Source: Psychrilyobacter atlanticus DSM 19335 (GTDB lineage Bacteria; Fusobacteriota; Fusobacteriia; Fusobacteriales; Fusobacteriaceae). Taken from it: a DNA stretch of 64,000 nt. The stretch lies in NCBI RefSeq assembly GCF_000426625.1, contig NZ_KE384547.1, positions 1,913,159 through 1,977,158 of the forward strand. Reading direction: 5' to 3'. Positions 1 through 64,000 of this stretch are shown piece by piece. Each line of letters begins with the position of its first letter. The stretch's first letter is position 1. The notes under the pieces were generated by a model. That model had not been told where the DNA came from. It searched no databases and worked only from the letters and a program-made list of their open reading frames with translations. Position numbers and translations under genes: made by a program.

Positions 1-1039
1 TACTACCAGTCAGGATCTCCACCCTCACTCCTAATTCTGCCAAGTCATCCACTACTGACAGATAATGCTGTACAGCCAAAATCTCTGTAGGAGCCATGAT
101 TACTCCCTGGTATGAATTCTCTACAAGGTATAGGAGCATTAAGACTGCTACAATGGTTTTCCCCGATCCAACATCACCCTGTATAAGCCTATTAACAATC
201 TTTCCGCTAGATAGATCTTTATATATTTCTGTGATCACTTTTTTTTGTGCCCTGGTAAGGTCAAACCCTAAACTACCTAAATATTTTTTTACCATATGCC
301 GGTCGTCATTTAACTTGTACTTAGAGTTATTATCCGCATCTAATTGAAACCTTTTAGATAATATTCCTAATTCTAGTATTAGGAGTTCCTCTACAGCCAT
401 CCTGCTCTTAGCTTCCTCAATTTCCCTTAAGTTTTTTGGCAGATGAATTTTTAGAATTGCTTCCCTCCTACCTATCAATTTATATTTTTGGAGTATCTCT
501 TCTGGGATATTTTCCTCCATGAAAGGGATATATTTTTTTATCGCATCTCTTATTATTTTTCGTAATCCATTTTGAGATAAGTTTCTATTACTGCTATAGA
601 TAGGTTTTATTTCCTCACTTAATTTACCACTGTATTTCCTGTATTCCGGCCCCATAATCTGAAAGTTATATCCCCTCTTCACATTCCCGATAAATACATA
701 TTCCTCTCCTACCTGGAGGCTTTTCTTTAGATACGGCATCTGGAACCAAACCATATCCAGCATCCCTGTCCCGTCAGTAATACGAGCCACAGTCATGGTT
801 TTACGGGTTTTAGTTTTCCTATTTTCTACCGAGATAATCCTTCCGATAACCACCACATATTCTTCCGATCTGATCTCCCCTATCTTCTTTATATTAGATC
901 TGTCCTCATAGGTTCGAGGGAAAAAACATATCAAATCCATGATGGTATTTATTCCCAGATTTTTTAGGGCAACTATAGTTTTTTCTCCTACACCCTTTAG
1001 ATCTAAAGTTTCTATTTTATTGTATAAGTTTTTGTACAT
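1..1039 (-). CDS. recG: ATP-dependent DNA helicase RecG (N-terminal part, cut by window edge)
   Basis: RecG remodels stalled replication forks and branched recombination intermediates in the cytoplasm. About 346 residues are visible. The N-terminal wedge/OB region contains a FFPRTYEDR-type motif near residue 45. The start of the helicase domain shows Walker A GDVGSGKT followed by the MAPTEILA motif typical of RecG. The gene reads leftward and its C-terminal half lies outside the window. The start is ATG at 1039, preceded on the minus strand by the strong ribosome site TGGAGGAACT. No broken frame is seen. The downstream operon context cannot be judged. The family assignment is secure from the order of motifs. 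Confidence 0.93.
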   Translation of the reverse strand, partial: MYKNLYNKIETLDLKGVGEKTIVALKNLGINTIMDLICFFPRTYEDRSNIKKIGEIRSEEYVVVIGRIISVENRKTKTRKTMTVARITDGTGMLDMVWFQMPYLKKSLQVGEEYVFIGNVKRGYNFQIMGPEYRKYSGKLSEEIKPIYSSNRNLSQNGLRKIIRDAIKKYIPFMEENIPEEILQKYKLIGRREAILKIHLPKNLREIEEAKSRMAVEELLILELGILSKRFQLDADNNSKYKLNDDRHMVKKYLGSLGFDLTRAQKKVITEIYKDLSSGKIVNRLIQGDVGSGKTIVAVLMLLYLVENSYQGVIMAPTEILAVQHYLSVVDDLAELGVRVEILTGS

Positions 1040-1222
1040 AAGTTCCTCCATTCATTCTTTGCTTGTCCAAAGAACGGAATCAAGAAAGGACACCCGTAAA
1101 AAAATTATTATTCCATATTCAAGAAAATTATAAAAAATCGAATCGAAGCTATATATTTTAGAAAGTCGTCGAATATTTTTATAAATTTTCTTTTCATATT
1201 TCATTTACATAATTTTTATAAT

Positions 1223-1279
1223 GTCGTTTCTACCCTCTCTCGCCTTTTAGGCACTCTCCCCCTCATAGGGGGAAAGAAG
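1223..1279 (-). repeat. Imperfect repeat unit R1 near the DUF559 gene
   Basis: On the minus strand this stretch reads CCCCCTATGAGGGGG, then AGAG, then GAGAGAGGGTAGAAACG. It resembles the units at 1429-1474 and 1868-1910 but in the opposite orientation. The core CCCCCTcatAGGGGG is a small hairpin. It is GC-richer than its surroundings and gives a non-biological-looking 79-residue open frame (1216-1455), which I do not call a gene. Confidence 0.5.
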
Positions 1280-1428
1280 TATATTCTAACCTTAACCTTT
1301 CCGGTCCTAACGGACCCCCTCCCCCCTTTTGACATCGTAAAAATCATATTTACTAAATATAATTTTTTAGTACTCGTCAATCGGGCAAGGGAACCTATTT
1401 TTTCTACACCACAACTATTCCACTTCGA

Positions 1429-1474
1429 TTTCTCCCTACGAGGAAGAAAACACAAGAAGGAAGAGGGTCATTCT
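1429..1474 (+). repeat. Imperfect repeat unit R2 at the 3' end of the DUF559 gene
   Basis: The unit reads TTTCTCCCTACGAGGAAGAAA, then AGGAAGAGGGTCATTCT (written here in two pieces). It is a hairpin (TTTCTCCCT/AGGAAGAAA, one mismatch) followed by a GAGGGTC tail. It is a direct, diverged copy of the unit at 1868-1910. The last codons of the DUF559 gene run into it, so the gene and repeat probably moved together. Confidence 0.5.
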
Positions 1475-1816
1475 ATTTCCTCTCTTAACTTTTTCTATGT
1501 TATTCAAAATTTCTTTATTTTTAAACCTAATCACTTTAACACCTATATTGTTTAAATATTCAGTTCTAATTTCATCATACTCCAAACCGTCTTCTTTATA
1601 GTGTTGATTTCCATCTATTTCAACAGCTAACATTAATTCAGAAGAATAAAAATCGACTATATACTCACTTATTCCATATTGCCTTTTAAATTTTATCCCT
1701 TTAAATCGTTTTGCTCTTAATCTATCCCACATAATAACTTCTGATTCTGTTTGATTTTTCTTTAATTCTCTTCTTTTTTCCAACGTTGAAGGTTTATCAA
1801 ATATTTCTTTTCCCAT
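1436..1816 (-). CDS. DUF559 domain protein (VSR/restriction-endonuclease-like fold)
   Basis: This 126-residue protein has the DUF559 signature: an N-terminal R..L..NQTESE segment, then EIDGNQHY near residues 67-73, then D..R...L...GVKVIRF.N.EIL. In this family, related to the Vsr/restriction nuclease fold, the E-D-H residues are expected to form a metal-dependent nuclease site. No specific substrate is established. The ATG at 1816 follows AAGGAGGGAAT. The C-terminus (about the last 15 residues) is encoded by the repeat unit at 1429-1474, giving an atypical hydrophobic tail. There is no restriction partner nearby. The repeat-flanked position suggests a mobile or selfish cassette; this is inference. 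Confidence 0.75.
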   Translation of the reverse strand: MGKEIFDKPSTLEKRRELKKNQTESEVIMWDRLRAKRFKGIKFKRQYGISEYIVDFYSSELMLAVEIDGNQHYKEDGLEYDEIRTEYLNNIGVKVIRFKNKEILNNIEKVKRGNRMTLFLLVFSSS

Positions 1817-1867
1817 ATTCCCTCCTTTTTTTTCTTATCCTCTCTCAGTTTCTAATTTATCACTTTG

Positions 1868-1910
1868 TTTCTCCCTACTAGGGAGAAACTAGGAGGAGAG
1901 GGTCTTATGA
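1868..1910 (+). repeat. Imperfect repeat unit R3 upstream of the DUF559 gene
   Basis: The core is a perfect palindrome with 11-bp arms, GTTTCTCCCTA-C-TAGGGAGAAAC (1866-1888), followed by AGGAGGAGAGGGTC. It parallels the unit at 1429-1474, so the DUF559 gene is bracketed by two direct copies, with an inverted third copy further left at 1223-1279. Confidence 0.5.
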
Positions 1911-1919
1911 AGGGTTTCC

Positions 1920-2264
1920 CTAAATCTCTTTCCCGTTTCTATACTCAGCTTCTCCTTCTACTTCACCACTATGGTAGTAGTAGATCCAGTGGCCTTCCAT
2001 CTTGCCGTTTAGATAACTTCCTTTTCTCTTTACCGTCCCGTTATAAAAATAATAGGTCCACTCTCCATCTGGTTTCCCGTCCTTGGAATAACCTCTGCTT
2101 TCTATATTATCTCCATCATAGTATAGAACTGCCTCACCTGTGTAGGGCTTTTCTCCGTCAAGGGTATAGATGATTTCCTTTCTAAACTCTATTTTTTGGG
2201 CCGAACCTTTATCACTGCATCCAAATAAAGTCATAACTGCCAACAATATTAATATTTTTTTCAT
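1920..2264 (-). CDS. MORN-repeat-type lipoprotein (YwqK-like)
   Basis: This 114-residue protein has a lipoprotein signal peptide: KK, a hydrophobic core and a lipobox ending at Cys16 (LFGC). It should be exported and lipid-anchored. The mature part carries about three tandem units of the form G.....DG...G.W.YYY..G, near residues 56-75, 77-95 and 96-112. This is typical of MORN_2/YwqK-type repeats, which usually form beta-hairpin strips. No enzymatic function is known for such small versions. Databases often label this family as an antitoxin, but no toxin partner is next to it here. The downstream side meets the repeat unit at 1868-1910. Confidence 0.7.
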   Translation of the reverse strand: MKKILILLAVMTLFGCSDKGSAQKIEFRKEIIYTLDGEKPYTGEAVLYYDGDNIESRGYSKDGKPDGEWTYYFYNGTVKRKGSYLNGKMEGHWIYYYHSGEVEGEAEYRNGKEI

Positions 2265-2342
2265 ATTTTCACTCCATTTTATTTCTTTTTATTAAGTATA
2301 CCATAAAGTTTTTTTTAGAATTAGTAACAAAAATCAATTTAA

Positions 2343-2373
2343 TCATATTTTCATCACTTTTTTTAGGTATAAT
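2343..2373 (+). promoter_or_regulatory. Promoter with direct-repeat motif upstream of the two-component operon
   Basis: The sequence TCATATTTTCA, then TCACTTTTTTT, then AGGTATAAT contains two TCA(T/C)-T-rich units 11 bp apart, ending in a TATAAT -10 box (2368-2373). The same layout occurs at 4403-4436 before the glycoside hydrolase. Direct repeats spaced one helical turn apart just upstream of the -10 are what OmpR-family activators use, so autoregulation by the adjacent regulator is inferred. Confidence 0.5.
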
Positions 2374-2402
2374 AAAATTAACTATAAATTAGGAGGAATA
2401 AC

Positions 2403-3074
2403 TTGAAAATATTAATTGTAGAAGATGATTTAAAATTAATGATAATAGTAAAAGATTACCTTGAAAGTGAAGGATTTGAAGTTTTAGAAGCTAAAAGCTA
2501 TGAAGAAGCTATGAATCAATACTATACTTCTAAAAATATATCTCTTATCCTATTAGATTTAATGTTAGAAGGTAAAAAGAATGGATTTGATATATGCACA
2601 GAAATAAAAAAAATTAGTGAAATTCCTATCGTTATGATAACTGCCAACTCAAACGACAAAGATCAGTTAATGGGCTATAAATTGGGAATAGACGAATATA
2701 TAATAAAACCATTCAATCCACAAATACTAATCGCAAAAATAAAATCTATTTTAGCTAGAGTATACGGTGAAGACACATTTGATATATTTGATCTTTTTAT
2801 CGATAAAAAAAAGCAACGAATATCTAAAGGTAAAGAAAGCATAAACCTAACTCCAAAGGAATATAAACTCTTCCTTCATTTAGTAGAGAATAAAAATAAA
2901 ATCTATTCCAGGGAGCAGTTATTAAATATAATATGGGGATATGATTATTATGGAGATATTAGAACTATTGATACACACATAAAATCACTTAGAAAAAAAT
3001 TAGGAATAGATGGAATAAAGACCAAATCAAAAGTTGGATACTATTTGGAGGTGAAAAATGAAATTAAAAAATAA
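2403..3074 (+). CDS. OmpR/PhoB-family response regulator
   Basis: This 223-residue DNA-binding response regulator has a receiver domain (about 1-115) with the acidic pair D8/D9, phospho-acceptor D52 in LLLDLML, T80 and K102 in the IKPF motif. A winged-helix C-terminal domain (about 128-220) carries LTPKEYKLF and RTIDTHIKSLRKKLG, the OmpR/PhoB signature. It starts with TTG at 2403 behind TTAGGAGGAATAAC; no ATG fits better. The gene overlaps the following sensor kinase by 17 bp, so the two are co-translated. The shared promoter motif suggests that it controls its own operon and the hydrolase at 4454. The signal is unknown. Confidence 0.93.
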   Translation: MKILIVEDDLKLMIIVKDYLESEGFEVLEAKSYEEAMNQYYTSKNISLILLDLMLEGKKNGFDICTEIKKISEIPIVMITANSNDKDQLMGYKLGIDEYIIKPFNPQILIAKIKSILARVYGEDTFDIFDLFIDKKKQRISKGKESINLTPKEYKLFLHLVENKNKIYSREQLLNIIWGYDYYGDIRTIDTHIKSLRKKLGIDGIKTKSKVGYYLEVKNEIKK

Positions 3075-4392
3075 AATTTTACTCTCCGTATTTACTGTTT
3101 TACTCATAAACTTTATCTTATTATTTTACCTCAATACATCTATGATTCAGATAAGTTATCGTAAACACAAATCTAAAATTTTAGAAAATACATATAATTC
3201 ATATATAAATAATAATAAATTAGAGGAAGAGAACAATGTGATCATTTTAAAATTAGATAACAGTGCTGATTTAGAAGAGTTTAATAATTCTCTACGATGG
3301 GGTGTATACAATAAAAAACTTCCCCTTACTAAAATATGGGTAACGCAGGCTAATAGAGATTTACTCGAGAAGAAAGAAAAAATAATAATTGAATATCGAC
3401 AGCCGAAGATCAATGCTAGTGCCCTTATCCTTTATTTTAAAGGTACAGATAATAAAATAATAGCAATAATCACACCCCTTATTGAGTTTAACGAATTTTT
3501 TCCATATTTAAAGAATATTCTATTTATATTTAGTTTTATTCTATCGATTTTAACTATAATTACCTTAGTATTTATTTTGAGGAAGTTGATAAAACCACTT
3601 TATTTAATAAACGATATATCTCTAGAATTTTCAAATTTAAAATTTGAAAGCCAGTATGATATCAAAACAAATGATGAGTTTGATAGATTAGGAAAAAGCA
3701 TAAATATTTTAGGAACTAATTTAAAGGAAAATATTGATAAATTAAATTTAAAAATTGAAGAAAAAGAGGACTTTATAAGAAATGCAGGACATCAACTAAA
3801 AACTCCTTTAGCTATCATCGGAAGCTATGCCTCTGCTGTAAAAGACAATATAATCCCTCATAAAAATAACTTTTATTTAGACACTATCATAGAAGAATGT
3901 TTTAGCAGTGCAAAAGTAATAGACAACCTTTTAACTATATCCAGCTTAGAAGAAGCCAGTATAGAAGAAATAGTCGATTTGAAGAAAATAATAAAAGAAT
4001 TAGAGATAAAATATATAAACAAATATTTGGATATAAACTGTATAAATAAAGTAGAAAATAAACTTATTTTCAGAGGGAATCAAAGAAAATTAACGATTGC
4101 ATTGGATAATATTTTTTCAAATATATTTAAGTTTGCTGACAAGAATGTACTTATTTACTTAAATACAGAAGACAATAAATTATATTTAAATTTTTATAAC
4201 GATGGAGAAAAAATAAAGGATATAGAGAAAATATGGAATATTTTTTATACAGAGAAAGGAGAAAAAAATAAAAATGGATCTGGATTAGGTACCACTATTA
4301 TAAAAAATATTTTAGATCATTCAAAAATAGATATTACTATAGAAAATTTTAATAACGGAGTCTTATATAAACTAAATTTAACGCAAATATAA
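3058..4392 (+). CDS. Membrane sensor histidine kinase
   Basis: This 444-residue partner of the preceding response regulator has one membrane helix near residues 7-26 and an extracytoplasmic sensor of about 120 residues. A second membrane helix lies near 151-175, followed by a HAMP-like linker. The dimerisation/phosphotransfer helix has H245 in the H-box GHQLKTPLA. The ATPase domain has an N-box around DNIFSNIFKFA and the G-box GSGLGTTII near the end. The sensor region matches no domain that I can name. Together with the secreted hydrolase downstream, the likely ligand is a sugar or cell-envelope product, but this is only inferred from position. Confidence 0.92.
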   Translation: MKLKNKILLSVFTVLLINFILLFYLNTSMIQISYRKHKSKILENTYNSYINNNKLEEENNVIILKLDNSADLEEFNNSLRWGVYNKKLPLTKIWVTQANRDLLEKKEKIIIEYRQPKINASALILYFKGTDNKIIAIITPLIEFNEFFPYLKNILFIFSFILSILTIITLVFILRKLIKPLYLINDISLEFSNLKFESQYDIKTNDEFDRLGKSINILGTNLKENIDKLNLKIEEKEDFIRNAGHQLKTPLAIIGSYASAVKDNIIPHKNNFYLDTIIEECFSSAKVIDNLLTISSLEEASIEEIVDLKKIIKELEIKYINKYLDINCINKVENKLIFRGNQRKLTIALDNIFSNIFKFADKNVLIYLNTEDNKLYLNFYNDGEKIKDIEKIWNIFYTEKGEKNKNGSGLGTTIIKNILDHSKIDITIENFNNGVLYKLNLTQI

Positions 4393-4402
4393 TTTTTCAA
4401 TA

Positions 4403-4436
4403 TCACTTTTCTATCACTTTTTTTTGGTACTCTAAA
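4403..4436 (+). promoter_or_regulatory. Candidate response-regulator site and promoter before the glycoside hydrolase
   Basis: TCACTTTTCTA, then TCACTTTTTTTT, then GGTACTCT repeats the arrangement at 2343-2373: two TCACTTTT units 11 bp apart, then GGTA and a weak -10 (TACTCT). The near-identity with the two-component promoter links this gene to that regulator. The weaker -10 would fit a promoter that depends on activation (inference). Confidence 0.5.
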
Positions 4437-4453
4437 AAAAAAGGGAGGTCGAT

Positions 4454-6700
4454 ATGATGAAAAAAATATTGTTAGTTGTATTTATGGTATTTTCTGCACT
4501 TACAACTTTTGGAGAGAGGGTCAAAATATACTCTGGTAGAGAGGTGTTTTATTTTATAGATACTAATACCCTAGAAGTAACTGTAAACAAAGGTCCCCAT
4601 AGGGAAATACTGTCTATAGCTCAGAATAACCTAGAACCAACTAATGTTTTAAAAAGCAATAATAAAATTAGTTTTGATAGGAATAGTAAAAAATTTAGTT
4701 TCAAAGTTATAAAAGATCGTTTAGATATCTCTATTACTGCTACTAAAACAGACGATAAAATAACTTTTCCTCAGATTTCAAAAGGGGTAGAGAATTTTAT
4801 TTTACCACTATATCAAGGGAAAAGAATTCCTACAAAGGATAAAAAGTTTAAAAACTATCTAATTGGTAAAGGGGAAGAAATTTTTAGTGAAAGGTTTTCC
4901 ATGGCTTTCTTTAGTTCCGAATATAAATATTTTAATGCTATGATAGTAGTCGGGAATATCTTTAATAATACCTATAAATTTACAGATAACGAAGGGGATA
5001 TACAGTTTAACCTCACCCACACCTTCCCTATTATGGAATCTCCAAAAACTATATCTTTCAGTATCTATATATTGCCTAAAGATATCAAAGAGATCACTGC
5101 TACATATAGAAATTTACTGATCAAAAATAAAGACTTTAAAACATTGGAAGAAAAAGCACAAATAAATCCTAACGTAAAAAAATTATACGGTGCTTCTCAT
5201 TTTTATCTATGGGGATTAGGAATTATCACTGCAGAAAATGTAAAAGACCCCAAGGGACTATATCATGCTTTTAAAAAAGATTTAAAAATTAAAGAGGATA
5301 ATATCGCTAAAAAAATCTACTCCGGACTAAAAAATTATGACGAAAAAGATGAATTTACAAAAAATTTAAAAACTGAAGTAAAAGAATATTACAGCCACAA
5401 TGTAAATATTTTTATAAAGGGAATCAATCATTCTTTAGAACAAAAAAACTTACTTCAATATCCCAAACAATTCAGTAACAGTGATAAAATTTTGAAAAAC
5501 AAATATGAATTCTATAATAGATATAGAAAATATTTAAATCCTTTGGACAGTTTTGGAGATGGTGTATCTAACTATATTTTGACAGAACTTAAAAATAATA
5601 ATATAGACAGAGCTTGGCTGGGAGACAACAACGACCTCTATGCTATCGGTAACCCTGAAGTTGTTAAGCGAGCAAATAAAATGGGATATCTATTCGGAGT
5701 CTACGATTCATACCATACAATTGTCAAACCAGGAGCTAAGGCATGGTCAACAGTTGAATTCAATAATAAAAATGCCTATGACAACAATACTATTACAGGC
5801 AGAAATGGGGAAAAAATTAAGGGGTTCCAGCAGACAGGTAGAAAATTAAATCCATCTACCACAATACCCTTAATAAAAGATCGAATAGATAAAATTTTAA
5901 GCAATGGTGTAGAGATGAATTCATGGTTTTTAGATGTAGATGCTACTGGCGAATTTCATAATGATTATACTCCAAGCAGGATGTCTACACAAAAAGATGA
6001 CATGAATGCAAGGATAAAAAAAATGAATTATATTTCTAAAAATTATAATATGGTTTTAGGATCTGAAACTGGAATGGGATTTTCAAGTAAATATATTAGT
6101 TTTGCTCACGGAATGACAAGACCTTTGTTTGGATGGGGAGACAAAGATCTCCGTAAAAATAAAGCTTCAAAGTATTATTTGGGAAAATATTACTCTCCTA
6201 CTGGAGGAGTTCCTGCTCTGTTTGAAAAAGAGGTTCCATTAAAAGATATCTATTCATATGTTTATTTTAATAATAAATTTAATCTCCCTTTATACCAATT
6301 GGTTTACAATGATTCTGTCATAACAACACACCACTGGACAATGGGAAGCTTAAAGTTTAAAGGTCAAAGGAAAAATAACTACCTTATGGAAATTTCATAT
6401 AATATACCGCCTTTATATCATCTTGATAGAAGAGTTTGGAGGAGGGACAAAAAATATATAGTTCCCCATGCAGTTTTTTTCTCTAAATGGCATAAAATCT
6501 TGGTAAAACTACCTATGACTAATTTTGAATATCTATCCAGTGATAATACACTCCAAAAAACTGAATTTGGAAAGAGATACAGTATCATAACGAATTATTC
6601 TACCATTGATAAATTTTATAATGGAGAAAAAATAAAAAAACAATCCCTTATTATTTTAGATCATGAAACTGGAAAAAAAGAGAAATATAGCCCTAAATAA
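4454..6700 (+). CDS. Secreted glycoside hydrolase-like protein (GH101/DUF5696-like)
   Basis: This 748-residue protein has an N-terminal signal peptide (about 1-20) and no lipobox, so it is probably periplasmic or secreted. The region to about 220 looks like a beta-rich galactose-mutarotase-type domain. A (beta/alpha)8-like part follows, with the acidic motif WFLDVDATGEFH (491-502; D494 and D496) and SETG at 537-540 (E538). These resemble the nucleophile and acid/base positions of GH101-type alpha-N-acetylgalactosaminidases and DUF5696 proteins. The exact family and substrate are not certain. It starts at ATG 4454 or 4457 behind GGGAGGT; the second has the better spacing. The upstream motif suggests control by the adjacent two-component system. 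Confidence 0.65.
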   Translation: MMKKILLVVFMVFSALTTFGERVKIYSGREVFYFIDTNTLEVTVNKGPHREILSIAQNNLEPTNVLKSNNKISFDRNSKKFSFKVIKDRLDISITATKTDDKITFPQISKGVENFILPLYQGKRIPTKDKKFKNYLIGKGEEIFSERFSMAFFSSEYKYFNAMIVVGNIFNNTYKFTDNEGDIQFNLTHTFPIMESPKTISFSIYILPKDIKEITATYRNLLIKNKDFKTLEEKAQINPNVKKLYGASHFYLWGLGIITAENVKDPKGLYHAFKKDLKIKEDNIAKKIYSGLKNYDEKDEFTKNLKTEVKEYYSHNVNIFIKGINHSLEQKNLLQYPKQFSNSDKILKNKYEFYNRYRKYLNPLDSFGDGVSNYILTELKNNNIDRAWLGDNNDLYAIGNPEVVKRANKMGYLFGVYDSYHTIVKPGAKAWSTVEFNNKNAYDNNTITGRNGEKIKGFQQTGRKLNPSTTIPLIKDRIDKILSNGVEMNSWFLDVDATGEFHNDYTPSRMSTQKDDMNARIKKMNYISKNYNMVLGSETGMGFSSKYISFAHGMTRPLFGWGDKDLRKNKASKYYLGKYYSPTGGVPALFEKEVPLKDIYSYVYFNNKFNLPLYQLVYNDSVITTHHWTMGSLKFKGQRKNNYLMEISYNIPPLYHLDRRVWRRDKKYIVPHAVFFSKWHKILVKLPMTNFEYLSSDNTLQKTEFGKRYSIITNYSTIDKFYNGEKIKKQSLIILDHETGKKEKYSPK

Positions 6701-6701
6701 G

Positions 6702-6730
6702 TTGACATTCCCACCTAAAAAAGGTATCAT
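6702..6730 (+). promoter_or_regulatory. Sigma-70-type promoter of the trpS leader
   Basis: TTGACA at 6702-6707 is followed after exactly 17 bp by TATCAT at 6725-6730. This near-consensus promoter overlaps the end of the preceding gene and would give a leader of about 225 nt before trpS. Confidence 0.75.
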
Positions 6731-6764
6731 TTATCTAAAATAATCTATAAAGGAGGTAGCTATT

Positions 6765-6833
6765 GTGTCAAAGAGATTTACTTGGTGGTGGAGAAATTTA
6801 TCTAATAATTTTAATACTGTTTCATCTAAGTAG
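6765..6833 (+). CDS. Trp-codon leader peptide of trpS (attenuation peptide)
   Basis: This is a 22-codon open frame starting with GTG behind AAAGGAGG (6749-6756, good spacing). Codons 7-9 are three consecutive TGG (Trp) codons at 6783-6791; Trp is otherwise the rarest residue. It lies between a near-consensus promoter (6702) and a Rho-independent terminator (6918-6945), immediately before tryptophanyl-tRNA synthetase. This is the layout of a ribosome-mediated attenuator: a shortage of charged tRNA-Trp stalls the ribosome at WWW and should allow read-through into trpS. The peptide itself probably has no other function. I could not resolve a convincing antiterminator helix by eye. Confidence 0.75.
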   Translation: MSKRFTWWWRNLSNNFNTVSSK

Positions 6834-6917
6834 ATTGACGTCTAATCAATAGTAATATCTTTTTTATCCTTTAATTCTAAACTAAAATATAGAATCGAAG
6901 GGAAAATATATATACTT

Positions 6918-6945
6918 GACCAGTCATCTCGACTGGTCTTTTTTT
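6918..6945 (+). terminator. Attenuator terminator upstream of trpS
   Basis: GACCAGTC-ATCTC-GACTGGTC is a perfect 8-bp stem followed by T7. It sits between the Trp leader peptide and trpS (start 6962), where a simple gene-end terminator would make no sense, since it would block trpS transcription from 6702. Confidence 0.85.
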
Positions 6946-6961
6946 ATTATAGGAGGGAACC

Positions 6962-7924
6962 ATGAAAAAAATAATATCAGGAATACAACCAAGTGGAATC
7001 TTACATATAGGAAACTATTTTGGTGCAATACAACAATTTATCAAATTCCAGGAAGAAAACGACTGTCTGTTCTTCGTAGCAGATTACCACGCTCTTACAT
7101 CTTCTACAGATGCAGACGCATTACGTAAAAACACCAGAGATGTAGTTTTAGACTACTTAGCATTAGGAGTAGATCCTGCCAAAGCCAGCATCTTTATCCA
7201 GTCTCATGTACCAGAACATACAGAACTTATGTGGGTTTTATCAAATTTAACTCCAATGGCTTTACTGGAGAGAGGTCACTCATTTAAAGACAAAAGTGCT
7301 CGTGGTATCTCATCTAATACAGGATTATTCACATACCCAGTACTTATGGCAGCGGATATCTTAATGTATGATGTAGACATGGTTCCAGTTGGAAAAGACC
7401 AAAAACAACATCTAGAGATGACTCGTGACATAGCTACAAAGTTCAATGAGAAATACACTGAAATTTTCAAACTACCAGAACCTATGATTGTCGAGAGTAC
7501 AGCAGTAGTTCCTGGAGTAGACGGGGCTAAAATGTCAAAATCATACGGTAATACCATCGATATGTTTGCACCTAAAAAGGCATTAAAGAAACAGGTAATG
7601 AGTATTGTAACTGATTCTACACCGTTAGAAGATCCTAAAGATCCAGATAACAATGTAACTACTTTATATAAATTATTCGCTACACCTGAAAAATTAGAAG
7701 AGATGAAGGAAAAATTTAGAGCTGGTAACTACGGGTATGGTCATGCTAAAAAAGAACTTTTAGAAGCTATCTTAGAGCACTTTGCCGAAGCAAGAGCTAA
7801 ACGTGAAGAGTTAGTCGCTAACCCTGAATATGTAGATAAAATATTAGCTGAAGGAGCCGAGAAGGCCAGTGCAATAGCAAAAGCTAAGATGGTAGAAGTT
7901 AAGAAAGCAGTAGGACTGATATAA
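6962..7924 (+). CDS. trpS: Tryptophanyl-tRNA synthetase
   Basis: This cytoplasmic class I aminoacyl-tRNA synthetase charges tRNA-Trp. Its 320 residues match the usual bacterial length of about 325-335. It has the HIGH-type signature HIGNYFGA near residues 15-22, preceded by the conserved PSG.LH start, and KMSKS (KMSKSYGN) near residue 193. The ATG at 6962 follows TAGGAGGGAACC. Transcription is likely attenuated through the upstream Trp leader peptide and terminator. A strong bidirectional terminator follows at 7957-7992. It appears monocistronic. Confidence 0.97.
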   Translation: MKKIISGIQPSGILHIGNYFGAIQQFIKFQEENDCLFFVADYHALTSSTDADALRKNTRDVVLDYLALGVDPAKASIFIQSHVPEHTELMWVLSNLTPMALLERGHSFKDKSARGISSNTGLFTYPVLMAADILMYDVDMVPVGKDQKQHLEMTRDIATKFNEKYTEIFKLPEPMIVESTAVVPGVDGAKMSKSYGNTIDMFAPKKALKKQVMSIVTDSTPLEDPKDPDNNVTTLYKLFATPEKLEEMKEKFRAGNYGYGHAKKELLEAILEHFAEARAKREELVANPEYVDKILAEGAEKASAIAKAKMVEVKKAVGLI

Positions 7925-7956
7925 TAAATAATTTATTTATCACCAGTCAATAAACT

Positions 7957-7992
7957 AAAAGAGAGAAGATCCAAATGGATCTTCTCTCTTTT
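7957..7992. terminator. Bidirectional terminator between trpS and cstA
   Basis: AAAAGAGAGAAGATCC-AAAT-GGATCTTCTCTCTTTT is a 16-bp stem with T/A tracts on both sides, serving the convergent trpS and cstA-like genes. Confidence 0.85.
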
Positions 7993-8053
7993 CTGTTACA
8001 TTATATTATTTACTCTGTCCTTCCCATGTAGGAGAAGGCAGAGTAAGGGGGGG

Positions 8054-9481
8054 TTATGCTGTTACTTTTTTACCTTCTTTGTTGTATACCTTATCTTTTA
8101 CTGCTAAGAATACTACTCCGATAACTATTGCTAAGGCAATTCCTGCATACTTAGACATCATTACTGGTAATCCAAATCCGATCGGTGCCATCATGATAAA
8201 TGCGATACACACAGATGTCATGAATACTGCTGGGATATATGTAATCCAGAAGTTTTTCTTTTCTCTTACAAAGTAAGCTGTAGAAGTCCATAATACGATA
8301 GTTGCGATCAATTGGTTCGTGAATCCAAAATATCTCCATACAATGTTGAAGTCTACCTTTGAAAGGAAGAATCCAATAACGAATAACGGTATAGCTACTA
8401 ATAATCTATTTTTCATAGAGTGTTGTTCAAAGTTAAGTGCATCTGCTATTGTAAGTCTGGCACTTCTAAATGCTGTATCTCCAGATGTGATAGGTGCTGC
8501 TACTACTCCAAATACTGCTAATGCTCCTCCAACTTTTCCTAATAATGAGTTAGATATTACATTTACAATTGCTGCTGCATTTCCATCAAATCCTGCTAAT
8601 CCTTTTACTCCACCAAAGAATGCCATCGCTGCTGCTGCCCATACTAATGCTACTATTCCTTCTGCAATCATAGAACCATAAAATACACTTCTACCTTGCT
8701 TTTCATTAGTTAAACATCTTGCCATAAGTGGTGATTGTGTTGAATGGAATCCTGATATTGCTCCACATGCTATTGTGATAAATAACATTGGGAATATAGG
8801 TGTTTTCATAGGTGTTGCCTGCATATTTGTTATGTTTCCAAATAATTCCGGGATCTCAAATCCTCCTACAAATAACATTACTCCTACACCAGCTGCCATG
8901 AATAACAGTGCTGCTCCAAATAATGGATAGATCTTAGCTATTATCTTATCTACCGGTACTAATGTTGCTATTAAGTAATAACCGAATATGATATAAATTA
9001 ACATTTGTACATTCAATCCTGTTAATCCATGTAAGATAGTTGCAGGCCCTGCTACAAATACTACTCCTACTAATACTAAAAGTACTACAGATATAACTCT
9101 CATTGCCATTCTATAGGGTTGTCCTAAATATTTTCCAACTAATTCCGGTACTGATTTACCGTCATTTCTAAGAGATAACATCCCTGACATATAGTCATGT
9201 ACTCCACCTGCAAATATTGATCCAATTACAATCCATATAAATGCTACCGGTCCAAATAAAGCTCCTGCAATGGCTCCAAATATTGGTCCTAATCCTGCAA
9301 TATTTAAAAATTGAATCATAAATATTTTCCAACCTGGTAATGGTATAAAGTCTACTCCATCCTCTAACTTAATTGCTGGTGTCTCGGCTTTTGGATCTAC
9401 TCCAAATACCTTCTCAACAAATTTTCCATAAAATAGATGACCTAAAACTAATAAAACTATCGATACTAAAAAAGTAATCAT
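8054..9481 (-). CDS. cstA: CstA-family transporter (pyruvate/peptide uptake)
   Basis: This 475-residue polytopic inner-membrane protein has the CstA signature, including the N-terminal HLFYGKFVEKVFGVD, the GPIFGAIAGALFGP stretch and FHSTQSPLMARC. About 12-14 membrane segments are visible. Members include peptide/pyruvate carriers such as E. coli CstA and BtsT, which are longer (about 700 residues). The shorter form here lacks the C-terminal extension. Directly upstream on the same strand are a LytTR regulator and a LytS sensor, the arrangement seen for BtsSR-BtsT pyruvate sensing, so pyruvate is the best guess for the substrate. The ATG at 9481 follows TAGGAGGACGAT. Confidence 0.87.
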   Translation of the reverse strand: MITFLVSIVLLVLGHLFYGKFVEKVFGVDPKAETPAIKLEDGVDFIPLPGWKIFMIQFLNIAGLGPIFGAIAGALFGPVAFIWIVIGSIFAGGVHDYMSGMLSLRNDGKSVPELVGKYLGQPYRMAMRVISVVLLVLVGVVFVAGPATILHGLTGLNVQMLIYIIFGYYLIATLVPVDKIIAKIYPLFGAALLFMAAGVGVMLFVGGFEIPELFGNITNMQATPMKTPIFPMLFITIACGAISGFHSTQSPLMARCLTNEKQGRSVFYGSMIAEGIVALVWAAAAMAFFGGVKGLAGFDGNAAAIVNVISNSLLGKVGGALAVFGVVAAPITSGDTAFRSARLTIADALNFEQHSMKNRLLVAIPLFVIGFFLSKVDFNIVWRYFGFTNQLIATIVLWTSTAYFVREKKNFWITYIPAVFMTSVCIAFIMMAPIGFGLPVMMSKYAGIALAIVIGVVFLAVKDKVYNKEGKKVTA

Positions 9482-9672
9482 ATCGTCCTCCTAAAATAAA
9501 TTTAATATATTTGATATGATTATTATACATCTATTATAGATTCAAGGTGTCATTTAGAGATAAAATACAAAATTTCAAACATTAAATACAAATATTCGTC
9601 ATGAAATGCATTTTGAAGTCCCGATCTTTATCAAGTCACCTAGTTCTATTTTGGAACTATTAGTTTTGTTTT

Positions 9673-10389
9673 CTATTTTATATTCAGCAAAGTTCGAAAT
9701 TCTTTTATCTTATTCCGGCTCACAGGAACTTCTACATCCAAATCCTCTATCTTCAGGTTATACGTACTGTTGAACCAAGGTATTATTTCTTTTATTTTGT
9801 TTATATTCACTATATATGATCTGTGGGTCCTGAAAAATATATTTGGCAATTCCCCCTCCAAATCAGATATCTTTTGTTTGGAAAAATATATTTCACCTTT
9901 GGCATATACCTTCGTTTCCCTTTCACATGCTTCGAAAATATAAATTTCATCCAGGGATAAAACATACATCTTCTCCCCCTTCCAAAGAGTCAGTCTGTTG
10001 ATGCTCTTCTCTTCCTTAGGTTTTTCTTCTATGTTTTTTTCTATTAAACTATCTAAGGTTTTTATTATCCTCTCCTCAGAATATGGTTTTAATATATAGT
10101 CAAAAGCTTTTATGCTGAAAGCATCCACTGCATACTCACCATATGCAGTTATAAATATGATCTGTGGCTTTATTTCAAATTTTGAGATCAACTTAGCTAA
10201 GACCATCCCATTCATATTTGGCATATTTATATCTAAAAAGATTATATCCACGCTGTTTTTTTCCAAAAAATTAAGCACTGACATGGAATCCTCAAATTCT
10301 CCTACAATCTCTAACTCTTCATATTTTTCTATAAAATATCGAAGTTCCATCCTTGCTGGATATTCATCATCAATTATTATACACTTCAT
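9673..10389 (-). CDS. LytTR-family response regulator
   Basis: This 238-residue regulator has a receiver domain (about 1-118) with the acidic pair D7/D8, phospho-acceptor Asp in IIFLDINMP near residue 53 and K in LKPYSEE near 101. The C-terminal LytTR DNA-binding domain carries FFRTHRSYIVNINKI and a VPVSRNK ending. It overlaps the sensor kinase stop by 1 bp (TAATG), so the pair is translationally coupled. The likely target is the CstA-type transporter 190 bp downstream, by analogy with BtsR and YpdB. I saw no clear LytTR direct repeat in 9482-9672. Confidence 0.92.
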   Translation of the reverse strand: MKCIIIDDEYPARMELRYFIEKYEELEIVGEFEDSMSVLNFLEKNSVDIIFLDINMPNMNGMVLAKLISKFEIKPQIIFITAYGEYAVDAFSIKAFDYILKPYSEERIIKTLDSLIEKNIEEKPKEEKSINRLTLWKGEKMYVLSLDEIYIFEACERETKVYAKGEIYFSKQKISDLEGELPNIFFRTHRSYIVNINKIKEIIPWFNSTYNLKIEDLDVEVPVSRNKIKEFRTLLNIK

Positions 10390-12062
10390 TATTCCCCCCT
10401 GATATCAAAAGTTATCCTCGTTCCCTCCTCTAATCTTTCTATATCCAATCCCTTTCCATAGATCAATTTTATCCTTCGATGTACATTATAAAGACCTATC
10501 TTACTACTTTCAATACTATCGCTATATATTTTATCGATCACTTCCTGGTCTATACTCCTACCATTGTTTTCTATGATCACACGTATTTTATTTTTGTCTA
10601 CCCTGTATATTTTGAGGTAGATATCTTTTCCCCCTGTTCCATTAAGGAGTCCGTGCTGTATTGCATTTTCTACCAACGGCTGAATTGTCAGACTTGGTAT
10701 CTTTACTAGCTTAACATCTTCATCTATCTCATAGTGCATATTTATTTTATCATAAAATCTTGCTTTTTCTATATTTACATAGGCTTTTACCTGCTCTAAT
10801 TCCATAACTATATCCACAGGTTTATTTCCATTATCCAAATTGTATCTGAGATAGGTCGCCAGATCAATAATTGTGCTCCTGGCCTGAATAGGGTCTATTC
10901 TCACAAAGGAGGTTATTGTATTCAGTGCATTGAATAAAAAATGCGGATTGATTTGAGTCTGCAGCGCTTTTATCTCTGCATCTCTGGCCATCTCCTCTAA
11001 TTTTTTTATCCTGCTTATCTCCAGCTGGGTCGATATAAGCTCAGATAATCCAAGCACTAGGTTTTTATTTCTTTCCGATATATAGGAATTTTCCGAAAAA
11101 TAAACTTTTAATGCTCCGGTTACTTCAGTTCCTGATTTGAGTGGCACTATTATAAATGAAATAATATCCTCAGAGATACAATCTAATTTTCTCTCTTCCT
11201 CATCATCCTTATTGACCATTCTAAACTTCCCTGTTCTAAGCACTTCCTTTGTGACATTCCCCCGGATCTTTGTATGCATTATTTCATATTTCTCATCCTG
11301 GGCACAATATGAAATTATATCTTCCATATCGGTAAATACCACTATTTTAGCACCTAAAGATTCCAGTATAGTCCTGCATACATTTTTTAATGAATCATTA
11401 TTTACATCTCTAAAGTATGGCAGCGTTTTATTAGCTATCTCCAAAACTAACCTGGCCTCTTCCCCTGCTACCCTGTCTTCTTCTAACATCATATTTTCTG
11501 TTATTAATATTACGATGGCTACTCCCAGAGCATTTACTAAAACCATAGGAAAATATATAGTTTCCACTATATTTAAAGCCAGATAAAATGGTTTTGACAT
11601 GAGTAATATCAATCCCATACTGATATTTTCAATAATAATTCCACCTATAAACCCCAATATATATTTATTTTTTACATTGAGTTTATTTAAGTATCCCAGT
11701 CCCCAGCCCCCTAAAAAAGTGGCTATACCACAGGGAATTGCCGTTATCCCATAGGGATCTATCATGATCCTATGGATTCCTGCAGTTAATCCTGTGATAA
11801 GTCCGATCATAGGTCCGCCTATAATCGCTGCTACAACTACACTGATATTTCTAGTATTGGCTATGGCACCATTATAGTCTGTTCCCATATAGGTCCCGCC
11901 TATAGCAAGTACAGAAAATATCAGAGATAATAATACCATATCTAGTTTTGTATATTTTTCTTTTTTTATTAACCGTTTGAATCCCCTAGCCCTCGATAGG
12001 AAAAATGCTATCGTTATGATATAACCCAAACTATTTATTAGATTTCCAACAAGCCCGAACAT
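10389..12062 (-). CDS. LytS-family sensor histidine kinase
   Basis: This 557-residue sensor has an N-terminal 5TM-5TMR_LYT membrane region (about 1-190, with ARNISVVVAAIIGGP-type motifs). A GAF-like domain (about 200-350) follows, then a His_kinase domain with the phospho-acceptor His in QINPHFLFNALNTI near residue 375, and a short HATPase domain with LVENAIQHGL. BtsS- and YpdA-type members detect extracellular pyruvate. The gene is in an operon with the LytTR regulator and next to a CstA carrier, so pyruvate sensing is inferred. The start at 12062 follows a GGAGGAGCT site. Confidence 0.92.
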   Translation of the reverse strand: MFGLVGNLINSLGYIITIAFFLSRARGFKRLIKKEKYTKLDMVLLSLIFSVLAIGGTYMGTDYNGAIANTRNISVVVAAIIGGPMIGLITGLTAGIHRIMIDPYGITAIPCGIATFLGGWGLGYLNKLNVKNKYILGFIGGIIIENISMGLILLMSKPFYLALNIVETIYFPMVLVNALGVAIVILITENMMLEEDRVAGEEARLVLEIANKTLPYFRDVNNDSLKNVCRTILESLGAKIVVFTDMEDIISYCAQDEKYEIMHTKIRGNVTKEVLRTGKFRMVNKDDEEERKLDCISEDIISFIIVPLKSGTEVTGALKVYFSENSYISERNKNLVLGLSELISTQLEISRIKKLEEMARDAEIKALQTQINPHFLFNALNTITSFVRIDPIQARSTIIDLATYLRYNLDNGNKPVDIVMELEQVKAYVNIEKARFYDKINMHYEIDEDVKLVKIPSLTIQPLVENAIQHGLLNGTGGKDIYLKIYRVDKNKIRVIIENNGRSIDQEVIDKIYSDSIESSKIGLYNVHRRIKLIYGKGLDIERLEEGTRITFDIRGE

Positions 12063-12375
12063 AGCTCCTCCTTTATATTAATATATTTATATAAGTTCAT
12101 TTTACACTATTAGTAAGAGTGTTGCAAAAAGTTTATCAGGATCTTATCGGTCGAAATTATGAATATAAAGTTTAAAGTCATGACAATTCTATGGATACTT
12201 TTTTTAAATTAATTTAATTAAAGGTATCCAACTATGATAATAAAAAAATTCCGTGCAGGAAATTTTATCTAACTCAAGAATATTATAAACTCTTGGTATT
12301 AAAAGGATTGAACTCACCAAATATTCTAAATAATCACCTTAGAAAAATAAAATTTCAGGTGTTATTATATTTTTG
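12063..12375. other. Intergenic region with two unexplained inverted repeats
   Basis: No gene is seen. At 12192-12230, TGGATAC and GTATCCA bracket an AT-only loop. Further right, GAAATTTTAT near 12259 and ATAAAATTTC near 12346 form a perfect 10-bp inverted pair about 80 bp apart; the second lies inside CACCT...AGGTG. These could be a degenerate mobile element or a structured leader. No open frame with a ribosome site is present. Confidence 0.35.
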
Positions 12376-12404
12376 TTGACATTTCTTTACTTGTTTAGTA
12401 AACT
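12376..12404 (+). promoter_or_regulatory. Desaturase promoter with overlapping palindromic operator
   Basis: TTGACA (12376-12381), 17 bp, then TAAACT (12399-12404). A perfect inverted repeat TTTACT-TGTTT-AGTAAA (12386-12402) covers the spacer and the -10 box, which is the position for a repressor such as a TetR- or MarR-type lipid regulator. The regulator is not identified. Confidence 0.6.
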
Positions 12405-12448
12405 TTGTTTATAGAAAAATATTAAGGATTAATAATATGGAGGTAACG

Positions 12449-13333
12449 ATGAATACAATTAAAAATCAAATAGATTTAGAAGAAAAAATAATGAATTTAT
12501 ACTTAAGACACCAAAAACAAAGTGAATCAATGGAATGGAATTTCTACGAATATATGCCTTGGGATAAGGGGCAGTCTTTCTCCACCCTGCCCTATGATAA
12601 ATCACAAAATACCCTGCCTCAGGAGTTGATTACAGCAATAGAAACTTCTATGCTGACAGAATTAAATCTTCCTTGGTATACTACTTTTTTAAATAATATG
12701 TTTACAGATAGTTTAGAGCCGCTGCAAAACTTTGTACATACTTGGGTAAGTGAGGAAGACCAGCATGCCGCAGCTTTGGAAACTTACTTAATCTTGACTA
12801 GAAATGCTGACCCTAAGGAGCTTACCAAAGTAAAAAAAGAAATTCTTACTACCGGCTGGGACTCTATCTTGTCGGAACCTTTGGCATCTATGGTATACAC
12901 TTCGTTACAGGAATTGGGAACAGTTGTATTTTATAGAAATATAGCTAAATATGCACAAAAATATGACTCTGGACTGAGTGATTTACTCCTCAGAATAGCC
13001 AAGGATGAATCATCTCACTATGCCTTCTACAACCAGATAGTTGATGCACACCTAGAGCTGAATCCTGATTTAATAACACATGTCTGGCCTGTAATTAAAA
13101 ACTTCAAAATGCCCGGAGGATCTTTGAGTGATTTTGATGATAGGATGAAGGTAATTCAAAAAGCCGGATATGGCCCGGACGAATATGTAAACCAGGTTTT
13201 AGAAGTTCTTATTAAAAGATGGAAAATTGCTAAATTAGAGCCCACAACTCCAGAAGGGAAGGAAGCTCAGAAAAACATTTTAAAATATTTAGAAAAGATC
13301 AAAAGAATTAATGCTAGATTAAAAACTAGATAA
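12449..13333 (+). CDS. Acyl-[acyl-carrier-protein] desaturase (ferritin-like diiron)
   Basis: This soluble diiron enzyme family inserts a cis double bond into acyl-ACP using O2 and reduced ferredoxin. The about 294-residue protein shows E..EEDQH near residue 107 and a second metal cluster motif, KDESSH (about residue 185), matching the paired (D/E)E..H motifs of FA_desaturase_2. I prefer ATG 12449, where GGAGGT (12439-12444) is the ribosome site. An in-frame ATG at 12437 overlaps that site and would add four residues. The gene stands alone with a repressor-like palindrome in its promoter. An O2-dependent enzyme in a fermentative anaerobe is notable, and cold adaptation of membranes is a possible role. 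Confidence 0.85.
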   Translation: MNTIKNQIDLEEKIMNLYLRHQKQSESMEWNFYEYMPWDKGQSFSTLPYDKSQNTLPQELITAIETSMLTELNLPWYTTFLNNMFTDSLEPLQNFVHTWVSEEDQHAAALETYLILTRNADPKELTKVKKEILTTGWDSILSEPLASMVYTSLQELGTVVFYRNIAKYAQKYDSGLSDLLLRIAKDESSHYAFYNQIVDAHLELNPDLITHVWPVIKNFKMPGGSLSDFDDRMKVIQKAGYGPDEYVNQVLEVLIKRWKIAKLEPTTPEGKEAQKNILKYLEKIKRINARLKTR

Positions 13334-13346
13334 AGTAACGTCAAAT

Positions 13347-13381
13347 AAAAAAAGTCATCTAAATTTAAGATGACTTTTTTT
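13347..13381. terminator. Bidirectional terminator after the desaturase
   Basis: AAAAAAAGTCATCT-AAATTTA-AGATGACTTTTTT; the 3' end of the convergent rpiR-type gene lies on its edge. Confidence 0.85.
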
Positions 13382-14237
13382 ACTTTTTTATTTTCAATAT
13401 CTTTACTGTCTTTGTATTTTTCTTAGCTAAACTCAAGTTTTTTTCATAGTTAATCTTACTGAGGAGGATAAAAATTGCATCTATCACTGTCAGCTGAGTT
13501 ATTGTAGATGAAATCGCAGTCAGCCTGAAATTAACATTTTCAGCTACAGTTTTAATGGCTATATCTGCTAACTTACTCAGTGGATTTTCCAATACCTTAG
13601 TCAAAGTAATTACCTTTGCTCCATTTTTTTTCGCTATCTCAACAGATTTGATTATCTCATATGTCTGTCCGCTGTGGGATATAGCAAAGACCAGATCATC
13701 GGGAGTGGTATTATTCATACTAGTCAGCTGTACATGGGTATCATCTAAATAACTGGCACTTAGATTTATCTCCAACAATTTATACATCAAATTCTTGGCC
13801 ACCAGACCTGAAAATCCAGCTCCTAAAATATAGATATTTCTTGCCTTGCATATGGCACCTACAGTTTCTTCCATATCTGAAACATCCACAATAGAAGTAG
13901 TATTTCTTATAGCCTCAATATTTTGATACGCCACTTTTTTTATAACTTCCGAACTTATGTCATCCATTGAAATCTGATCGTGTACTATCTTAGTTTTTTT
14001 TGATTTTTTCCTTATTACTGCTTCACTTAGAGCTATCTTAAATTCCGGAAATCCCTTATATCCCAATTTTTTGGCAAACCTAATTATACTGGGCTGGCTT
14101 ATACCTATTAATTCTCCTAATTCTTTGGCTCTCATTCCCTTTATGTTTTCTAAATTTCCTAAAATATATTGAGCTATCTTTTTTTCTGTCTTTGTAAATA
14201 CCTCTTTCATTTCCTTTAATTTTGTTATACAATCCAT
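13380..14237 (-). CDS. RpiR/MurR-family transcriptional regulator
   Basis: This 285-residue protein has an N-terminal HTH_6 domain (about 1-78; FTKTEKKIAQYIL and GISQPSIIRFAKKLGYKGFPEFK) and a C-terminal SIS sugar-phosphate-binding domain (about 125-255; ILGAGFSGLVAKN, FAISHSGQTYE). Such proteins sense phosphosugars. Its target is not evident, since both neighbours (desaturase and a small coiled-coil protein) are in other operons. A paralogue lies at 41127-41978. It starts at ATG 14237 after a GGGGGTTGAG site. Confidence 0.9.
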   Translation of the reverse strand: MDCITKLKEMKEVFTKTEKKIAQYILGNLENIKGMRAKELGELIGISQPSIIRFAKKLGYKGFPEFKIALSEAVIRKKSKKTKIVHDQISMDDISSEVIKKVAYQNIEAIRNTTSIVDVSDMEETVGAICKARNIYILGAGFSGLVAKNLMYKLLEINLSASYLDDTHVQLTSMNNTTPDDLVFAISHSGQTYEIIKSVEIAKKNGAKVITLTKVLENPLSKLADIAIKTVAENVNFRLTAISSTITQLTVIDAIFILLSKINYEKNLSLAKKNTKTVKILKIKK

Positions 14238-14430
14238 TTTTACTCAACCCCCTTTACAAATTATAAAGCATTATTGAAATTTGTGCAAAATTTTATTTTT
14301 TTTTGAAATAAAATTACAAAATTAAAGTTTAATGAGCAGAATTTAATCCGCTATATATTTAAATATTTACAGATGATATGTTATACTATTGGGGTAGTAA
14401 CAATCAATTAATTTATAGGAGGGACAAATT

Positions 14431-14742
14431 ATGGATAACGCTTTAGAAATCGTAAGAAACATGAGAAGAAAAAATAAAATCAAAAGAGAAGTAACTGATG
14501 TTGAAAAAAAAATAAGAGACAACAGAAAAAGGGTTGAATTATTAGATAACTTATCATCATATATCAAAGATAATATGACTACAGATGAGATAAAAGATAT
14601 CATTCAAAGTATGAAGAGTGACTACGAGGATAGAATCGATGATTTCATCATCAAAACTGCTGAGTTTTCAAAGGAAAGAAGAGATCTTAATAAAAGTATC
14701 AAGGAATTGATGCAAGCTAACCAAATGAATGAAAATAACTAA
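14431..14742 (+). CDS. Small charged coiled-coil protein of unknown function
   Basis: This 103-residue protein is not recognised as a named family. It is very rich in Lys, Arg, Glu and Asp, with heptad-like spacing through most of its length (about 15-90), and has no membrane segment, signal peptide or Cys. It has a good ribosome site (TAGGAGGGACAAATT) before ATG 14431, a TATACT -10 box at 14382-14387 and its own terminator at 14759-14784, so it is very likely expressed as a single gene. A structural or nucleoid/ribosome-associated role is possible but is only a guess. Confidence 0.7.
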
Positions 14743-14758
14743 ATAGTGGTTATATAAA

Positions 14759-14784
14759 AATGAAGGGAATCCTTCATTTTTTTT
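14759..14784 (+). terminator. Terminator of the coiled-coil protein gene
   Basis: AATGAAGG-GAAT-CCTTCATT followed by T6. Confidence 0.8.
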
Positions 14785-14838
14785 ATTGGAAGATTTCCCT
14801 GATTTTTCCGAAAACAAGGGATGAATTGTTCCTGTAAT

Positions 14839-14864
14839 AAAAAAAGAGCAATGACTGCTCTTTT
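14839..14864 (-). terminator. Terminator of the small secreted protein gene
   Basis: On the minus strand AAAAGAGCA-GTCAT-TGCTCTTTT is followed by further T; the gene at 14867 ends next to it. Confidence 0.8.
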
Positions 14865-14866
14865 AT

Positions 14867-15247
14867 TTAGTAAGTTTTATTAAACAAAGTTTTATCACTT
14901 CCAATTTTTTTATCTAGCTTTACAAAAACAGTTACATCAAGCTTTGGATTGTTAACTTCTGACCTTATACTTTTAACCAGTTTAAAGATTACTTTTTCAA
15001 ATATTTGCTTATCAAGTTTAGACCAGTTAGCATCTCCAAATGTTGATTCAATTTCAAGCTCTAATATAGCTCTATTTTGAGAAATAGTTAGGTCATATTC
15101 AATATCTTTAATTTGTGTTTTTCCATCACTGATAACAGAGTATTCAATTTCAAACTGTTTTTCAAGAATGTCTTCACTAGCTTCAAAGTCACCTTTACTA
15201 AAAGATACGACTGATAAAATCAAAATTAAGAATAACATTTTTTTCAT
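14867..15247 (-). CDS. Small secreted protein of unknown function
   Basis: This 126-residue protein has an N-terminal signal peptide (MKKMLFLILILSVVSFS, cleavage near residue 18) and no lipobox Cys, so it is probably periplasmic. The mature part alternates short beta-like segments with acidic stretches. No family is recognised. It has a ribosome site (GGAGGTTAAAT) before ATG 15247 and a strong terminator downstream. It appears monocistronic. Confidence 0.65.
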   Translation of the reverse strand: MKKMLFLILILSVVSFSKGDFEASEDILEKQFEIEYSVISDGKTQIKDIEYDLTISQNRAILELEIESTFGDANWSKLDKQIFEKVIFKLVKSIRSEVNNPKLDVTVFVKLDKKIGSDKTLFNKTY

Positions 15248-15423
15248 ATTTAACCTCCATGTTTAAGATAGTTTATTATTAAATAACCTGACATTTAGAT
15301 CTCTCTTAAAGTAAGAATATCACCTATATCAGCCAAAATCAATAAGAATAAAAATTAAATATTTATTCTAGTTTAAGTGATGAATTTATATCCAATAACC
15401 AGGAATCCATTCTTTTATTTCTT

Positions 15424-15840
15424 TTAGCAATTTGAGGTATCTTTCCACATTTTGAGTATTATCTTTCCATAGAGTTCGGGCTTTTGCTTTTCCAAAAGGG
15501 AGAGAGTCGTCTTGGGGATCACTACTAGAATAATATCTGTATCGGCAATTGCTGTTGCAAGATGTTTAGGGATACCTACTTGGGCGATTATTCCGAAAAA
15601 CATTCCTGGATAAAATTTATCTGCTGTTCTCCCTCCTACGACTGCCTTTACCTCTCCCTCTAAAAGAAGATAGGAGTCCTCTGTTGTTTCTCCCTCTTCA
15701 AAGATATTTTCTCCGGCACTATAACTTCTTTCTATAAGTTTTTCTATAAAAAAATCTATATCTTCTCTGGCTATTCCTCCAAAGAAAGATGTCTTTGACA
15801 AGAGTTCAATAACCTTATTTCTCAGTTCCTTTTTAGACAT
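15424..15840 (-). CDS. Cyclic-nucleotide-binding-domain protein (possible 3' frameshift)
   Basis: This 138-residue protein consists almost only of a cNMP-binding/Crp-type beta-roll: FFGGIAREDIDFF, then AGENIFEEGETTEDSYLLLEGEVKA, then the phosphate-binding-cassette-like region FYPGMFFGIIA. There is no helix-turn-helix, so it is not a full Crp/Fnr regulator. The last residues (KDTSNC) look odd. One base out of frame, the DNA continues with a coding-like stretch (LWKDNTQNVERYL... ending WIPGYW) to a stop at 15386, preceded by a near-duplicate TGGAAAGATA. A small indel may therefore have replaced the native C-terminus. The ATG at 15840 follows a GGGGGAAA site. Confidence 0.75.
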   Translation of the reverse strand: MSKKELRNKVIELLSKTSFFGGIAREDIDFFIEKLIERSYSAGENIFEEGETTEDSYLLLEGEVKAVVGGRTADKFYPGMFFGIIAQVGIPKHLATAIADTDIILVVIPKTTLSLLEKQKPELYGKIILKMWKDTSNC

Positions 15841-15939
15841 AATAATTTCCCCCTTTACATTAGGTTCTTTTATATTTTTTTAAATATTATTTCTCATTTT
15901 TTCTCCTCAATAATTGGTTTTAAATATTTAAGCTTTTAA

Positions 15940-16857
15940 TTACAAGCTTAAAGCAAAGCTAAGAAAAAGATGATCTCCTTCAATTCTATTGTCTGCGTGA
16001 AACTCATATAACCATTTCGCTATAAAAGTAACATCCTGATTCATAATATTAGTTGCCCACATAACTGCCGGGCCAAATCCAGCGGCTTCGCCTTTAAAAC
16101 CACTTAACAAACTGTTGGCAGTATCATTTTTAACCTGATCACTTGTAAACTGTTTAAGATAAAATCCATGCACTCCTACTGCAAAATTTTCTGAAAAAAA
16201 CTGATTTAATACTAAATCGATATGAAATTCTTGTCCTGTTTGATAGTCAGTATCTTTATTTTCAGTATTATAGATATGCCCTATATTAACAGAATAATCC
16301 TGACCAGTCTCTGGATTTAAATATGTAGCAGCAAAGTTGGTGTCAAATGAATAGTAGTTAAGGCCAGTATTGGCCTCAGCCTCTTCATCATAATCAGCAG
16401 TTGGAATGATTATAAATTCTCCTAAGCTAAAATGATAATTCCCTTCATTCCAAAATAACATTCCTGGAATAAGAGTGAGATCTCCCAATCCCTTTGCGTT
16501 CTCATTAAATCTTCCGAAGTTTGATCCACCTTTAACCTCAAGATACACAAGAGGTATTGCTGCTCCATAGGCATAATTTCCATTAAAAAACTCAATCTTT
16601 GTGTTGTATATCATAGTAAGTAGATCCATCTTCATTGTGATATCTCCATCCACATCAATCCCTGTGTTTCTAATTGTTTTATTGGTGCTCGCACCATAAT
16701 AATATATATCATTCCGTATAGTAAGACCATGAGGTGGCTCCAATGCCATTCCAAAATCTCCATATGTTCCAGGAATATAGTTACTATACCCGCCTTCAGC
16801 TCCATAAATAATTGTCAAATGTAATAAGGACAATAAAAACACTATAATTTTTTTCAT
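15940..16857 (-). CDS. Outer-membrane beta-barrel protein (phenol MetA degradation/SphA-like family)
   Basis: This 305-residue protein has a signal peptide (about 1-19) followed by a mature chain of alternating amphipathic strands with many Tyr, Phe, Asn and Gly. It ends in FLSFALSL, a typical outer-membrane strand with aromatic/hydrophobic alternation. The opening (GGYSNYIPGTYGDFGMAL.P.G) is characteristic of the Phenol_MetA_deg/transporter barrel family. These proteins are thought to pass hydrophobic or aromatic compounds, but the family name overstates what is known. It is downstream of no partner and is probably monocistronic. A ribosome site AGGAGG precedes ATG 16857. Confidence 0.75.
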   Translation of the reverse strand: MKKIIVFLLSLLHLTIIYGAEGGYSNYIPGTYGDFGMALEPPHGLTIRNDIYYYGASTNKTIRNTGIDVDGDITMKMDLLTMIYNTKIEFFNGNYAYGAAIPLVYLEVKGGSNFGRFNENAKGLGDLTLIPGMLFWNEGNYHFSLGEFIIIPTADYDEEAEANTGLNYYSFDTNFAATYLNPETGQDYSVNIGHIYNTENKDTDYQTGQEFHIDLVLNQFFSENFAVGVHGFYLKQFTSDQVKNDTANSLLSGFKGEAAGFGPAVMWATNIMNQDVTFIAKWLYEFHADNRIEGDHLFLSFALSL

Positions 16858-17186
16858 CTTTATAACCTCCTTTCTAATTTTATTTTTTGTGGCCTAAGTG
16901 CCGAGAATTGCACACTCAATTTATCCATATACTTCTTTATTCGATTATACTTGGTCTATTTCCTTTTTTTTTCAAAATTTCTTTAAAAGATTTAAAAAGA
17001 GGGAGAGAAATTAAAAAGATTTTACACTAAAAAAAGAGGAATAAATATTTTTTACAAGAATATTCTTTCTTTTTAATTCAACTATCTTATTCAATTGCGT
17101 GTTTTTTAAACTTCTTGAAATAACTTCCTAGAACTGCCAATCTGATTGATTCTTTTCTTTAAGGTGAAGTTTATTGTTTTAAATGT
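16858..17186. other. Intergenic region before recR, no gene seen
   Basis: The region is very AT-rich, with one short GC-richer patch (GGCCTAAGTGCCGAGAATTG near 16890). No stem with a T-run, RNA family or open frame with a ribosome site was found. A TATAAT -10 box for recR lies at 17187-17192 without a clear -35. Confidence 0.4.
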
Positions 17187-17229
17187 TATAATAATAGATA
17201 TAATATTTAAATTTAAAGAGGTGGAAAAT

Positions 17230-17823
17230 TTGGCAACAAAAAGTATAGAGAAATTAACAGATTATTTTTATAGATTTCCAGGAATTGGAAAGAAATCTGC
17301 CAGCAGATTGGCATTTCACATCCTAGAGATGGAAAAAAATGAGATAGAGGAATTTGTGAAGGCTGTCTATGAGGTAAAAGAGAATACTGAAAAATGTACA
17401 GTTTGTGGGAACTTAAGCGAATCTCCTATCTGTGATATATGTGATAATGAAAGTAGAGATAACTCTGTCATATGTGTAGTAGAAGATAATAGAGACATTA
17501 TCGCCTTGGAAAAATCAAAATCATATAACGGTAAATACCATGTTTTAAATGGTAAGATTGCCCCTCTAAGTGGTATAACTCCTGATAAATTAAATATCAA
17601 ATCACTTTTAACTAGGGTGGCTGCTGAAGAAATAGATGAGATCATCCTAGCTCTTAACCCTGATTTAGAAGGAGAAACTACGGCTATGTATCTCATGAAA
17701 CTACTCAAACCATTTGGCGTTAAGATCTCTAAGATTGCCAGTGGAATTCCCATGGGTGGAAATATCGAATTTTCTGATATTGCTACTATCAACAGAGCAT
17801 TAAACGATAGAAAAGAACAATAA
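17230..17823 (+). CDS. recR: Recombination protein RecR
   Basis: RecR works with RecF/RecO to load RecA at gaps. From TTG 17230 the protein is 197 residues, the normal RecR length. That start follows AAAGAGGTGGAAAAT, whereas an upstream in-frame ATG (17146) would add a hydrophobic tail not found in RecR. Visible features are the helix-hairpin-helix (FPGIGKKSASRLAFH), the C4 zinc finger (CTVCGNLSESPICDIC) and the Toprim domain with VVEDNRDIIALE and the closing ALNPDLEGETTAMYL...SRIASGIP-like segment. Terminator at 17833-17865. No dnaX precedes it here. Confidence 0.96.
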   Translation: MATKSIEKLTDYFYRFPGIGKKSASRLAFHILEMEKNEIEEFVKAVYEVKENTEKCTVCGNLSESPICDICDNESRDNSVICVVEDNRDIIALEKSKSYNGKYHVLNGKIAPLSGITPDKLNIKSLLTRVAAEEIDEIILALNPDLEGETTAMYLMKLLKPFGVKISKIASGIPMGGNIEFSDIATINRALNDRKEQ

Positions 17824-17832
17824 GTAAGATAT

Positions 17833-17865
17833 AAAAAATCACTCCTAATTAGGGAGTGATTTTTT
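17833..17865 (+). terminator. Terminator of recR
   Basis: ATCACTCC-TAATTAG-GGAGTGAT flanked by A6 and T6; may act in both directions. Confidence 0.8.
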
Positions 17866-17921
17866 ATAGAGGTTCTCTTTAACTTTTTTTAATAAATTTA
17901 AAATAACATCTTTTATCCCTA

Positions 17922-18824
17922 CTATTTCTCTCCTAATAAAAACTCTATATCTACTGCATAAACATCTGTTCTTTTTATCTTATCCATGACAGCCCTTCCA
18001 TTAGCTGCAAGATAAAGTATATTATCTTTTATAGTAGGAGTTGTTACTATATCCCCATTTACTATAAATTTAAATAATTGTTTTTTCGAAGAAATATCTT
18101 CAATGTATAATTTATCCCCGGTAATTGAAATTTCTAAATTCTGGTATCTTATCTTTTCTACCTTTCCTTTAAATGGGCTGAATTCTTCAGAGAATTTATA
18201 TCCTTTTTCTACATCCTTTGTTTTTCCATTTTCTTTATCAATCGTATAGGTCTGAGGAAAATTATAGACATCTTTTCTCAAAAAATCATCATTGGTCAAG
18301 AAGGAAATATTTTGATCTGAAAACTTCAGATTAGAAGTTATTCCGCTGGGAACTTTTGATACCCATTTTACTTTATTTTGATAGTTATAAAAGATCATAA
18401 AATAAAAATTTGATACAAATAATGTAAGAATTATTAGATTGAATAAACCACTAGAAGAACTCCTCATCACAACTCTTTTTTTAGTTTTTGTTACCATGAG
18501 GTATATTCTAAGTCCCAGCAGAACAATCAATCCTGCTACCCCTATTGGAAATCCTTCACTCTTATTGTTAAATATCAATGCCATCATACTTGGCAGCAGG
18601 AGAAATAAAGCAGATAAAATATTCATATTAGAAGATTTTACTACCCAATTAAACCTTTTTTTGGCCAAGATAAATTCAATAATTCCCAGTATAAAAAATA
18701 AATATACCGCCTTTGGTGATACCAGTAGATAAAGTCCTATATTTACAGTAAATAGTACAATAAATATAGGAAATGATAGGATATATTTTGAATTCCCTCT
18801 TCTCTTTTTTAACTTTTCAACCAT
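17922..18824 (-). CDS. Membrane protein of unknown function with extracytoplasmic beta-rich domain
   Basis: This 300-residue protein has about five hydrophobic segments (about 16-35, 37-55, 66-84, 91-110 and 128-146) preceded by a basic N-terminus. A hydrophilic C-terminal half of about 150 residues follows, rich in beta-like segments and resembling fragments of PQQ/WD-type propeller blades (GDIVTTPTIKDNILYLAANGRAVMDK). No named family is recognised. The C-terminal half is predicted to be outside the cytoplasm. A ribosome site (GGGGGAAGAAAA) precedes ATG 18824. It stands alone between recR and a MATE pump. Confidence 0.65.
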   Translation of the reverse strand: MVEKLKKRRGNSKYILSFPIFIVLFTVNIGLYLLVSPKAVYLFFILGIIEFILAKKRFNWVVKSSNMNILSALFLLLPSMMALIFNNKSEGFPIGVAGLIVLLGLRIYLMVTKTKKRVVMRSSSSGLFNLIILTLFVSNFYFMIFYNYQNKVKWVSKVPSGITSNLKFSDQNISFLTNDDFLRKDVYNFPQTYTIDKENGKTKDVEKGYKFSEEFSPFKGKVEKIRYQNLEISITGDKLYIEDISSKKQLFKFIVNGDIVTTPTIKDNILYLAANGRAVMDKIKRTDVYAVDIEFLLGEK

Positions 18825-19133
18825 TTTTCTTCCCCCTACTTTAATTTTATAGATGATCTCATTCCCCTATATTTTAAATCATTGCTACAATTATACTACT
18901 TTTTTAAGTTTAAACAAGTTAAGATTAAAAAATTATAAAAATAGCCTTAAAATAACTCGAATATATAAATAATATTAATTTCATTTTTTATAATTTTAAT
19001 CTTATAACTTAAGGCTCGTACAAACTACCGTTGTTAAAGTACTAAATATATGATAAAATATAAAGATTTTTTCATTCTGGCTAAACTTATCTAAGAGTTA
19101 TTTTTAGCTAATTAATAATATAAGGAGTTTTAA
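18825..19133. other. Intergenic region between divergent genes
   Basis: AT-rich, no gene. A weak stem GCTAAA...TTTAGC (about 19080-19107) lies in the 5' leader of the MATE gene, and TGATAAAATATAAAG near 19050 could hold a -10. Nothing matches a riboswitch that I know. Confidence 0.35.
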
Positions 19134-20486
19134 ATGAAATATATAAAACACAGAGATTTAATAGTTAATAAAAGTCTCTACAAAGTAATCTTAAAGATCT
19201 CCATTCCTCTCATGATTGGTGAGCTGATTCAAAGAGCCTATACCCTTACAGATATGTTTTTTATGGGGAAGATGGGAAGTATACAGGTAGCAGCCCTTAC
19301 CTTTGTTGATCCAATAATAAATGGAATCATGGCTATTGGAATGGGATTAGCAGTTCCTATGCTGTCTATGGTTTCTCAAAATATAGGAGCCAAAAACTAC
19401 GATGGTGCTAAAAAAAATATCGGTAACCTTATTTTTTTAGCATCAATTTTATCTATCTTTATTGGACTGGCAGGAGTTTTTCTTTCAGATCCAATCCTTA
19501 AAACATTAAATGCCCATGGAATATTATTAATAGAGAGTTCTCGTTATTTAAAAATTATTCTTTGGGGAACCTTTTTTACATTTATAAACGTATGTTATCT
19601 CTCCATAAAACAAGCTGAAGGAGATACCATGAAGCCTTTATATTTGAATATTGCTTCCCTTGGTCTAAACCTTTTACTCAACCCTATTTTAATATTTCAA
19701 ATGAATTTAGGAATTGAAGGAGCTGCCATAGCCACGGTGGTTTCAAAAGGGTTTTTAACTATCTATGGGATCTATGACCTATTTTATAAGGGAAAAGGAT
19801 TAAGGATTTCAAAAGAGCACCTTAAAATATCAAGAAAAGATCTTATATACATACTTGCTTTGGGAATCCCTGCTGTCATCACTAAATCTACTTCTCCTTT
19901 GGGGAATATGCTTATCAATTCCTATGCTGTTGGTTATGGTAGTTCTGTTATTGCAGCAGTGGGTCTAGGTAATAAGATAAATAGTATTCTATTCAGCATG
20001 GGAACCAGTCTATCCGCTACGATGACTACCATTGCTGGTCAGAACATCGGTGCTGGAAAGATAAAAAGAGTCGAAGAAGCTGTAAAAAAATTAGGAATTA
20101 TAAGTATTTTTATCAGTCTCTTAGGTTCGGTTATTATAATTTTATTTTCAGAGAATATCCTCTCTTTCTTTACTTCCGATCCATCAATAAAAAAACTTAC
20201 AAAAGAATTTTTTGTTGCTACAACTCCTACAGCTGTTGCATGGGGGATCTCTCAGATCATTATGGGGGTACATCAGGGAGCCGGTTATACTAAGATATCC
20301 ATGTATATAACCATTATTAGATTATGGCTGCTGAGAATCCCGCTGGTTTTCATCCTGGGAATTTTTGTAGGAGAAAGGTCATTATGGTATTCTACAGCAA
20401 TTGCTACGAATGCCATAGGAGTTGTCTCCATCCTATTTTATCTGTCAGGTCTATGGAAAAAGAAGAATAAATATATCATGGCATAA
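19134..20486 (+). CDS. MATE-family multidrug/sodium antiporter
   Basis: This 450-residue inner-membrane protein has about 12 transmembrane helices in two MatE repeats. The first has PLMIGELIQRAYTLTDMFFMGKMG; the second has GIPAVITKSTSPLGNMLINSYAVGYG. Family members expel cationic drugs or metabolites using Na+ or H+. The TTG.D-like motif and GQNIGAGKIKRVEE loop are typical. The ATG at 19134 follows ATAAGGAGTTTTAA. A second MATE gene lies at 32152 but is not a close duplicate. The 3' end abuts an intergenic repeat shared with 26300-26465. Confidence 0.92.
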   Translation: MKYIKHRDLIVNKSLYKVILKISIPLMIGELIQRAYTLTDMFFMGKMGSIQVAALTFVDPIINGIMAIGMGLAVPMLSMVSQNIGAKNYDGAKKNIGNLIFLASILSIFIGLAGVFLSDPILKTLNAHGILLIESSRYLKIILWGTFFTFINVCYLSIKQAEGDTMKPLYLNIASLGLNLLLNPILIFQMNLGIEGAAIATVVSKGFLTIYGIYDLFYKGKGLRISKEHLKISRKDLIYILALGIPAVITKSTSPLGNMLINSYAVGYGSSVIAAVGLGNKINSILFSMGTSLSATMTTIAGQNIGAGKIKRVEEAVKKLGIISIFISLLGSVIIILFSENILSFFTSDPSIKKLTKEFFVATTPTAVAWGISQIIMGVHQGAGYTKISMYITIIRLWLLRIPLVFILGIFVGERSLWYSTAIATNAIGVVSILFYLSGLWKKKNKYIMA

Positions 20487-20580
20487 AAAAGCAACATGAC
20501 GCTGCATCCAAATTTTTTTGTAATAAACCTTAAAATTTTGGTGATACCCTTTGCGGGTATGATTTCCTAGATAATAAAAA
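20484..20580 (-). repeat. Intergenic repeat copy A with conserved hairpin
   Basis: The ends are shared with copy B (26300-26465). The left end is AAAAAAGCAACATGACGCTG followed by CATCCAAA. The right end is TGATACCCTTTGCGGGTATG followed by ATTTCCTAGATAATAAAAAAA. The middle differs and is shorter here. The right end folds as ATACCC-TTTGC-GGGTAT (20544-20560). In copy B the same stem is TACCA/TGGTA, so a base pair is replaced by another pair. On the minus strand the left end becomes GCAGC-GTCAT-GTTGC followed by T6, like a terminator. Confidence 0.55.
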
Positions 20581-20604
20581 AAGGACTGGAAAATCCCAGT
20601 CCTT
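20576..20604 (-). terminator. Terminator of the peptide-binding protein gene
   Basis: On the minus strand AAGGACTGGG-ATTTT-CCAGTCCTT is followed by T7. Confidence 0.8.
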
Positions 20605-20639
20605 CAGATAAATAACTCCCATTATCATATATACATTTA

Positions 20640-22145
20640 TTAATTAACTCTAAATGAATAATCATGGAAATATGGTAAATTTAATTCTGATTGCACATAC
20701 CCAACTATTTGGTTATTAACTCCTCCACTTGCAGCAGAAAAATTTGTAGGATAGATAGGCACTTCTTCATTCATGATATCTTGAACTTTAGCATACAATA
20801 CTTTTCTTTTACCTTCATCTAATTCTATCTTCGCAGCTTCTAAAAGAGCATCAAATTCTGAATTTTCAAAAAAACTTCTATTCCCGGCATTCCCCTTCAT
20901 AGAACTATGTAGCATAGGAGTGAAACCATAATCTGCATCCCCCGATGAGTTTGACCACCCCATCAAGTATAAGTCCGTTTCACCTTTAGAAGTAATATTT
21001 AAAAATGCACCCCATTCAATTTGTTCCAGTGATAAATTAATTCCGATTTCTTTTAATTGAGCCTGCATAATTTGAGCTATTTGTGAATTAGTTTCACTTC
21101 CACTTATTGTCATTTTCATATCTATTCCTTTTTCATATCCAGCTTCCTTTAACAGTTGCTTTGCTTTTTCCTGGTCGTACCCTAAGGTTGTAGCATCTTT
21201 TGAGTAACCAAAAACTCCCGGTCCCAATAATCCATTAGCCTTTGTAACTGCTCCCATTAATATAGTCTCAATTATTATATCTCTGTCAATTCCCAAAGCA
21301 ATAGCTTGTCTTACCTTTTTATCTTTTAATGCCCCTTTTTCTGTGTTTAAACCCATATATGACACCCCTAATGAAGTTACTTCGTGAAGAGTTAGATCTT
21401 TATGCTCAATAACTGAAGTTCTAGAAATTGATGCTATATCCATAGATATATCAATTTCTCCAGTTTCTAGACCTATCACCCTACTATTTTCTTCAGGAAT
21501 ATTTCTCACATGAACATACTTAATAGGAGCTTCACCTTTGTAATATTTGTCGTGAGCTTCCAATACAACTCTATCTCCAGCTTTCCAATCTATCATTTTA
21601 TATGCCCCTGTTCCCATTGGATTTAAAGCGACTTCATCTGTGTTTTCATTATATTCTTTGTTTACGATAGAAGCTCCAATGTGACTTAAGTGATGAAATA
21701 AGGCTCCAAATGGCTCCTCCGTTTTTATTATTACTGTATATTTATCAGGTGTTTCTATTTCACTTACTAAGCTAAACAATACCCCAATCATTGGAGATTC
21801 CTTTGCTCTTTCCAAAGAATATTTAACGTCTTCTGAAGTTAGCTCACTTCCATTATGAAATAATATTCCCTCTTTCAAATTAAAAAGTACAGTGGTCTCA
21901 TCCAAATATTCCCAATTTTTTGCTAGTCCAGGTACAATTTCCAATTCGATATTTTTTTCTACTAATCTGTCAAAAACATTTGTTAAAACCCTCCTTGAGT
22001 AGATATCGGTGTGCATTTGCGGATCTAATGTTCTTAACTCTGAAGACTGAGAGAAAATTAGCGTATCCTTAACCTTCTTCTCTTTTTCTTCACCACAAGC
22101 GATAAATAAAAATAAACTAACCAAGCATAATAGTATTTTTTTCAA
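20640..22145 (-). CDS. Oligopeptide/dipeptide ABC transporter substrate-binding lipoprotein (SBP_bac_5)
   Basis: This 501-residue extracytoplasmic solute-binding protein has a lipoprotein signal with lipobox Cys17 (LFIACGE). The family-5 signature is visible: SSELRTLDPQMHTD near residue 35, the conserved NLKEGILFHNGSELTSEDVKYSLERA and a C-terminal FKVN-like end. Substrates of the family are peptides, nickel or glutathione. No permease or ATPase genes are adjacent, so it must use components encoded elsewhere. It is transcribed alone, with its own terminator. The start at ATG 22145 follows GGGGGAATAATTTTG. Confidence 0.92.
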   Translation of the reverse strand: MKKILLCLVSLFLFIACGEEKEKKVKDTLIFSQSSELRTLDPQMHTDIYSRRVLTNVFDRLVEKNIELEIVPGLAKNWEYLDETTVLFNLKEGILFHNGSELTSEDVKYSLERAKESPMIGVLFSLVSEIETPDKYTVIIKTEEPFGALFHHLSHIGASIVNKEYNENTDEVALNPMGTGAYKMIDWKAGDRVVLEAHDKYYKGEAPIKYVHVRNIPEENSRVIGLETGEIDISMDIASISRTSVIEHKDLTLHEVTSLGVSYMGLNTEKGALKDKKVRQAIALGIDRDIIIETILMGAVTKANGLLGPGVFGYSKDATTLGYDQEKAKQLLKEAGYEKGIDMKMTISGSETNSQIAQIMQAQLKEIGINLSLEQIEWGAFLNITSKGETDLYLMGWSNSSGDADYGFTPMLHSSMKGNAGNRSFFENSEFDALLEAAKIELDEGKRKVLYAKVQDIMNEEVPIYPTNFSAASGGVNNQIVGYVQSELNLPYFHDYSFRVN

Positions 22146-22339
22146 AATTATTCCCCCTATTTATATGATATAACTTGATTATATAACATCTATAGTCCAT
22201 CTAGAAATCAATTGTTAATTAAATCTATACTCTTTTTCGCCTATGTTTTATGGCTTTGTATCTTGTTTCTTAAGTTTCACTCATTTTGAACCAATATATT
22301 AATTATGTATTATTAAAATTTATTAATCTTATGATATGC

Positions 22340-22371
22340 AAAAAAGGACTGGAAAATTTCCAGTCCTTTTT
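22340..22371 (-). terminator. Terminator of the PFOR gene
   Basis: AAAAAGGACTGGAAA-A-TTTCCAGTCCTTTTT, a nearly perfect 15-bp stem, symmetrical on both strands. Confidence 0.85.
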
Positions 22372-22415
22372 CTATATGTCTACTTTATTCTTACTCCTAA
22401 AAGGAAGAGGATAAA

Positions 22416-25400
22416 TTATAGACCTTGAGAATAGTCAAGTGCAGCTAATCTCTTATAATGTCTGATTTTCTTTTGAGCTTCCATTTTATTCTTAGCGAAT
22501 AATTCTTTTGCTCTCTCAGGATTAGATTTAGTTAGTGTTAAGTATCTAGTCTCTCCTAATAAGAACTCTTCATATTTGTCCCAGTTAGGTTCTTTAGAAT
22601 CGATTTGTAATGGGTTCTTACCTTCTAATTCTAATTTAGGATCAAATCTGAATAATGGCCAGTAACCACATTCAGTAGCTAACTTCATCTCTGTTTGAGA
22701 GTGACCCATACCTTTTCTTACACCATGTGAGATACAAGGAGCGTATGCAATGATGATAGATGGTCCTTTATGAGCTTCTGCTTCTTTAACAGCTTTTAAG
22801 TATTGAGCTTGACTTCCACCCATAGATACTTGAGCTACATAGATATGTCCATAAGACATGCAGATAGCAGCTAAATCTTTCTTCTTTAATGGCATTCCAG
22901 CTGCAGCAAACTTAACTACTGATCCAGTTGGTGATGCTTTTGATGCTTGTCCACCAGTATTTGAGTACATCTCTGTATCCATTACTAAGATGTTGATATC
23001 ATCAGATGTAGCTAAAACGTGATCTATTCCACCGTAACCGATGTCATTTGCCCAACCGTCTCCACCGAAGATCCATTGTGATTTCTTAGTGATGTAATCT
23101 TTTAATGAAGTTACTTCTTTAGCATCTTCATTACCTTCGATTAATGGTAATAATTTAGTTCTGATTTCTTGAGTCTTCTCTCCATCAGTTCTGTTTTCAA
23201 TCCATTCTTTGAATAATTCTGCTACTTCTGGAGTAACTTTATCCATGATTGTTTCCATTTCTACTTCTAATCTATCTCTTAATGCTTCTACAGCAACGTG
23301 CATTCCGTATCCGAACTCTGCATTATCTTCAAATAATGATGATGCCCAAGCTGGACCTTCTCCGCAACCGTTTGTACAGTAAGGAGTTGATGGAGCTGAT
23401 CCACCGTATATTGATGAACAACCAGTAGCGTTTGCTACCATCATTCTATCTCCGAATAATTGAGTGATTAACTTGATGTATGGAGTTTCTCCACAACCAG
23501 CACATGCACCATGGAATTCGAATAAAGGTTGTGCAAATTGAGAAGTTTTAACATTTGCAGTTCCCATAATTTCTTTCTTGTAAGTTACTTCGTTGAATAA
23601 GAAATCAGCGAATTTTTGCTCAGGCATAACTTCAGCAATTGGAGTCATAACTAAAGCTTTTCCTTTAGGTGCTGGACATACGTTTGCACATACTCCACAA
23701 CCAGTACAGTCAAGTGGTGAAACTTGTAATCTGTATTCTACACCTTCAGCTTTTCCGATAACTTTTAAAGTTTTCATGTCTTCTGGTCCATTAGCTTTTT
23801 CTTCTTCATTGATTAAGAAAGGTCTGATTACTGCATGTGGACAAACAAATGAACATTGGTTACATTGGATACAGTTTTCAGGAATCCATTGAGGTACGTT
23901 TACTGCTACCCCTCTCTTTTCAAATGCTGTAGTTCCATTTTCAAATGTACCATCTTCATATCCGTCAAATGCAGATACTGGTAAATCATATCCTTTGATA
24001 GCGTTTATTGGCTTAGCAATTTTTTCTACGAATGCAGAACCTTTGTAAGCGTCTTCAGCTGTTTCATGTACTAAGTTGATCCAAGCTGGATCTACAGTAA
24101 CTTCTACTAACTCGTCTGCTCCTTTATCAATTGCATTGTAGTTCATGTCAACGATATCTTGACCTTTTTTGATGTATGACTTATAAGTATACTCTTTCAT
24201 ATATTCTTGAGCTTCTGTAAATGGAATTACATTAGCTAACTTAAAGAATGCAGATTGCATTATTGTGTTAGTTCTGTTTCCTAATCCTAATTCAGATGCT
24301 AATTTGTTTGCATTGATGATGAATAACTTAGCTTCTGCTTTAGCTAATTTGATCTTAACTGAGTTAGGTAAGTTTGCAACAGTTTCCTCCGCATCCCATA
24401 CACAGTTTAATAAGAATGATCCACCTTTTTTTAATCCACTTGTCATATCATACTTACCTAAGTAAGATGGTGTAGAACATGCTACGAATGAAGGTCTGTT
24501 GATTAAGTAAGTTGATCTGATAGGGTCTTTACCGAATCTTAAGTGAGATCTAGTAACTCCTCCAGATTTCTTTGAATCATATGCGAAGTAAGCTTGAGCA
24601 TAAAGATCAGTCTTATCTCCTATGATTTTGATTGAGTTTTTGTTAGCTCCTACAGTACCGTCAGATCCTAATCCGAAGAATAAACATTCTTTTACGTTAT
24701 CAGCAACTACTGATACAGATTCTCCTACTGGTAATGATAAGTGAGTAACGTCATCGATAATTCCTACTGTGAATCCTTCTTTAGGAGTATCTAATTTTGC
24801 ATTTTCAAATACAGCTACTATTTGAGCAGGTGTAGTATCTTTAGAAGATAATCCGTATCTTCCTCCAACGATTTTTGGTGCATTTTTGTCATCTTTGAAT
24901 AACTCAACTATGTCAAGGTATAAAGGTTCTCCGTTTGCTCCAGGTTCTTTAGTTCTATCTAATACAGATATAGTTTTAACTGTCTTAGGTAAAACATTCA
25001 TGAAGTACTCAGCAGAGAATGGTCTGTATAAGTGAACAGTTAATAATCCTACTTTTTCTCCTGATGCCACTAAATGATCTACAGTTTCTTTGATAGTCTC
25101 TGTAACTGATCCCATAGCTACTACTATTCTTTCAGCATCTGCTGCTCCATAGTAAGTAAATGGCTTATATTCTCTTCCTGTAATCTTTGAAATTTCTTCC
25201 ATATATTCTAAAACTGCTGCTGGTACTGCATCATAATATTTATTTTGAGCTTCTCTAGCTTGGAAATAAACGTCATCGTTTTGAGCTGTTCCTCTTGTCA
25301 CTGGGTGATGAGGGTTGATTGCTCTATCTCTGAATGCTTGAACAGCATCTCTATCTAATAATCTATCTAAATCTGCATAATCCATTACTTCTACTTTGTT

Positions 25401-25940
25401 GATTTCATGTGAAGTTCTGAAACCGTCGAAGAAATGCATGAAAGGTACTCTTGTTTTAAATGTTGCTAAATGAGCCACACCTGCAAGGTCCATTACTTCT
25501 TGTACAGATCCAGAGGCCAACATTGCATAACCAGTTTGTCTTGCAGCATATATATCTGAGTGATCTCCAAATATAGATAATGCTTGAGCTGATAATGATC
25601 TAGCTGATACATGGATTACTGAAGGTAATAGTTCTCCAGCGATCTTATACATGTTAGGTATTTTTAATAATAATCCTTGTGATGCTGTATAAGTAGTCGT
25701 TAAAGCTCCTGCTTGTAACGCTCCATGAACTGATCCTGCTGCTCCTGCTTCCGATTGCATTTCTACTAACTTTACAGGTACTCCGAATAAGTTTTTCTTA
25801 CCTTGAGCTGCCCATTGATCAGTGTATTCTGCCATTGGTGATGATGGTGTTATAGGATAGATTCCTGCTACTTCTGTGAATGCGTATGATACCCACGCTG
25901 CAGCTTGGTTTCCGTCCATTGTTTGCATAGTTTTAGCCAT
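22416..25940 (-). CDS. nifJ: Pyruvate:ferredoxin (flavodoxin) oxidoreductase
   Basis: This single-chain 1174-residue PFOR oxidatively decarboxylates pyruvate to acetyl-CoA and reduces ferredoxin. The domains in order are: POR N-terminal pyruvate-binding part (YPITPSSPMAE near residue 30); transketolase-like domain II; gamma domain (GLGSDGTVGANKNS near 430); and the EKR segment. Next comes a two-cluster ferredoxin domain with CIQCNQCSFVCP (about 690) and CTGCGVCANVCP (about 745). The TPP-binding domain has GCGETPYIKLI and GDGWANDIGYGG. Length and motif set are complete. The ATG at 25940 follows CAGGAGGTCAAAAAA. Pta and AckA encoded nearby complete the acetyl-CoA to acetate route. Codon bias appears optimised, which fits high expression. 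Confidence 0.97.
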   Translation of the reverse strand: MAKTMQTMDGNQAAAWVSYAFTEVAGIYPITPSSPMAEYTDQWAAQGKKNLFGVPVKLVEMQSEAGAAGSVHGALQAGALTTTYTASQGLLLKIPNMYKIAGELLPSVIHVSARSLSAQALSIFGDHSDIYAARQTGYAMLASGSVQEVMDLAGVAHLATFKTRVPFMHFFDGFRTSHEINKVEVMDYADLDRLLDRDAVQAFRDRAINPHHPVTRGTAQNDDVYFQAREAQNKYYDAVPAAVLEYMEEISKITGREYKPFTYYGAADAERIVVAMGSVTETIKETVDHLVASGEKVGLLTVHLYRPFSAEYFMNVLPKTVKTISVLDRTKEPGANGEPLYLDIVELFKDDKNAPKIVGGRYGLSSKDTTPAQIVAVFENAKLDTPKEGFTVGIIDDVTHLSLPVGESVSVVADNVKECLFFGLGSDGTVGANKNSIKIIGDKTDLYAQAYFAYDSKKSGGVTRSHLRFGKDPIRSTYLINRPSFVACSTPSYLGKYDMTSGLKKGGSFLLNCVWDAEETVANLPNSVKIKLAKAEAKLFIINANKLASELGLGNRTNTIMQSAFFKLANVIPFTEAQEYMKEYTYKSYIKKGQDIVDMNYNAIDKGADELVEVTVDPAWINLVHETAEDAYKGSAFVEKIAKPINAIKGYDLPVSAFDGYEDGTFENGTTAFEKRGVAVNVPQWIPENCIQCNQCSFVCPHAVIRPFLINEEEKANGPEDMKTLKVIGKAEGVEYRLQVSPLDCTGCGVCANVCPAPKGKALVMTPIAEVMPEQKFADFLFNEVTYKKEIMGTANVKTSQFAQPLFEFHGACAGCGETPYIKLITQLFGDRMMVANATGCSSIYGGSAPSTPYCTNGCGEGPAWASSLFEDNAEFGYGMHVAVEALRDRLEVEMETIMDKVTPEVAELFKEWIENRTDGEKTQEIRTKLLPLIEGNEDAKEVTSLKDYITKKSQWIFGGDGWANDIGYGGIDHVLATSDDINILVMDTEMYSNTGGQASKASPTGSVVKFAAAGMPLKKKDLAAICMSYGHIYVAQVSMGGSQAQYLKAVKEAEAHKGPSIIIAYAPCISHGVRKGMGHSQTEMKLATECGYWPLFRFDPKLELEGKNPLQIDSKEPNWDKYEEFLLGETRYLTLTKSNPERAKELFAKNKMEAQKKIRHYKRLAALDYSQGL

Positions 25941-26299
25941 TTTTTTGACCTCCTGAAAATTTTAATTATATTTTATTGGTGTCAGTAAAATAAAATATCT
26001 TTCATGTACAATTTTACTTCACTAGCAATATTTTGTCAATAATTCATTATTATTTTTTTAAACTTATCTCTTTTTACACTTTTTTCGTCCTTAAAACGTC
26101 ATATATAACCACTTCCACACATTTAATTATTTTTTTCACTTAGTATTATCGAGGTTAAAACCTTTGATTCTCTAAGTTTTTGTACGATTATACTTTACAA
26201 ATCCCCCTATATTTCTGTGTTTTATGGACATTTTTTTACAAATTTGATATCTGCCAATACATATCGTTTAAAAATGATATACAGTCTATTTCTACATCT
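25941..26299. other. Upstream region of the PFOR gene
   Basis: No gene is seen. On the minus strand a TATAAT box occurs about 30 bp before the ribosome site, without a clear -35. I found no convincing Rex-type palindrome. Confidence 0.35.
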
Positions 26300-26465
26300 A
26301 AATAAAAAAGCAACGTGGAGCTGTATCCAAACATACATAACCCAATTTTTTTATAATTTTTTATTTATTCAGTAAGTTTTATCTCAAAGTTCTATATTTA
26401 CAGAGTAAACTACTAATATTTTAGTCATACCATTTACTGGTAGAATTTTCTAGGTAATAAAAAAA
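26300..26465 (-). repeat. Intergenic repeat copy B with conserved hairpin
   Basis: Copy B shares both ends with 20484-20580, but its middle is about 70 bp longer. The right-end stem TACCA-TTTAC-TGGTA (26428-26442) preserves pairing despite base changes relative to copy A. Like copy A, it ends in the A-tract of a minus-strand terminator (ackA here), so both copies lie directly downstream of a minus-strand gene. Possible natures are a MITE-like element or a small RNA; unresolved. Confidence 0.55.
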
Positions 26466-26490
26466 GCTGCCAGATTAATCTGGCAGCTTT
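26459..26490 (-). terminator. Terminator of ackA
   Basis: AAAGCTGCCAGA-TTAA-TCTGGCAGCTTT, 12-bp stem with a T-run on the minus strand. Confidence 0.87.
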
Positions 26491-26494
26491 AAAA

Positions 26495-27688
26495 TTATTT
26501 AACTATTGCTAATGTATCTCTAGCGATTACTAATTCTTCATTTGTTTGAATCTTGTAGATAGCTACTTTAGAAGTTTCTGTAGATAATTTTACAGATCCT
26601 TTCTTTCTTACTGAGTTAACAGCTTCATCTAATTCTACACCCATAAATTCTAATCCTTCTAAAGATTTAGATCTTATTAAGTTAGAGTTTTCTCCAATTC
26701 CACCTGTGAAACAGATCATGTCTACTCCACCCATAGCTGCTGCGTATGATGCGATATAAGCTCTGATTCTATAAGTCATCATATCGATAGCTAATGCTGC
26801 TCTTTCATCTCCAGCTCCTCTTGCAATTTCAAGATCTCTACAGTCAGATGACTTTTCGAAGATTCCTAAGATTCCAGATTGCTTGTTCATTCTAGCATCG
26901 ATTTCTTTATCAGTTAACTCTCTCTTAGCTTTGATAAATAATGCTGCTGCTGGATCGATATCTCCACATCTAGTTCCCATCATTAATCCTTGTAATGGAG
27001 TTAATCCCATTGAAGTATCTACTGATTTACCATCTTTAACAGCTGATATAGATGCTCCGTTTCCTAAGTGACATATGATTACTTTTGAGTTAGCAGGGTT
27101 TCCTAATAAATCGTTAGCTAATCCAGAAACGAATTTATGAGAAGTTCCGTGGAATCCGTATTTTCTTACTTTTAACTCTGTGTAGTCAGCATATGGTAAT
27201 GGATACATAAATGCTTTTGCTGGCATAGTTTGGTGGAATGCTGTATCAAATACTCCTACATTAGGCTTTCCAGGAATAAGTTCCATACAAGTTTTTACAC
27301 CTAATAAGTTAGCTGGGTTATGTAATGGAGCTAATTCGTTGTTAGCTTCGATCCCTGCCATTACTTTTTCATCTAATAATACAGATGTTGTGAATTCTTC
27401 TCCACCATGTACTATTCTATGTCCAACTGCGTCAACTTCTTTGATATCTGCAATTACTCCGTGCTCTCCTGTTAATGTGTTTAACACTAATTCTAAAGCT
27501 TCCTTATGTGTAGGCATATCATGCTCTAATTCTAATTCGAAATCTGTAGCTGGTACTTCGTACTCAAACTTAGATCCGTGAATTCCAATTCTGTCACATA
27601 GACCTATTGCGAATACCTCTTCAGTTGTTGGGTTGATTAGTTGGTACTTTAAAGATGAACTACCACAGTTAATTACTAAAACTTTCAT
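26495..27688 (-). CDS. ackA: Acetate kinase
   Basis: AckA converts acetyl phosphate and ADP to acetate and ATP, the energy-yielding step of acetate fermentation. The 397-residue length is normal. Motifs are VINCGSSSLKYQL (5-17), GFHGTSHKFVS near residue 180, ICHLGNGASISAV near 207 and the C-terminal FTGGIGENS near 325. It lies 98 bp downstream of pta on the same strand, as in many bacteria. The ATG at 27688 follows TAGGAGGAAATAATTA. Confidence 0.97.
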   Translation of the reverse strand: MKVLVINCGSSSLKYQLINPTTEEVFAIGLCDRIGIHGSKFEYEVPATDFELELEHDMPTHKEALELVLNTLTGEHGVIADIKEVDAVGHRIVHGGEEFTTSVLLDEKVMAGIEANNELAPLHNPANLLGVKTCMELIPGKPNVGVFDTAFHQTMPAKAFMYPLPYADYTELKVRKYGFHGTSHKFVSGLANDLLGNPANSKVIICHLGNGASISAVKDGKSVDTSMGLTPLQGLMMGTRCGDIDPAAALFIKAKRELTDKEIDARMNKQSGILGIFEKSSDCRDLEIARGAGDERAALAIDMMTYRIRAYIASYAAAMGGVDMICFTGGIGENSNLIRSKSLEGLEFMGVELDEAVNSVRKKGSVKLSTETSKVAIYKIQTNEELVIARDTLAIVK

Positions 27689-27786
27689 TAATTATTTCCT
27701 CCTAGATTTTATTTGATGATATATATTTCACTTATCATCTATATTATTTTTGTAGGAGCTATCTCTAACTCCTACTATTTTATCTA

Positions 27787-28782
27787 TTAGTTAGCTTGTA
27801 CTGATGTTATTGCTGTTAAGTTTACTATATCAGATACTGAACAACCTCTTGAAAGGTCATTGATTGGTGCTGCTAAACCTTGTAATAACGGTCCATGAGC
27901 TTCTGCTCCTGCTAATCTTTGTACTAATTTATATCCGATATTTCCTGCTGCTAAGTTAGGGAATACTAAGATATTAGCGTTTCCTGCTACTTTTGATTCA
28001 GGTGCTTTTTTAGCTCCTACTGCTGCTACTAATGCTGCATCAGCTTGTAATTCAGCTTCAAATTCGAAGTCTACATTACTTTCAGCTAATATCTTGCCTG
28101 CTTCTGCCACTACATCTACTGAATCATGTTTAGCTGATCCTTTAGTTGAGAATGTCATTAATGCTACCTTTGGCTCAATTCCTGCTACTGATCTAGCTGT
28201 TTCAGCTGCACCCATAGCAATATCAGCTAATTGTTGAGAATTAGGTTCTGGTATTACTGCACAGTCACCAAATATTAAGATGTTTCCATACTCTTCAACT
28301 TTATCTTTTAATTCCATGATGAATACAGATGATACTGTTTTCATTCCTGGCTTAGGTCCTATTACTTGGAATCCAGCTCTAAGTACGTTTGCTGTAGGTG
28401 AATCTGATCCAGATACCATTCCATCTGCATCTCCTAAAGCTACCATCATAGCACCAAAGAAGTTAACATCTGTAGTTAAGATCTCTTTAGCTTTTTCTGG
28501 AGTCATTCCTTTCTTAGCTCTTCTTTCTACTAATTTAGCTACATAAGCATCTATATTTTCAAAAGTGTTTGGATCTATTATAGTAGCTCCCTCTAAGTTA
28601 GCTCCTACTTTTGCTGCTTCTGCATTTAAAGTTTCTACGTTTCCTACTAATACAACTTTAGCCAATCCCTCTTTTACGATTTCTTGTGCTGCTTTTAATA
28701 CTCTTTCATCAGTTGCTTCTGGTAAAACGATAGTCTTTTGTGCGATTTTAGATTTTTCTTTTATTTGATTAATGATTCCCAT
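27787..28782 (-). CDS. pta: Phosphate acetyltransferase
   Basis: Pta interconverts acetyl-CoA and acetyl phosphate. This is the short, single-domain form (331 residues). It has the N-terminal IVLPEATDERVLKAA motif, the central VSGSDSPTANVLRAGFQVIG and the C-terminal LQGLAAPINDLSRGCSV signature. It is the first gene of a pta-ackA pair. The ATG at 28782 follows GGGAGGATGACTA. A TATTAT-type -10 lies about 25 bp before the ribosome site. It supplies acetyl phosphate from the acetyl-CoA made by the neighbouring PFOR. Confidence 0.96.
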   Translation of the reverse strand: MGIINQIKEKSKIAQKTIVLPEATDERVLKAAQEIVKEGLAKVVLVGNVETLNAEAAKVGANLEGATIIDPNTFENIDAYVAKLVERRAKKGMTPEKAKEILTTDVNFFGAMMVALGDADGMVSGSDSPTANVLRAGFQVIGPKPGMKTVSSVFIMELKDKVEEYGNILIFGDCAVIPEPNSQQLADIAMGAAETARSVAGIEPKVALMTFSTKGSAKHDSVDVVAEAGKILAESNVDFEFEAELQADAALVAAVGAKKAPESKVAGNANILVFPNLAAGNIGYKLVQRLAGAEAHGPLLQGLAAPINDLSRGCSVSDIVNLTAITSVQAN

Positions 28783-29011
28783 TAGTCATCCTCCCGATCT
28801 ATATAATATGAAACCTATATTAACATATTTTACTCTAGTTGTACATATGGTTTTTGTTTTCTTACAACCGGTTAGAACCTAGTGTTTCATTTACAAACTT
28901 TTGTTCCCATAAGCACATTTTTTATACCATTTTTTACTAACATAACTATTATATTATTTTTACGTTTATTTTGAAAGCTTTTTTTGATTTATTTTTATCC
29001 AAATTTAATTT

Positions 29012-30451
29012 TTATTCGAAAATAGCATCTATATACTCTTTAGATTTAAATTCACGGAGGTCCTCTATCCCTTCTCCTACACCAATAAATTTAATTGGTT
29101 TTTTTAACTCTTCAGATATAGCAAATACTATCCCACCTTTAGCTGTTCCATCTAATTTAGTCACTACAAAGCCACTCAATTTAGTTACCTCATTGAATAC
29201 TTTAGCTTGGTTCAAGCCATTTTGACCAGTAGTTCCATCTATTACTAATAAACTTTCATAGGCTGCTTCCCCTACATGTTTTTTTATGATGATGTTTATC
29301 TTCTCTAATTCTTTCATAAGGTTGTTCTTATTATGTAATCTTCCTGCTGTATCTATTATGACTATATCAGCATCTCTATTTTTTGCAGCTTTTAGCGTAT
29401 CAAATACCACTGCACCTGGATCACTTCCCTGCTCATGCTTTATGATATCTGCACCTGCTCTATCTGACCATTCTTCTAATTGCTCAATTGCTGCAGCTCT
29501 AAATGTATCCCCTGCACCTATCACTACTTTTTTACCATCTTTTACAAACTTAGCAGCTAATTTTCCAATGGTAGTTGTTTTTCCTACTCCATTTACCCCT
29601 ACTACTAAGACTATATTCATCCCAGGTTTATCCACTTCTAACTCCGTCCCTTCAGCGATCAAGAACCCTTCCATTACATCTTTTAACACATCATAGACCA
29701 AGTTAGGATCTTTGATCCCTCTTTTTCTAACTTCCTTTTCTAGCTCTCCTACTATTTTCAGAGTCATATCCATACCGATGTCCGATTGAATCAACAGATC
29801 CTCTAACTCCTCATACATCTCTTCATCTATAACACTTCTACCAGCAAAAAGTGTTTTCATCTTTCCAAACAACCCTTCTCTGGTTTTTACAAGTCTTTCC
29901 TTTAAAGATTTAAAAAATCCTCTTTTCTTAGATTTTTCTTCCTTCTTCTTTGATTCTTCATCCTCTTTTCTTTTGGCCTCTTCTTCAGCTTCTTTGGCTA
30001 TTCTATTCTCTTCAGCCTTTAATCTCTCTAATTCTCCTCTTTCTCTCTCCTCTTTCTCCTTCAATTCCTCTAATTCTTTTCTCTCTTGTTCCTCTTTAAT
30101 TTTTAATTTTTCAAGTTTTTCTCTTTCCTCTTCCTCTTTAACTTTTAATTCCTCTAACTCTTTTCTTTTAGCCTCTTCTTCAGCTTTTAATCTTTCATTT
30201 TCTTCTGCCAATTTCTTTTGCTTAGCTTTTTCTATTTCCAACTCTTCGTTTTTAGCTCTTAATTCTTCTTTTCTTTCTAATTCAACCCTTTCAGCTTCTT
30301 TTTGATTTTCTAATGCCTCCAGTTCCTTTCTTTCCTCTTCCTCTTTAACCTTCAATTGTTCCAGTTCTTTTTTTTCTTCCTCTTCTTTTTTTTTTAACTT
30401 TTCATCAGTATCAACTTTCTTTTTTCCAAACCCAAATAATTTTTTAAACAT
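29012..30451 (-). CDS. ftsY: Signal recognition particle receptor FtsY
   Basis: FtsY is the membrane-associated SRP receptor GTPase for co-translational targeting. Its 479 residues comprise a very long KE-rich coiled-coil A domain (about 10-170, repeated blocks of the EEEERKELEELK type) and a standard NG domain (about 180-479). The NG domain has GVNGVGKTTTIGKLA (G1), DTFRAAAIEQL, DTAGRLHNK (G3), TKLDGTAKGG (G4) and GVGEGIEDL. The acidic/basic repetitive N-terminus resembles extended A domains that aid membrane or ribosome contact, but its length and regularity are unusual. It stands alone. The ATG at 30451 follows TAGGAGGAAAAAG. Confidence 0.96.
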   Translation of the reverse strand: MFKKLFGFGKKKVDTDEKLKKKEEEEKKELEQLKVKEEEERKELEALENQKEAERVELERKEELRAKNEELEIEKAKQKKLAEENERLKAEEEAKRKELEELKVKEEEEREKLEKLKIKEEQERKELEELKEKEERERGELERLKAEENRIAKEAEEEAKRKEDEESKKKEEKSKKRGFFKSLKERLVKTREGLFGKMKTLFAGRSVIDEEMYEELEDLLIQSDIGMDMTLKIVGELEKEVRKRGIKDPNLVYDVLKDVMEGFLIAEGTELEVDKPGMNIVLVVGVNGVGKTTTIGKLAAKFVKDGKKVVIGAGDTFRAAAIEQLEEWSDRAGADIIKHEQGSDPGAVVFDTLKAAKNRDADIVIIDTAGRLHNKNNLMKELEKINIIIKKHVGEAAYESLLVIDGTTGQNGLNQAKVFNEVTKLSGFVVTKLDGTAKGGIVFAISEELKKPIKFIGVGEGIEDLREFKSKEYIDAIFE

Positions 30452-30794
30452 CTTTTTCCTCCTAGCATTTTATTGATTTTGTACTCAAATATTAACATAT
30501 TTATTTTTTTTTGTCATAAAACCAAGCCTAAATTCTTTTTTTTACCTTTTAATCTGAACAACCTGATACTAAAAATTGCTTTTTTTTGATTTTAACCAAA
30601 AGAACAAACTCGTGTTCATTAGAGTTTCTTCCATGTATGCGACAGCATCAACGTTCTATTTCTTTCTTTTAAATCCTTTGAACACAATCTCTGTTGAGAT
30701 TACCCAATATAGACATCACCAATATCTCTAAAGTTTATTTCATAAACTAAGAATATTGCGGACACAGAAATTCTCTGATTCACACAGATCTTCT
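30452..30794. other. Unexplained intergenic stretch, locally GC-richer
   Basis: No open frame with a ribosome site is seen. From about 30600 to 30790 the composition departs from the neighbouring AT-rich spacers. The stretch contains AATCTC-TGTT-GAGATT (about 30690-30705) and phrases such as CTGATTCACACAGATC. It may be the remnant of a mobile element or an old repeat; no assignment. Confidence 0.35.
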
Positions 30795-31946
30795 CTATCC
30801 AAAAGCCTTCTTCAATCTTTCTAATCCATCCTCTAACATATATCTAGGGCAGGCTATATTCATCCTTGCAAATCCATCACCCATAAAAGCGCCCCCCATC
30901 ATCAGAGCCAATCCTCCATCTTCCACTAATCTTTCTTTTAATATTTCATTATCCATTCCATATTCTCTCAGGTCCAGCCAAAGCAGATAAGTAGCCTCTG
31001 GTTTCTCCACTCTAATTTGAGGAATGTTTTCACCTATATAATCTATAGCAAATTCTATATTTCCTCTCAGATGATTTAAGAGTTCTTCCAACCACTCCTC
31101 CCCATTATTGTAGGCAGATATCACCATATCCATACAAAAACTATTAGGTTCATGAACTCCAATCAGTGAAAGTTCATCTATAAAACCTTCTTTTTCCTCT
31201 ATTGTGGGAAAAACTACAAAGGAACTTTGAATTCCAGCCAGATTAAAGGTTTTAGTAGAAGAAAGGCATGTATATACAATATTTTCCACTTCCTTACCTA
31301 GACTGGCTATTGAAATATGTTTCCCCTCTAAGATCAGATCACTATGAATTTCGTCGGAGATTATCTTAACTCCGTGTCTCACACAAATCTCTGCGATTTT
31401 TGATAGCTCTTCCCTCTCCCAAACCCTTCCACTAGGGTTGTGAGGGTTACATAATATAAATACCTTGGAGCACTTTACCTTCTCCTCAAAATCTATAAAA
31501 TCAATTACATACCTGCCCTCTTTTTTTAACAGTTCATTTACAACTAATTCTCTGCCATTATTTTTAATCTGTTTTACAAACTGGGGATAAGTTGGAGACT
31601 GAATCATTATTTTGTCCCCTTCGTCAGTCAGAGCCTTGATCAATAGATTTAGAGTGGTCACTACAGTAGGAGAGTGAGCAATTTTATCACAAGATAATTT
31701 ATAGCCATGTCTTTTTTCGACCCAGTTTACTAGACTACCTATATATCTTTCGTTTTCCATTGTATAACCGAATATCTTTTGATTAGCTTTATTTTTTAAA
31801 GTTTCTATCACCACATTAGGAGCTTCTATATCCATATCTGCTACCCACATAGGCAGGATATCTTCCCTTCCAAAATAACTTTTTCTTCCTGCCCATTTTC
31901 TTGAATCATTTTTATTTCTATCTATTTTTTTATTAAAATCAACCAT
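30795..31946 (-). CDS. patB: PatB/MalY-family PLP-dependent cystathionine beta-lyase
   Basis: This 383-residue fold-type I aminotransferase-like enzyme has DRNKNDSRKWAG near the start, PMWVADMD, the CNPHNPSGRVWEREEL segment and the PLP lysine in SSTKTFNLAGIQ near residue 232. MalY/PatB members cleave C-S bonds in cystathionine or cysteine to pyruvate, ammonia and a thiol or H2S. It lies divergent from a MATE pump and 1.6 kb from a cysteine desulfidase gene, suggesting a cysteine/H2S-producing neighbourhood. The ATG at 31946 follows GAGGTTAAAG. Confidence 0.9.
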   Translation of the reverse strand: MVDFNKKIDRNKNDSRKWAGRKSYFGREDILPMWVADMDIEAPNVVIETLKNKANQKIFGYTMENERYIGSLVNWVEKRHGYKLSCDKIAHSPTVVTTLNLLIKALTDEGDKIMIQSPTYPQFVKQIKNNGRELVVNELLKKEGRYVIDFIDFEEKVKCSKVFILCNPHNPSGRVWEREELSKIAEICVRHGVKIISDEIHSDLILEGKHISIASLGKEVENIVYTCLSSTKTFNLAGIQSSFVVFPTIEEKEGFIDELSLIGVHEPNSFCMDMVISAYNNGEEWLEELLNHLRGNIEFAIDYIGENIPQIRVEKPEATYLLWLDLREYGMDNEILKERLVEDGGLALMMGGAFMGDGFARMNIACPRYMLEDGLERLKKAFG

Positions 31947-32106
31947 CTTTAACCTCCTCTGTTTTTTCTTAATATTATACTTCAGTCATTTACAAAAAGA
32001 TATAAATATTATATTTAAACTTCTATTTTTTCTCCGGTAATTCTGAGCATTTCAATTTTTTTTATGGCATAATATTTATATTAGAACATTTTATACAATA
32101 CGAGTT

Positions 32107-32130
32107 CTCCTGCAAAGTAATTTGTAGGAA
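32107..32130 (+). other. Hairpin in the leader of the second MATE gene
   Basis: TCCTGCAAA-GTAA-TTTGTAGGA is a 9-bp stem (one G-T pair) about 20 bp before the start. No T-run follows. A translational control element is possible. Confidence 0.35.
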
Positions 32131-32151
32131 ACACTAAAAAGGAGATAAACT

Positions 32152-33498
32152 ATGAGTAAACATTTAGATCTAACTCAAGGAGACATTGGATGTCTCATAA
32201 AAAAAATAGCTATCCCTTCAAGCATTGGATTTTTATTCAATACCTTATTTAACATTGTAGATACCCTCTATGCCAGTTATATAGGATCTGATGCAGTTTC
32301 AGGTCTTACCCTTTCATTCCCACTTTTTTTCATCCTGATATCTATTGGATCTGGAATGGGAACCGGTACCACAGCCCTCATCTCCAATCTTTTAGGAGAG
32401 AAAAATACAAAAACTGCCAGAGATATATCTGAAGATTCTATAAGTCTTGGAATTATTTTAAGTTTTTTCGTTACCTTTTTAGGAATTGTCCTCACAGGGA
32501 CTACATTTAGATTTTTAAACGCTCCTACAGAAACCACAATTTACGGTGTTCAATATATCCATATAATTATGGGAGGAAGTTTATTCTTCATCTTGAATAG
32601 CTCCTTCAATGCAATTCTTTCTGCCCAAGGAGACACCAAACCTTACAGAAACTTTCTTATCCTTGGTTTTTTCTTAAATTTAATCTTAGATCCTCTCTTT
32701 ATATTAGTTTTTAATATGGGGATTGCAGGTCTTGCCTTAGCTACAGTTTTTATCCAAATAACAGGATCTTTCTATCTCCTAAAAAAAGTTATAGGATCTC
32801 CTTTATTTTCAGAAATAAAATTGCGTCTTAAAAAACCTGATTTTCATCATTATTCAGAAATTTTAAAGCAAGGATTCCCAGCTAGTCTGAATATGATGAG
32901 TATGGCTTTAGGAGTTTTTGTAATCAACTATTTTGTTTTAGATGTAGGTGGCAGCTCTGCAGTAGCAGGCTACGGTATCTCTATGAGAGTCGAACAGATG
33001 GCACTTCTTCCTACTATTGGATTAAATATAGCTATCTTAAGTATTACAGGTCAAAACTTTGGTGCTAGGAATTTAGATAGGATAAAAAAAGTATATAAAT
33101 TAGGTCTCATCTATGGACTTCTTATAATGACCACCGCTATGTTTATCATCTTCCCTTTTTCAAAATATTTTTTAAGATTATTTACAGACGATATGGAAGT
33201 TATAAAATATGGTGTTACCTATTTAAATATTGAAACCTTTGCCTTTAACTCCTACGTTTTTCTAAACATCTCTGTGGCTGTCCTTCAAGGTCTTAAAAAG
33301 CCAAATTTTGTTATTTTTATAGGGGTCTACCGGCAATTTTTGCTCCCCCTATTATTATTTCCTATCTTAATAGTGCTTTTCCCTAATCCAATATATGGTG
33401 TTTGGGTAGGAATCCTTGTAGTAAATTGGAGTGCCGTTATCATCCTTGTTTCCTATACTATATATATGTTAAAAACCTATGAAAAAGATACTCCCTAG
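32152..33498 (+). CDS. MATE-family efflux transporter
   Basis: This 448-residue protein has about 12 transmembrane segments and two MatE repeats (PSSIGFLFNTLFNIVDTLYASYIGSDAVSGLTLSFP; later PASLNMMSMALGVFVINYF). The GQNFGARNLDRIKKVYKLG loop is conserved. It probably exports cationic compounds or a metabolite using an ion gradient. The ATG at 32152 follows AAAAAGGAGATAAACT. Its last codons form the left arm and loop of the downstream bidirectional terminator. It sits between two cysteine-catabolism genes, but a functional tie is only suggested by position. Confidence 0.92.
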   Translation: MSKHLDLTQGDIGCLIKKIAIPSSIGFLFNTLFNIVDTLYASYIGSDAVSGLTLSFPLFFILISIGSGMGTGTTALISNLLGEKNTKTARDISEDSISLGIILSFFVTFLGIVLTGTTFRFLNAPTETTIYGVQYIHIIMGGSLFFILNSSFNAILSAQGDTKPYRNFLILGFFLNLILDPLFILVFNMGIAGLALATVFIQITGSFYLLKKVIGSPLFSEIKLRLKKPDFHHYSEILKQGFPASLNMMSMALGVFVINYFVLDVGGSSAVAGYGISMRVEQMALLPTIGLNIAILSITGQNFGARNLDRIKKVYKLGLIYGLLIMTTAMFIIFPFSKYFLRLFTDDMEVIKYGVTYLNIETFAFNSYVFLNISVAVLQGLKKPNFVIFIGVYRQFLLPLLLFPILIVLFPNPIYGVWVGILVVNWSAVIILVSYTIYMLKTYEKDTP

Positions 33499-33520
33499 TA
33501 TCTTTTCCATAGGTTTTTTT
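33471..33520. terminator. Bidirectional terminator overlapping the MATE stop codon
   Basis: AAAAACCTATG and AAAAGATAC pair with GTATCTTTT and CATAGGTTTTTT around a TCCCTA loop that holds the TAG stop. It serves the convergent cysteine desulfidase gene too. Confidence 0.85.
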
Positions 33521-33523
33521 AAT

Positions 33524-34807
33524 TTAGTATTTATTTGTCATTATTCCTAAGATAGTTTCATCCGTTCCATTCATCCCTATTTGAGATAAGATACCGATAT
33601 TTTTTATAGTTTTTTCTATATCTTTACCTACTATTCCCTCTCCATTAGATAATACTTTTTTAGCTTTTGAAAGGTGTAGTGAATCAAATGCTGCATAAAC
33701 TCCACTGGCTATTTTCATAGCACAAGATGCCTTGGCTCCATCACAAATCATCCCTGAAACATTTCCTAAAGTATTAGTTATTGAATCAGCTACAACTTCT
33801 AAACTTTCTTCCATTACGAAAGCTAGAGCTCCACTAACAGCTGCTGATGCACATATAGCCCCACAATAAGCTGATAATCTACCTACATTTGTTTTGATAT
33901 GAATACAAGCTAAGTGAGAAAAAGCTAATCCTCTGATCATTTGCTCATAACTCAAATCATTATCATTGCAATATTGAATTATTGGTAATGAAGCCGTCAT
34001 TCCCTGGTTTCCACTTCCACTGGTAGTCATTACTGGTAATGGACATCCTGCCATCCTTGCGTCTGATCCTGCTGCTGCTAAACTAGCACTTCTATTTTTT
34101 TGGTCATCTCCATATATACCTTTTTCCATATTTTCACGAATCATCGATCCCATATTTACACCATATTTTTCACTTAATCCCTCTTTCGCTATTGCAGAGT
34201 TATAATCTACCACCATCTTAAAAACATCTTCTATCTCAGATAATTCTACCGTCTTAGCAAAATTATAGATCCCTTCAATTGTAAGGATAGATCTGTCTTC
34301 CTCAGTTGAAACAAAATTTGTATCGTTACAAGCTCTATTTATCAAAGTTTCTCCATTTTTTTCTATTTTTGTAATATTAGTATGTAGATGTTTTATCTCA
34401 ACACTTGCAGATTCGTCCCCATTATAAGCAATAACTCTTGCATATAACTTTACATCTGTTTTTTCATGAATTATATTTATCTCTTTATTTTCAATAAACT
34501 CCTTCACGTCCTCTAATTGTTCTGGCGTAACACTGCTGATAACCATTAATTCTGCATCTGCATTTCCAGCAATAGCTCCCATAACAGCAGAAACCTCTAT
34601 CCCTACCATTCCTCCACCATTTGGAACATTTACACTTTTAACATTTTTTATCATATTTCCAGAAACATATATATCTAATTTAGTTGGAGTTTTTCCCAGA
34701 ATTTCTACAGCTTTTGCCCCTACATAGGCTATAGCAATGGGTTCAGTACACCCCTCTGCTGGTACTATTTCTTCACTTAATATTTTTACAATTTTTTTAA
34801 CGTCCAT
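33524..34807 (-). CDS. L-cysteine desulfidase (CyuA/YhaM, UPF0597 family)
   Basis: This 427-residue [4Fe-4S] enzyme of the serine-dehydratase-alpha-like family breaks L-cysteine into pyruvate, ammonia and sulfide. It shows the family start VPAEGCTEPIAIAY (Cys near residue 20), the substrate loop TTSGSGNQGMTASLP, and the cluster cysteines in YCGAICASAAVSG and MICDGAKASCAMKI. The length is normal. The pyruvate released can feed the PFOR route. The ATG at 34807 follows GAGGGGGAGTT. Upstream on the minus strand, AACAT-AAA-ATGTT followed by GC and T9 (about 34881-34905) is a terminator-like stem. No cysteine regulator is adjacent. Confidence 0.9.
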   Translation of the reverse strand: MDVKKIVKILSEEIVPAEGCTEPIAIAYVGAKAVEILGKTPTKLDIYVSGNMIKNVKSVNVPNGGGMVGIEVSAVMGAIAGNADAELMVISSVTPEQLEDVKEFIENKEINIIHEKTDVKLYARVIAYNGDESASVEIKHLHTNITKIEKNGETLINRACNDTNFVSTEEDRSILTIEGIYNFAKTVELSEIEDVFKMVVDYNSAIAKEGLSEKYGVNMGSMIRENMEKGIYGDDQKNRSASLAAAGSDARMAGCPLPVMTTSGSGNQGMTASLPIIQYCNDNDLSYEQMIRGLAFSHLACIHIKTNVGRLSAYCGAICASAAVSGALAFVMEESLEVVADSITNTLGNVSGMICDGAKASCAMKIASGVYAAFDSLHLSKAKKVLSNGEGIVGKDIEKTIKNIGILSQIGMNGTDETILGIMTNKY

Positions 34808-34880
34808 AACTCCCCCTCAATCTATCGTGATAATTTTTTATTATATTGTATGTGGATTATACACCTAAAACAAAAAAAAA

Positions 34881-34905
34881 GCAACATTTTATGTTCGAAT
34901 TAACG
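34881..34905 (-). terminator. Terminator-like hairpin upstream of the cysteine desulfidase gene
   Basis: On the minus strand AACAT-AAA-ATGTT is followed by GC and then T9. It precedes possible -10 boxes for the desulfidase gene, so it could end a small upstream transcript. Its ATGTTGCTTTTTT end matches the end of the repeat at 20484. Confidence 0.4.
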
Positions 34906-35068
34906 TATTTTAACCGATATTTAGTACAACTTAATTTTTTTCTATCATACAAGATAATAATTTTTTATTAAAATATCAATTTAAACTTATAAATCCATGT
35001 TTTTTTATAATAGATATGCATATAAGCTGATAATAGAGTATAATTTTATAAAAACGAGGAGGTTTCAT

Positions 35069-35377
35069 ATGAATTTAGATAAGATCACTAAAACTATAAA
35101 AGGTGAAGAAATTGTTATCTTGTATGTAAAGAGCAGGAGCTGCAGCGTCTGTATTGAACTTCTACCAAAGGTCGAGGAAGTTGCAGTGTCAGAAAAAATC
35201 GAATTTATAGATATCTACATAGAGGATAATAGAGAGGTCGGAACCAAATATAATGTATTTACTGCTCCTACAGTCATTATGTTTGCTATGGGAAAGGAAG
35301 TATATAGGGAAGGTCGATTTTTAAGAATTTCAGAATTAAAAGATAAAATTTATAAATATAAAGAGTTTTTATTATAA
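35069..35377 (+). CDS. Thioredoxin-fold protein with CSVC active site
   Basis: This 102-residue single-domain thioredoxin-like protein has the motif SRSCSVC near residues 24-30, in place of WCGPC, and the cis-Pro segment FTAPTVIMF. Both redox cysteines are present. The ATG at 35069 follows GAGGAGGTTTCAT; an upstream in-frame ATG (34997) lacks a ribosome site and adds 24 residues with no thioredoxin character. It is probably a cytoplasmic disulfide reductase or adaptor. It ends in a terminator shared with the next convergent gene. Confidence 0.85.
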   Translation: MNLDKITKTIKGEEIVILYVKSRSCSVCIELLPKVEEVAVSEKIEFIDIYIEDNREVGTKYNVFTAPTVIMFAMGKEVYREGRFLRISELKDKIYKYKEFLL

Positions 35378-35401
35378 AAAAAGGCTGGTATAAACCAGCC
35401 T
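35376..35401. terminator. Terminator between the thioredoxin-like gene and the 90-residue protein gene
   Basis: AGGCTGGT-ATAA-ACCAGCCT, with T7 on the minus strand, so it mainly ends the minus-strand gene. Confidence 0.8.
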
Positions 35402-35447
35402 CTTCAGAAAATTCAAAATTCTTTTTAGATTATATTTTTTAAAAAAC

Positions 35448-35720
35448 TCATAAAGTCTTTTTGTGGTAACCTTCCATTATCTCTATAGGTTTAAAGTTAC
35501 AGTATCTATAGTTATGAGCTAACCTCGCTCCATCTTTTATTCGTATTACAGTAAAATAAGGATTAGCTTCTTTTTCATGATCGATAAAATGGATTAAATT
35601 ATCACTGTCTTTTTTTAACAGTACATAGTCATCCCCAATCTCAAGATCGTGTACACCAAAAATTAGAATATCATTTATTTTTACCATATCCCCATTTATT
35701 TCTAACTGCATTTTTTTCAA
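35448..35720 (-). CDS. Small protein of unknown function
   Basis: This 90-residue cytoplasmic-looking protein has no signal peptide and a mostly beta-type pattern (QLEINGDMVKINDILIFGVHDLEIGDDYVLLKK). A conserved-looking HNYRYCNFKPIEI segment lies near the end. I recognise no family. The ribosome site GGGAGGGGAGTAATTTGAAAAAA precedes ATG 35720, and a strong terminator follows. It is transcribed alone. Confidence 0.6.
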   Translation of the reverse strand: MKKMQLEINGDMVKINDILIFGVHDLEIGDDYVLLKKDSDNLIHFIDHEKEANPYFTVIRIKDGARLAHNYRYCNFKPIEIMEGYHKKTL

Positions 35721-35815
35721 ATTACTCCCCTCCCTTTATTCACCAGTTAAATAAATTCAACTACTCTAATTAACCTTTTATTCAAAAAAAACTTTTTTCC
35801 TTTTTTTATTCTTAA

Positions 35816-35870
35816 TAAAAAAAGACTCCCAAGCAAACCCTAACTATAATAGTTGGGTTCACTTAGAAGT
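35816..35870 (-). terminator. Strong terminator of the PAP2-to-radical-SAM operon
   Basis: On the minus strand ACTTCTAAGTGAACCC pairs, with several G-U pairs, with GGGTTTGCTTGGGAGT around an inner AACTA-TTA-TAGTT stem, followed by T7. It lies just past the radical SAM stop. Confidence 0.8.
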
Positions 35871-35877
35871 TTTTATA

Positions 35878-37653
35878 TTATTTTTTCTTTAAATTGTCAG
35901 AGATTAACTCTCCACATTCTTTAACTCTTCCCTTCATTCCACAACCTAAACAGTTATCCCTGCAGTCTGGAGTAAGAGCTATCTCTTTGGCTTTATTTAA
36001 TTCACTTATATAAAATTTATCCGATACACCGATATCTACCATATGCCAAGGCAGCTCTACATCTGTTGATTTTTCTCCTAGATAATCTTTCTCATCCAGG
36101 TTCAATTCCTCTATAGCTTCCTTCCATCTAGAAAATTGAAAGTTTCTACCATGGTCTTCCAATTTGGCACCTTTTTTCCATACATTCTCTAATAGATCAC
36201 TTATCTTTTCATCTCCACGAGATAGGAATCCCTCTAAATATGATTTTTCTCTAAAATGCATCTTAAGAGTCGTGTGTCTTGCTCTATAAAAAATATCTTT
36301 TAGGAGTTGATGCTTTCTCTCCATCTCCTCTATATTCATTTGTTCAGCCCATTGGAATGGAGTATGAGGTTTCGGCACAAAATTAGATACACTAACTGTT
36401 ATATTTAATTTTTTTGTAAATGGTTTACACGCTCTTACAACCTTCATCACTAACTCATGTATCCCTTTTAAATCTTCATCAGTTTCAAAAGGCAGGCCTA
36501 TCATAAAGTAAAACTTTAATGTCCCCCATCCGGCTTTTACAGCTGAAATTGCTGTTTCTAAAATATCTTCTTCTGTGACACCCTTATTAATAATGTCTCT
36601 CATCCTTTGAGTCCCTGCTTCTGGTGCGAATGTGAATCCAGTTTTTTTACCACTCTGAATCTGTTCTGCAACCTCTACAGAATAAGGATTCATCCTTAGA
36701 GAAGGAAGCCCTATACTCAAGTTACTATCACCATGTTTCTTCTGTAAGTTTGATAGTAAAGGACTTATCTTACTGTAGTCACTACTTGATAATGAAGATA
36801 ATGACACTTCATTATATCCAGTAGACTTAAGTGTTTTTTCTATAAGGGCCATATTTTTCCCTAAAGTTCTCTCCCTTACAGGTCTATATGTGTATCCAGC
36901 TTGACAGAATCTGCACCCTCTAGTACATCCTCTTTGAATCTCTACAGATACCCTGTCATGAACTATCTTAACAAAAGGAACTATTTGGTCAGTATAAAAT
37001 TCTGTATTATCTAAATCATGAACTATAGCCTTTTTTATTTTTTTACACTTATGCAGTTTTGGAATATACACTCCATCTATATCTTTTATCAATTCTAATT
37101 TTTCTGCCTTAGTTTTGTCACTGTTTGCCACAAATATCTCAGCTATTTCCGGCATAACATCTTCCCCATCGCCAATTACAAAATAATCTACAAATTTGCT
37201 CATAGGAGCGGGATTCACTGTACAAGTTCCCCCTGCCATAATAAGTGGATCCTCTTCTGTTCTATCTTCTGCTCTCAGTGGAATTCCTGCTAAATCCATT
37301 GCATTCAATACATTGGTATAACTCATTTCATAAGAAAGTGAGAATCCTACCACATCAAATTCTTTTAAAGGAATCTTGCTCTCTAGTGAAAACATTGGTA
37401 TATTATTTTCTCTCATGACAGCTTCCATATCCTCTTGAGGAGAAAAACCTCTCTCCAATGAAAATCCATCAACTTTATTTAAAATATCATATAATATTCT
37501 TATACCTAAGTTGGACATCCCTACTTCATAGATATCAGGAAAAAATAAACACATGTTTGCTTTATAATCTTTCTTATGGACACTGTTTACCTCATTTCCC
37601 ATATATTGTACTGGTTTCTCTACTGAGAGTAGATATTTTTCTATATCAATCAT
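35878..37653 (-). CDS. TIGR03960-type B12-binding/radical SAM protein
   Basis: This 591-residue protein has a cobalamin-binding-like N-terminal part (ANMCLFFPDIYEVGMSNLGIRILYDILN). The radical SAM cluster motif CTRGCRFCQAGYTYRPVRER lies near residue 240, and a Cys-rich C-terminus (DCRDNCLGCGMKGRVKECGEL) may bind another cluster. The exact reaction of TIGR03960 proteins is not settled; they often precede TIGR03936 or rng-type genes, and here only the single domain set is present. It follows the HD-domain gene at 119 bp on the same strand. The ATG at 37653 follows AAGGAGAAAAAAATT. Confidence 0.85.
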   Translation of the reverse strand: MIDIEKYLLSVEKPVQYMGNEVNSVHKKDYKANMCLFFPDIYEVGMSNLGIRILYDILNKVDGFSLERGFSPQEDMEAVMRENNIPMFSLESKIPLKEFDVVGFSLSYEMSYTNVLNAMDLAGIPLRAEDRTEEDPLIMAGGTCTVNPAPMSKFVDYFVIGDGEDVMPEIAEIFVANSDKTKAEKLELIKDIDGVYIPKLHKCKKIKKAIVHDLDNTEFYTDQIVPFVKIVHDRVSVEIQRGCTRGCRFCQAGYTYRPVRERTLGKNMALIEKTLKSTGYNEVSLSSLSSSDYSKISPLLSNLQKKHGDSNLSIGLPSLRMNPYSVEVAEQIQSGKKTGFTFAPEAGTQRMRDIINKGVTEEDILETAISAVKAGWGTLKFYFMIGLPFETDEDLKGIHELVMKVVRACKPFTKKLNITVSVSNFVPKPHTPFQWAEQMNIEEMERKHQLLKDIFYRARHTTLKMHFREKSYLEGFLSRGDEKISDLLENVWKKGAKLEDHGRNFQFSRWKEAIEELNLDEKDYLGEKSTDVELPWHMVDIGVSDKFYISELNKAKEIALTPDCRDNCLGCGMKGRVKECGELISDNLKKK

Positions 37654-37716
37654 AATTTTTTTCTCCTTTATTTATAAATTACCCTAACTTCGTTTCCTCT
37701 TTTGAGTAGTTAGCAT

Positions 37717-37749
37717 TTAAAATTAAGTTTTGATTATACTTAATTTTAA
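37717..37749. repeat. 12-bp inverted repeat between the HD and radical SAM genes
   Basis: TTAAAATTAAGT-TTTGATTAT-ACTTAATTTTAA is a perfect 12-bp inverted repeat without a T-run. Read leftwards it contains TATAAT, so it could be a promoter with operator symmetry. Confidence 0.4.
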
Positions 37750-37772
37750 TAATCGCAGTCTCTCTAGGAGGG

Positions 37773-38192
37773 TTAACTTTCATCATCTATCTCCTGGAAT
37801 CTCTTCAATTTCCTATCCCCATCTAGACCATGGTGATTTAAAATTAAATTAGCCAATTCCAAATCTATCTCTTTTATTTTTTTATATCCTGATTTAGGAT
37901 GCATATCTAATTGTTTATCTCCTACTAAGACTTTTTTTACCCTAGTCAAGAGGCAAACTCTTTCCTTACCGCAATCATGCAGAAGGGCTAATTTTAAATA
38001 TTTTTCATCTCTATTCAGTATATTGTCTTTCTTCACCTTCTCATAGACACCTATACTATGTACTTTATCATAGTTATCCATATCTATAAAAATCTTATAT
38101 TCTTCCTTCGTTAAGAATAATTTTACTTCTTCTATCTTTTCAGTCTTAGGTTTTGCAAACAAATAATTTAGTCCTTGTTTTATTCTACCCAT
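37773..38192 (-). CDS. HD-domain metal-dependent phosphohydrolase
   Basis: This 139-residue protein has an HD-type core: H at DKVHSIGVYEKV, HD in LALLHDCGKER, then HPKSGYKK and NLILNHHGLDGD near the end. These match the H...HD...H...D metal ligands of small HD hydrolases. The substrate (nucleotide or cyclic nucleotide) is unknown. The gene lies 17 bp downstream of the TruA-like gene and is probably co-transcribed with it. It starts at ATG 38192 behind a GGAGAGGTATA site. Confidence 0.85.
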   Translation of the reverse strand: MGRIKQGLNYLFAKPKTEKIEEVKLFLTKEEYKIFIDMDNYDKVHSIGVYEKVKKDNILNRDEKYLKLALLHDCGKERVCLLTRVKKVLVGDKQLDMHPKSGYKKIKEIDLELANLILNHHGLDGDRKLKRFQEIDDES

Positions 38193-38209
38193 TATACCTC
38201 TCCAGAAAT

Positions 38210-39079
38210 TTAGATTGTCTTTATTATTATCTTTCCATATTTTTTTCTTAAATTTTTGATATTAGTGGCATTTTTCCCAATAACTTCACCTTTTTTGTTT
38301 TTAGCCACATAGAAAATATAGATATCTTTAATTTTTTCTATTTTTAAAATATTATCTTCAGAGATATCGTGAACTTCCTCTATTATTATCTCCTCTAACT
38401 CCTTGGATAAAATCATCTTTTCCAAAGTCAAATATTTTCCTGATAGAATTTTTTTCTCACCGGTTAATATATACCCCGACATGATCCTTACCTGTTTTGG
38501 CATAAATGAGTTCCCTGAAAATACCAAACTTTCATTGTCGTATGATATCTCTACACTTCTTATTTTTCCCTTTAATTTCTGACCCTTTCTATCGGTAAAC
38601 GCGCTTACATCATAGGTTCCCGTAAGTTCATTACACCTTGTTAAGATCTCTTCTTTAGTAGAGCTTATCTTATTTGTCGGGTAGTTATACCTGTAAACCC
38701 TTCCCTTTATCATCTCTGGTAGAGCCAAGTTAGGCAGTGTTTTTTCTATCTTTACGATCTTCATCTCGTTTATTTTTTTATTGAATTTATCCTTTAATAA
38801 GGTCTTATCTATCTTATTGTTTGAATTTATATACAATATATTTTCCTTAGCACTTACCTGACCATCAGTTCTTCCACCTTGCTGAACTCCCTTAGCCCAT
38901 GTAATTCCAAGTTCTCCTAATATCTTTATAAATTCACCTTTTACAGTTTTCTTCGTAGAATTTTCATCTTTATTTTCATCAAAAGAATGAAATTTTGTTC
39001 CCCTGTATGAGATATAAAATAAATATCCAAATTTTGTTGTTTTTTCTAAACTCCTAAAATTCACCTGTGCCTCCGTCAT
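38210..39079 (-). CDS. TruA-like pseudouridine synthase with C-terminal KH-like extension
   Basis: This 289-residue protein carries the TruA catalytic signature in variant form ([12 protein letters not shown] near residue 65-77; the Asp is retained). It also has YRYNYP near residue 131 and [14 protein letters not shown] (the GTHDFSAF equivalent), so an active tRNA pseudouridine synthase is plausible. After about residue 225 comes an extension unlike TruA, ending in [18 protein letters not shown], which resembles a KH IGxxGxxI loop (RNA binding). It overlaps the end of the kinase fusion gene by 26 bp. Sequence divergence suggests a paralogue rather than housekeeping TruA. Confidence 0.7.
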
Positions 39080-40310
39080 ATCCCATGTTTTTTAAAACCT
39101 TTATTCCGCTTAACTTTTCTATCGTTTCTACATTATCCTTCAATAAAATTTCATCGGTATCATTATCTTTATTATTAAAGATAATCCCCTTTATCATAAT
39201 ATCATTTCTTTTCAATGTTTCTATAGTTAATAAAGTATGGTTGATTGTCCCCAAAGAATTAGCTGCTACTACTATAACCTCTGATTTTTTTCTGTAATCC
39301 ACCAAAAGGTCTAAATATGTATATCTGTCTTTATAAGGAACTAACAAACCTCCTGCACCCTCAACATACAAAATTTCACTGGTTTGAATTTCTTCATCTA
39401 TCCTTTTCTTTAACTTATCGATAAATATTTGCTTTCCATCCAGGTTTGCTGCAATATGAGGAGACATAGGTTTTTTAAAGAAATATGTATTTATCTCTTC
39501 TATACCTTTACCCAAAAGATCTGCATATTTTTTGGTATCTGACCCTTCCAAATTTTCACCAAAAATTTCCGACCCTGTCTCTATAGGTTTCAATGCCATA
39601 ACATTTTTTTTATTTTTAAGATCTTCCTCTATCAATTTTAGAGTAACGTGAGTTTTCCCTATCTCAGTTCCAGTTCCAACTATGAAATAAATATTTCCTA
39701 TATTCTCATTTTTATATTTTATTCTATGACACTTTCTACATCTAGGCTCATATGATTCTGTAGCCCCAACCAATACAATGGGATCATCGTAATAAGCAGG
39801 TTCCCCGTCTATCAACCTTTGAGATACTGTGGCAGGATTCCCACATACAGCACAAATAGCCTGAAATTTATCTACATATTCAGCTCTAGCTAAAAGCTCA
39901 TCCATAGGTTTAAAAGGTTCACCTTTAAAATCTTTATCTAAACCGGCTACAATAACTCTCTTTCCCATGTCAGCCAAATCCTCACAAAATTTAACAACTG
40001 AACTGCCAAAAAACTGCACTTCATCTATTCCAATTACCTGGGCATCACTATATTTTTCAAAGAATATTTTCTTCATCTCTTCAACACTAGCAACTGGTAC
40101 TCCCTCTATAAAAGACTGACTATGTGATGCTAATTTTTCATCATCATATCTCACATCACTTGCATGTTTAAAAGCTACTACTTTTTGACGTGCATACTTT
40201 GATCTTCTCAACCTTTTTATCAATTCTTCACTTTTACCTGAAAACATACTTCCAGTTACAACTTCTAACCATCCCATTCCTTCTGTTACTATAAATTGCA
40301 AATCTCTCAC
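39054..40310 (-). CDS. tdk: Thymidine kinase-dethiobiotin synthetase fusion (Tdk-BioD)
   Basis: One continuous 418-residue frame joins two enzymes. Residues about 12-200 are a type II thymidine kinase: [16 protein letters not shown]-loop, DEVQFF, the lasso and zinc cysteines in CAVCGNPA and [10 protein letters not shown]. Residues about 205-418 are BioD-like: [17 protein letters not shown]-loop, [18 protein letters not shown] and [14 protein letters not shown] phosphorylates thymidine, and BioD closes the ureido ring of dethiobiotin with ATP and CO2. No bioA, bioB or bioF is nearby. The first codon is GTG (40310); a TTG at 40301 or ATG at 40277 are alternative starts. I know of no standard fusion of this kind. 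Confidence 0.85.
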
Positions 40311-40351
40311 CCCATCTATATAATCAGTAACTAGTAATTAATAATTACTAG

Positions 40352-40918
40352 TTAGGCTCTTCTAAAAATTTTATCATCTGTTTTTAAAATTAAATTTATT
40401 AAAGGCTCAAACGCTCCCTTTAATCTATAAATTATAACGGCACTGAAATACCCCATAACTGTAGCTCCTAATATATCAAATGGATAATGGACCCCTTCAA
40501 AAACTCTACAAAGCCCCAATAAAATCCCCAATACCAGCATATTTTTCCCCATTTTTTTAGTCTTTTTAAACATAATTAGTGACCAAGATAAAGCCAGCAT
40601 AAAAGTCGTATGATCTGAAGGGAAAGAACTGTCTGCTATATGTTCTTTCAGAACTAATCCTAATCCATCGGCAAATGGTCTGGGATGATAATAAAACAAC
40701 TCTACAAAATGATTGAGCAATATAGCTAAGATAACAGTAATCGTAGCATAGATAGCTTCTTTTTTATTCTGCTTTTTAAAATAGATATAAACTATCAATG
40801 CAATAAATATATAAGGTCCTTTCTCTCCTAAGAAGACACCTAATCGGTCTAAAACATCACTTTTACCGGCCAAATTGTTGATCGATAAAAATAACCATTG
40901 ATTTAAATTTTTCACCAT
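40352..40918 (-). CDS. PAP2-family phosphatase (undecaprenyl-diphosphatase-like)
   Basis: This 188-residue membrane protein has about five helices and the three PAP2 motifs: RPFADG (KxxxxxxRP type), SFPSDHTTF (PSxH, residues about 96-104) and CRVFEGVHYPFDILGA (SRxxxxxHxxxD type with Cys in place of Ser). The layout and length match BcrC-type undecaprenyl pyrophosphate phosphatases. It heads the minus-strand cluster leading to the Tdk-BioD, TruA-like, HD and radical SAM genes (41 bp to the next). The ATG at 40918 follows a GGGAGTAAAAAAA site. Confidence 0.85.
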   Translation of the reverse strand: MVKNLNQWLFLSINNLAGKSDVLDRLGVFLGEKGPYIFIALIVYIYFKKQNKKEAIYATITVILAILLNHFVELFYYHPRPFADGLGLVLKEHIADSSFPSDHTTFMLALSWSLIMFKKTKKMGKNMLVLGILLGLCRVFEGVHYPFDILGATVMGYFSAVIIYRLKGAFEPLINLILKTDDKIFRRA

Positions 40919-41126
40919 ATTTTTTTACTCCCTCTTACTTGATTTTTTCAATCTATTCGCCTTAAATTCAGACTAAATTGTAACATATTTTCTACCTTAT
41001 TACAATTTACCATTTCCTCGAGAAGTTTAAATTTCTTAATTTTTTACCTTTTTTAAATTTTACTTCACCTTAGTTTTAAATAAGGTTATAATGAAAGTAA
41101 AAATACGGTAGATTAAGGGGGGAATC

Positions 41127-41978
41127 GTGTCTATAACACTACGAATAAAAAACGAAATAAAAAATTTATCTAAAACTGAGATAAAAGTAGCTAACTATAT
41201 ATTGGATAATTTAGAAGAAGTTAAAACTATAACATCCTCTGATCTGGCTAAAAAAATAGGCGTAGGTCAATCCACTATCATAAAATTTATAAAAAAAATA
41301 GATATCAAAGGATTTACAGAATTCAAAATAAGTCTTGGTGAGGAACTAGCGAAAGCCTCATCTACACCGTCATACTTGTATGGAGATATCACCTTAAACG
41401 ACTCCATGGAAGATATAGCAAAAAAACTTTCCTATAACAGCATAAATGCTATCAGTGAAACTTTGGATAATCTGAATTTTCACCAGTTAGATATAGCTAT
41501 TGACTATCTACATAAGGCAAGAAAGATAGTGATATTAGGTGTAGGAGCATCTTCCCTAGTTGCAAAAGATTTTTTCTACAAATTAAGTAAGATCGGAAAG
41601 ATGGCATTTCATGATTTTGATCCCCATGTACAGTTGACTCACACCACTACTTTAAATAAAGATGATTTAGTGGTAGCAATCTCCCATGGAGGAGAAAGTA
41701 AGGAGGTTATATTAGGGGTAGAAAAAGCAAAGGAACATGGCGCTACTACTATTTCTATTACAAATATCGGAAACAATCCTGTAAGCGATAATAGTGATAT
41801 AAATCTTTATTCTATTGCCTATGAAGATCTTTTCAGATCTTCGGCTATCTCATCCCGAATGGCACAATTATCCCTTATAGATATACTCTTTATCGGTATC
41901 GTTCAAAAAGAATATCAAAACTCAACAGCATCTATAAAGGAAAGCAGGGATCTTATAAGCAAATTAAAAAAAGTATAA
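41127..41978 (+). CDS. RpiR/MurR-family transcriptional regulator
   Basis: This 283-residue regulator has an N-terminal HTH_6 (LSKTEIKVANYILDNLEEV, GVGQSTIIKFIKKIDIKGFTEFK) and a C-terminal SIS domain (ILGVGASSLVAKDFFYKL, VAISHGGESKEV). It starts with GTG at 41127 behind TTAAGGGGGGAATC. It is a paralogue of the protein at 13380, with the same domain layout. It is 19 bp upstream of an AraC-type regulator, so the two are probably co-transcribed. The ligand is unknown. Confidence 0.9.
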   Translation: MSITLRIKNEIKNLSKTEIKVANYILDNLEEVKTITSSDLAKKIGVGQSTIIKFIKKIDIKGFTEFKISLGEELAKASSTPSYLYGDITLNDSMEDIAKKLSYNSINAISETLDNLNFHQLDIAIDYLHKARKIVILGVGASSLVAKDFFYKLSKIGKMAFHDFDPHVQLTHTTTLNKDDLVVAISHGGESKEVILGVEKAKEHGATTISITNIGNNPVSDNSDINLYSIAYEDLFRSSAISSRMAQLSLIDILFIGIVQKEYQNSTASIKESRDLISKLKKV

Positions 41979-41997
41979 ATATAAGGGAGTCAATTTT

Positions 41998-42840
41998 ATG
42001 AATTATACACCTATATTAAAGGAGATAATCAACTATGTTGAAAATAATATCTATAGGCCTATCACTTTAGATGAAATTTCAGCTAATTTTTTCATCTCAA
42101 AATTTCATTTCCATAGAATATTTAAAGTTTATACCGGTATCTCATTTGGGCAGTATATAAGTAAACGAAGACTCCAATATATTGGCGATGATATATTAAA
42201 CAAAAGAACTGAGGAAATCTGGAAAATCGCTCTTAAATATTCCTATACCCATCCACAAATTTTGAACAGAACCTTTAAAAAATATTACAGTATTACTCCT
42301 ACACAGTATAGGGAGATCAACCTCCGAAAGGTCATCCAGGACAGGCTGATCATTTTAGAAAAGGAAACTATTTCCCTAAATGGAAAGATTAGAATTGATC
42401 TTTCCCTAGAGTATTTCAAGAAAACAAAGGTCTATGGAATCACCTATTCTATAGACCTGACTAAAACACCCCTTAGTGAAGAGGATCTTGTGACATTTAC
42501 CAAGATAAATTCACAGAACTTTATTGCTACACCCCAGCTAAAAAAATTCTACTATGTTTCTATCAAAAGAACTAAAGATATCTATAATTTTGGCTTTTTC
42601 ACCGACAAAAAACTTGATTTCAAAGAGCATTTTACTATCCCTTCAGGACTATATGCTCTTCTGCACTATTCCGGTGATCGATTGTATAACTCCTTAGATG
42701 TAGTAATGAATGATATACAGAGTATCTTTGATAAGGAACACCTCACACCTAATAAGAATACCCTTGAGGTTGTTCAACAGTTTTTCATTGATAATCCATC
42801 TCATTATTCCATCATGATCCCTGTAGAGGTCAGTAAATAA
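41998..42840 (+). CDS. AraC-family regulator with GyrI-like effector domain
   Basis: This 280-residue protein has an N-terminal double HTH (residues about 1-105: ISKFHFHRIFKVYTGISFGQYISKRRLQ and the second helix set YSITPTQYR) and a C-terminal GyrI-like domain (about 125-278). This is the MarR/SoxS/Rob-style arrangement used to sense hydrophobic drugs. It is followed by IS copy 1 and, beyond it, by a tripartite efflux operon, which it may control. The pre-insertion terminator of this gene has been split by the IS (arms at 42866-42876 and 44343-44353). Confidence 0.88.
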   Translation: MNYTPILKEIINYVENNIYRPITLDEISANFFISKFHFHRIFKVYTGISFGQYISKRRLQYIGDDILNKRTEEIWKIALKYSYTHPQILNRTFKKYYSITPTQYREINLRKVIQDRLIILEKETISLNGKIRIDLSLEYFKKTKVYGITYSIDLTKTPLSEEDLVTFTKINSQNFIATPQLKKFYYVSIKRTKDIYNFGFFTDKKLDFKEHFTIPSGLYALLHYSGDRLYNSLDVVMNDIQSIFDKEHLTPNKNTLEVVQQFFIDNPSHYSIMIPVEVSK

Positions 42841-42865
42841 AAGCTATAAACAATAAATATTAAAG

Positions 42866-42882
42866 AAAGACGATATATCCTA
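42866..42882 (+). terminator. Left arm of the AraC-gene terminator split by IS copy 1
   Basis: AAAGACGATAT (42866-42876), with the duplicated target CCTA at 42879-42882. The matching arm ATATCGTCTTT with T7 is at 44343-44357. The rejoined sequence is an 11-bp stem with a 9-base loop and a T-run. Confidence 0.8.
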
Positions 42883-42925
42883 TAAACTGTACCCTTTGTC
42901 AAGGACACTTTAAAAAAAGGTATGG

Positions 42926-43777
42926 TTAAGATACTGTTAAAAGATGATTTCTGTATTGCACAGGAGTCATCTTTTTTAAGTTCCATTGATACCTATGGTT
43001 ATTGTAATAATTCATATATTTAGATACTTCTTTCTTTACATCATCTAATGTTTTTAAGGGCTTTAAATTTATTTCATCTTTCATATGTCCAAAGAATGAC
43101 TCCATAGGAGCATTATCCCAACAGTTACCTTTTCGCGACATTGATTGGATAATTTTCTTTGATTTCACTAATCTTTGAAACTTAGGATTAGTATAGTGAA
43201 AGCCTTGATCCGAATGAATAATGCACTCTGGATGGAGTTTAAACTTTCTTTTAACTAAGCGCTTAACCGTGTTTAAAGCAATATCAATACTAAGACTATG
43301 AGACACCTCATGAGCTAATACTTCATTAGTACTACCATCTTTTATTGTTGAAAGATAAGCTCTTTTTCCAATTCCATAAGTTAGATAGCTGATATCAGTT
43401 AGGAGAACTTTTTTAGGAACTTCTTGTTTAAATTCTCTTTTCAATATATTAGGGACAGTCGAATGTTCCTTAGTTGCTTTAGCTATGTTTTTATAGGGGT
43501 TCGGTTTTCTGTGAGGACATATTATTTCGTATTTTTTCATAATTCTTCTTATTTTTTTCAAATTAAAAATAGTATCAAATTCATTCTCTAAAATCATCCT
43601 GATACTTCGGGCGCCCTTCTTAAAACCTCTTCTATTAAAAGCTTTTAGAATTAATCTTTTGGAGTTTAAATCTTTAGCTTCTTTATTATTTCTATTTTTT
43701 TCTGAATTAATATAGTTGTAAAAACCAGACCTGGAAACCCCCGCTTGAAAACATAGAAATTTAATTTTTGATTTCAA
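42926..43777 (-). CDS. IS3-family transposase OrfB, copy 1
   Basis: This 283-residue DDE transposase catalytic subunit has the integrase core triad: D in LTDISYLTYG (near 130), D in IHSDQGFHYT (near 190) and E in WDNAPMESFFGHMKDE (near 227). It is probably made as an OrfAB fusion by -1 slippage at A-AAA-AAG (43858-43864), not from its own weak TTG start. It is identical to copies 2 and 3. Confidence 0.92.
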   Translation of the reverse strand: MKSKIKFLCFQAGVSRSGFYNYINSEKNRNNKEAKDLNSKRLILKAFNRRGFKKGARSIRMILENEFDTIFNLKKIRRIMKKYEIICPHRKPNPYKNIAKATKEHSTVPNILKREFKQEVPKKVLLTDISYLTYGIGKRAYLSTIKDGSTNEVLAHEVSHSLSIDIALNTVKRLVKRKFKLHPECIIHSDQGFHYTNPKFQRLVKSKKIIQSMSRKGNCWDNAPMESFFGHMKDEINLKPLKTLDDVKKEVSKYMNYYNNHRYQWNLKKMTPVQYRNHLLTVS

Positions 43778-43827
43778 CTTATATCTTTTAACTATTAATT
43801 TAATAGCTTCAAAAATCTCAGTTTTAT

Positions 43828-44238
43828 TTAAGCATCCCCCCTTTCGATCTCGTCTAACTTTTTTAAAAATTCATTCTCTATTTTTAAATATTCAATCTGT
43901 GCTTCTAAACGTTTAATTTTTTCTAAATCTGTTAACTCTCTTTTCAGAGGTCTTCCAGAAGATGTTTTCCTGGAATCCATTAAACCCAGTTCACCATTAT
44001 CTTTAAAAGCTCTCCTCCAACGTTTAGAGGAAGTTTCAACTCTTTTCATACCTAAAATATCCACATCAAAGCCAGCTTCCTCAAAAATTATACGCGGAGG
44101 CTTTCCCATTTTATATTCCTCAATAAATTTCTTTTTAAATTCAAAAGTATATGTAATAGCTTTATTTGAAACTTTAGAAATATTTTTATTTTTAGATAAT
44201 TTAGTAACTTCTATATCTGAAAATATTTTTTTAGACAT
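43828..44238 (-). CDS. IS3-family transposase OrfA, copy 1
   Basis: This 136-residue DNA-binding subunit has a helix-turn-helix (SSKRWRRAFKDNGELGLMD) and a C-terminal leucine-zipper stretch (KIKRLEAQIEYLKIENEFLKK), typical of the IS150-type group. It starts at ATG 44238 behind GGGGTGAATTAA. Identical in the other two copies. Confidence 0.9.
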   Translation of the reverse strand: MSKKIFSDIEVTKLSKNKNISKVSNKAITYTFEFKKKFIEEYKMGKPPRIIFEEAGFDVDILGMKRVETSSKRWRRAFKDNGELGLMDSRKTSSGRPLKRELTDLEKIKRLEAQIEYLKIENEFLKKLDEIERGDA

Positions 44239-44342
44239 TTAATTCACCCCTTTAAACTCTTATTAAAAAATTGTATCAAAAAAACCATGAAACTAACACT
44301 CTTTTTCAAGTGTCCAGTTTCATGGTTACAGTTTACCTATTC

Positions 44343-44357
44343 ATATCGTCTTTTTTT
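44343..44357 (+). terminator. Right arm of the AraC-gene terminator split by IS copy 1
   Basis: ATATCGTCTTT continuing as a T-run; its partner is at 42866-42876. Confidence 0.75.
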
Positions 44358-44456
44358 AATGTAGCAAGAATGGTTTAACTCTCTCATAAAAAAAATGCTA
44401 AAATTTAATTAACGAATTACTTCAACCTTTAGGTTAACTTAATTTTCAAAACTTTC

Positions 44457-44473
44457 GTGTATATAGGATACAC
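44457..44473 (+). promoter_or_regulatory. Palindromic operator candidate before the efflux operon
   Basis: GTGTAT-ATAGG-ATACAC is a perfect 6-bp inverted repeat 24 bp before the first efflux gene. A smaller palindrome AACCT-TT-AGGTT lies at 44424-44435. Their position suggests control by a dimeric regulator, perhaps the AraC/GyrI protein upstream (inference). Confidence 0.45.
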
Positions 44474-44496
44474 ATTTAGTAAATAGGAGGATATAG

Positions 44497-46020
44497 ATGA
44501 AGGCAAAAAAAATAATATTAATTTCATGGCTGCTCCTAATAATAGGATGCTCCAGCTATGTTCCAGAGACCCACGAAGACCTCATGCAGACAAAAAATGA
44601 GATCCAGCTACAGGATAATTTTACCTTAGAGGAAACAGATGTTTCCAAAGATCAAAACTTGGTTTTCATTCATGAAAAATGGTGGTTAAACTACAATGAT
44701 CCAGATCTTAACAAACTTATGGAAATCGTGTTAAATTCAAATACAGATCTGAAAGTAGCTAAATTAAATATTCGTGCTGCCAGTGCGGTTATTGATGCAG
44801 CTGACCACAGTGCTTTTCAAATGGGACTCTATGCAGGAGCAAATGTAGTAGGTACCAGTAAACCATATACAAAATCAAAAGCTGTTTCAAAAACTATTCC
44901 TGGATTGGGAGAAGTACCCCTTATCCCTGAAGATGCACTTGCAGGAGAAACTGCTTATACCGCTGGTACAGGACTCAGAGCCAACTATAACTTTGATTTC
45001 TATAATAAATACGAAAACTTAACTAAACAAAAAACATATTTGGCTGAAAGTACTAAATTTCATTCAAAACTGATTGAACTGAATATTACTACAAATATTG
45101 CTAAACTTTACGGGTATTATATTTATCTTCAGGAGGAAAAAATAAACCTCGATAAAAAGCTATCTGTATTGGTATCTATCGAAGATAAGGTCAGATCAAC
45201 CATCGAATTTGGTGGAGGATCAGAAGATGATCTTCTGATCATTCAAAACAAGATCCTTAATTTAAACAGATATATAAACATAAATAGATTTAAAAAAGAA
45301 TCTACTGCAGAGACTATATATTCATTGTCGTCTTATAAAAACAAGATTCAGGTAAAAAAGATATTAAAAGATGCTGTTTACTCCCATCTTATGGATCAAG
45401 AATTTCTAATCCCTGACAAGATCTCTTCCGATGTTATTATCCATCGTCCTGATGTACAATATTATCTGATGATGATTAATTCTCAAAAAGCCAAGTTAAA
45501 ATCATTAAAATCAGATTTCTATCCACAGGTTTCAATCGGAGGAGACATAGGATATAGAGGACTGGGAATAGATAACAGTTTTCAAGATTTTTCATCTTTA
45601 ATGTGGTCATTTGGACCAAAGGTTTATCTTCCAATCTTTAATCTCTCTGGTATTAAAGCTAATTATAAGATTGCTGATATTCAGGTAAATACATTTATTG
45701 CAAATTACAATAAAACTATCAACAATTCCATCCAAGATATAAACAGTAAGTTAAGCAGTGCCAAAGTATCAAAGATCAACTATATGAATCTCGATACCAT
45801 TGAAAAAAACGAAGAAAAGATCTATAAAAATTCAAATTTAAAATTAGAAAATGGTTCTATTTCTGAATATCAAAATTTAAAAGATCACTATATTTATTTG
45901 GGCTCTTCTCTTCATAAAACCCAGCAGGCTTACAAACTTTACTCAGATCAAATCGATTTGATCAATAGTTTAGGAGGAGTATATAAGAATAAGGAACAGG
46001 TAATAAAAGAAAAAATCTAG
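44497..46020 (+). CDS. TolC-like outer-membrane efflux lipoprotein (NodT family)
   Basis: This 507-residue outer-membrane channel protein has a lipobox Cys at about residue 18 (LLIIGCSS) and two OEP-type alpha-helical repeats (about 70-280 and 310-500). HEKWWLNYNDPDLNKLMEIVLNSNTDLKVAKLN and SDVIIHRPDVQYYLMMINSQKAKLKSLKSDFYPQVSIGG are typical of NodT/OprM proteins. It is the first gene of a three-gene operon with an HlyD/EmrA adaptor (33 bp gap) and an EmrB-type pump (18 bp gap). Together they should form an export channel across both membranes, probably for hydrophobic toxins. Confidence 0.92.
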   Translation: MKAKKIILISWLLLIIGCSSYVPETHEDLMQTKNEIQLQDNFTLEETDVSKDQNLVFIHEKWWLNYNDPDLNKLMEIVLNSNTDLKVAKLNIRAASAVIDAADHSAFQMGLYAGANVVGTSKPYTKSKAVSKTIPGLGEVPLIPEDALAGETAYTAGTGLRANYNFDFYNKYENLTKQKTYLAESTKFHSKLIELNITTNIAKLYGYYIYLQEEKINLDKKLSVLVSIEDKVRSTIEFGGGSEDDLLIIQNKILNLNRYININRFKKESTAETIYSLSSYKNKIQVKKILKDAVYSHLMDQEFLIPDKISSDVIIHRPDVQYYLMMINSQKAKLKSLKSDFYPQVSIGGDIGYRGLGIDNSFQDFSSLMWSFGPKVYLPIFNLSGIKANYKIADIQVNTFIANYNKTINNSIQDINSKLSSAKVSKINYMNLDTIEKNEEKIYKNSNLKLENGSISEYQNLKDHYIYLGSSLHKTQQAYKLYSDQIDLINSLGGVYKNKEQVIKEKI

Positions 46021-46052
46021 GTTTTGTAATCTAAAAAAAAGGAGTTATATAT

Positions 46053-47225
46053 ATGTCAGAAGTTATAAAAACAAATGAAAGTTTAGAAGATAAAAAAGAT
46101 ATAAAAATAGAAGAAAATAGAAAAAAAGCCAAAAAAAAAATTAGAACCTTTATTGGTGGAATGGCAGTTCTCGGAGTTCTTTATGCTCTCTATTTTTTCC
46201 TTTACAGCAATGGCTATGAATCTACTGAAAATGCCTATGTTACAGGGAATCAAACTGCTGTAACTGCCCAGATAGCAGGAAGAGTAACTCAGATCAATTT
46301 TGTAGATACTGCAAAAGTAAAAAAAGGTGACCTATTGATAGAATTTGAAAATACAGACTACCAGCTGGCCCTAGAAGGAGCAGAGATTGCTCTGGCTCAA
46401 GCAGTTAGGAATTATTCAGCCCTTGAAACTAATGTTTCCCAGTATCAATATGCCCTGGGAGAGAGTATAAATAATCTAACTAACGTGAAAAAAAATTATG
46501 ATAGAAACTTTAAGCTATTTAATGCTGGTATCATCAGTCGTCAACAGATGGATGCGACCACTACTCAGCTAAAAAATGCAAAATTAGCTGTTTCTCAAAA
46601 AAATGATGCTCTTTCTAATGCAAAATTACAGGCTAGTTCAAAAGATGCTTACAGTCACCCTGCTATTCAAAGTGCAATTTTAAAATATAAACAGGCATAC
46701 CTTAATCTATCTAGAACAAAAGTTTATGCTCCTGTAGATGGAGTTATTGCTAAAAAGTCTGTCTCTTTGGGACAAAAAATCGGAATCGGACACCCGTTAT
46801 TTTCTGTAGTAGATCTAAACAATGAATGGGTAGAGGTAAATTTAAAAGAAAATCAAATGAAAAATATAAAAATTGGAAATATCGTGGAATTGACAAGCAG
46901 CCTGAATGAAAAAGTATATGAGGGTTATATTGTAGGTATCTCTGCTGGTACTGGTAACGCATTTTCCCTTCTACCGCCTCAAAATGCAAGTGGTAACTGG
47001 ATTAAGATTACTCAAAGACTTCCTGTTAGAGTGGCCTTTGATAAAAAAAGTTTAGAAGAAAATGGAGTGCTTCCCCTGGGAACTACTATGGATGCTGAAA
47101 TAAACACCAGCTCAGTAGAGGAGGAAATTTCCAATATCGAGGTTAAATCTTCTAATCCATATACTCTGAATATACAAAAAATTCAAAAAACAATAGATCG
47201 TATAGTTAAGGCAAATTTATATTAA
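46053..47225 (+). CDS. EmrA/HlyD-family periplasmic adaptor
   Basis: This 390-residue membrane-fusion protein has a cytoplasmic charged N-terminus, one membrane helix near residues 30-50 and a biotinyl-lipoyl-like domain (TGNQTAVTAQIAGRVTQINFVDTAKVKKGDLLIEFEN). A coiled-coil hairpin (about 110-210) and the second lipoyl half (KVYAPVDGVIAKKSVSLGQKIG) follow. It links the inner-membrane MFS pump to the TolC-like channel encoded on either side. The ATG at 46053 follows AAAAAGGAGTTATATAT. Confidence 0.93.
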   Translation: MSEVIKTNESLEDKKDIKIEENRKKAKKKIRTFIGGMAVLGVLYALYFFLYSNGYESTENAYVTGNQTAVTAQIAGRVTQINFVDTAKVKKGDLLIEFENTDYQLALEGAEIALAQAVRNYSALETNVSQYQYALGESINNLTNVKKNYDRNFKLFNAGIISRQQMDATTTQLKNAKLAVSQKNDALSNAKLQASSKDAYSHPAIQSAILKYKQAYLNLSRTKVYAPVDGVIAKKSVSLGQKIGIGHPLFSVVDLNNEWVEVNLKENQMKNIKIGNIVELTSSLNEKVYEGYIVGISAGTGNAFSLLPPQNASGNWIKITQRLPVRVAFDKKSLEENGVLPLGTTMDAEINTSSVEEEISNIEVKSSNPYTLNIQKIQKTIDRIVKANLY

Positions 47226-47242
47226 GTGAATAGGAGGGTTGT

Positions 47243-48766
47243 ATGCCAGAAACAAATGATAAGATCACAGGAAAAATAATTTTTATAACTATAGCCCTTG
47301 CTATGGGTTCATTTTTAAATATGTTAAACGCCAGTATAGTCAATGTATCCCTGACACATATCGCAGGAGATTTTGGGATGGCTACCAGTAAAAGTACATG
47401 GATCATCACCTCTTATTCCGTTGCTGAAGCCATAGTTTTACCCCTTATCGGGTGGCTGACACTACAGTTTGGAACTGTAAAACAATATATCTGGTCTACA
47501 ATATTATTTGCCATTGCCAGTTTACTCTGCGGGCTGAGTTTTTCTCTCTCCTCAATGGTTGCTGCCAGATTATTGCAGGGAGTTGTAGGAGCCAGTATGA
47601 TCCCCCTTTCTCAGACCCTGATCATGAAAATTTTTCCCAAGAAAAAGCAGGGAATAGGAATAGCTATTTGGACAATGACCCTTATACTAGGCCCTATCTT
47701 AGGCCCGGTTATTGGAGGAGCCATTACCGATGTAGCATCTTGGAGATGGTGTTTTTACTTCAGCATCCCCCTCTGTTTTTTATCTAGTGGTGTAATCTAC
47801 TATATGTTTAAGAAGGACTATGCCAGTGAAAAATTTATAAGGGTAAAAACAGATGTTGTAGGTATCTTCTTACTCATAAGCGGTATCGGTTCCCTCCAAG
47901 TTTTTTTAGAACAAGGTACGGATTTAGACTGGTTTGCCAGTCCATCTATCGTTGTACTAGCTGTTATTTCATTTATGTCCCTAGTTATATTGGGGATTTG
48001 GGAATGGTATCATGAAAATCCAGTTATAAATGTCCGGTTATTTCTAAATAAAAACTTTACCATAGGAGTATTTTCCCTCCTAATTGTATCTGCTGCATTT
48101 TATATGACTGCCGTTATTTTACCTTTTTGGCTGCAAAACGTTATGGGTTATACCTCATTTATAAGTGGTAAAACCACAGCTACCTTGGGTTTACCTATAT
48201 TACTTTTATCACCTATCATAGGTAAATACACAGACAGGATAGACAATAGATATATTACCATTACAGGATTTATTATTTTTACTATCGTTACAGTTTTTAC
48301 TGCTAATTACAGTTTAGATGTTACTTCCAGCTATGTTTCATATACCAGAGCTCTAAGCGGTATAGGACTTGCATTTTTCTTTGTGGCCCTTAATAATGTT
48401 TCCCTGGGGAGTATAAAACCTACAGAGATTGTAGCTGCCGCTGGGATTTTTAACTTTATGAGAAATTTAGGAAATAGTATTGGCAGCAGCCTATTTATTC
48501 CTTTATGGAACCATTCTCAGGCTTATCACCACGAGGTATTGGCTAGTCATATCCATACTGGTAATCCAAACTTTTTACCCCTGATTAACTCTATCCCTGG
48601 TTCTATCCAGGCTAAGTTAGTTGTCATTAATGGTTTGATCACTAAGGAATCCGCTACAATGGGAGTAAATGATGTACTCTTGATTGCCGGATTTATCACC
48701 TTAGCTCTGGTTCCATTTGTACTCTTAGCAAATAGAACAACAGGCTCTACCCAAGGTGGACATTAA
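47243..48766 (+). CDS. EmrB/QacA-type MFS drug:H+ antiporter (DHA2)
   Basis: This 507-residue inner-membrane pump has about 14 transmembrane helices. The DHA2 motifs are NMLNASIVNVSLTHIAGDFG near the start, the motif-A-like WLTLQFGTVKQYIWS and the antiporter motif ILGPILGPVIGGAITD. It exports hydrophobic drugs, with the adaptor and channel of the same operon, using the proton gradient. The ATG at 47243 follows AGGAGGGTTGT. The operon ends at the bidirectional terminator at 48765-48795. Confidence 0.94.
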   Translation: MPETNDKITGKIIFITIALAMGSFLNMLNASIVNVSLTHIAGDFGMATSKSTWIITSYSVAEAIVLPLIGWLTLQFGTVKQYIWSTILFAIASLLCGLSFSLSSMVAARLLQGVVGASMIPLSQTLIMKIFPKKKQGIGIAIWTMTLILGPILGPVIGGAITDVASWRWCFYFSIPLCFLSSGVIYYMFKKDYASEKFIRVKTDVVGIFLLISGIGSLQVFLEQGTDLDWFASPSIVVLAVISFMSLVILGIWEWYHENPVINVRLFLNKNFTIGVFSLLIVSAAFYMTAVILPFWLQNVMGYTSFISGKTTATLGLPILLLSPIIGKYTDRIDNRYITITGFIIFTIVTVFTANYSLDVTSSYVSYTRALSGIGLAFFFVALNNVSLGSIKPTEIVAAAGIFNFMRNLGNSIGSSLFIPLWNHSQAYHHEVLASHIHTGNPNFLPLINSIPGSIQAKLVVINGLITKESATMGVNDVLLIAGFITLALVPFVLLANRTTGSTQGGH

Positions 48767-48795
48767 AAAAAGTCGTGAAATTCACGACTTTTTTT
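48765..48795. terminator. Bidirectional terminator between the efflux operon and lysA
   Basis: AAAAAAGTCGTGAA-A-TTCACGACTTTTTT with A/T tracts on both sides. Confidence 0.85.
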
Positions 48796-48805
48796 ATTTA
48801 ATACT

Positions 48806-50092
48806 CTACAGGTCATTTCTTATTAAATCTTCATATGATTCCCTCTTAACCATGAGGGCTGACTCCCCGTTTTCTACCATAACCACAGCAGGTCTGGGAA
48901 TTTTATTGTAGTTGCTTGCCATGGAATAGTTATATGCTCCTGTACCAAATACACATAAGATATCTCCTAACTCTGCCCTCTGTAATTTTGTATCCTTTAG
49001 GATCAGATCTCCCGATTCACAGCATTTACCTGCTACAGTTACCAAGTTTTCTTTTTCCTCTAAACACCTGTTTCCAATAGTCCCGCTATAAACTGCCTGA
49101 TACAGAGCCGGTCTTATATTGTCAGTCATCCCCCCATCGATAAAATAATAATTTTTTCCTGAATAGGTAGTTTTTAACCCCTGCACCGTATAAAGGGTAG
49201 TCCCAGCATTAGCTATCAGCGATCTCCCAGGTTCAATCTGAAGTTTTTTGATCCCTAAACTATATTCTTCATTTATATTCTCTATAATCTTTACCTGTTC
49301 TTTTAGGCAAGTCTCTATATCGATAGGCTCATCTCCCTCTGAATAATAGATACCATATCCGCCACCTAAATTAAGTGTTTCTACTCCTATACCTTCTTCA
49401 ACCAATCCCCTTATATACTCAGTCATAACTTCGGCTTCCTTCAAAAAAGAATTGATATCAAATATTTGGGAACCTATGTGAGCATGGAGTCCTTCAAATT
49501 TTACCCATTCACTTCTATGAATTGCTCTTATAAGCTCCTTTGTCTCCTCCATAAAGATTGATTCTCCAAATTTAGAATCAAACTTAGAGGTCTGAATATA
49601 CTCATGGGTATGTGCATCTATCCCTGGATTCACACGTAAAATTGCATTTATCTTTTTCTTATTTTTTTCACATATATCCTCTAATAGTTCAAATTCTAAA
49701 TGATTGTCTACTATTATAGTCCCTACCCCATATTCTACCGCCATCTCAAGTTCTTCTATAGATTTGCTGTTTCCATGAAAATGAGCTCTTTCCATTGGAA
49801 AGCCTGCCTTTAAAGCTGTATATATCTCCCCTCCAGAAACAACATCTAAACAAAGATCCAATTCCTCTACTATCTTGCACATCCCAACAGTTAAAAATGC
49901 CTTGGAAGCGTAAGCTACCTCAGTCTTAAAAACTCTGGATTGAAAACTTTCCTTTATTAATTCTGCCTTTTCTACTATATAATTTTTATCCATAACATAG
50001 AGGGGAGTTCCATACTCTTCCTTTAATTTCTTTACCGATACTCCTCCGATTTCCAAAATTCCGTTGCCATTAATCTCTTGAGTTCCAAACAT
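48806..50092 (-). CDS. lysA: Diaminopimelate decarboxylase
   Basis: LysA makes L-lysine from meso-diaminopimelate with PLP, in the cytoplasm. Its 428 residues are complete: GTPLYVMDKNYI near residue 30, the PLP Lys in VAYASKAFLTVG near 65, the EPGRSLIANAGTTLYTV segment and the catalytic CESGD motif near 338. The ATG at 50092 follows GGTGGGGATATT. No lysine riboswitch is recognisable in the 217-bp divergent spacer. It is a single gene. Confidence 0.94.
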   Translation of the reverse strand: MFGTQEINGNGILEIGGVSVKKLKEEYGTPLYVMDKNYIVEKAELIKESFQSRVFKTEVAYASKAFLTVGMCKIVEELDLCLDVVSGGEIYTALKAGFPMERAHFHGNSKSIEELEMAVEYGVGTIIVDNHLEFELLEDICEKNKKKINAILRVNPGIDAHTHEYIQTSKFDSKFGESIFMEETKELIRAIHRSEWVKFEGLHAHIGSQIFDINSFLKEAEVMTEYIRGLVEEGIGVETLNLGGGYGIYYSEGDEPIDIETCLKEQVKIIENINEEYSLGIKKLQIEPGRSLIANAGTTLYTVQGLKTTYSGKNYYFIDGGMTDNIRPALYQAVYSGTIGNRCLEEKENLVTVAGKCCESGDLILKDTKLQRAELGDILCVFGTGAYNYSMASNYNKIPRPAVVMVENGESALMVKRESYEDLIRNDL

Positions 50093-50202
50093 AATATCCC
50101 CACCTTTCTTTAATTTTTTATATAGATATCTTATCTTTTCTGCCCCATTCTGTAAAATATAGATATTATATTATATAAATGACCATCATTAATTCCAATG
50201 TC

Positions 50203-50298
50203 ACTCCATATATTAAATGCATCTTTTACATATATTAAAAATATATTAATTTGAAGTATTTCAAATATGGAGTTATACTTAATAGTATCTTGATACTA
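50203..50298 (+). promoter_or_regulatory. Palindromes upstream of the MurI-like gene
   Basis: TAGTATC-TT-GATACTA (50283-50298) is a perfect 7-bp palindrome just before the ribosome site AAGGAG. Further left ACTCCATAT (50203-50211) pairs with ATATGGAGT (50265-50273). They may be operators or leader hairpins; no regulator is assigned. Confidence 0.35.
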
Positions 50299-50309
50299 AG
50301 GAGTAAATT

Positions 50310-51101
50310 ATGAAAAGTAAAATGCCTATTGGAATATTCGATTCAGGGATTGGAGGCCTTACCATCCTGAAAGAGATCAGAAAAATTTTACCCAGGGAAA
50401 ATATCATCTACTACGGAGACTTTAAAAATACTCCCTATGGTACTAAAACCACCTCAGAAATACAAAAACTAAGTGAAGATATAGTGAAGTTCATGATTCA
50501 AAACCATTGCAAGGTAATCATAATAGCCTGCAGCCTTATGACAGCAGCTTCCTTGGAATATCTAAAAAACAAATATCCTATTCCCATCATAGGAGTTGTA
50601 GAAGGAGGAGTAAAAGCCGCTCTTTTGGAAAGTAAGAAAAAAAAGATTGCCTATATTGCAAACCCTTTTACTGTAAAAACTAAAATTTATGAAGAAACTT
50701 ACAAAAAATACTCAAAGGATGGATCCCTCCATGGTATCCCCTGTAAAAAACTATGTGCCCTGATTGAATCTGGCTGGGAAACTCACCCCCATCGTCTGGA
50801 AATTCTAAAAGAATATCTGGATAAAATCCCAAAGGATACCGATACCCTTATCCTCGGCGGGACACATTACCCCCTTATAAAGGAGGATATCAGGAAATTC
50901 TTTCCTGAAAAAATTGTAGATTCTTCCAGAGAATCTGTGTTTGAGCTATTAAATTTACTCATTTCCATGGATCTTTTCAACAAAGAAAATAAGAAGGGAA
51001 ATGTAGATTTTTGCATCAATGGAGACACATCTCTTCTTTTAAACAGACTCCCGGAAATATTTATGGAGGAGTTTAAAAATATTTTTTCTGTAGATTATTA
51101 A
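50310..51101 (+). CDS. Glutamate-racemase-family protein lacking the second catalytic Cys
   Basis: This 263-residue protein is clearly MurI-like: FDSGIGGLTILKEI (10-23), YYGDFKNTPYG and the C-terminal DSSRES. The first catalytic Cys is present (C74 in IIACSLMTAAS, where MurI has ACNTASA). At the second site the usual GCTHYPLL motif reads GGTHYPLI, so the Cys is Gly184. Glutamate racemases need both cysteines for two-base catalysis. It may be an inactive regulator or an enzyme using one Cys, as in arylmalonate decarboxylase-type relatives. True MurI function is doubtful. It begins at ATG 50310 behind AAGGAGTAAATT. Confidence 0.75.
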   Translation: MKSKMPIGIFDSGIGGLTILKEIRKILPRENIIYYGDFKNTPYGTKTTSEIQKLSEDIVKFMIQNHCKVIIIACSLMTAASLEYLKNKYPIPIIGVVEGGVKAALLESKKKKIAYIANPFTVKTKIYEETYKKYSKDGSLHGIPCKKLCALIESGWETHPHRLEILKEYLDKIPKDTDTLILGGTHYPLIKEDIRKFFPEKIVDSSRESVFELLNLLISMDLFNKENKKGNVDFCINGDTSLLLNRLPEIFMEEFKNIFSVDY

Positions 51102-51108
51102 ATTTTAT

Positions 51109-51131
51109 AAACAAAAAGAGACTTAACCCTT
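51109..51131 (+). terminator. Left arm of the terminator split by IS copy 2
   Basis: AAACAAAAAGAGACTTA (51109-51125) then ACCC; target duplicate CCTT at 51128-51131. It pairs with TAAGTCTCTTTTTGTTT at 52594-52610 and, without the IS, forms a 17-bp stem topped by CCC-TTTT-GGG. Confidence 0.8.
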
Positions 51132-51174
51132 TAAACTGTACCCTTTGTCAAGGACACTTTAAAAAAAGGTATGG

Positions 51175-52026
51175 TTAAGATACTGTTAAAAGATGATTTC
51201 TGTATTGCACAGGAGTCATCTTTTTTAAGTTCCATTGATACCTATGGTTATTGTAATAATTCATATATTTAGATACTTCTTTCTTTACATCATCTAATGT
51301 TTTTAAGGGCTTTAAATTTATTTCATCTTTCATATGTCCAAAGAATGACTCCATAGGAGCATTATCCCAACAGTTACCTTTTCGCGACATTGATTGGATA
51401 ATTTTCTTTGATTTCACTAATCTTTGAAACTTAGGATTAGTATAGTGAAAGCCTTGATCCGAATGAATAATGCACTCTGGATGGAGTTTAAACTTTCTTT
51501 TAACTAAGCGCTTAACCGTGTTTAAAGCAATATCAATACTAAGACTATGAGACACCTCATGAGCTAATACTTCATTAGTACTACCATCTTTTATTGTTGA
51601 AAGATAAGCTCTTTTTCCAATTCCATAAGTTAGATAGCTGATATCAGTTAGGAGAACTTTTTTAGGAACTTCTTGTTTAAATTCTCTTTTCAATATATTA
51701 GGGACAGTCGAATGTTCCTTAGTTGCTTTAGCTATGTTTTTATAGGGGTTCGGTTTTCTGTGAGGACATATTATTTCGTATTTTTTCATAATTCTTCTTA
51801 TTTTTTTCAAATTAAAAATAGTATCAAATTCATTCTCTAAAATCATCCTGATACTTCGGGCGCCCTTCTTAAAACCTCTTCTATTAAAAGCTTTTAGAAT
51901 TAATCTTTTGGAGTTTAAATCTTTAGCTTCTTTATTATTTCTATTTTTTTCTGAATTAATATAGTTGTAAAAACCAGACCTGGAAACCCCCGCTTGAAAA
52001 CATAGAAATTTAATTTTTGATTTCAA
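51175..52026 (-). CDS. IS3-family transposase OrfB, copy 2
   Basis: Identical to the 42926-43777 product, with an intact DDE triad and the same upstream slippery site A-AAA-AAG. See copy 1 for motifs. Confidence 0.92.
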   Translation of the reverse strand: MKSKIKFLCFQAGVSRSGFYNYINSEKNRNNKEAKDLNSKRLILKAFNRRGFKKGARSIRMILENEFDTIFNLKKIRRIMKKYEIICPHRKPNPYKNIAKATKEHSTVPNILKREFKQEVPKKVLLTDISYLTYGIGKRAYLSTIKDGSTNEVLAHEVSHSLSIDIALNTVKRLVKRKFKLHPECIIHSDQGFHYTNPKFQRLVKSKKIIQSMSRKGNCWDNAPMESFFGHMKDEINLKPLKTLDDVKKEVSKYMNYYNNHRYQWNLKKMTPVQYRNHLLTVS

Positions 52027-52076
52027 CTTATATCTTTTAACTATTAATTTAATAGCTTCAAAAATCTCAGTTTTAT

Positions 52077-52487
52077 TTAAGCATCCCCCCTTTCGATCTC
52101 GTCTAACTTTTTTAAAAATTCATTCTCTATTTTTAAATATTCAATCTGTGCTTCTAAACGTTTAATTTTTTCTAAATCTGTTAACTCTCTTTTCAGAGGT
52201 CTTCCAGAAGATGTTTTCCTGGAATCCATTAAACCCAGTTCACCATTATCTTTAAAAGCTCTCCTCCAACGTTTAGAGGAAGTTTCAACTCTTTTCATAC
52301 CTAAAATATCCACATCAAAGCCAGCTTCCTCAAAAATTATACGCGGAGGCTTTCCCATTTTATATTCCTCAATAAATTTCTTTTTAAATTCAAAAGTATA
52401 TGTAATAGCTTTATTTGAAACTTTAGAAATATTTTTATTTTTAGATAATTTAGTAACTTCTATATCTGAAAATATTTTTTTAGACAT
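52077..52487 (-). CDS. IS3-family transposase OrfA, copy 2
   Basis: Identical to the 43828-44238 product: helix-turn-helix protein with a C-terminal leucine zipper. Confidence 0.9.
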   Translation of the reverse strand: MSKKIFSDIEVTKLSKNKNISKVSNKAITYTFEFKKKFIEEYKMGKPPRIIFEEAGFDVDILGMKRVETSSKRWRRAFKDNGELGLMDSRKTSSGRPLKRELTDLEKIKRLEAQIEYLKIENEFLKKLDEIERGDA

Positions 52488-52593
52488 TTAATTCACCCCT
52501 TTAAACTCTTATTAAAAAATTGTATCAAAAAAACCATGAAACTAACACTCTTTTTCAAGTGTCCAGTTTCATGGTTACAGTTTACCTTTTGGG

Positions 52594-52610
52594 TAAGTCT
52601 CTTTTTGTTT
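52594..52610 (-). terminator. Right arm of the terminator split by IS copy 2
   Basis: TAAGTCTCTTTTTGTTT, complementary to 51109-51125; the gene at 52618 ends beside it. Confidence 0.75.
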
Positions 52611-52617
52611 ATAATCA

Positions 52618-54276
52618 TTATTTTTCCATTATCTCTGCATTTCCAAAATACCAAGTTCCCAGTATATCCCTTTCCCAGTTTTTAACTTTATCCTTAATCA
52701 TTACCACACCTGTATAATAATAAAGAGGTGCTATAATGGCCTGATCCATCATTATCTTTTCAGCAGCATAGAGTTTTTCATCCCGAGCTTCTCCGCTGAC
52801 TAACTTAGACTCCTCAATTAATCCTGTAAATTTTTTATTCTCTGGAAATTTACCGTCTTTTGTGGCTCTCCATTGAGCATTATTATTTCCTGAATACGAG
52901 GTCCACATATCTAAAAATGTCATAGGGTCATTATAATCTCCTAACCACACAGATCTCATCACCTGAAAGTTACCCATACTTCTTGTAGTTTTAAATACTG
53001 CCCATTCCTGGTTAGCCAAGGTAACTTCTATTCCAAGATTTTTCTTCCACATACTCTGGATAGCTTCTGCTATAGCTTTATGAGATTCGCTGGTATTGTA
53101 CATAAGTTCTACAGGAGGCATCCCCTGACCATTTGCATATCCAGCTTTAGCCAGATATTTACGGGCCAGCTCTATATTTGCTGTTGTAGACATATCATAG
53201 TCACCGGCTGTAGCTCTAAAATCATTCCCTTTAGAATCTATAAGACCATTGGGAACAAATCCTGTTGCCGGCATCTGTCCTGCCTTAGTAATCTGATTTA
53301 CAATGGCTTCCCTGTCTATAGCCAGTGAGAGTGCTTTCCTTACATTTATATCATTTGTAGGTTCTCTGTCTACATTGAATAGGTAATAATATGTTCCCAA
53401 ATATGGTAACGTTTTAAAGGTCGAATCTTCCATCTGTCTTTTGGGAATTTCCTGCACAGGTACCTGGCCGGATATAACATCTATCTCGTCATTATCATAT
53501 GCTGTCAGTACCGTACTTCCCTCTATAATCATAGTAAGTACCATCTTCTTCAATTTTATATCCTCTCTATTCCAATAGTTTTCATTGGGAGTCAATATGA
53601 TCTTATCGTTTATCTTGTATTTCGATACAACAAAAGGCCCATTTGATACTGTCAATCCAGGATCTTTTGCCCATCCTTCAGGTTTTTGATCCACTATATC
53701 TTTTCTTACTGGCATATATGTAAAAAATGTCACTAGGTTTAAAAAATATGGTGTAGGAGCTTCTAATTCCACCCTCAAAGTATAGTCATCCAAAACCTCT
53801 AATCCTACATCTTCCCTCTTTCCCTTACCCTTAAAATAATCCTGTCCACCCTTAATATAATAAAGCTGATAAGCATATTCAGAGGCTACTTCTGGATCTA
53901 ATCCCCTCAACCAGGCATATTTAAAATCTTCAGCAGTCACTGATCTACCATCTGACCATTTAGCATCTTTTCTCAGATGAAAGATATATACAGTCTTATC
54001 TTCAGAAACTTCTACAGATTCTGCCATTGCAGGCTCCGGCTTCCCTGATGCATTATTTCTCATCAACCCTTCAAAGGTATTATTGATCACCATTGCTCCA
54101 GATACATCGGTATTTAATTGTGGATCAATAGATGGAGGATCTGCATCTAAGTTAAATCTCAGCACCTGTTCTACCTTATTTGCTCCAGTTTCTCCTTGAT
54201 CTTCATTTTTATTACCTCCGCATGCTGTAAGCAGCAGTATTAGTAAAACACTAAAAACATACATAGTTCTTTTCAT
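52618..54276 (-). CDS. OppA-type oligopeptide-binding lipoprotein
   Basis: This 552-residue extracytoplasmic binding protein has lipobox Cys near residue 19 (LLLTACGGN). The SBP_bac_5 pattern of OppA is clear: LRFNLDADPPSIDPQLNTD, HLRKDAKWSDGRSVTAEDFKYAWLRGLDP, NRGEDIK-like strands and a C-terminal YFGNAEI. Peptide uptake is the expected role; the permease and ATPase are not in the window. It is 23 bp downstream of the GH10-like lipoprotein gene and co-transcribed with it, which suggests uptake of cell-wall or peptide fragments. Confidence 0.93.
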   Translation of the reverse strand: MKRTMYVFSVLLILLLTACGGNKNEDQGETGANKVEQVLRFNLDADPPSIDPQLNTDVSGAMVINNTFEGLMRNNASGKPEPAMAESVEVSEDKTVYIFHLRKDAKWSDGRSVTAEDFKYAWLRGLDPEVASEYAYQLYYIKGGQDYFKGKGKREDVGLEVLDDYTLRVELEAPTPYFLNLVTFFTYMPVRKDIVDQKPEGWAKDPGLTVSNGPFVVSKYKINDKIILTPNENYWNREDIKLKKMVLTMIIEGSTVLTAYDNDEIDVISGQVPVQEIPKRQMEDSTFKTLPYLGTYYYLFNVDREPTNDINVRKALSLAIDREAIVNQITKAGQMPATGFVPNGLIDSKGNDFRATAGDYDMSTTANIELARKYLAKAGYANGQGMPPVELMYNTSESHKAIAEAIQSMWKKNLGIEVTLANQEWAVFKTTRSMGNFQVMRSVWLGDYNDPMTFLDMWTSYSGNNNAQWRATKDGKFPENKKFTGLIEESKLVSGEARDEKLYAAEKIMMDQAIIAPLYYYTGVVMIKDKVKNWERDILGTWYFGNAEIMEK

Positions 54277-54299
54277 CTTTCCCCCTCCTAAAACAATTT

Positions 54300-55511
54300 C
54301 TAATTCGGGATTTTAACCCTCTCTTTATATACTGTCTTTTTCATATTTTCTTTTATTTCCACGGGATTATCTATGAGGGAATCTATACTAAAATATATAC
54401 TTCCTCCTACGCCTTCCACTCCTCTATTATATCTAACCTGATTTATCAGCTCATATGGATCTTTCCACCCTTTGGTGCCCACTTTGTAAGCTGCCTGACC
54501 AATATATAATTTTACATCGGTCCCTCTTACCTCATCAGCCCACCAATTAACCAGGGTATTATATTCAGCTGCCTTAAATCCCTGGTTCCAGTAGATCTGC
54601 GGCACGATATAATCTATCCATCCCCTGTCTATCCATTTTCTGGTATCTGCATAGAGGGTATCATAGTTCGTTATCCCAGCCCTGGTCTTCGATCCACTTT
54701 TATCTACATCATAGTTTCTCCATACACCGAAGGGACTGATACCAAATTGAACATTTGGTTTCTCCTTTTTTATCCTGCTATTTAAAGTTTTTATAAATTT
54801 ATCTACATTATCTCTTCTCCAGTCAGCCGCTATAGGAAAATATTTTCCATATTTTAAATATGTTTTCCAATCAGGCAGTTTTTCTCCTTTAACCGGGTAT
54901 GGATAAAAATAATCATCCATATGTACCCCATCTATATCATAGTTTTTTACCACTTCCATAATGTTATCTATACTGTAGTTCATAGCTTCTGGAATTCCGG
55001 GATTGTAATATAATTTGCCTCCATATCTAAATGTCCACTCTGGATTCAAAACAGCTGGGTGGTTACTCATAGGAACATCTTCTTTTTTCATAGTTACCCT
55101 GTATGGGTTGAACCATGCATGAAATTGCAAACCTCTTCTATGAGATTCTTCTACCATAAATTGCAACGGATCCCATCCTGGAGATGTTCCCTGTGTTCCT
55201 GTAAGGTATTTTGACCATGGTTCAAATGAAGATGGATAAAATGTATCAGCAGTAGGTCGGATTTGAACTACTACAGCATTCATATTCATTTCTACAGCCT
55301 GATCCAGTAATTTTATAAACTCCTTTTTTTGAGATCTCTCGGCGTTTTTACCTGTTCCCACAGTTTTAGGCCAGTTTATATTTACAACACTGGCTATCCA
55401 AACCCCTCTGAATTCCGGTCCTTCCCTTTCTTCTACTCTGTTGTCTCTCTTATCTATTCCGCTACATCCCACTAATATCAATAGGAATAATATACTGCAA
55501 ATTTTCTTCAT
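54300..55511 (-). CDS. GH10-like (GHL10/YngK, DUF187) lipoprotein glycosidase
   Basis: This is a lipoprotein of about 403 residues with lipobox LVGCSG. I place the start at ATG 55511, because the ribosome site AGGGAGGAG lies just before it; a TTG 21 bp upstream would put that site inside the gene. The GHL10 domain runs through most of the chain: EFRGVWIASVVNINWPK, NMNAVVVQIRPTADTFYPS, FHAWFNPYRV, YDIDGVHMDDYFYP and WIDYIVPQIYWN. The acidic HMDDY and QIYW positions are expected catalytic-region residues. Related proteins act on peptidoglycan or other envelope glycans, but the substrate is uncertain. Confidence 0.88.
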   Translation of the reverse strand: MKKICSILFLLILVGCSGIDKRDNRVEEREGPEFRGVWIASVVNINWPKTVGTGKNAERSQKKEFIKLLDQAVEMNMNAVVVQIRPTADTFYPSSFEPWSKYLTGTQGTSPGWDPLQFMVEESHRRGLQFHAWFNPYRVTMKKEDVPMSNHPAVLNPEWTFRYGGKLYYNPGIPEAMNYSIDNIMEVVKNYDIDGVHMDDYFYPYPVKGEKLPDWKTYLKYGKYFPIAADWRRDNVDKFIKTLNSRIKKEKPNVQFGISPFGVWRNYDVDKSGSKTRAGITNYDTLYADTRKWIDRGWIDYIVPQIYWNQGFKAAEYNTLVNWWADEVRGTDVKLYIGQAAYKVGTKGWKDPYELINQVRYNRGVEGVGGSIYFSIDSLIDNPVEIKENMKKTVYKERVKIPN

Positions 55512-55639
55512 TTTTTCTCTCTCCTCCCTCAATTTTCTATAACTTTTTATTGTCTTTTTACCTTACTGTTCATTACTATAAGTATTAGATTTTTTCAAGA
55601 AAAAGTCAAATTTAAAATAAAATTTCTATCCTAATAAAA

Positions 55640-55653
55640 GAGCAGGAGTTTAA
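55640..55653 (-). terminator. Distal arm of the ilvBNC terminator split by IS copy 3
   Basis: GAGCAGGAGTT (55640-55650), preceded on the left by AAAA (the T-run on the minus strand). Its partner AACTCCTGCTC is at 57112-57122. Target duplicate TAA at 55651-55653. Confidence 0.8.
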
Positions 55654-55661
55654 TAAACTGT

Positions 55662-55711
55662 AACCATGAAACTGGACACTTGAAAAAGAGTGTTAGTTTC
55701 ATGGTTTTTTT
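55662..55711 (+). terminator. Terminator built into the left end of the IS element
   Basis: AACCATGAAAC (55662-55672) pairs with GTTTCATGGTT (55696-55706), with further pairing inside, followed by T7. It stops external transcription from running into the transposase genes. The same structure is in copies 1 and 2. Confidence 0.75.
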
Positions 55712-55750
55712 GATACAATTTTTTAATAAGAGTTTAAAGGGGTGAATTAA

Positions 55751-56161
55751 ATGTCTAAAAAAATATTTTCAGATATAGAAGTTACTAAATTATCTAAAAA
55801 TAAAAATATTTCTAAAGTTTCAAATAAAGCTATTACATATACTTTTGAATTTAAAAAGAAATTTATTGAGGAATATAAAATGGGAAAGCCTCCGCGTATA
55901 ATTTTTGAGGAAGCTGGCTTTGATGTGGATATTTTAGGTATGAAAAGAGTTGAAACTTCCTCTAAACGTTGGAGGAGAGCTTTTAAAGATAATGGTGAAC
56001 TGGGTTTAATGGATTCCAGGAAAACATCTTCTGGAAGACCTCTGAAAAGAGAGTTAACAGATTTAGAAAAAATTAAACGTTTAGAAGCACAGATTGAATA
56101 TTTAAAAATAGAGAATGAATTTTTAAAAAAGTTAGACGAGATCGAAAGGGGGGATGCTTAA
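55751..56161 (+). CDS. IS3-family transposase OrfA, copy 3
   Basis: This 136-residue protein is identical to those of copies 1 and 2. The helix-turn-helix lies near residues 68-85 and a leucine-zipper-like helix near 105-130. The frame ends GDA then TAA at 56161. Near the end it contains TTA-AAA-AAG (56123-56131), and the heptamer A-AAA-AAG (56125-56131) is a classic -1 slippery site in the right phase. Confidence 0.9.
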   Translation: MSKKIFSDIEVTKLSKNKNISKVSNKAITYTFEFKKKFIEEYKMGKPPRIIFEEAGFDVDILGMKRVETSSKRWRRAFKDNGELGLMDSRKTSSGRPLKRELTDLEKIKRLEAQIEYLKIENEFLKKLDEIERGDA

Positions 56162-56211
56162 ATAAAACTGAGATTTTTGAAGCTATTAAATTAATAGTTA
56201 AAAGATATAAG

Positions 56212-57063
56212 TTGAAATCAAAAATTAAATTTCTATGTTTTCAAGCGGGGGTTTCCAGGTCTGGTTTTTACAACTATATTAATTCAGAAAAAAATAGAAA
56301 TAATAAAGAAGCTAAAGATTTAAACTCCAAAAGATTAATTCTAAAAGCTTTTAATAGAAGAGGTTTTAAGAAGGGCGCCCGAAGTATCAGGATGATTTTA
56401 GAGAATGAATTTGATACTATTTTTAATTTGAAAAAAATAAGAAGAATTATGAAAAAATACGAAATAATATGTCCTCACAGAAAACCGAACCCCTATAAAA
56501 ACATAGCTAAAGCAACTAAGGAACATTCGACTGTCCCTAATATATTGAAAAGAGAATTTAAACAAGAAGTTCCTAAAAAAGTTCTCCTAACTGATATCAG
56601 CTATCTAACTTATGGAATTGGAAAAAGAGCTTATCTTTCAACAATAAAAGATGGTAGTACTAATGAAGTATTAGCTCATGAGGTGTCTCATAGTCTTAGT
56701 ATTGATATTGCTTTAAACACGGTTAAGCGCTTAGTTAAAAGAAAGTTTAAACTCCATCCAGAGTGCATTATTCATTCGGATCAAGGCTTTCACTATACTA
56801 ATCCTAAGTTTCAAAGATTAGTGAAATCAAAGAAAATTATCCAATCAATGTCGCGAAAAGGTAACTGTTGGGATAATGCTCCTATGGAGTCATTCTTTGG
56901 ACATATGAAAGATGAAATAAATTTAAAGCCCTTAAAAACATTAGATGATGTAAAGAAAGAAGTATCTAAATATATGAATTATTACAATAACCATAGGTAT
57001 CAATGGAACTTAAAAAAGATGACTCCTGTGCAATACAGAAATCATCTTTTAACAGTATCTTAA
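56212..57063 (+). CDS. IS3-family transposase OrfB, copy 3 (made by -1 frameshift)
   Basis: This 283-residue catalytic part has an N-terminal HTH_21-like region (SRSGFYNYI, GARSIRMIL) and an rve core with D (LTDISYL), D (HSDQGFHYT) and E (APMESFFG), then WNLKKMTPVQYR at the C-terminus. The separate start is only TTG 56212 without a good ribosome site. The frame is open upstream to the slippery site, reading KKVRRDRKGGCLNK, so an OrfAB fusion after a -1 shift at 56125-56131 is expected, as known for IS3 elements. Confidence 0.92.
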   Translation: MKSKIKFLCFQAGVSRSGFYNYINSEKNRNNKEAKDLNSKRLILKAFNRRGFKKGARSIRMILENEFDTIFNLKKIRRIMKKYEIICPHRKPNPYKNIAKATKEHSTVPNILKREFKQEVPKKVLLTDISYLTYGIGKRAYLSTIKDGSTNEVLAHEVSHSLSIDIALNTVKRLVKRKFKLHPECIIHSDQGFHYTNPKFQRLVKSKKIIQSMSRKGNCWDNAPMESFFGHMKDEINLKPLKTLDDVKKEVSKYMNYYNNHRYQWNLKKMTPVQYRNHLLTVS

Positions 57064-57106
57064 CCATACCTTTTTTTAAAGTGTCCTTGACAAAGGGTAC
57101 AGTTTA

Positions 57107-57122
57107 TAAATAACTCCTGCTC
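57107..57122 (-). terminator. Proximal arm of the ilvBNC terminator split by IS copy 3
   Basis: Target duplicate TAA (57107-57109) and AACTCCTGCTC (57112-57122), which pairs with GAGCAGGAGTT at 55640-55650. The operon has therefore lost its own terminator. Confidence 0.75.
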
Positions 57123-57134
57123 CTAATAGATTCC

Positions 57135-58094
57135 TTATTTTGAAAATACCATCTTTCTCATTTTTGATCCTACTTCCTCTATCTTAGAGTCAGAATACTG
57201 AGATCTTTCTGCATTCATAAATTTATATCCATTTTCTGTTTCCTCTATGAAGTCTTTGGCAAATTTTCCATTTTGGATATCTGCTAAAACTCCTCTCATC
57301 GCTTCCTTACTTTCCTTTGTAATTATCTTTTTACCAGTTATATAGTCTCCATATTCAGCGGTATTTGAAATAGAATCTCTCATTGCCGCAAACCCTTTTT
57401 CATATACTAAATCTATTATTAACTTCATCTCATGAACACATTCAAAATATGCCACCTCAGGATTATATCCTGCTTCTACTAAAGTATCAAATCCAGCCTG
57501 CATCAATTCCGTAACTCCTCCACACAGTACTGCCTGCTCTCCAAATAGATCAGTTTCAGTTTCCTCTTGGAATGTAGTTTCTATTACTCCAACTTTTCTC
57601 CCCACACCATTTGCCCAGGCATATGCTGCCTCTTTCGTATCTCCAGTTACATCATTGTGTATTGCTGCCAAACAAGGAACCCCATGTCCACCTTCAAATA
57701 TCTCCCTTACCATATGTCCTGGTCCCTTAGGAGCAACCATAAATACATTTATACCTTCTCTTGGTGTAATTCTTTCATAATGAATATTAAATCCATGTGC
57801 AAATCCCAAATAAGCTCCGTCTTTTAAATTTTCTTCAATTTCAGATCTATATAGTTCTGGTTGAGCTTCATCTGGAGCTAAGATCATTACTACATCAGCA
57901 CCTTTTACAGCTTCTCCTATCATCGCTACTTTTACTCCGTCATTTTCAGCTTTTCCCCATGATTTTGAGCCCTCTCTAAGACCTACAGTTACATCCATTC
58001 CTAGGTCATGAAGATTTAATGCATGTGCATGTCCCTGACTCCCATAACCAACTACCGTTAATTTCTTTCCCTCTAAAAATCTTAGTTCTTTCAT
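57135..58094 (-). CDS. ilvC: Ketol-acid reductoisomerase (class I)
   Basis: IlvC isomerises and reduces acetolactate or acetohydroxybutyrate in branched-chain amino acid synthesis, using NAD(P)H and Mg. Its 319 residues are slightly short at the N-terminus. It has the Rossmann motif VVGYGSQGHAHALNLHDLG near residue 15, the cofactor loop LREGSKSW, APKGPGHMVR, and metal-binding ETETDLFGEQAVLCGG and CVHEMKLIIDL. It is the third gene of ilvB-ilvN-ilvC, 18 bp after ilvN. Its 3' terminator has been split by IS copy 3. Confidence 0.95.
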   Translation of the reverse strand: MKELRFLEGKKLTVVGYGSQGHAHALNLHDLGMDVTVGLREGSKSWGKAENDGVKVAMIGEAVKGADVVMILAPDEAQPELYRSEIEENLKDGAYLGFAHGFNIHYERITPREGINVFMVAPKGPGHMVREIFEGGHGVPCLAAIHNDVTGDTKEAAYAWANGVGRKVGVIETTFQEETETDLFGEQAVLCGGVTELMQAGFDTLVEAGYNPEVAYFECVHEMKLIIDLVYEKGFAAMRDSISNTAEYGDYITGKKIITKESKEAMRGVLADIQNGKFAKDFIEETENGYKFMNAERSQYSDSKIEEVGSKMRKMVFSK

Positions 58095-58112
58095 CTTTTT
58101 ACCTCCTAAAGT

Positions 58113-58592
58113 TTAAATTCCTCTGTGCATAGCACTTATTCCAGTTCTAGCTGATTCCAATATTCCAAACTTATCCATGACACCTATCAATCCTTCTACT
58201 TTATTTGAATCTCCAGTAAGCTCTATAATGAGTGCTTCATGGGAAATATCTATAATTTTAGCTCTGTAAATCTCGACTATTTTTATTATTTCTAAACGAT
58301 TTTCAGAATCTGACTTAACCTTTATTAACGCCAACTCTCTTTTTACTACCTTTTTTTCATCCAAAATTTGTACTTTTACTACATCTATAAGTTTAGCTAC
58401 TTGTCTTTTGACCTGTTCAACAAAACTTTCATCTCCAATGACTGTGATTGTCATCCTAAAATGCTCCTTTTTTTCACTCACTCCGCAAGTTATTCCATCT
58501 ATATTAAATCCCCTCTTTGAGAATAATCCTGAGACCTTAGATAATATCCCCGGTCTATTTCTCATGATCACTAAAATTTGGTATTTCTTCAT
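58113..58592 (-). CDS. ilvN: Acetolactate synthase small (regulatory) subunit
   Basis: This 159-residue protein carries an N-terminal ACT domain (ILVIMRNRPGILSKVSGLFSKRGFNIDGITCG, residues 5-38) and the C-terminal ALS_ss_C part. It activates the large subunit and mediates valine feedback inhibition. It overlaps the ilvB stop by 4 bp (ATGA), so the two are translated together. Length and motifs are normal. Confidence 0.95.
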   Translation of the reverse strand: MKKYQILVIMRNRPGILSKVSGLFSKRGFNIDGITCGVSEKKEHFRMTITVIGDESFVEQVKRQVAKLIDVVKVQILDEKKVVKRELALIKVKSDSENRLEIIKIVEIYRAKIIDISHEALIIELTGDSNKVEGLIGVMDKFGILESARTGISAMHRGI

Positions 58593-60298
58593 AACTCCTC
58601 CTTGGACATAATCATCTCATCTACCGATTTCCCTCCAGGTATCATAGGAAACACATTTTCCTCCTTAGACACAATACAGTTAACTAGAGCTGATCTTTTT
58701 TTAGAAAATATTTCTCCCAAAAGTTTATCTAACTCTACAGGAGTCTCTGCAAGATAAGAATCTATTCCATATGCCCGGCCCAGCATTACAAAATCAGGAT
58801 TCTTTTCTAATTTTACAAAGGAATGTCTTTTTTCATAAAAAACCTCCTGTAGTTGTTTTACCATTCCTAAAAATGAGTTATTTACAATGATTATTTTTAT
58901 ATCTAATTTATATTCAGAGATCGTCATAAGTTCTTGTGAATTCATTTGAAATCCTCCGTCTCCTAATATGGCTATAACCTCTCTATTAGGATTCGCTAAT
59001 TTTGCTCCTATAGCTGCCGGCAGTCCAAATCCCATGGTCCCTGCTCCCCCTGAAGTTATGATACTGTTAATCCTATTAAAATTATAATATTGTGCAGTCC
59101 ACATCTGATGCTGCCCCACGTCTGTACATACAATCGCTTCTCCCTTGGTTAGTTCACTTATTTTAGAAATCAAGTATTGCGGCAATATATAATCTGTCGA
59201 AAAATTCCTATCCAACGGGTATTTTTTCTTGAGTTCCATTACCCTGTTCATCCAAACTTTATTTTCTCCCTCTGCTTTATATTTTAAGAGAGCTTTTAGG
59301 ACTAAATTTACATCTCCAACTATATGAAGGTCAGCACGTTTATTTTTATCTATCTCTGCCTCATCTATATCTACATGGATTATTTTTGCATCTTTACAAA
59401 ACCTGTGGATATTTCCTGTTACTCTATTATCAAATCTCATTCCTAAGGCTATTATAAGATCTGCTTCATCTGCAGCATAGTTCGCATAGGCTGTCCCATG
59501 CATCCCCAGCATATGAAGGTTATATCTATCTTCTGCCGGAAGGATACCTAATCCTAAAAGAGTAGTTGCTACCGGTATATCAAACTTTTTAGAAAATTTT
59601 CTCAGTTCTTTAGAAGAGTTCGATTTCATCACTCCATTTCCAGCCAAAATAACCGGTCTTTTACTTTTTCTTATCATCTCTATAAACTCATCTGTTTCAT
59701 TTTTTTTTGGTTTTTCATAGATATATTTATACTCTGAAACTGTATTATATTCACTGCTACAACTATTCTGAAAGTTGTCATAGCTCATCTTACTCGTCTG
59801 AATATCCTTTGGAATATCTATAAGTACTGGTCCCGGTCTCCCATTTTCTGTTAAATAAATTGCTTCTCTCAAAAGATCAGATAATTCTTCTATTGATCGC
59901 ACAAGGTAATTATGCTTTGTGATGGAATCTGTTACCCCTGTTATATCCAACTCTTGAAAGGCATCTGTCCCCAAATTATTAACAGATACCTGTCCTGTAA
60001 TAACGAGCATAGGTGTAGAATCCATATAAGCCGTCATTAAGCCAGAAACTGTATTAGCCGCTCCAGGTCCCGAAGTAACTATACAAACTCCTGTTTTACC
60101 ACTGCACCTGGCATATCCATCAGCTGCATGAGCTGCTCCCTGCTCGTGCCTAGTTAAAATATGATCTATCTTTTCTCTATAAGAATGAAGAGCATCATAG
60201 ATAGGAAGTACCGATCCACCTGGATACCCAAATACTGTGTTTAAATCATGCTCTTGCAGAATTTCTAAAATTATTTCTGCACCATTTATCTCTCTCAT
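58589..60298 (-). CDS. ilvB: Acetolactate synthase large (catalytic) subunit
   Basis: This TPP/FAD enzyme makes acetolactate from pyruvate, the first step to valine and leucine (and the isoleucine branch). It has GYPGGSVLPIYDAL near residue 24, HEQGAAHAADGYARCSG (catalytic Glu), the FAD-region MLGMHGTAYANYAAD, and the TPP motif GDGGFQMNSQELMTISEYKLDIKIIIVNN. From ATG 60298 it is 569 residues, the usual length. That ATG follows GGGGGTGAGG, whereas the TTG 15 bp upstream lies inside the ribosome site. Expression is likely attenuated by the leader peptide and terminator upstream. Confidence 0.95.
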   Translation of the reverse strand: MREINGAEIILEILQEHDLNTVFGYPGGSVLPIYDALHSYREKIDHILTRHEQGAAHAADGYARCSGKTGVCIVTSGPGAANTVSGLMTAYMDSTPMLVITGQVSVNNLGTDAFQELDITGVTDSITKHNYLVRSIEELSDLLREAIYLTENGRPGPVLIDIPKDIQTSKMSYDNFQNSCSSEYNTVSEYKYIYEKPKKNETDEFIEMIRKSKRPVILAGNGVMKSNSSKELRKFSKKFDIPVATTLLGLGILPAEDRYNLHMLGMHGTAYANYAADEADLIIALGMRFDNRVTGNIHRFCKDAKIIHVDIDEAEIDKNKRADLHIVGDVNLVLKALLKYKAEGENKVWMNRVMELKKKYPLDRNFSTDYILPQYLISKISELTKGEAIVCTDVGQHQMWTAQYYNFNRINSIITSGGAGTMGFGLPAAIGAKLANPNREVIAILGDGGFQMNSQELMTISEYKLDIKIIIVNNSFLGMVKQLQEVFYEKRHSFVKLEKNPDFVMLGRAYGIDSYLAETPVELDKLLGEIFSKKRSALVNCIVSKEENVFPMIPGGKSVDEMIMSKEEL

Positions 60299-60350
60299 TA
60301 ACCTCACCCCCAATAATTTTCTAATATTATTTTTACCTATATCAAGTTAT

Positions 60351-60378
60351 AAAAAAAAGCAGCTATAATTATAGCTGC
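60351..60378 (-). terminator. Attenuator terminator upstream of ilvB (segments 3:4)
   Basis: On the minus strand GCAGCTAT-AATT-ATAGCTGC is a perfect 8-bp stem followed by T8 (60351-60358), 53 bp before the ilvB start. Its first arm can also pair with segment 2 (GGCTGC at 60434-60439), so two exclusive folds are possible. Confidence 0.85.
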
Positions 60379-60426
60379 CTAATCTAGAAAAAAGTTTACA
60401 TATCTTCTACATTTATTTATTTTTAT

Positions 60427-60455
60427 AAAAAAAGCAGCCAATAACATTAGCTACC
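60427..60455 (-). terminator. Upstream hairpin of the ilv leader (segments 1:2)
   Basis: On the minus strand GUAGCUAAU-GUU-AUUGGCUGC is a 9-bp stem with two G-U pairs, followed by T7. It is the first hairpin after the leader peptide, and segment 2 (AUUGGCUGC) can pair with segment 3 of the terminator instead. Confidence 0.65.
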
Positions 60456-60526
60456 ACCTATAAATTATACTTTTAACTATTCTAAAATAAAGTTTTTCAC
60501 TCTAAAAGCATATAATTTTCCTAATA

Positions 60527-60622
60527 TTATTTTTCAAATCTATTCAATTGATTGCGGTTTAAGTCCAATAAGACTAGCAGCAATAATAATAAATTCATAA
60601 ATAAAACTTTAGTTAAAATCAT
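60527..60622 (-). CDS. Leu-rich leader peptide of the ilvBNC operon
   Basis: This is a 31-codon open frame with ATG 60622 behind GAGGAGGAAGAGAAT. Residues 11-16 are six consecutive Leu codons, followed by Val17, Leu18, Leu19, Asp20 and Leu21; in all 9 of 11 residues are Leu. It ends before two hairpins and ilvB and has a near-consensus promoter (60655-60683). This is a textbook ilv/leu attenuation peptide: leucine shortage stalls the ribosome and should favour the antiterminator. The peptide is too short and repetitive to be an enzyme. Confidence 0.82.
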   Translation of the reverse strand: MILTKVLFMNLLLLLLVLLDLNRNQLNRFEK

Positions 60623-60654
60623 ATTCTCTTCCTCCTCTTTTGTAATTAAGAAAG

Positions 60655-60683
60655 ATAATACCAGTTATTTTTTTTTATGTCAA
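60655..60683 (-). promoter_or_regulatory. Promoter of the ilvBNC leader
   Basis: On the minus strand TTGACA (60678-60683), exactly 17 bp of spacer, then TATTAT (60655-60660); near-consensus. The start of transcription should be about 25 bp before the leader peptide. Confidence 0.8.
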
Positions 60684-60834
60684 CACTTTTTTGTATAAAA
60701 ATAAAAACTTTCAAACCAATTAAATAAACATTACTTAATTTAACCTTTTATTTCATTGATTAATGATAATTCTAATATCTTTTATTTTAGTGTATAATAA
60801 TAGATATTAAAAAATTATTTAAGGAGGTTTATTT

Positions 60835-61098
60835 ATGAAAATTAAACCAATTGGAAATAGAATATTAGTAGAACCTTTAAAGGCTGAAGAAAAAACTTTT
60901 AGCGGTATCATCCTGCCAAGTTCTGGGGAAGCTAAGTCTTCTAATATGGGAGTTGTTGTTGCACTTGGAAATATTAATGATGAGATCAACCTAGGGGATA
61001 AGGTGTTTTTCAAACCTCATTCTGGGATAGAAATACCTGATTCAGACAAGACTTTTCTCATCTTAGAAGTAGAAGAAATCCTAGCCGTAATAGGGTAA
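60835..61098 (+). CDS. groES: Co-chaperonin GroES, not followed by groEL
   Basis: This 87-residue protein has the GroES fold signature: start KIKPIGNRILVEPL, mobile-loop region EEKTFSGIILPSSGEAKSSNMGVVVALG and C-terminal ILEVEEILAVIG. It would cap GroEL. Unusually, no groEL follows: a terminator comes directly (61097-61134), then argG on the other strand. No CIRCE element is visible upstream, only a TATAAT box at 60793-60798. It is either a second groES or the genome has split the pair. The ATG at 60835 follows AAGGAGGTTTATTT. Confidence 0.88.
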   Translation: MKIKPIGNRILVEPLKAEEKTFSGIILPSSGEAKSSNMGVVVALGNINDEINLGDKVFFKPHSGIEIPDSDKTFLILEVEEILAVIG

Positions 61099-61134
61099 AA
61101 AAAATGGAAGAGATCAATCTCTTCCATTTTTTTT
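61097..61134. terminator. Bidirectional terminator between groES and argG
   Basis: AAAAAAATGGAAGAGA-TCAA-TCTCTTCCATTTTTTT, a 16-bp stem. Confidence 0.87.
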
Positions 61135-61138
61135 ATCT

Positions 61139-62332
61139 CTATCCTTTCATGGCTCTGATCTTACTTGGAAGGGAGAATAATTTAATAAACCCTTCAGCAT
61201 CGTGATGATCGTATAGATCACTGGCTCCAAAAGATGAGATACCCTCATCATAAAGAACATTAGGAGATATTCTTCCTGCTACCTTTATATTCCCCTTATA
61301 TAATTTAAGTTTTATCGTTCCAGTCACTACTTTGGAAACCTCATCTATAAATGCATCCATTCCCTCTTTTAAAGGCGTAAACCATAAACCATTATAAACT
61401 AACTCTCCATATTTCTGCCCTATGTTTTTCTTAAAAGCCTGTGTTTCCTTATCCAAACATATACTCTCCAATTCTTTTATAGCTTTATATAGCACAGTCC
61501 CACCAGGAGTTTCATAGATCCCTCTAGATTTCATCCCAACAAGTCTGTTTTCTACAATATCTACTACTCCTACACCATGTTCACCGGCTATTTCATTTAA
61601 TTTCATCAAAAGGTTAGCGGCAGATAATTTTTCCCCGTCTACACTTACCGGTATTCCTGATTCAAAACCTATCTCCACATACTCAGCTTGATCCTTAGCA
61701 TCCTCCAAAGATTTTACCATCATATACAGGTCATCCTTATGCTCATTTTCTAAAAATTCTATATCTCCACCTTCATGACTTATATGCCAAAGATTCTGGT
61801 CTCTTGAGTAGATCTTTTCTTTTGTCACAGAGAGTTCAATCCCTTTCGATTCAGCATAGTCTATGGCATCTTCTCTTGATTTAATATCCCATTCTCTCCA
61901 AGGAGCAATTATCTTTATAGCAGGGTCTATAGAAGCTATTCCAACTTCAAATCTTACTTGGTCATTCCCCTTCCCGGTACACCCATGACAAATATATGCA
62001 GCCCCTTCTTTCTGTGCAACTTCTACTAATTTCTTAGCTATAAGTGGTCTTGCAAATGCTGTTCCAAGTAGATAACTATCTTCGTATATAGCTCCTGCTT
62101 TCAGACCTTTAAAAGCATATTCACCGACAAATTCTTCAGCTACATTTTCAACATAAATTTTAGAAGCTCCAGATTCAATAGCTTTTACCTTTACATCTTC
62201 CATATTATCTTCCTGCCCTAAATTAACACAAACTGCTATCACTTCTAAATCATAATTTTCCTTTAACCAGGGTACTATTATAGATGTATCTAATCCCCCT
62301 GAATACGCTAATACTACTTTTTCTTTTTTCAT
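61139..62332 (-). CDS. argG: Argininosuccinate synthase
   Basis: ArgG joins citrulline and aspartate using ATP in arginine synthesis. Its 397 residues are complete: P-loop [17 protein letters not shown] (residues 6-22), [15 protein letters not shown] near 115, [15 protein letters not shown] near 175 and the C-terminal tetramer segment. It lies 26 bp after argF on the same strand, suggesting one transcript. The ATG at 62332 follows a TAGGGGGAATATAA site. Confidence 0.96.
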
Positions 62333-62358
62333 TTATATTCCCCCTAAATTAATTTTTT

Positions 62359-63339
62359 TTAAACTAATGTACTAACCAAAACTGATTTTATTGTATGTAA
62401 TCTATTTGCAGCCTGATCAAAAACAACTGATTGCTCACTTTCAAAAACTTCATCACTAACTTCTAATTCTTCCAGACCAAATTCTTGATATATTTTTTTT
62501 CCTATCTCGGTTTCCAAGTTGTGAAATGCCGGTAAACAATGCATAAAAATAGCATCTTCATTAGCATATCCCATGAGTTTTTTATTAACTTGGTAGTCCT
62601 TGAGCAATTCTATTCTCTCCTTCCATATATCGAACTTTTCTCCCATAGATAACCAAACATCTGTATATACAACATCTGCATCCTCAAGAGCTTTCTCAGG
62701 CAACATTTCAAAATTAATAACTGCACCTGTTTCCATAGCTATTTCCTTAGCTTTGGTGATCAATTTCTTTTCAGGAAATAATTCCAATGGTGATAATATC
62801 GTAAATTTCATCCCCATTTTGGCTGCACCAATTAATAAAGAATTTCCCATATTACTTCTTCCATCTCCTACATAAACTAATTTTTGATCTGAAAGTTTTC
62901 CTTTTTTCTCTTCGATAGTCATAAAATCAGCCAAAATTTGAGTTGGATGAAATTCGTCTGTAAGTCCATTCCATACAGGAACACCTGAGTATTTAGCCAA
63001 TTCTTCTACTTTTTCCTGGGAACTTCCTCTGTATTCTATACCGTCAAACATCCCTCCTAAAACTCTTGCTGTATCTGCAATACTTTCTTTTTTTCCTATC
63101 TGAGAACCTACAGCACCTAAATATGTAGTATTTGCCCCTTGATCCATAGCGCCTACTTCAAAAGCACATCTTGTTCTCGTAGAATCTTTTTCAAAAATAA
63201 GAGCTAAATTTTTCCCTTTTAAATTTTGTTTTTCTCTATTATTCTTTTTATCTGATTTAAGATCTTTAGCCGATTTAATTAAACTTTTTATTTCCTGTGT
63301 AGAAAAATCTAAAAGTTTTAAAAAACTTTTTCCCTTCAT
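62359..63339 (-). CDS. argF: Ornithine carbamoyltransferase
   Basis: This 326-residue enzyme makes citrulline from ornithine and carbamoyl phosphate (or the reverse in the deiminase pathway). It shows the carbamoyl-phosphate motif FEKDSTRTRCAFEVG (residues 49-63), the FHPTQ.LADF motif (EFHPTQILADF near 135) and the HCLPAFH motif (MHCLPAFHN near 268). It is paired with argG, which favours the biosynthetic direction; arcA and arcC are not in the window. It starts at ATG 63339 after TAGGAGGAAGAG. Confidence 0.96.
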   Translation of the reverse strand: MKGKSFLKLLDFSTQEIKSLIKSAKDLKSDKKNNREKQNLKGKNLALIFEKDSTRTRCAFEVGAMDQGANTTYLGAVGSQIGKKESIADTARVLGGMFDGIEYRGSSQEKVEELAKYSGVPVWNGLTDEFHPTQILADFMTIEEKKGKLSDQKLVYVGDGRSNMGNSLLIGAAKMGMKFTILSPLELFPEKKLITKAKEIAMETGAVINFEMLPEKALEDADVVYTDVWLSMGEKFDIWKERIELLKDYQVNKKLMGYANEDAIFMHCLPAFHNLETEIGKKIYQEFGLEELEVSDEVFESEQSVVFDQAANRLHTIKSVLVSTLV

Positions 63340-63435
63340 CTCTTCCTCCTAAAATTTATTCTCAATTTTTTTATAATCAAATCTGCCTATAAATTTTTTC
63401 ACAGCATTAGCAGATTCTTTCGCAGGTATAATAGA

Positions 63436-64000
63436 TTAATTTTTTATATGTTTTTCTATTAATTCATTGTATTTTTTACTTTTTATAATTTTTTCTAAAG
63501 CCTTATTTATTTGAGTTAATAATTCAGTTTCATCCTTTCCCATAGCCATAGCATATTCCTCTGATTGTAAAGTATAGTCAGATAACTTTAAACCATTATT
63601 ATTCTCAGTTGTTTTTTTAGCCTGCTGATAATCCAAGATTATCATATCTATTTTTTCAGCCTGCAGTGATAAAACAGCTTCGTGCAATTTATTATATTTT
63701 ACAGTCTCTACACCATCTAATTCTTTAGATAGATTCTCGGCTATGGTATCGCTGGTTGTTCCCATTACAACTCCTATCTTTTTCCCTGCTATATCAGACT
63801 CTTTCTCTATCTCTTTTGACCCCTCTCCTACCATAATTACCTGGCTCACATTAAAATATGGGTGGCTGAAATTCACATTTTTCTTTCTATCTTCTGTTAT
63901 GGACATTCCCGCTACAATTAAATCTATTTTCTTAGTCTGAAGGGCTGGTAGAAGTCCGCTGAAATCCATTCCTACTACTTTAAATTTAAGGCCCGTTTCC
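63436..64000 (-). CDS. Amino-acid ABC transporter substrate-binding protein (partial, family 3)
   Basis: The visible part is the C-terminal 187 residues; the signal peptide and N-terminal lobe lie beyond the window. The start of the visible frame reads ETGLKFKVVGMDFSGLLPALQTKKIDLIVAGMSITEDRKK, split here only by the window edge. This is the SBP_bac_3 pattern (GMDFDL...L...K.D.I..GM..T.ER...). AGKKIGVVMGTTSDT lies near the middle. Such proteins bind polar amino acids. The position upstream of argF-argG suggests arginine or ornithine, but this is inference. Confidence 0.85.
   Translation of the reverse strand, partial: ETGLKFKVVGMDFSGLLPALQTKKIDLIVAGMSITEDRKKNVNFSHPYFNVSQVIMVGEGSKEIEKESDIAGKKIGVVMGTTSDTIAENLSKELDGVETVKYNKLHEAVLSLQAEKIDMIILDYQQAKKTTENNNGLKLSDYTLQSEEYAMAMGKDETELLTQINKALEKIIKSKKYNELIEKHIKN

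Follow-up and report, generated by a model that had tools for sequence, protein, structure and literature searches.

A candidate leucine attenuator with two tandem terminators upstream of ilvBNC in a fusobacterium

We consider it highly likely, from the sequence and its comparison with related genomes, that the ilvBNC operon of this fusobacterium is controlled by a leucine-responsive, ribosome-mediated transcription attenuator. The branched-chain amino acid genes would very probably be switched on when leucine is scarce. The window analysed is a stretch of 64,000 nt on contig C2 (of three) of the genome (G000), and the features of the leader are collected in Table 1. About 230 nt separate the stop codon of the leader ORF from the start of ilvB, and two conserved intrinsic terminators, T1 and T2, lie between them.

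Table 1. Features of the ilvBNC leader, its controlled genes and the related leaders
Feature	Position	Strand	Detail
Promoter TTGACA-N17-TATTAT, TG before -10	60655..60683	-	11/12 consensus matches
Shine-Dalgarno AGGAGG of leader ORF	60631..60636	-	read from sequence
Segment 1: start codon region AUAUGAUUUU + CUAAAGUU (codons 4-6)	60605..60624	-	predicted partner of segment 2 in untranslated leader
Leader peptide ORF MILTKVLFMNLLLLLLVLLDLNRNQLNRFEK	60527..60622 (stop included)	-	31 aa
Control codons TTA TTA TTA TTG CTG CTA	60575..60592	-	Leu run of leader ORF
Segment 2, antiterminator strand: (A)UAAUAUUAG from leader stop codon, then AAAAUUAUAU	60510..60530	-
Segment 3: CUAAUGUUA(U), T1 5' arm distal half + loop	60441..60450	-	predicted antiterminator partner of segment 2
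Terminator T1 (segments 3:4): GUAGCUAAU-GUU-AUUGGCUGC, then U7	60427..60455	-
Terminator T2: GCAGCUAUAAUUAUAGCUGC, then U8	60351..60380	-	5' arm can pair with T1 3' arm
ilvB, acetolactate synthase large subunit	58589..60298	-	TIGR00118; first controlled gene
ilvN, acetolactate synthase small subunit	58113..58592	-	TIGR00119
ilvC, ketol-acid reductoisomerase	57135..58094	-	TIGR00465
Paralogous leuA Leu leader	L167 (G000:C2 about 1798.7k)		relatives L168-L171
Ile-rich leader before ilvE	L164 about 9700-10140 (G000:C3)		ilvE at L164:10140
trp leaders	L239 (own genome), L240, L242, L243, L248-L250		often tandem terminators
his leaders	L173, L174, L210-L216, L220

A sequence-only reading of this DNA had described a 31-codon ORF with six consecutive Leu codons and nine Leu in 11 residues, together with a near-consensus promoter just upstream. 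Both were recovered, the nine Leu falling within residues 11-21. The biosynthetic operon is thereby preceded by a short ORF, predicted to be translated, that has its own ribosome-binding site and consecutive codons for the cognate amino acid. Among the ATG ORFs of up to 60 codons in the window, only this one contained at least six consecutive Leu (it appears twice in the ORF list, via two in-frame ATGs). Such a Leu-run ORF occurred in two of 20 64-kb sequences simulated with a second-order Markov model of the window, and in none together with a Shine-Dalgarno site. On the plus strand, a divergent GroES-like gene (60835-61098), whose matches to the GroES family were all below the cut-offs, lies beside argG and argF; two neighbouring plus-strand ORFs resembling an IS3-type transposase pair (55751-57063) end some 70 bases short of the ilvC 3' end.

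Three further genomes of the genus also have the ilvB leader, and in each the Leu run, the promoter and the two terminators are conserved. In five of the genus's genomes a paralogue of this leader stands before leuA; its Leu run is longer, it has the same pair of terminators, and its promoter is kept as TTGACA..TATTAT. We aligned these nine leaders (four before ilvB and five before leuA). The control-codon positions encoded Leu in 53 of 54 cases, though the codons differ, and the other leaders have a purine-rich site resembling GGAGG ahead of the ORF. This conservation, which covers the ilvB leaders of four species, where the Leu run was retained as anticipated, and the five leuA leaders, supports the proposal that ilvBNC of a fusobacterium is under leader-peptide attenuation. 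Pairs of ilvB leaders showed 11 synonymous versus 21 nonsynonymous differences, and outside the Leu run the sequence of the peptide does not clearly point to coding constraint. A covariance model spanning segment 2 to T1, run over 98 genomes, matched the nine known leaders only, suggesting that, at the sensitivity of that model, the element occurs only before ilvB and leuA in this genus. No match to the leader DNA was found in a plasmid collection, and a scan of genome contigs gave distant ilvB genes only.

The variation of codons within a conserved Leu run also bears on whether the leader could be an aptamer-type RNA, a T-box or metabolite riboswitch in which the ORF is incidental. T-boxes do occur in the phylum and in the genus, and AGGUGGUAGC before T1 bears, by eye, a faint likeness to the T-box sequence. 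The leader, however, had no Rfam match at the gathering score or at E values up to 1, whether to the T-box covariance model (RF00230, with its stem I and T-box sequence) or to any other family, and the gap between promoter and leader ORF is too small for a T-box stem I. The sequence-only reading had contrasted the leader with T-box control, and rightly so for the ilvBNC operon, which has none; but the genus does have a T-box (one match, in this genome), located before asnS, and another was seen by asnB-asnS in Ilyobacter. We regard an aptamer-type leader as extremely unlikely. The Rfam amino acid leader families (leu, his, trp, phe and similar) likewise gave no covariance-model match to the leader.

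Both terminators are strong and were absent from shuffled sequences (two versus 0.0), and their stems were 96% paired across the nine leaders. The region from the stop codon to T2 folded better than shuffles (z -3.1). The terminators argue against a leader ORF that acts on translation, by reinitiation or coupling to ilvB, or via Rho in place of intrinsic termination. Reinitiation is one of the roles open to leader ORFs (PMC4833913), yet two such terminators, conserved in nine leaders, stand between the stop codon and ilvB, and we hold this explanation to be exceedingly improbable.

Which hairpin does the switching was less straightforward. The pairings quoted in the sequence-only reading all exist, and the hairpins and alternative pairings of its four-segment scheme are conserved, but the segments had been misassigned: the supposed 1:2 helix, GUAGCUAAU:AUUGGCUGC, has a U7 tail and hence is terminator T1, and the supposed 3:4 helix is the second tandem terminator, T2. 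That scheme would make T1 a protective 1:2 helix, T2 the sole terminator and the pairing of the T1 3' arm with the T2 5' arm the antiterminator. This last pairing held in 71 of 72 cells, and in some of the leaders it is a competitor at equilibrium, the leuA leader of G057 being the clearest case. Against this, T1 has its own U tract of at least seven in all nine leaders, the arm-to-arm pairing shows no compensatory changes, and T1 resembles T2, so that the cross-pairing may be a by-product. The T1 5' arm (the segment 1 of that scheme) moreover begins some 75 nt downstream of the leader stop codon and about 120 nt past the Leu run, and because of this distance a ribosome stalled on the Leu codons cannot mask it. 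On the grounds of the U tract and the distance we rejected the scheme as the main switch, and consider it very unlikely. An antiterminator pairing the leader ACCGC with GUGGU before T1 was also dropped, the relatives not keeping it (by eye).

In the preferred arrangement, with T1 as the 3:4 terminator and segment 2 at the leader stop codon, the predicted helices 1:2, 2:3 and 3:4 are mutually exclusive. Helix 1:2 was paired in 95.7% of 162 cells over the nine leaders, with three pairs showing compensatory changes on both sides and all slid registers far worse; in the ilvB leader of this genome it has one segment 1 mismatch (codon AAA). Helix 2:3, formed by UAAUAUUAG with the distal half of the T1 5' arm, was paired in 81 of 81 cells, five of its pairs varying on one side with G-U retained. 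Among all 6,164 pairs of 9-column windows, only helix 2:3, in two overlapping registers, was fully paired in nine of nine leaders. The covariation score of helix 1:2 was reached by none of 500 shuffles, and a fully paired helix arose in none of 200 column permutations; shuffle counts from related sequences are not probabilities, and the compensatory changes in helix 1:2 are the stronger point. Covarying segments had been expected, an expectation that was borne out for helix 1:2 but not for helix 2:3 and the terminators, where the changes are one-sided only. The sequence AAAATAATATTAG(G)AAAATTAT occurs in two minus-strand copies, one at segment 2 (60510-60535) and one directly before ilvB (60310-60335), of which the relatives keep the latter only in part.

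To follow the helices as a function of ribosome position, we folded the RNA from the ribosome edge to the T1 loop and examined the minimum-energy structure of each of the four ilvB leaders. Helix 2:3 was present in all four when the edge lay between the Leu run and segment 2, and gone in all four once it lay 14 nt past the stop, beyond segment 2. For the leader of this genome it appeared with the edge 27 nt before the stop but not at 31, and its probability rose from 0.15 for a ribosome on the third Leu codon to 0.82 for one on the sixth. The corresponding probabilities were strong for most of the nine leaders; the leuA leader of this genome and a few states gave weak values, several leuA cases lying at 0.08-0.34. 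The models thus contain an antiterminator helix that excludes the terminator and depends on the ribosome edge. Without a ribosome, helix 1:2 was substantial or dominant (predicted probability 0.46-0.97), a prediction that, with its three compensatory pairs, points to restored termination when the leader is untranslated. Once T1 was complete, equilibrium favoured T1 in most leaders, whether segment 2 was free or not, and whole-leader equilibrium folding against ribosome edge (from which the G059 row was left out, its T2 being mislocated) revealed no switch. Given this equilibrium outcome, the switch would have to be kinetic, acting co-transcriptionally. Known attenuators are held to decide during RNA synthesis.

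We propose the following course of events. With ample charged tRNA-Leu, the ribosome would reach the stop codon and cover segment 2, so that T1 forms and transcription ends; T2 would catch polymerases that escape T1. With leucine scarce, a ribosome stalled in the Leu run would cover segment 1 or hold it apart, leaving segment 2 free to pair with segment 3 as soon as this is transcribed, which would block T1 and let the polymerase continue. In an untranslated leader, 1:2 would form and T1 with it, giving superattenuation. The ORF extends beyond segment 2 in one of the ilvB leaders and in most of those before leuA; therefore a ribosome parked at the stop cannot mask segment 2 likewise there.

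The polymerase would still have to pass T2, and it is possible that the freed T1 3' arm pairs with the T2 5' arm for this bypass. The leader might then be a relay attenuator, in which a single ribosome decision is passed to two serial terminators as the freed arm takes the T2 5' arm and disables T2. This arrangement is retained in nine leaders of two leucine-pathway operons, and tandem terminators occur at several other fusobacterial leader peptides; when 2:3 was forced, however, T2 prevailed over the arm-to-arm pairing at equilibrium in eight of the nine leaders. We put the relay forward tentatively, as a possibility that is on balance unlikely.

Similar leaders precede other amino acid operons. 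In the same genome, ilvE-ilvD-ilvB2 has an Ile-rich leader, MRSIINISIVIIILIIINIVNNISCDLYSTNSA, with one terminator upstream, conserved in three relatives; UUAGUUGC in that leader pairs with the 5' arm of this terminator, and an A-U pair of the terminator stem is exchanged for G-C between species. Just past the -35 of the ilvE promoter (L164 and aligned relatives) there is an invariant inverted repeat, TTATTG-N6-CAATAA, in sequence a possible operator. In this genome trpE is preceded by a WWW leader and two terminators; HHHHH leaders stand before the his operons of two relatives. Across Fusobacteriota we counted six genera with His leaders, seven with Trp leaders and three with leuA leaders, all of them candidates recognised by a codon run and a terminator. 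Among the genomes with such candidates is Ilyobacter polytropus DSM 2926, where the gaps before the his and trp genes hold no annotated leader in a gene table that is incomplete; upstream of its ilvB lie a terminator-like hairpin and a short ORF encoding FFLIIILI. The fusobacterial His leaders gave only sub-threshold matches to the Rfam amino acid leader families. Downstream of their peptides there are also sub-threshold matches (L174:159-284, L173:248-376 and L210:250-356) to the trpB motif (RF04312), a riboswitch candidate of Firmicutes and Fusobacteria for which the authors left a classic attenuator open (PMC11109978). The trpB motif might in part represent leader-peptide attenuators.

Leader-peptide attenuation is usually described from Proteobacteria and Actinobacteria, with scattered firmicute cases. 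The present genus uses candidate leaders for Leu (two operons), Ile and Trp, and for His in two species; if the candidates of the other genera hold, Fusobacteriota would be a further phylum with attenuation as a main device for amino acid operons, the T-boxes examined lying at asparagine genes. This would provide a fresh comparison for how frequently such leaders originate independently, account for the unannotated gaps before these operons, and offer a natural tandem-terminator attenuator.

The mechanism class is a known, classical one; what is new, and appears unreported, is its wide use in Fusobacteriota together with the tandem terminators. We found no earlier report of fusobacterial leader-peptide attenuation in the open-access literature, and any claim to priority is provisional. 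The leu, ilv, his and trp attenuators of E. coli and Salmonella have a leader peptide rich in the regulatory amino acid, exclusive 1:2, 2:3 and 3:4 helices and an intrinsic terminator, and their untranslated leaders are predicted to terminate. The ilvBNC leader shares all of these features with them, but differs in its phylum, its AU-rich helices, its two tandem terminators, a segment 2 that begins at the leader stop codon and the lack of an Rfam leader family match. In Corynebacterium, ilvBNC (ilvB-II motif) is likewise preceded by a uORF with many branched-chain residues and by a terminator and antiterminator (PMC10272879), whereas the leader described here, from another phylum, has almost pure Leu codons, two terminators and a leuA paralogue. 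Listeria Rli60, before ilvD-leu, is a ribosome-mediated attenuator with four segments and superattenuation on loss of leader translation (PMC5864092). It resembles our prediction as a four-segment, superattenuating control of a branched-chain operon outside Proteobacteria, but has a 13-residue peptide and one described terminator, belongs to Firmicutes and is stacked on CodY control. Firmicute His leader peptides precede hisS and hisZ (Naville and Gautheret 2010, PMC2965389); to those authors' knowledge none had previously been shown outside Proteobacteria and Actinobacteria, the atypical ermC leader excepted, and Fusobacteria go unmentioned there. The His leaders and the ilvBNC leader have in common a leader peptide in place of a T-box, outside Proteobacteria and Actinobacteria, and differ in amino acid, genes and phylum.
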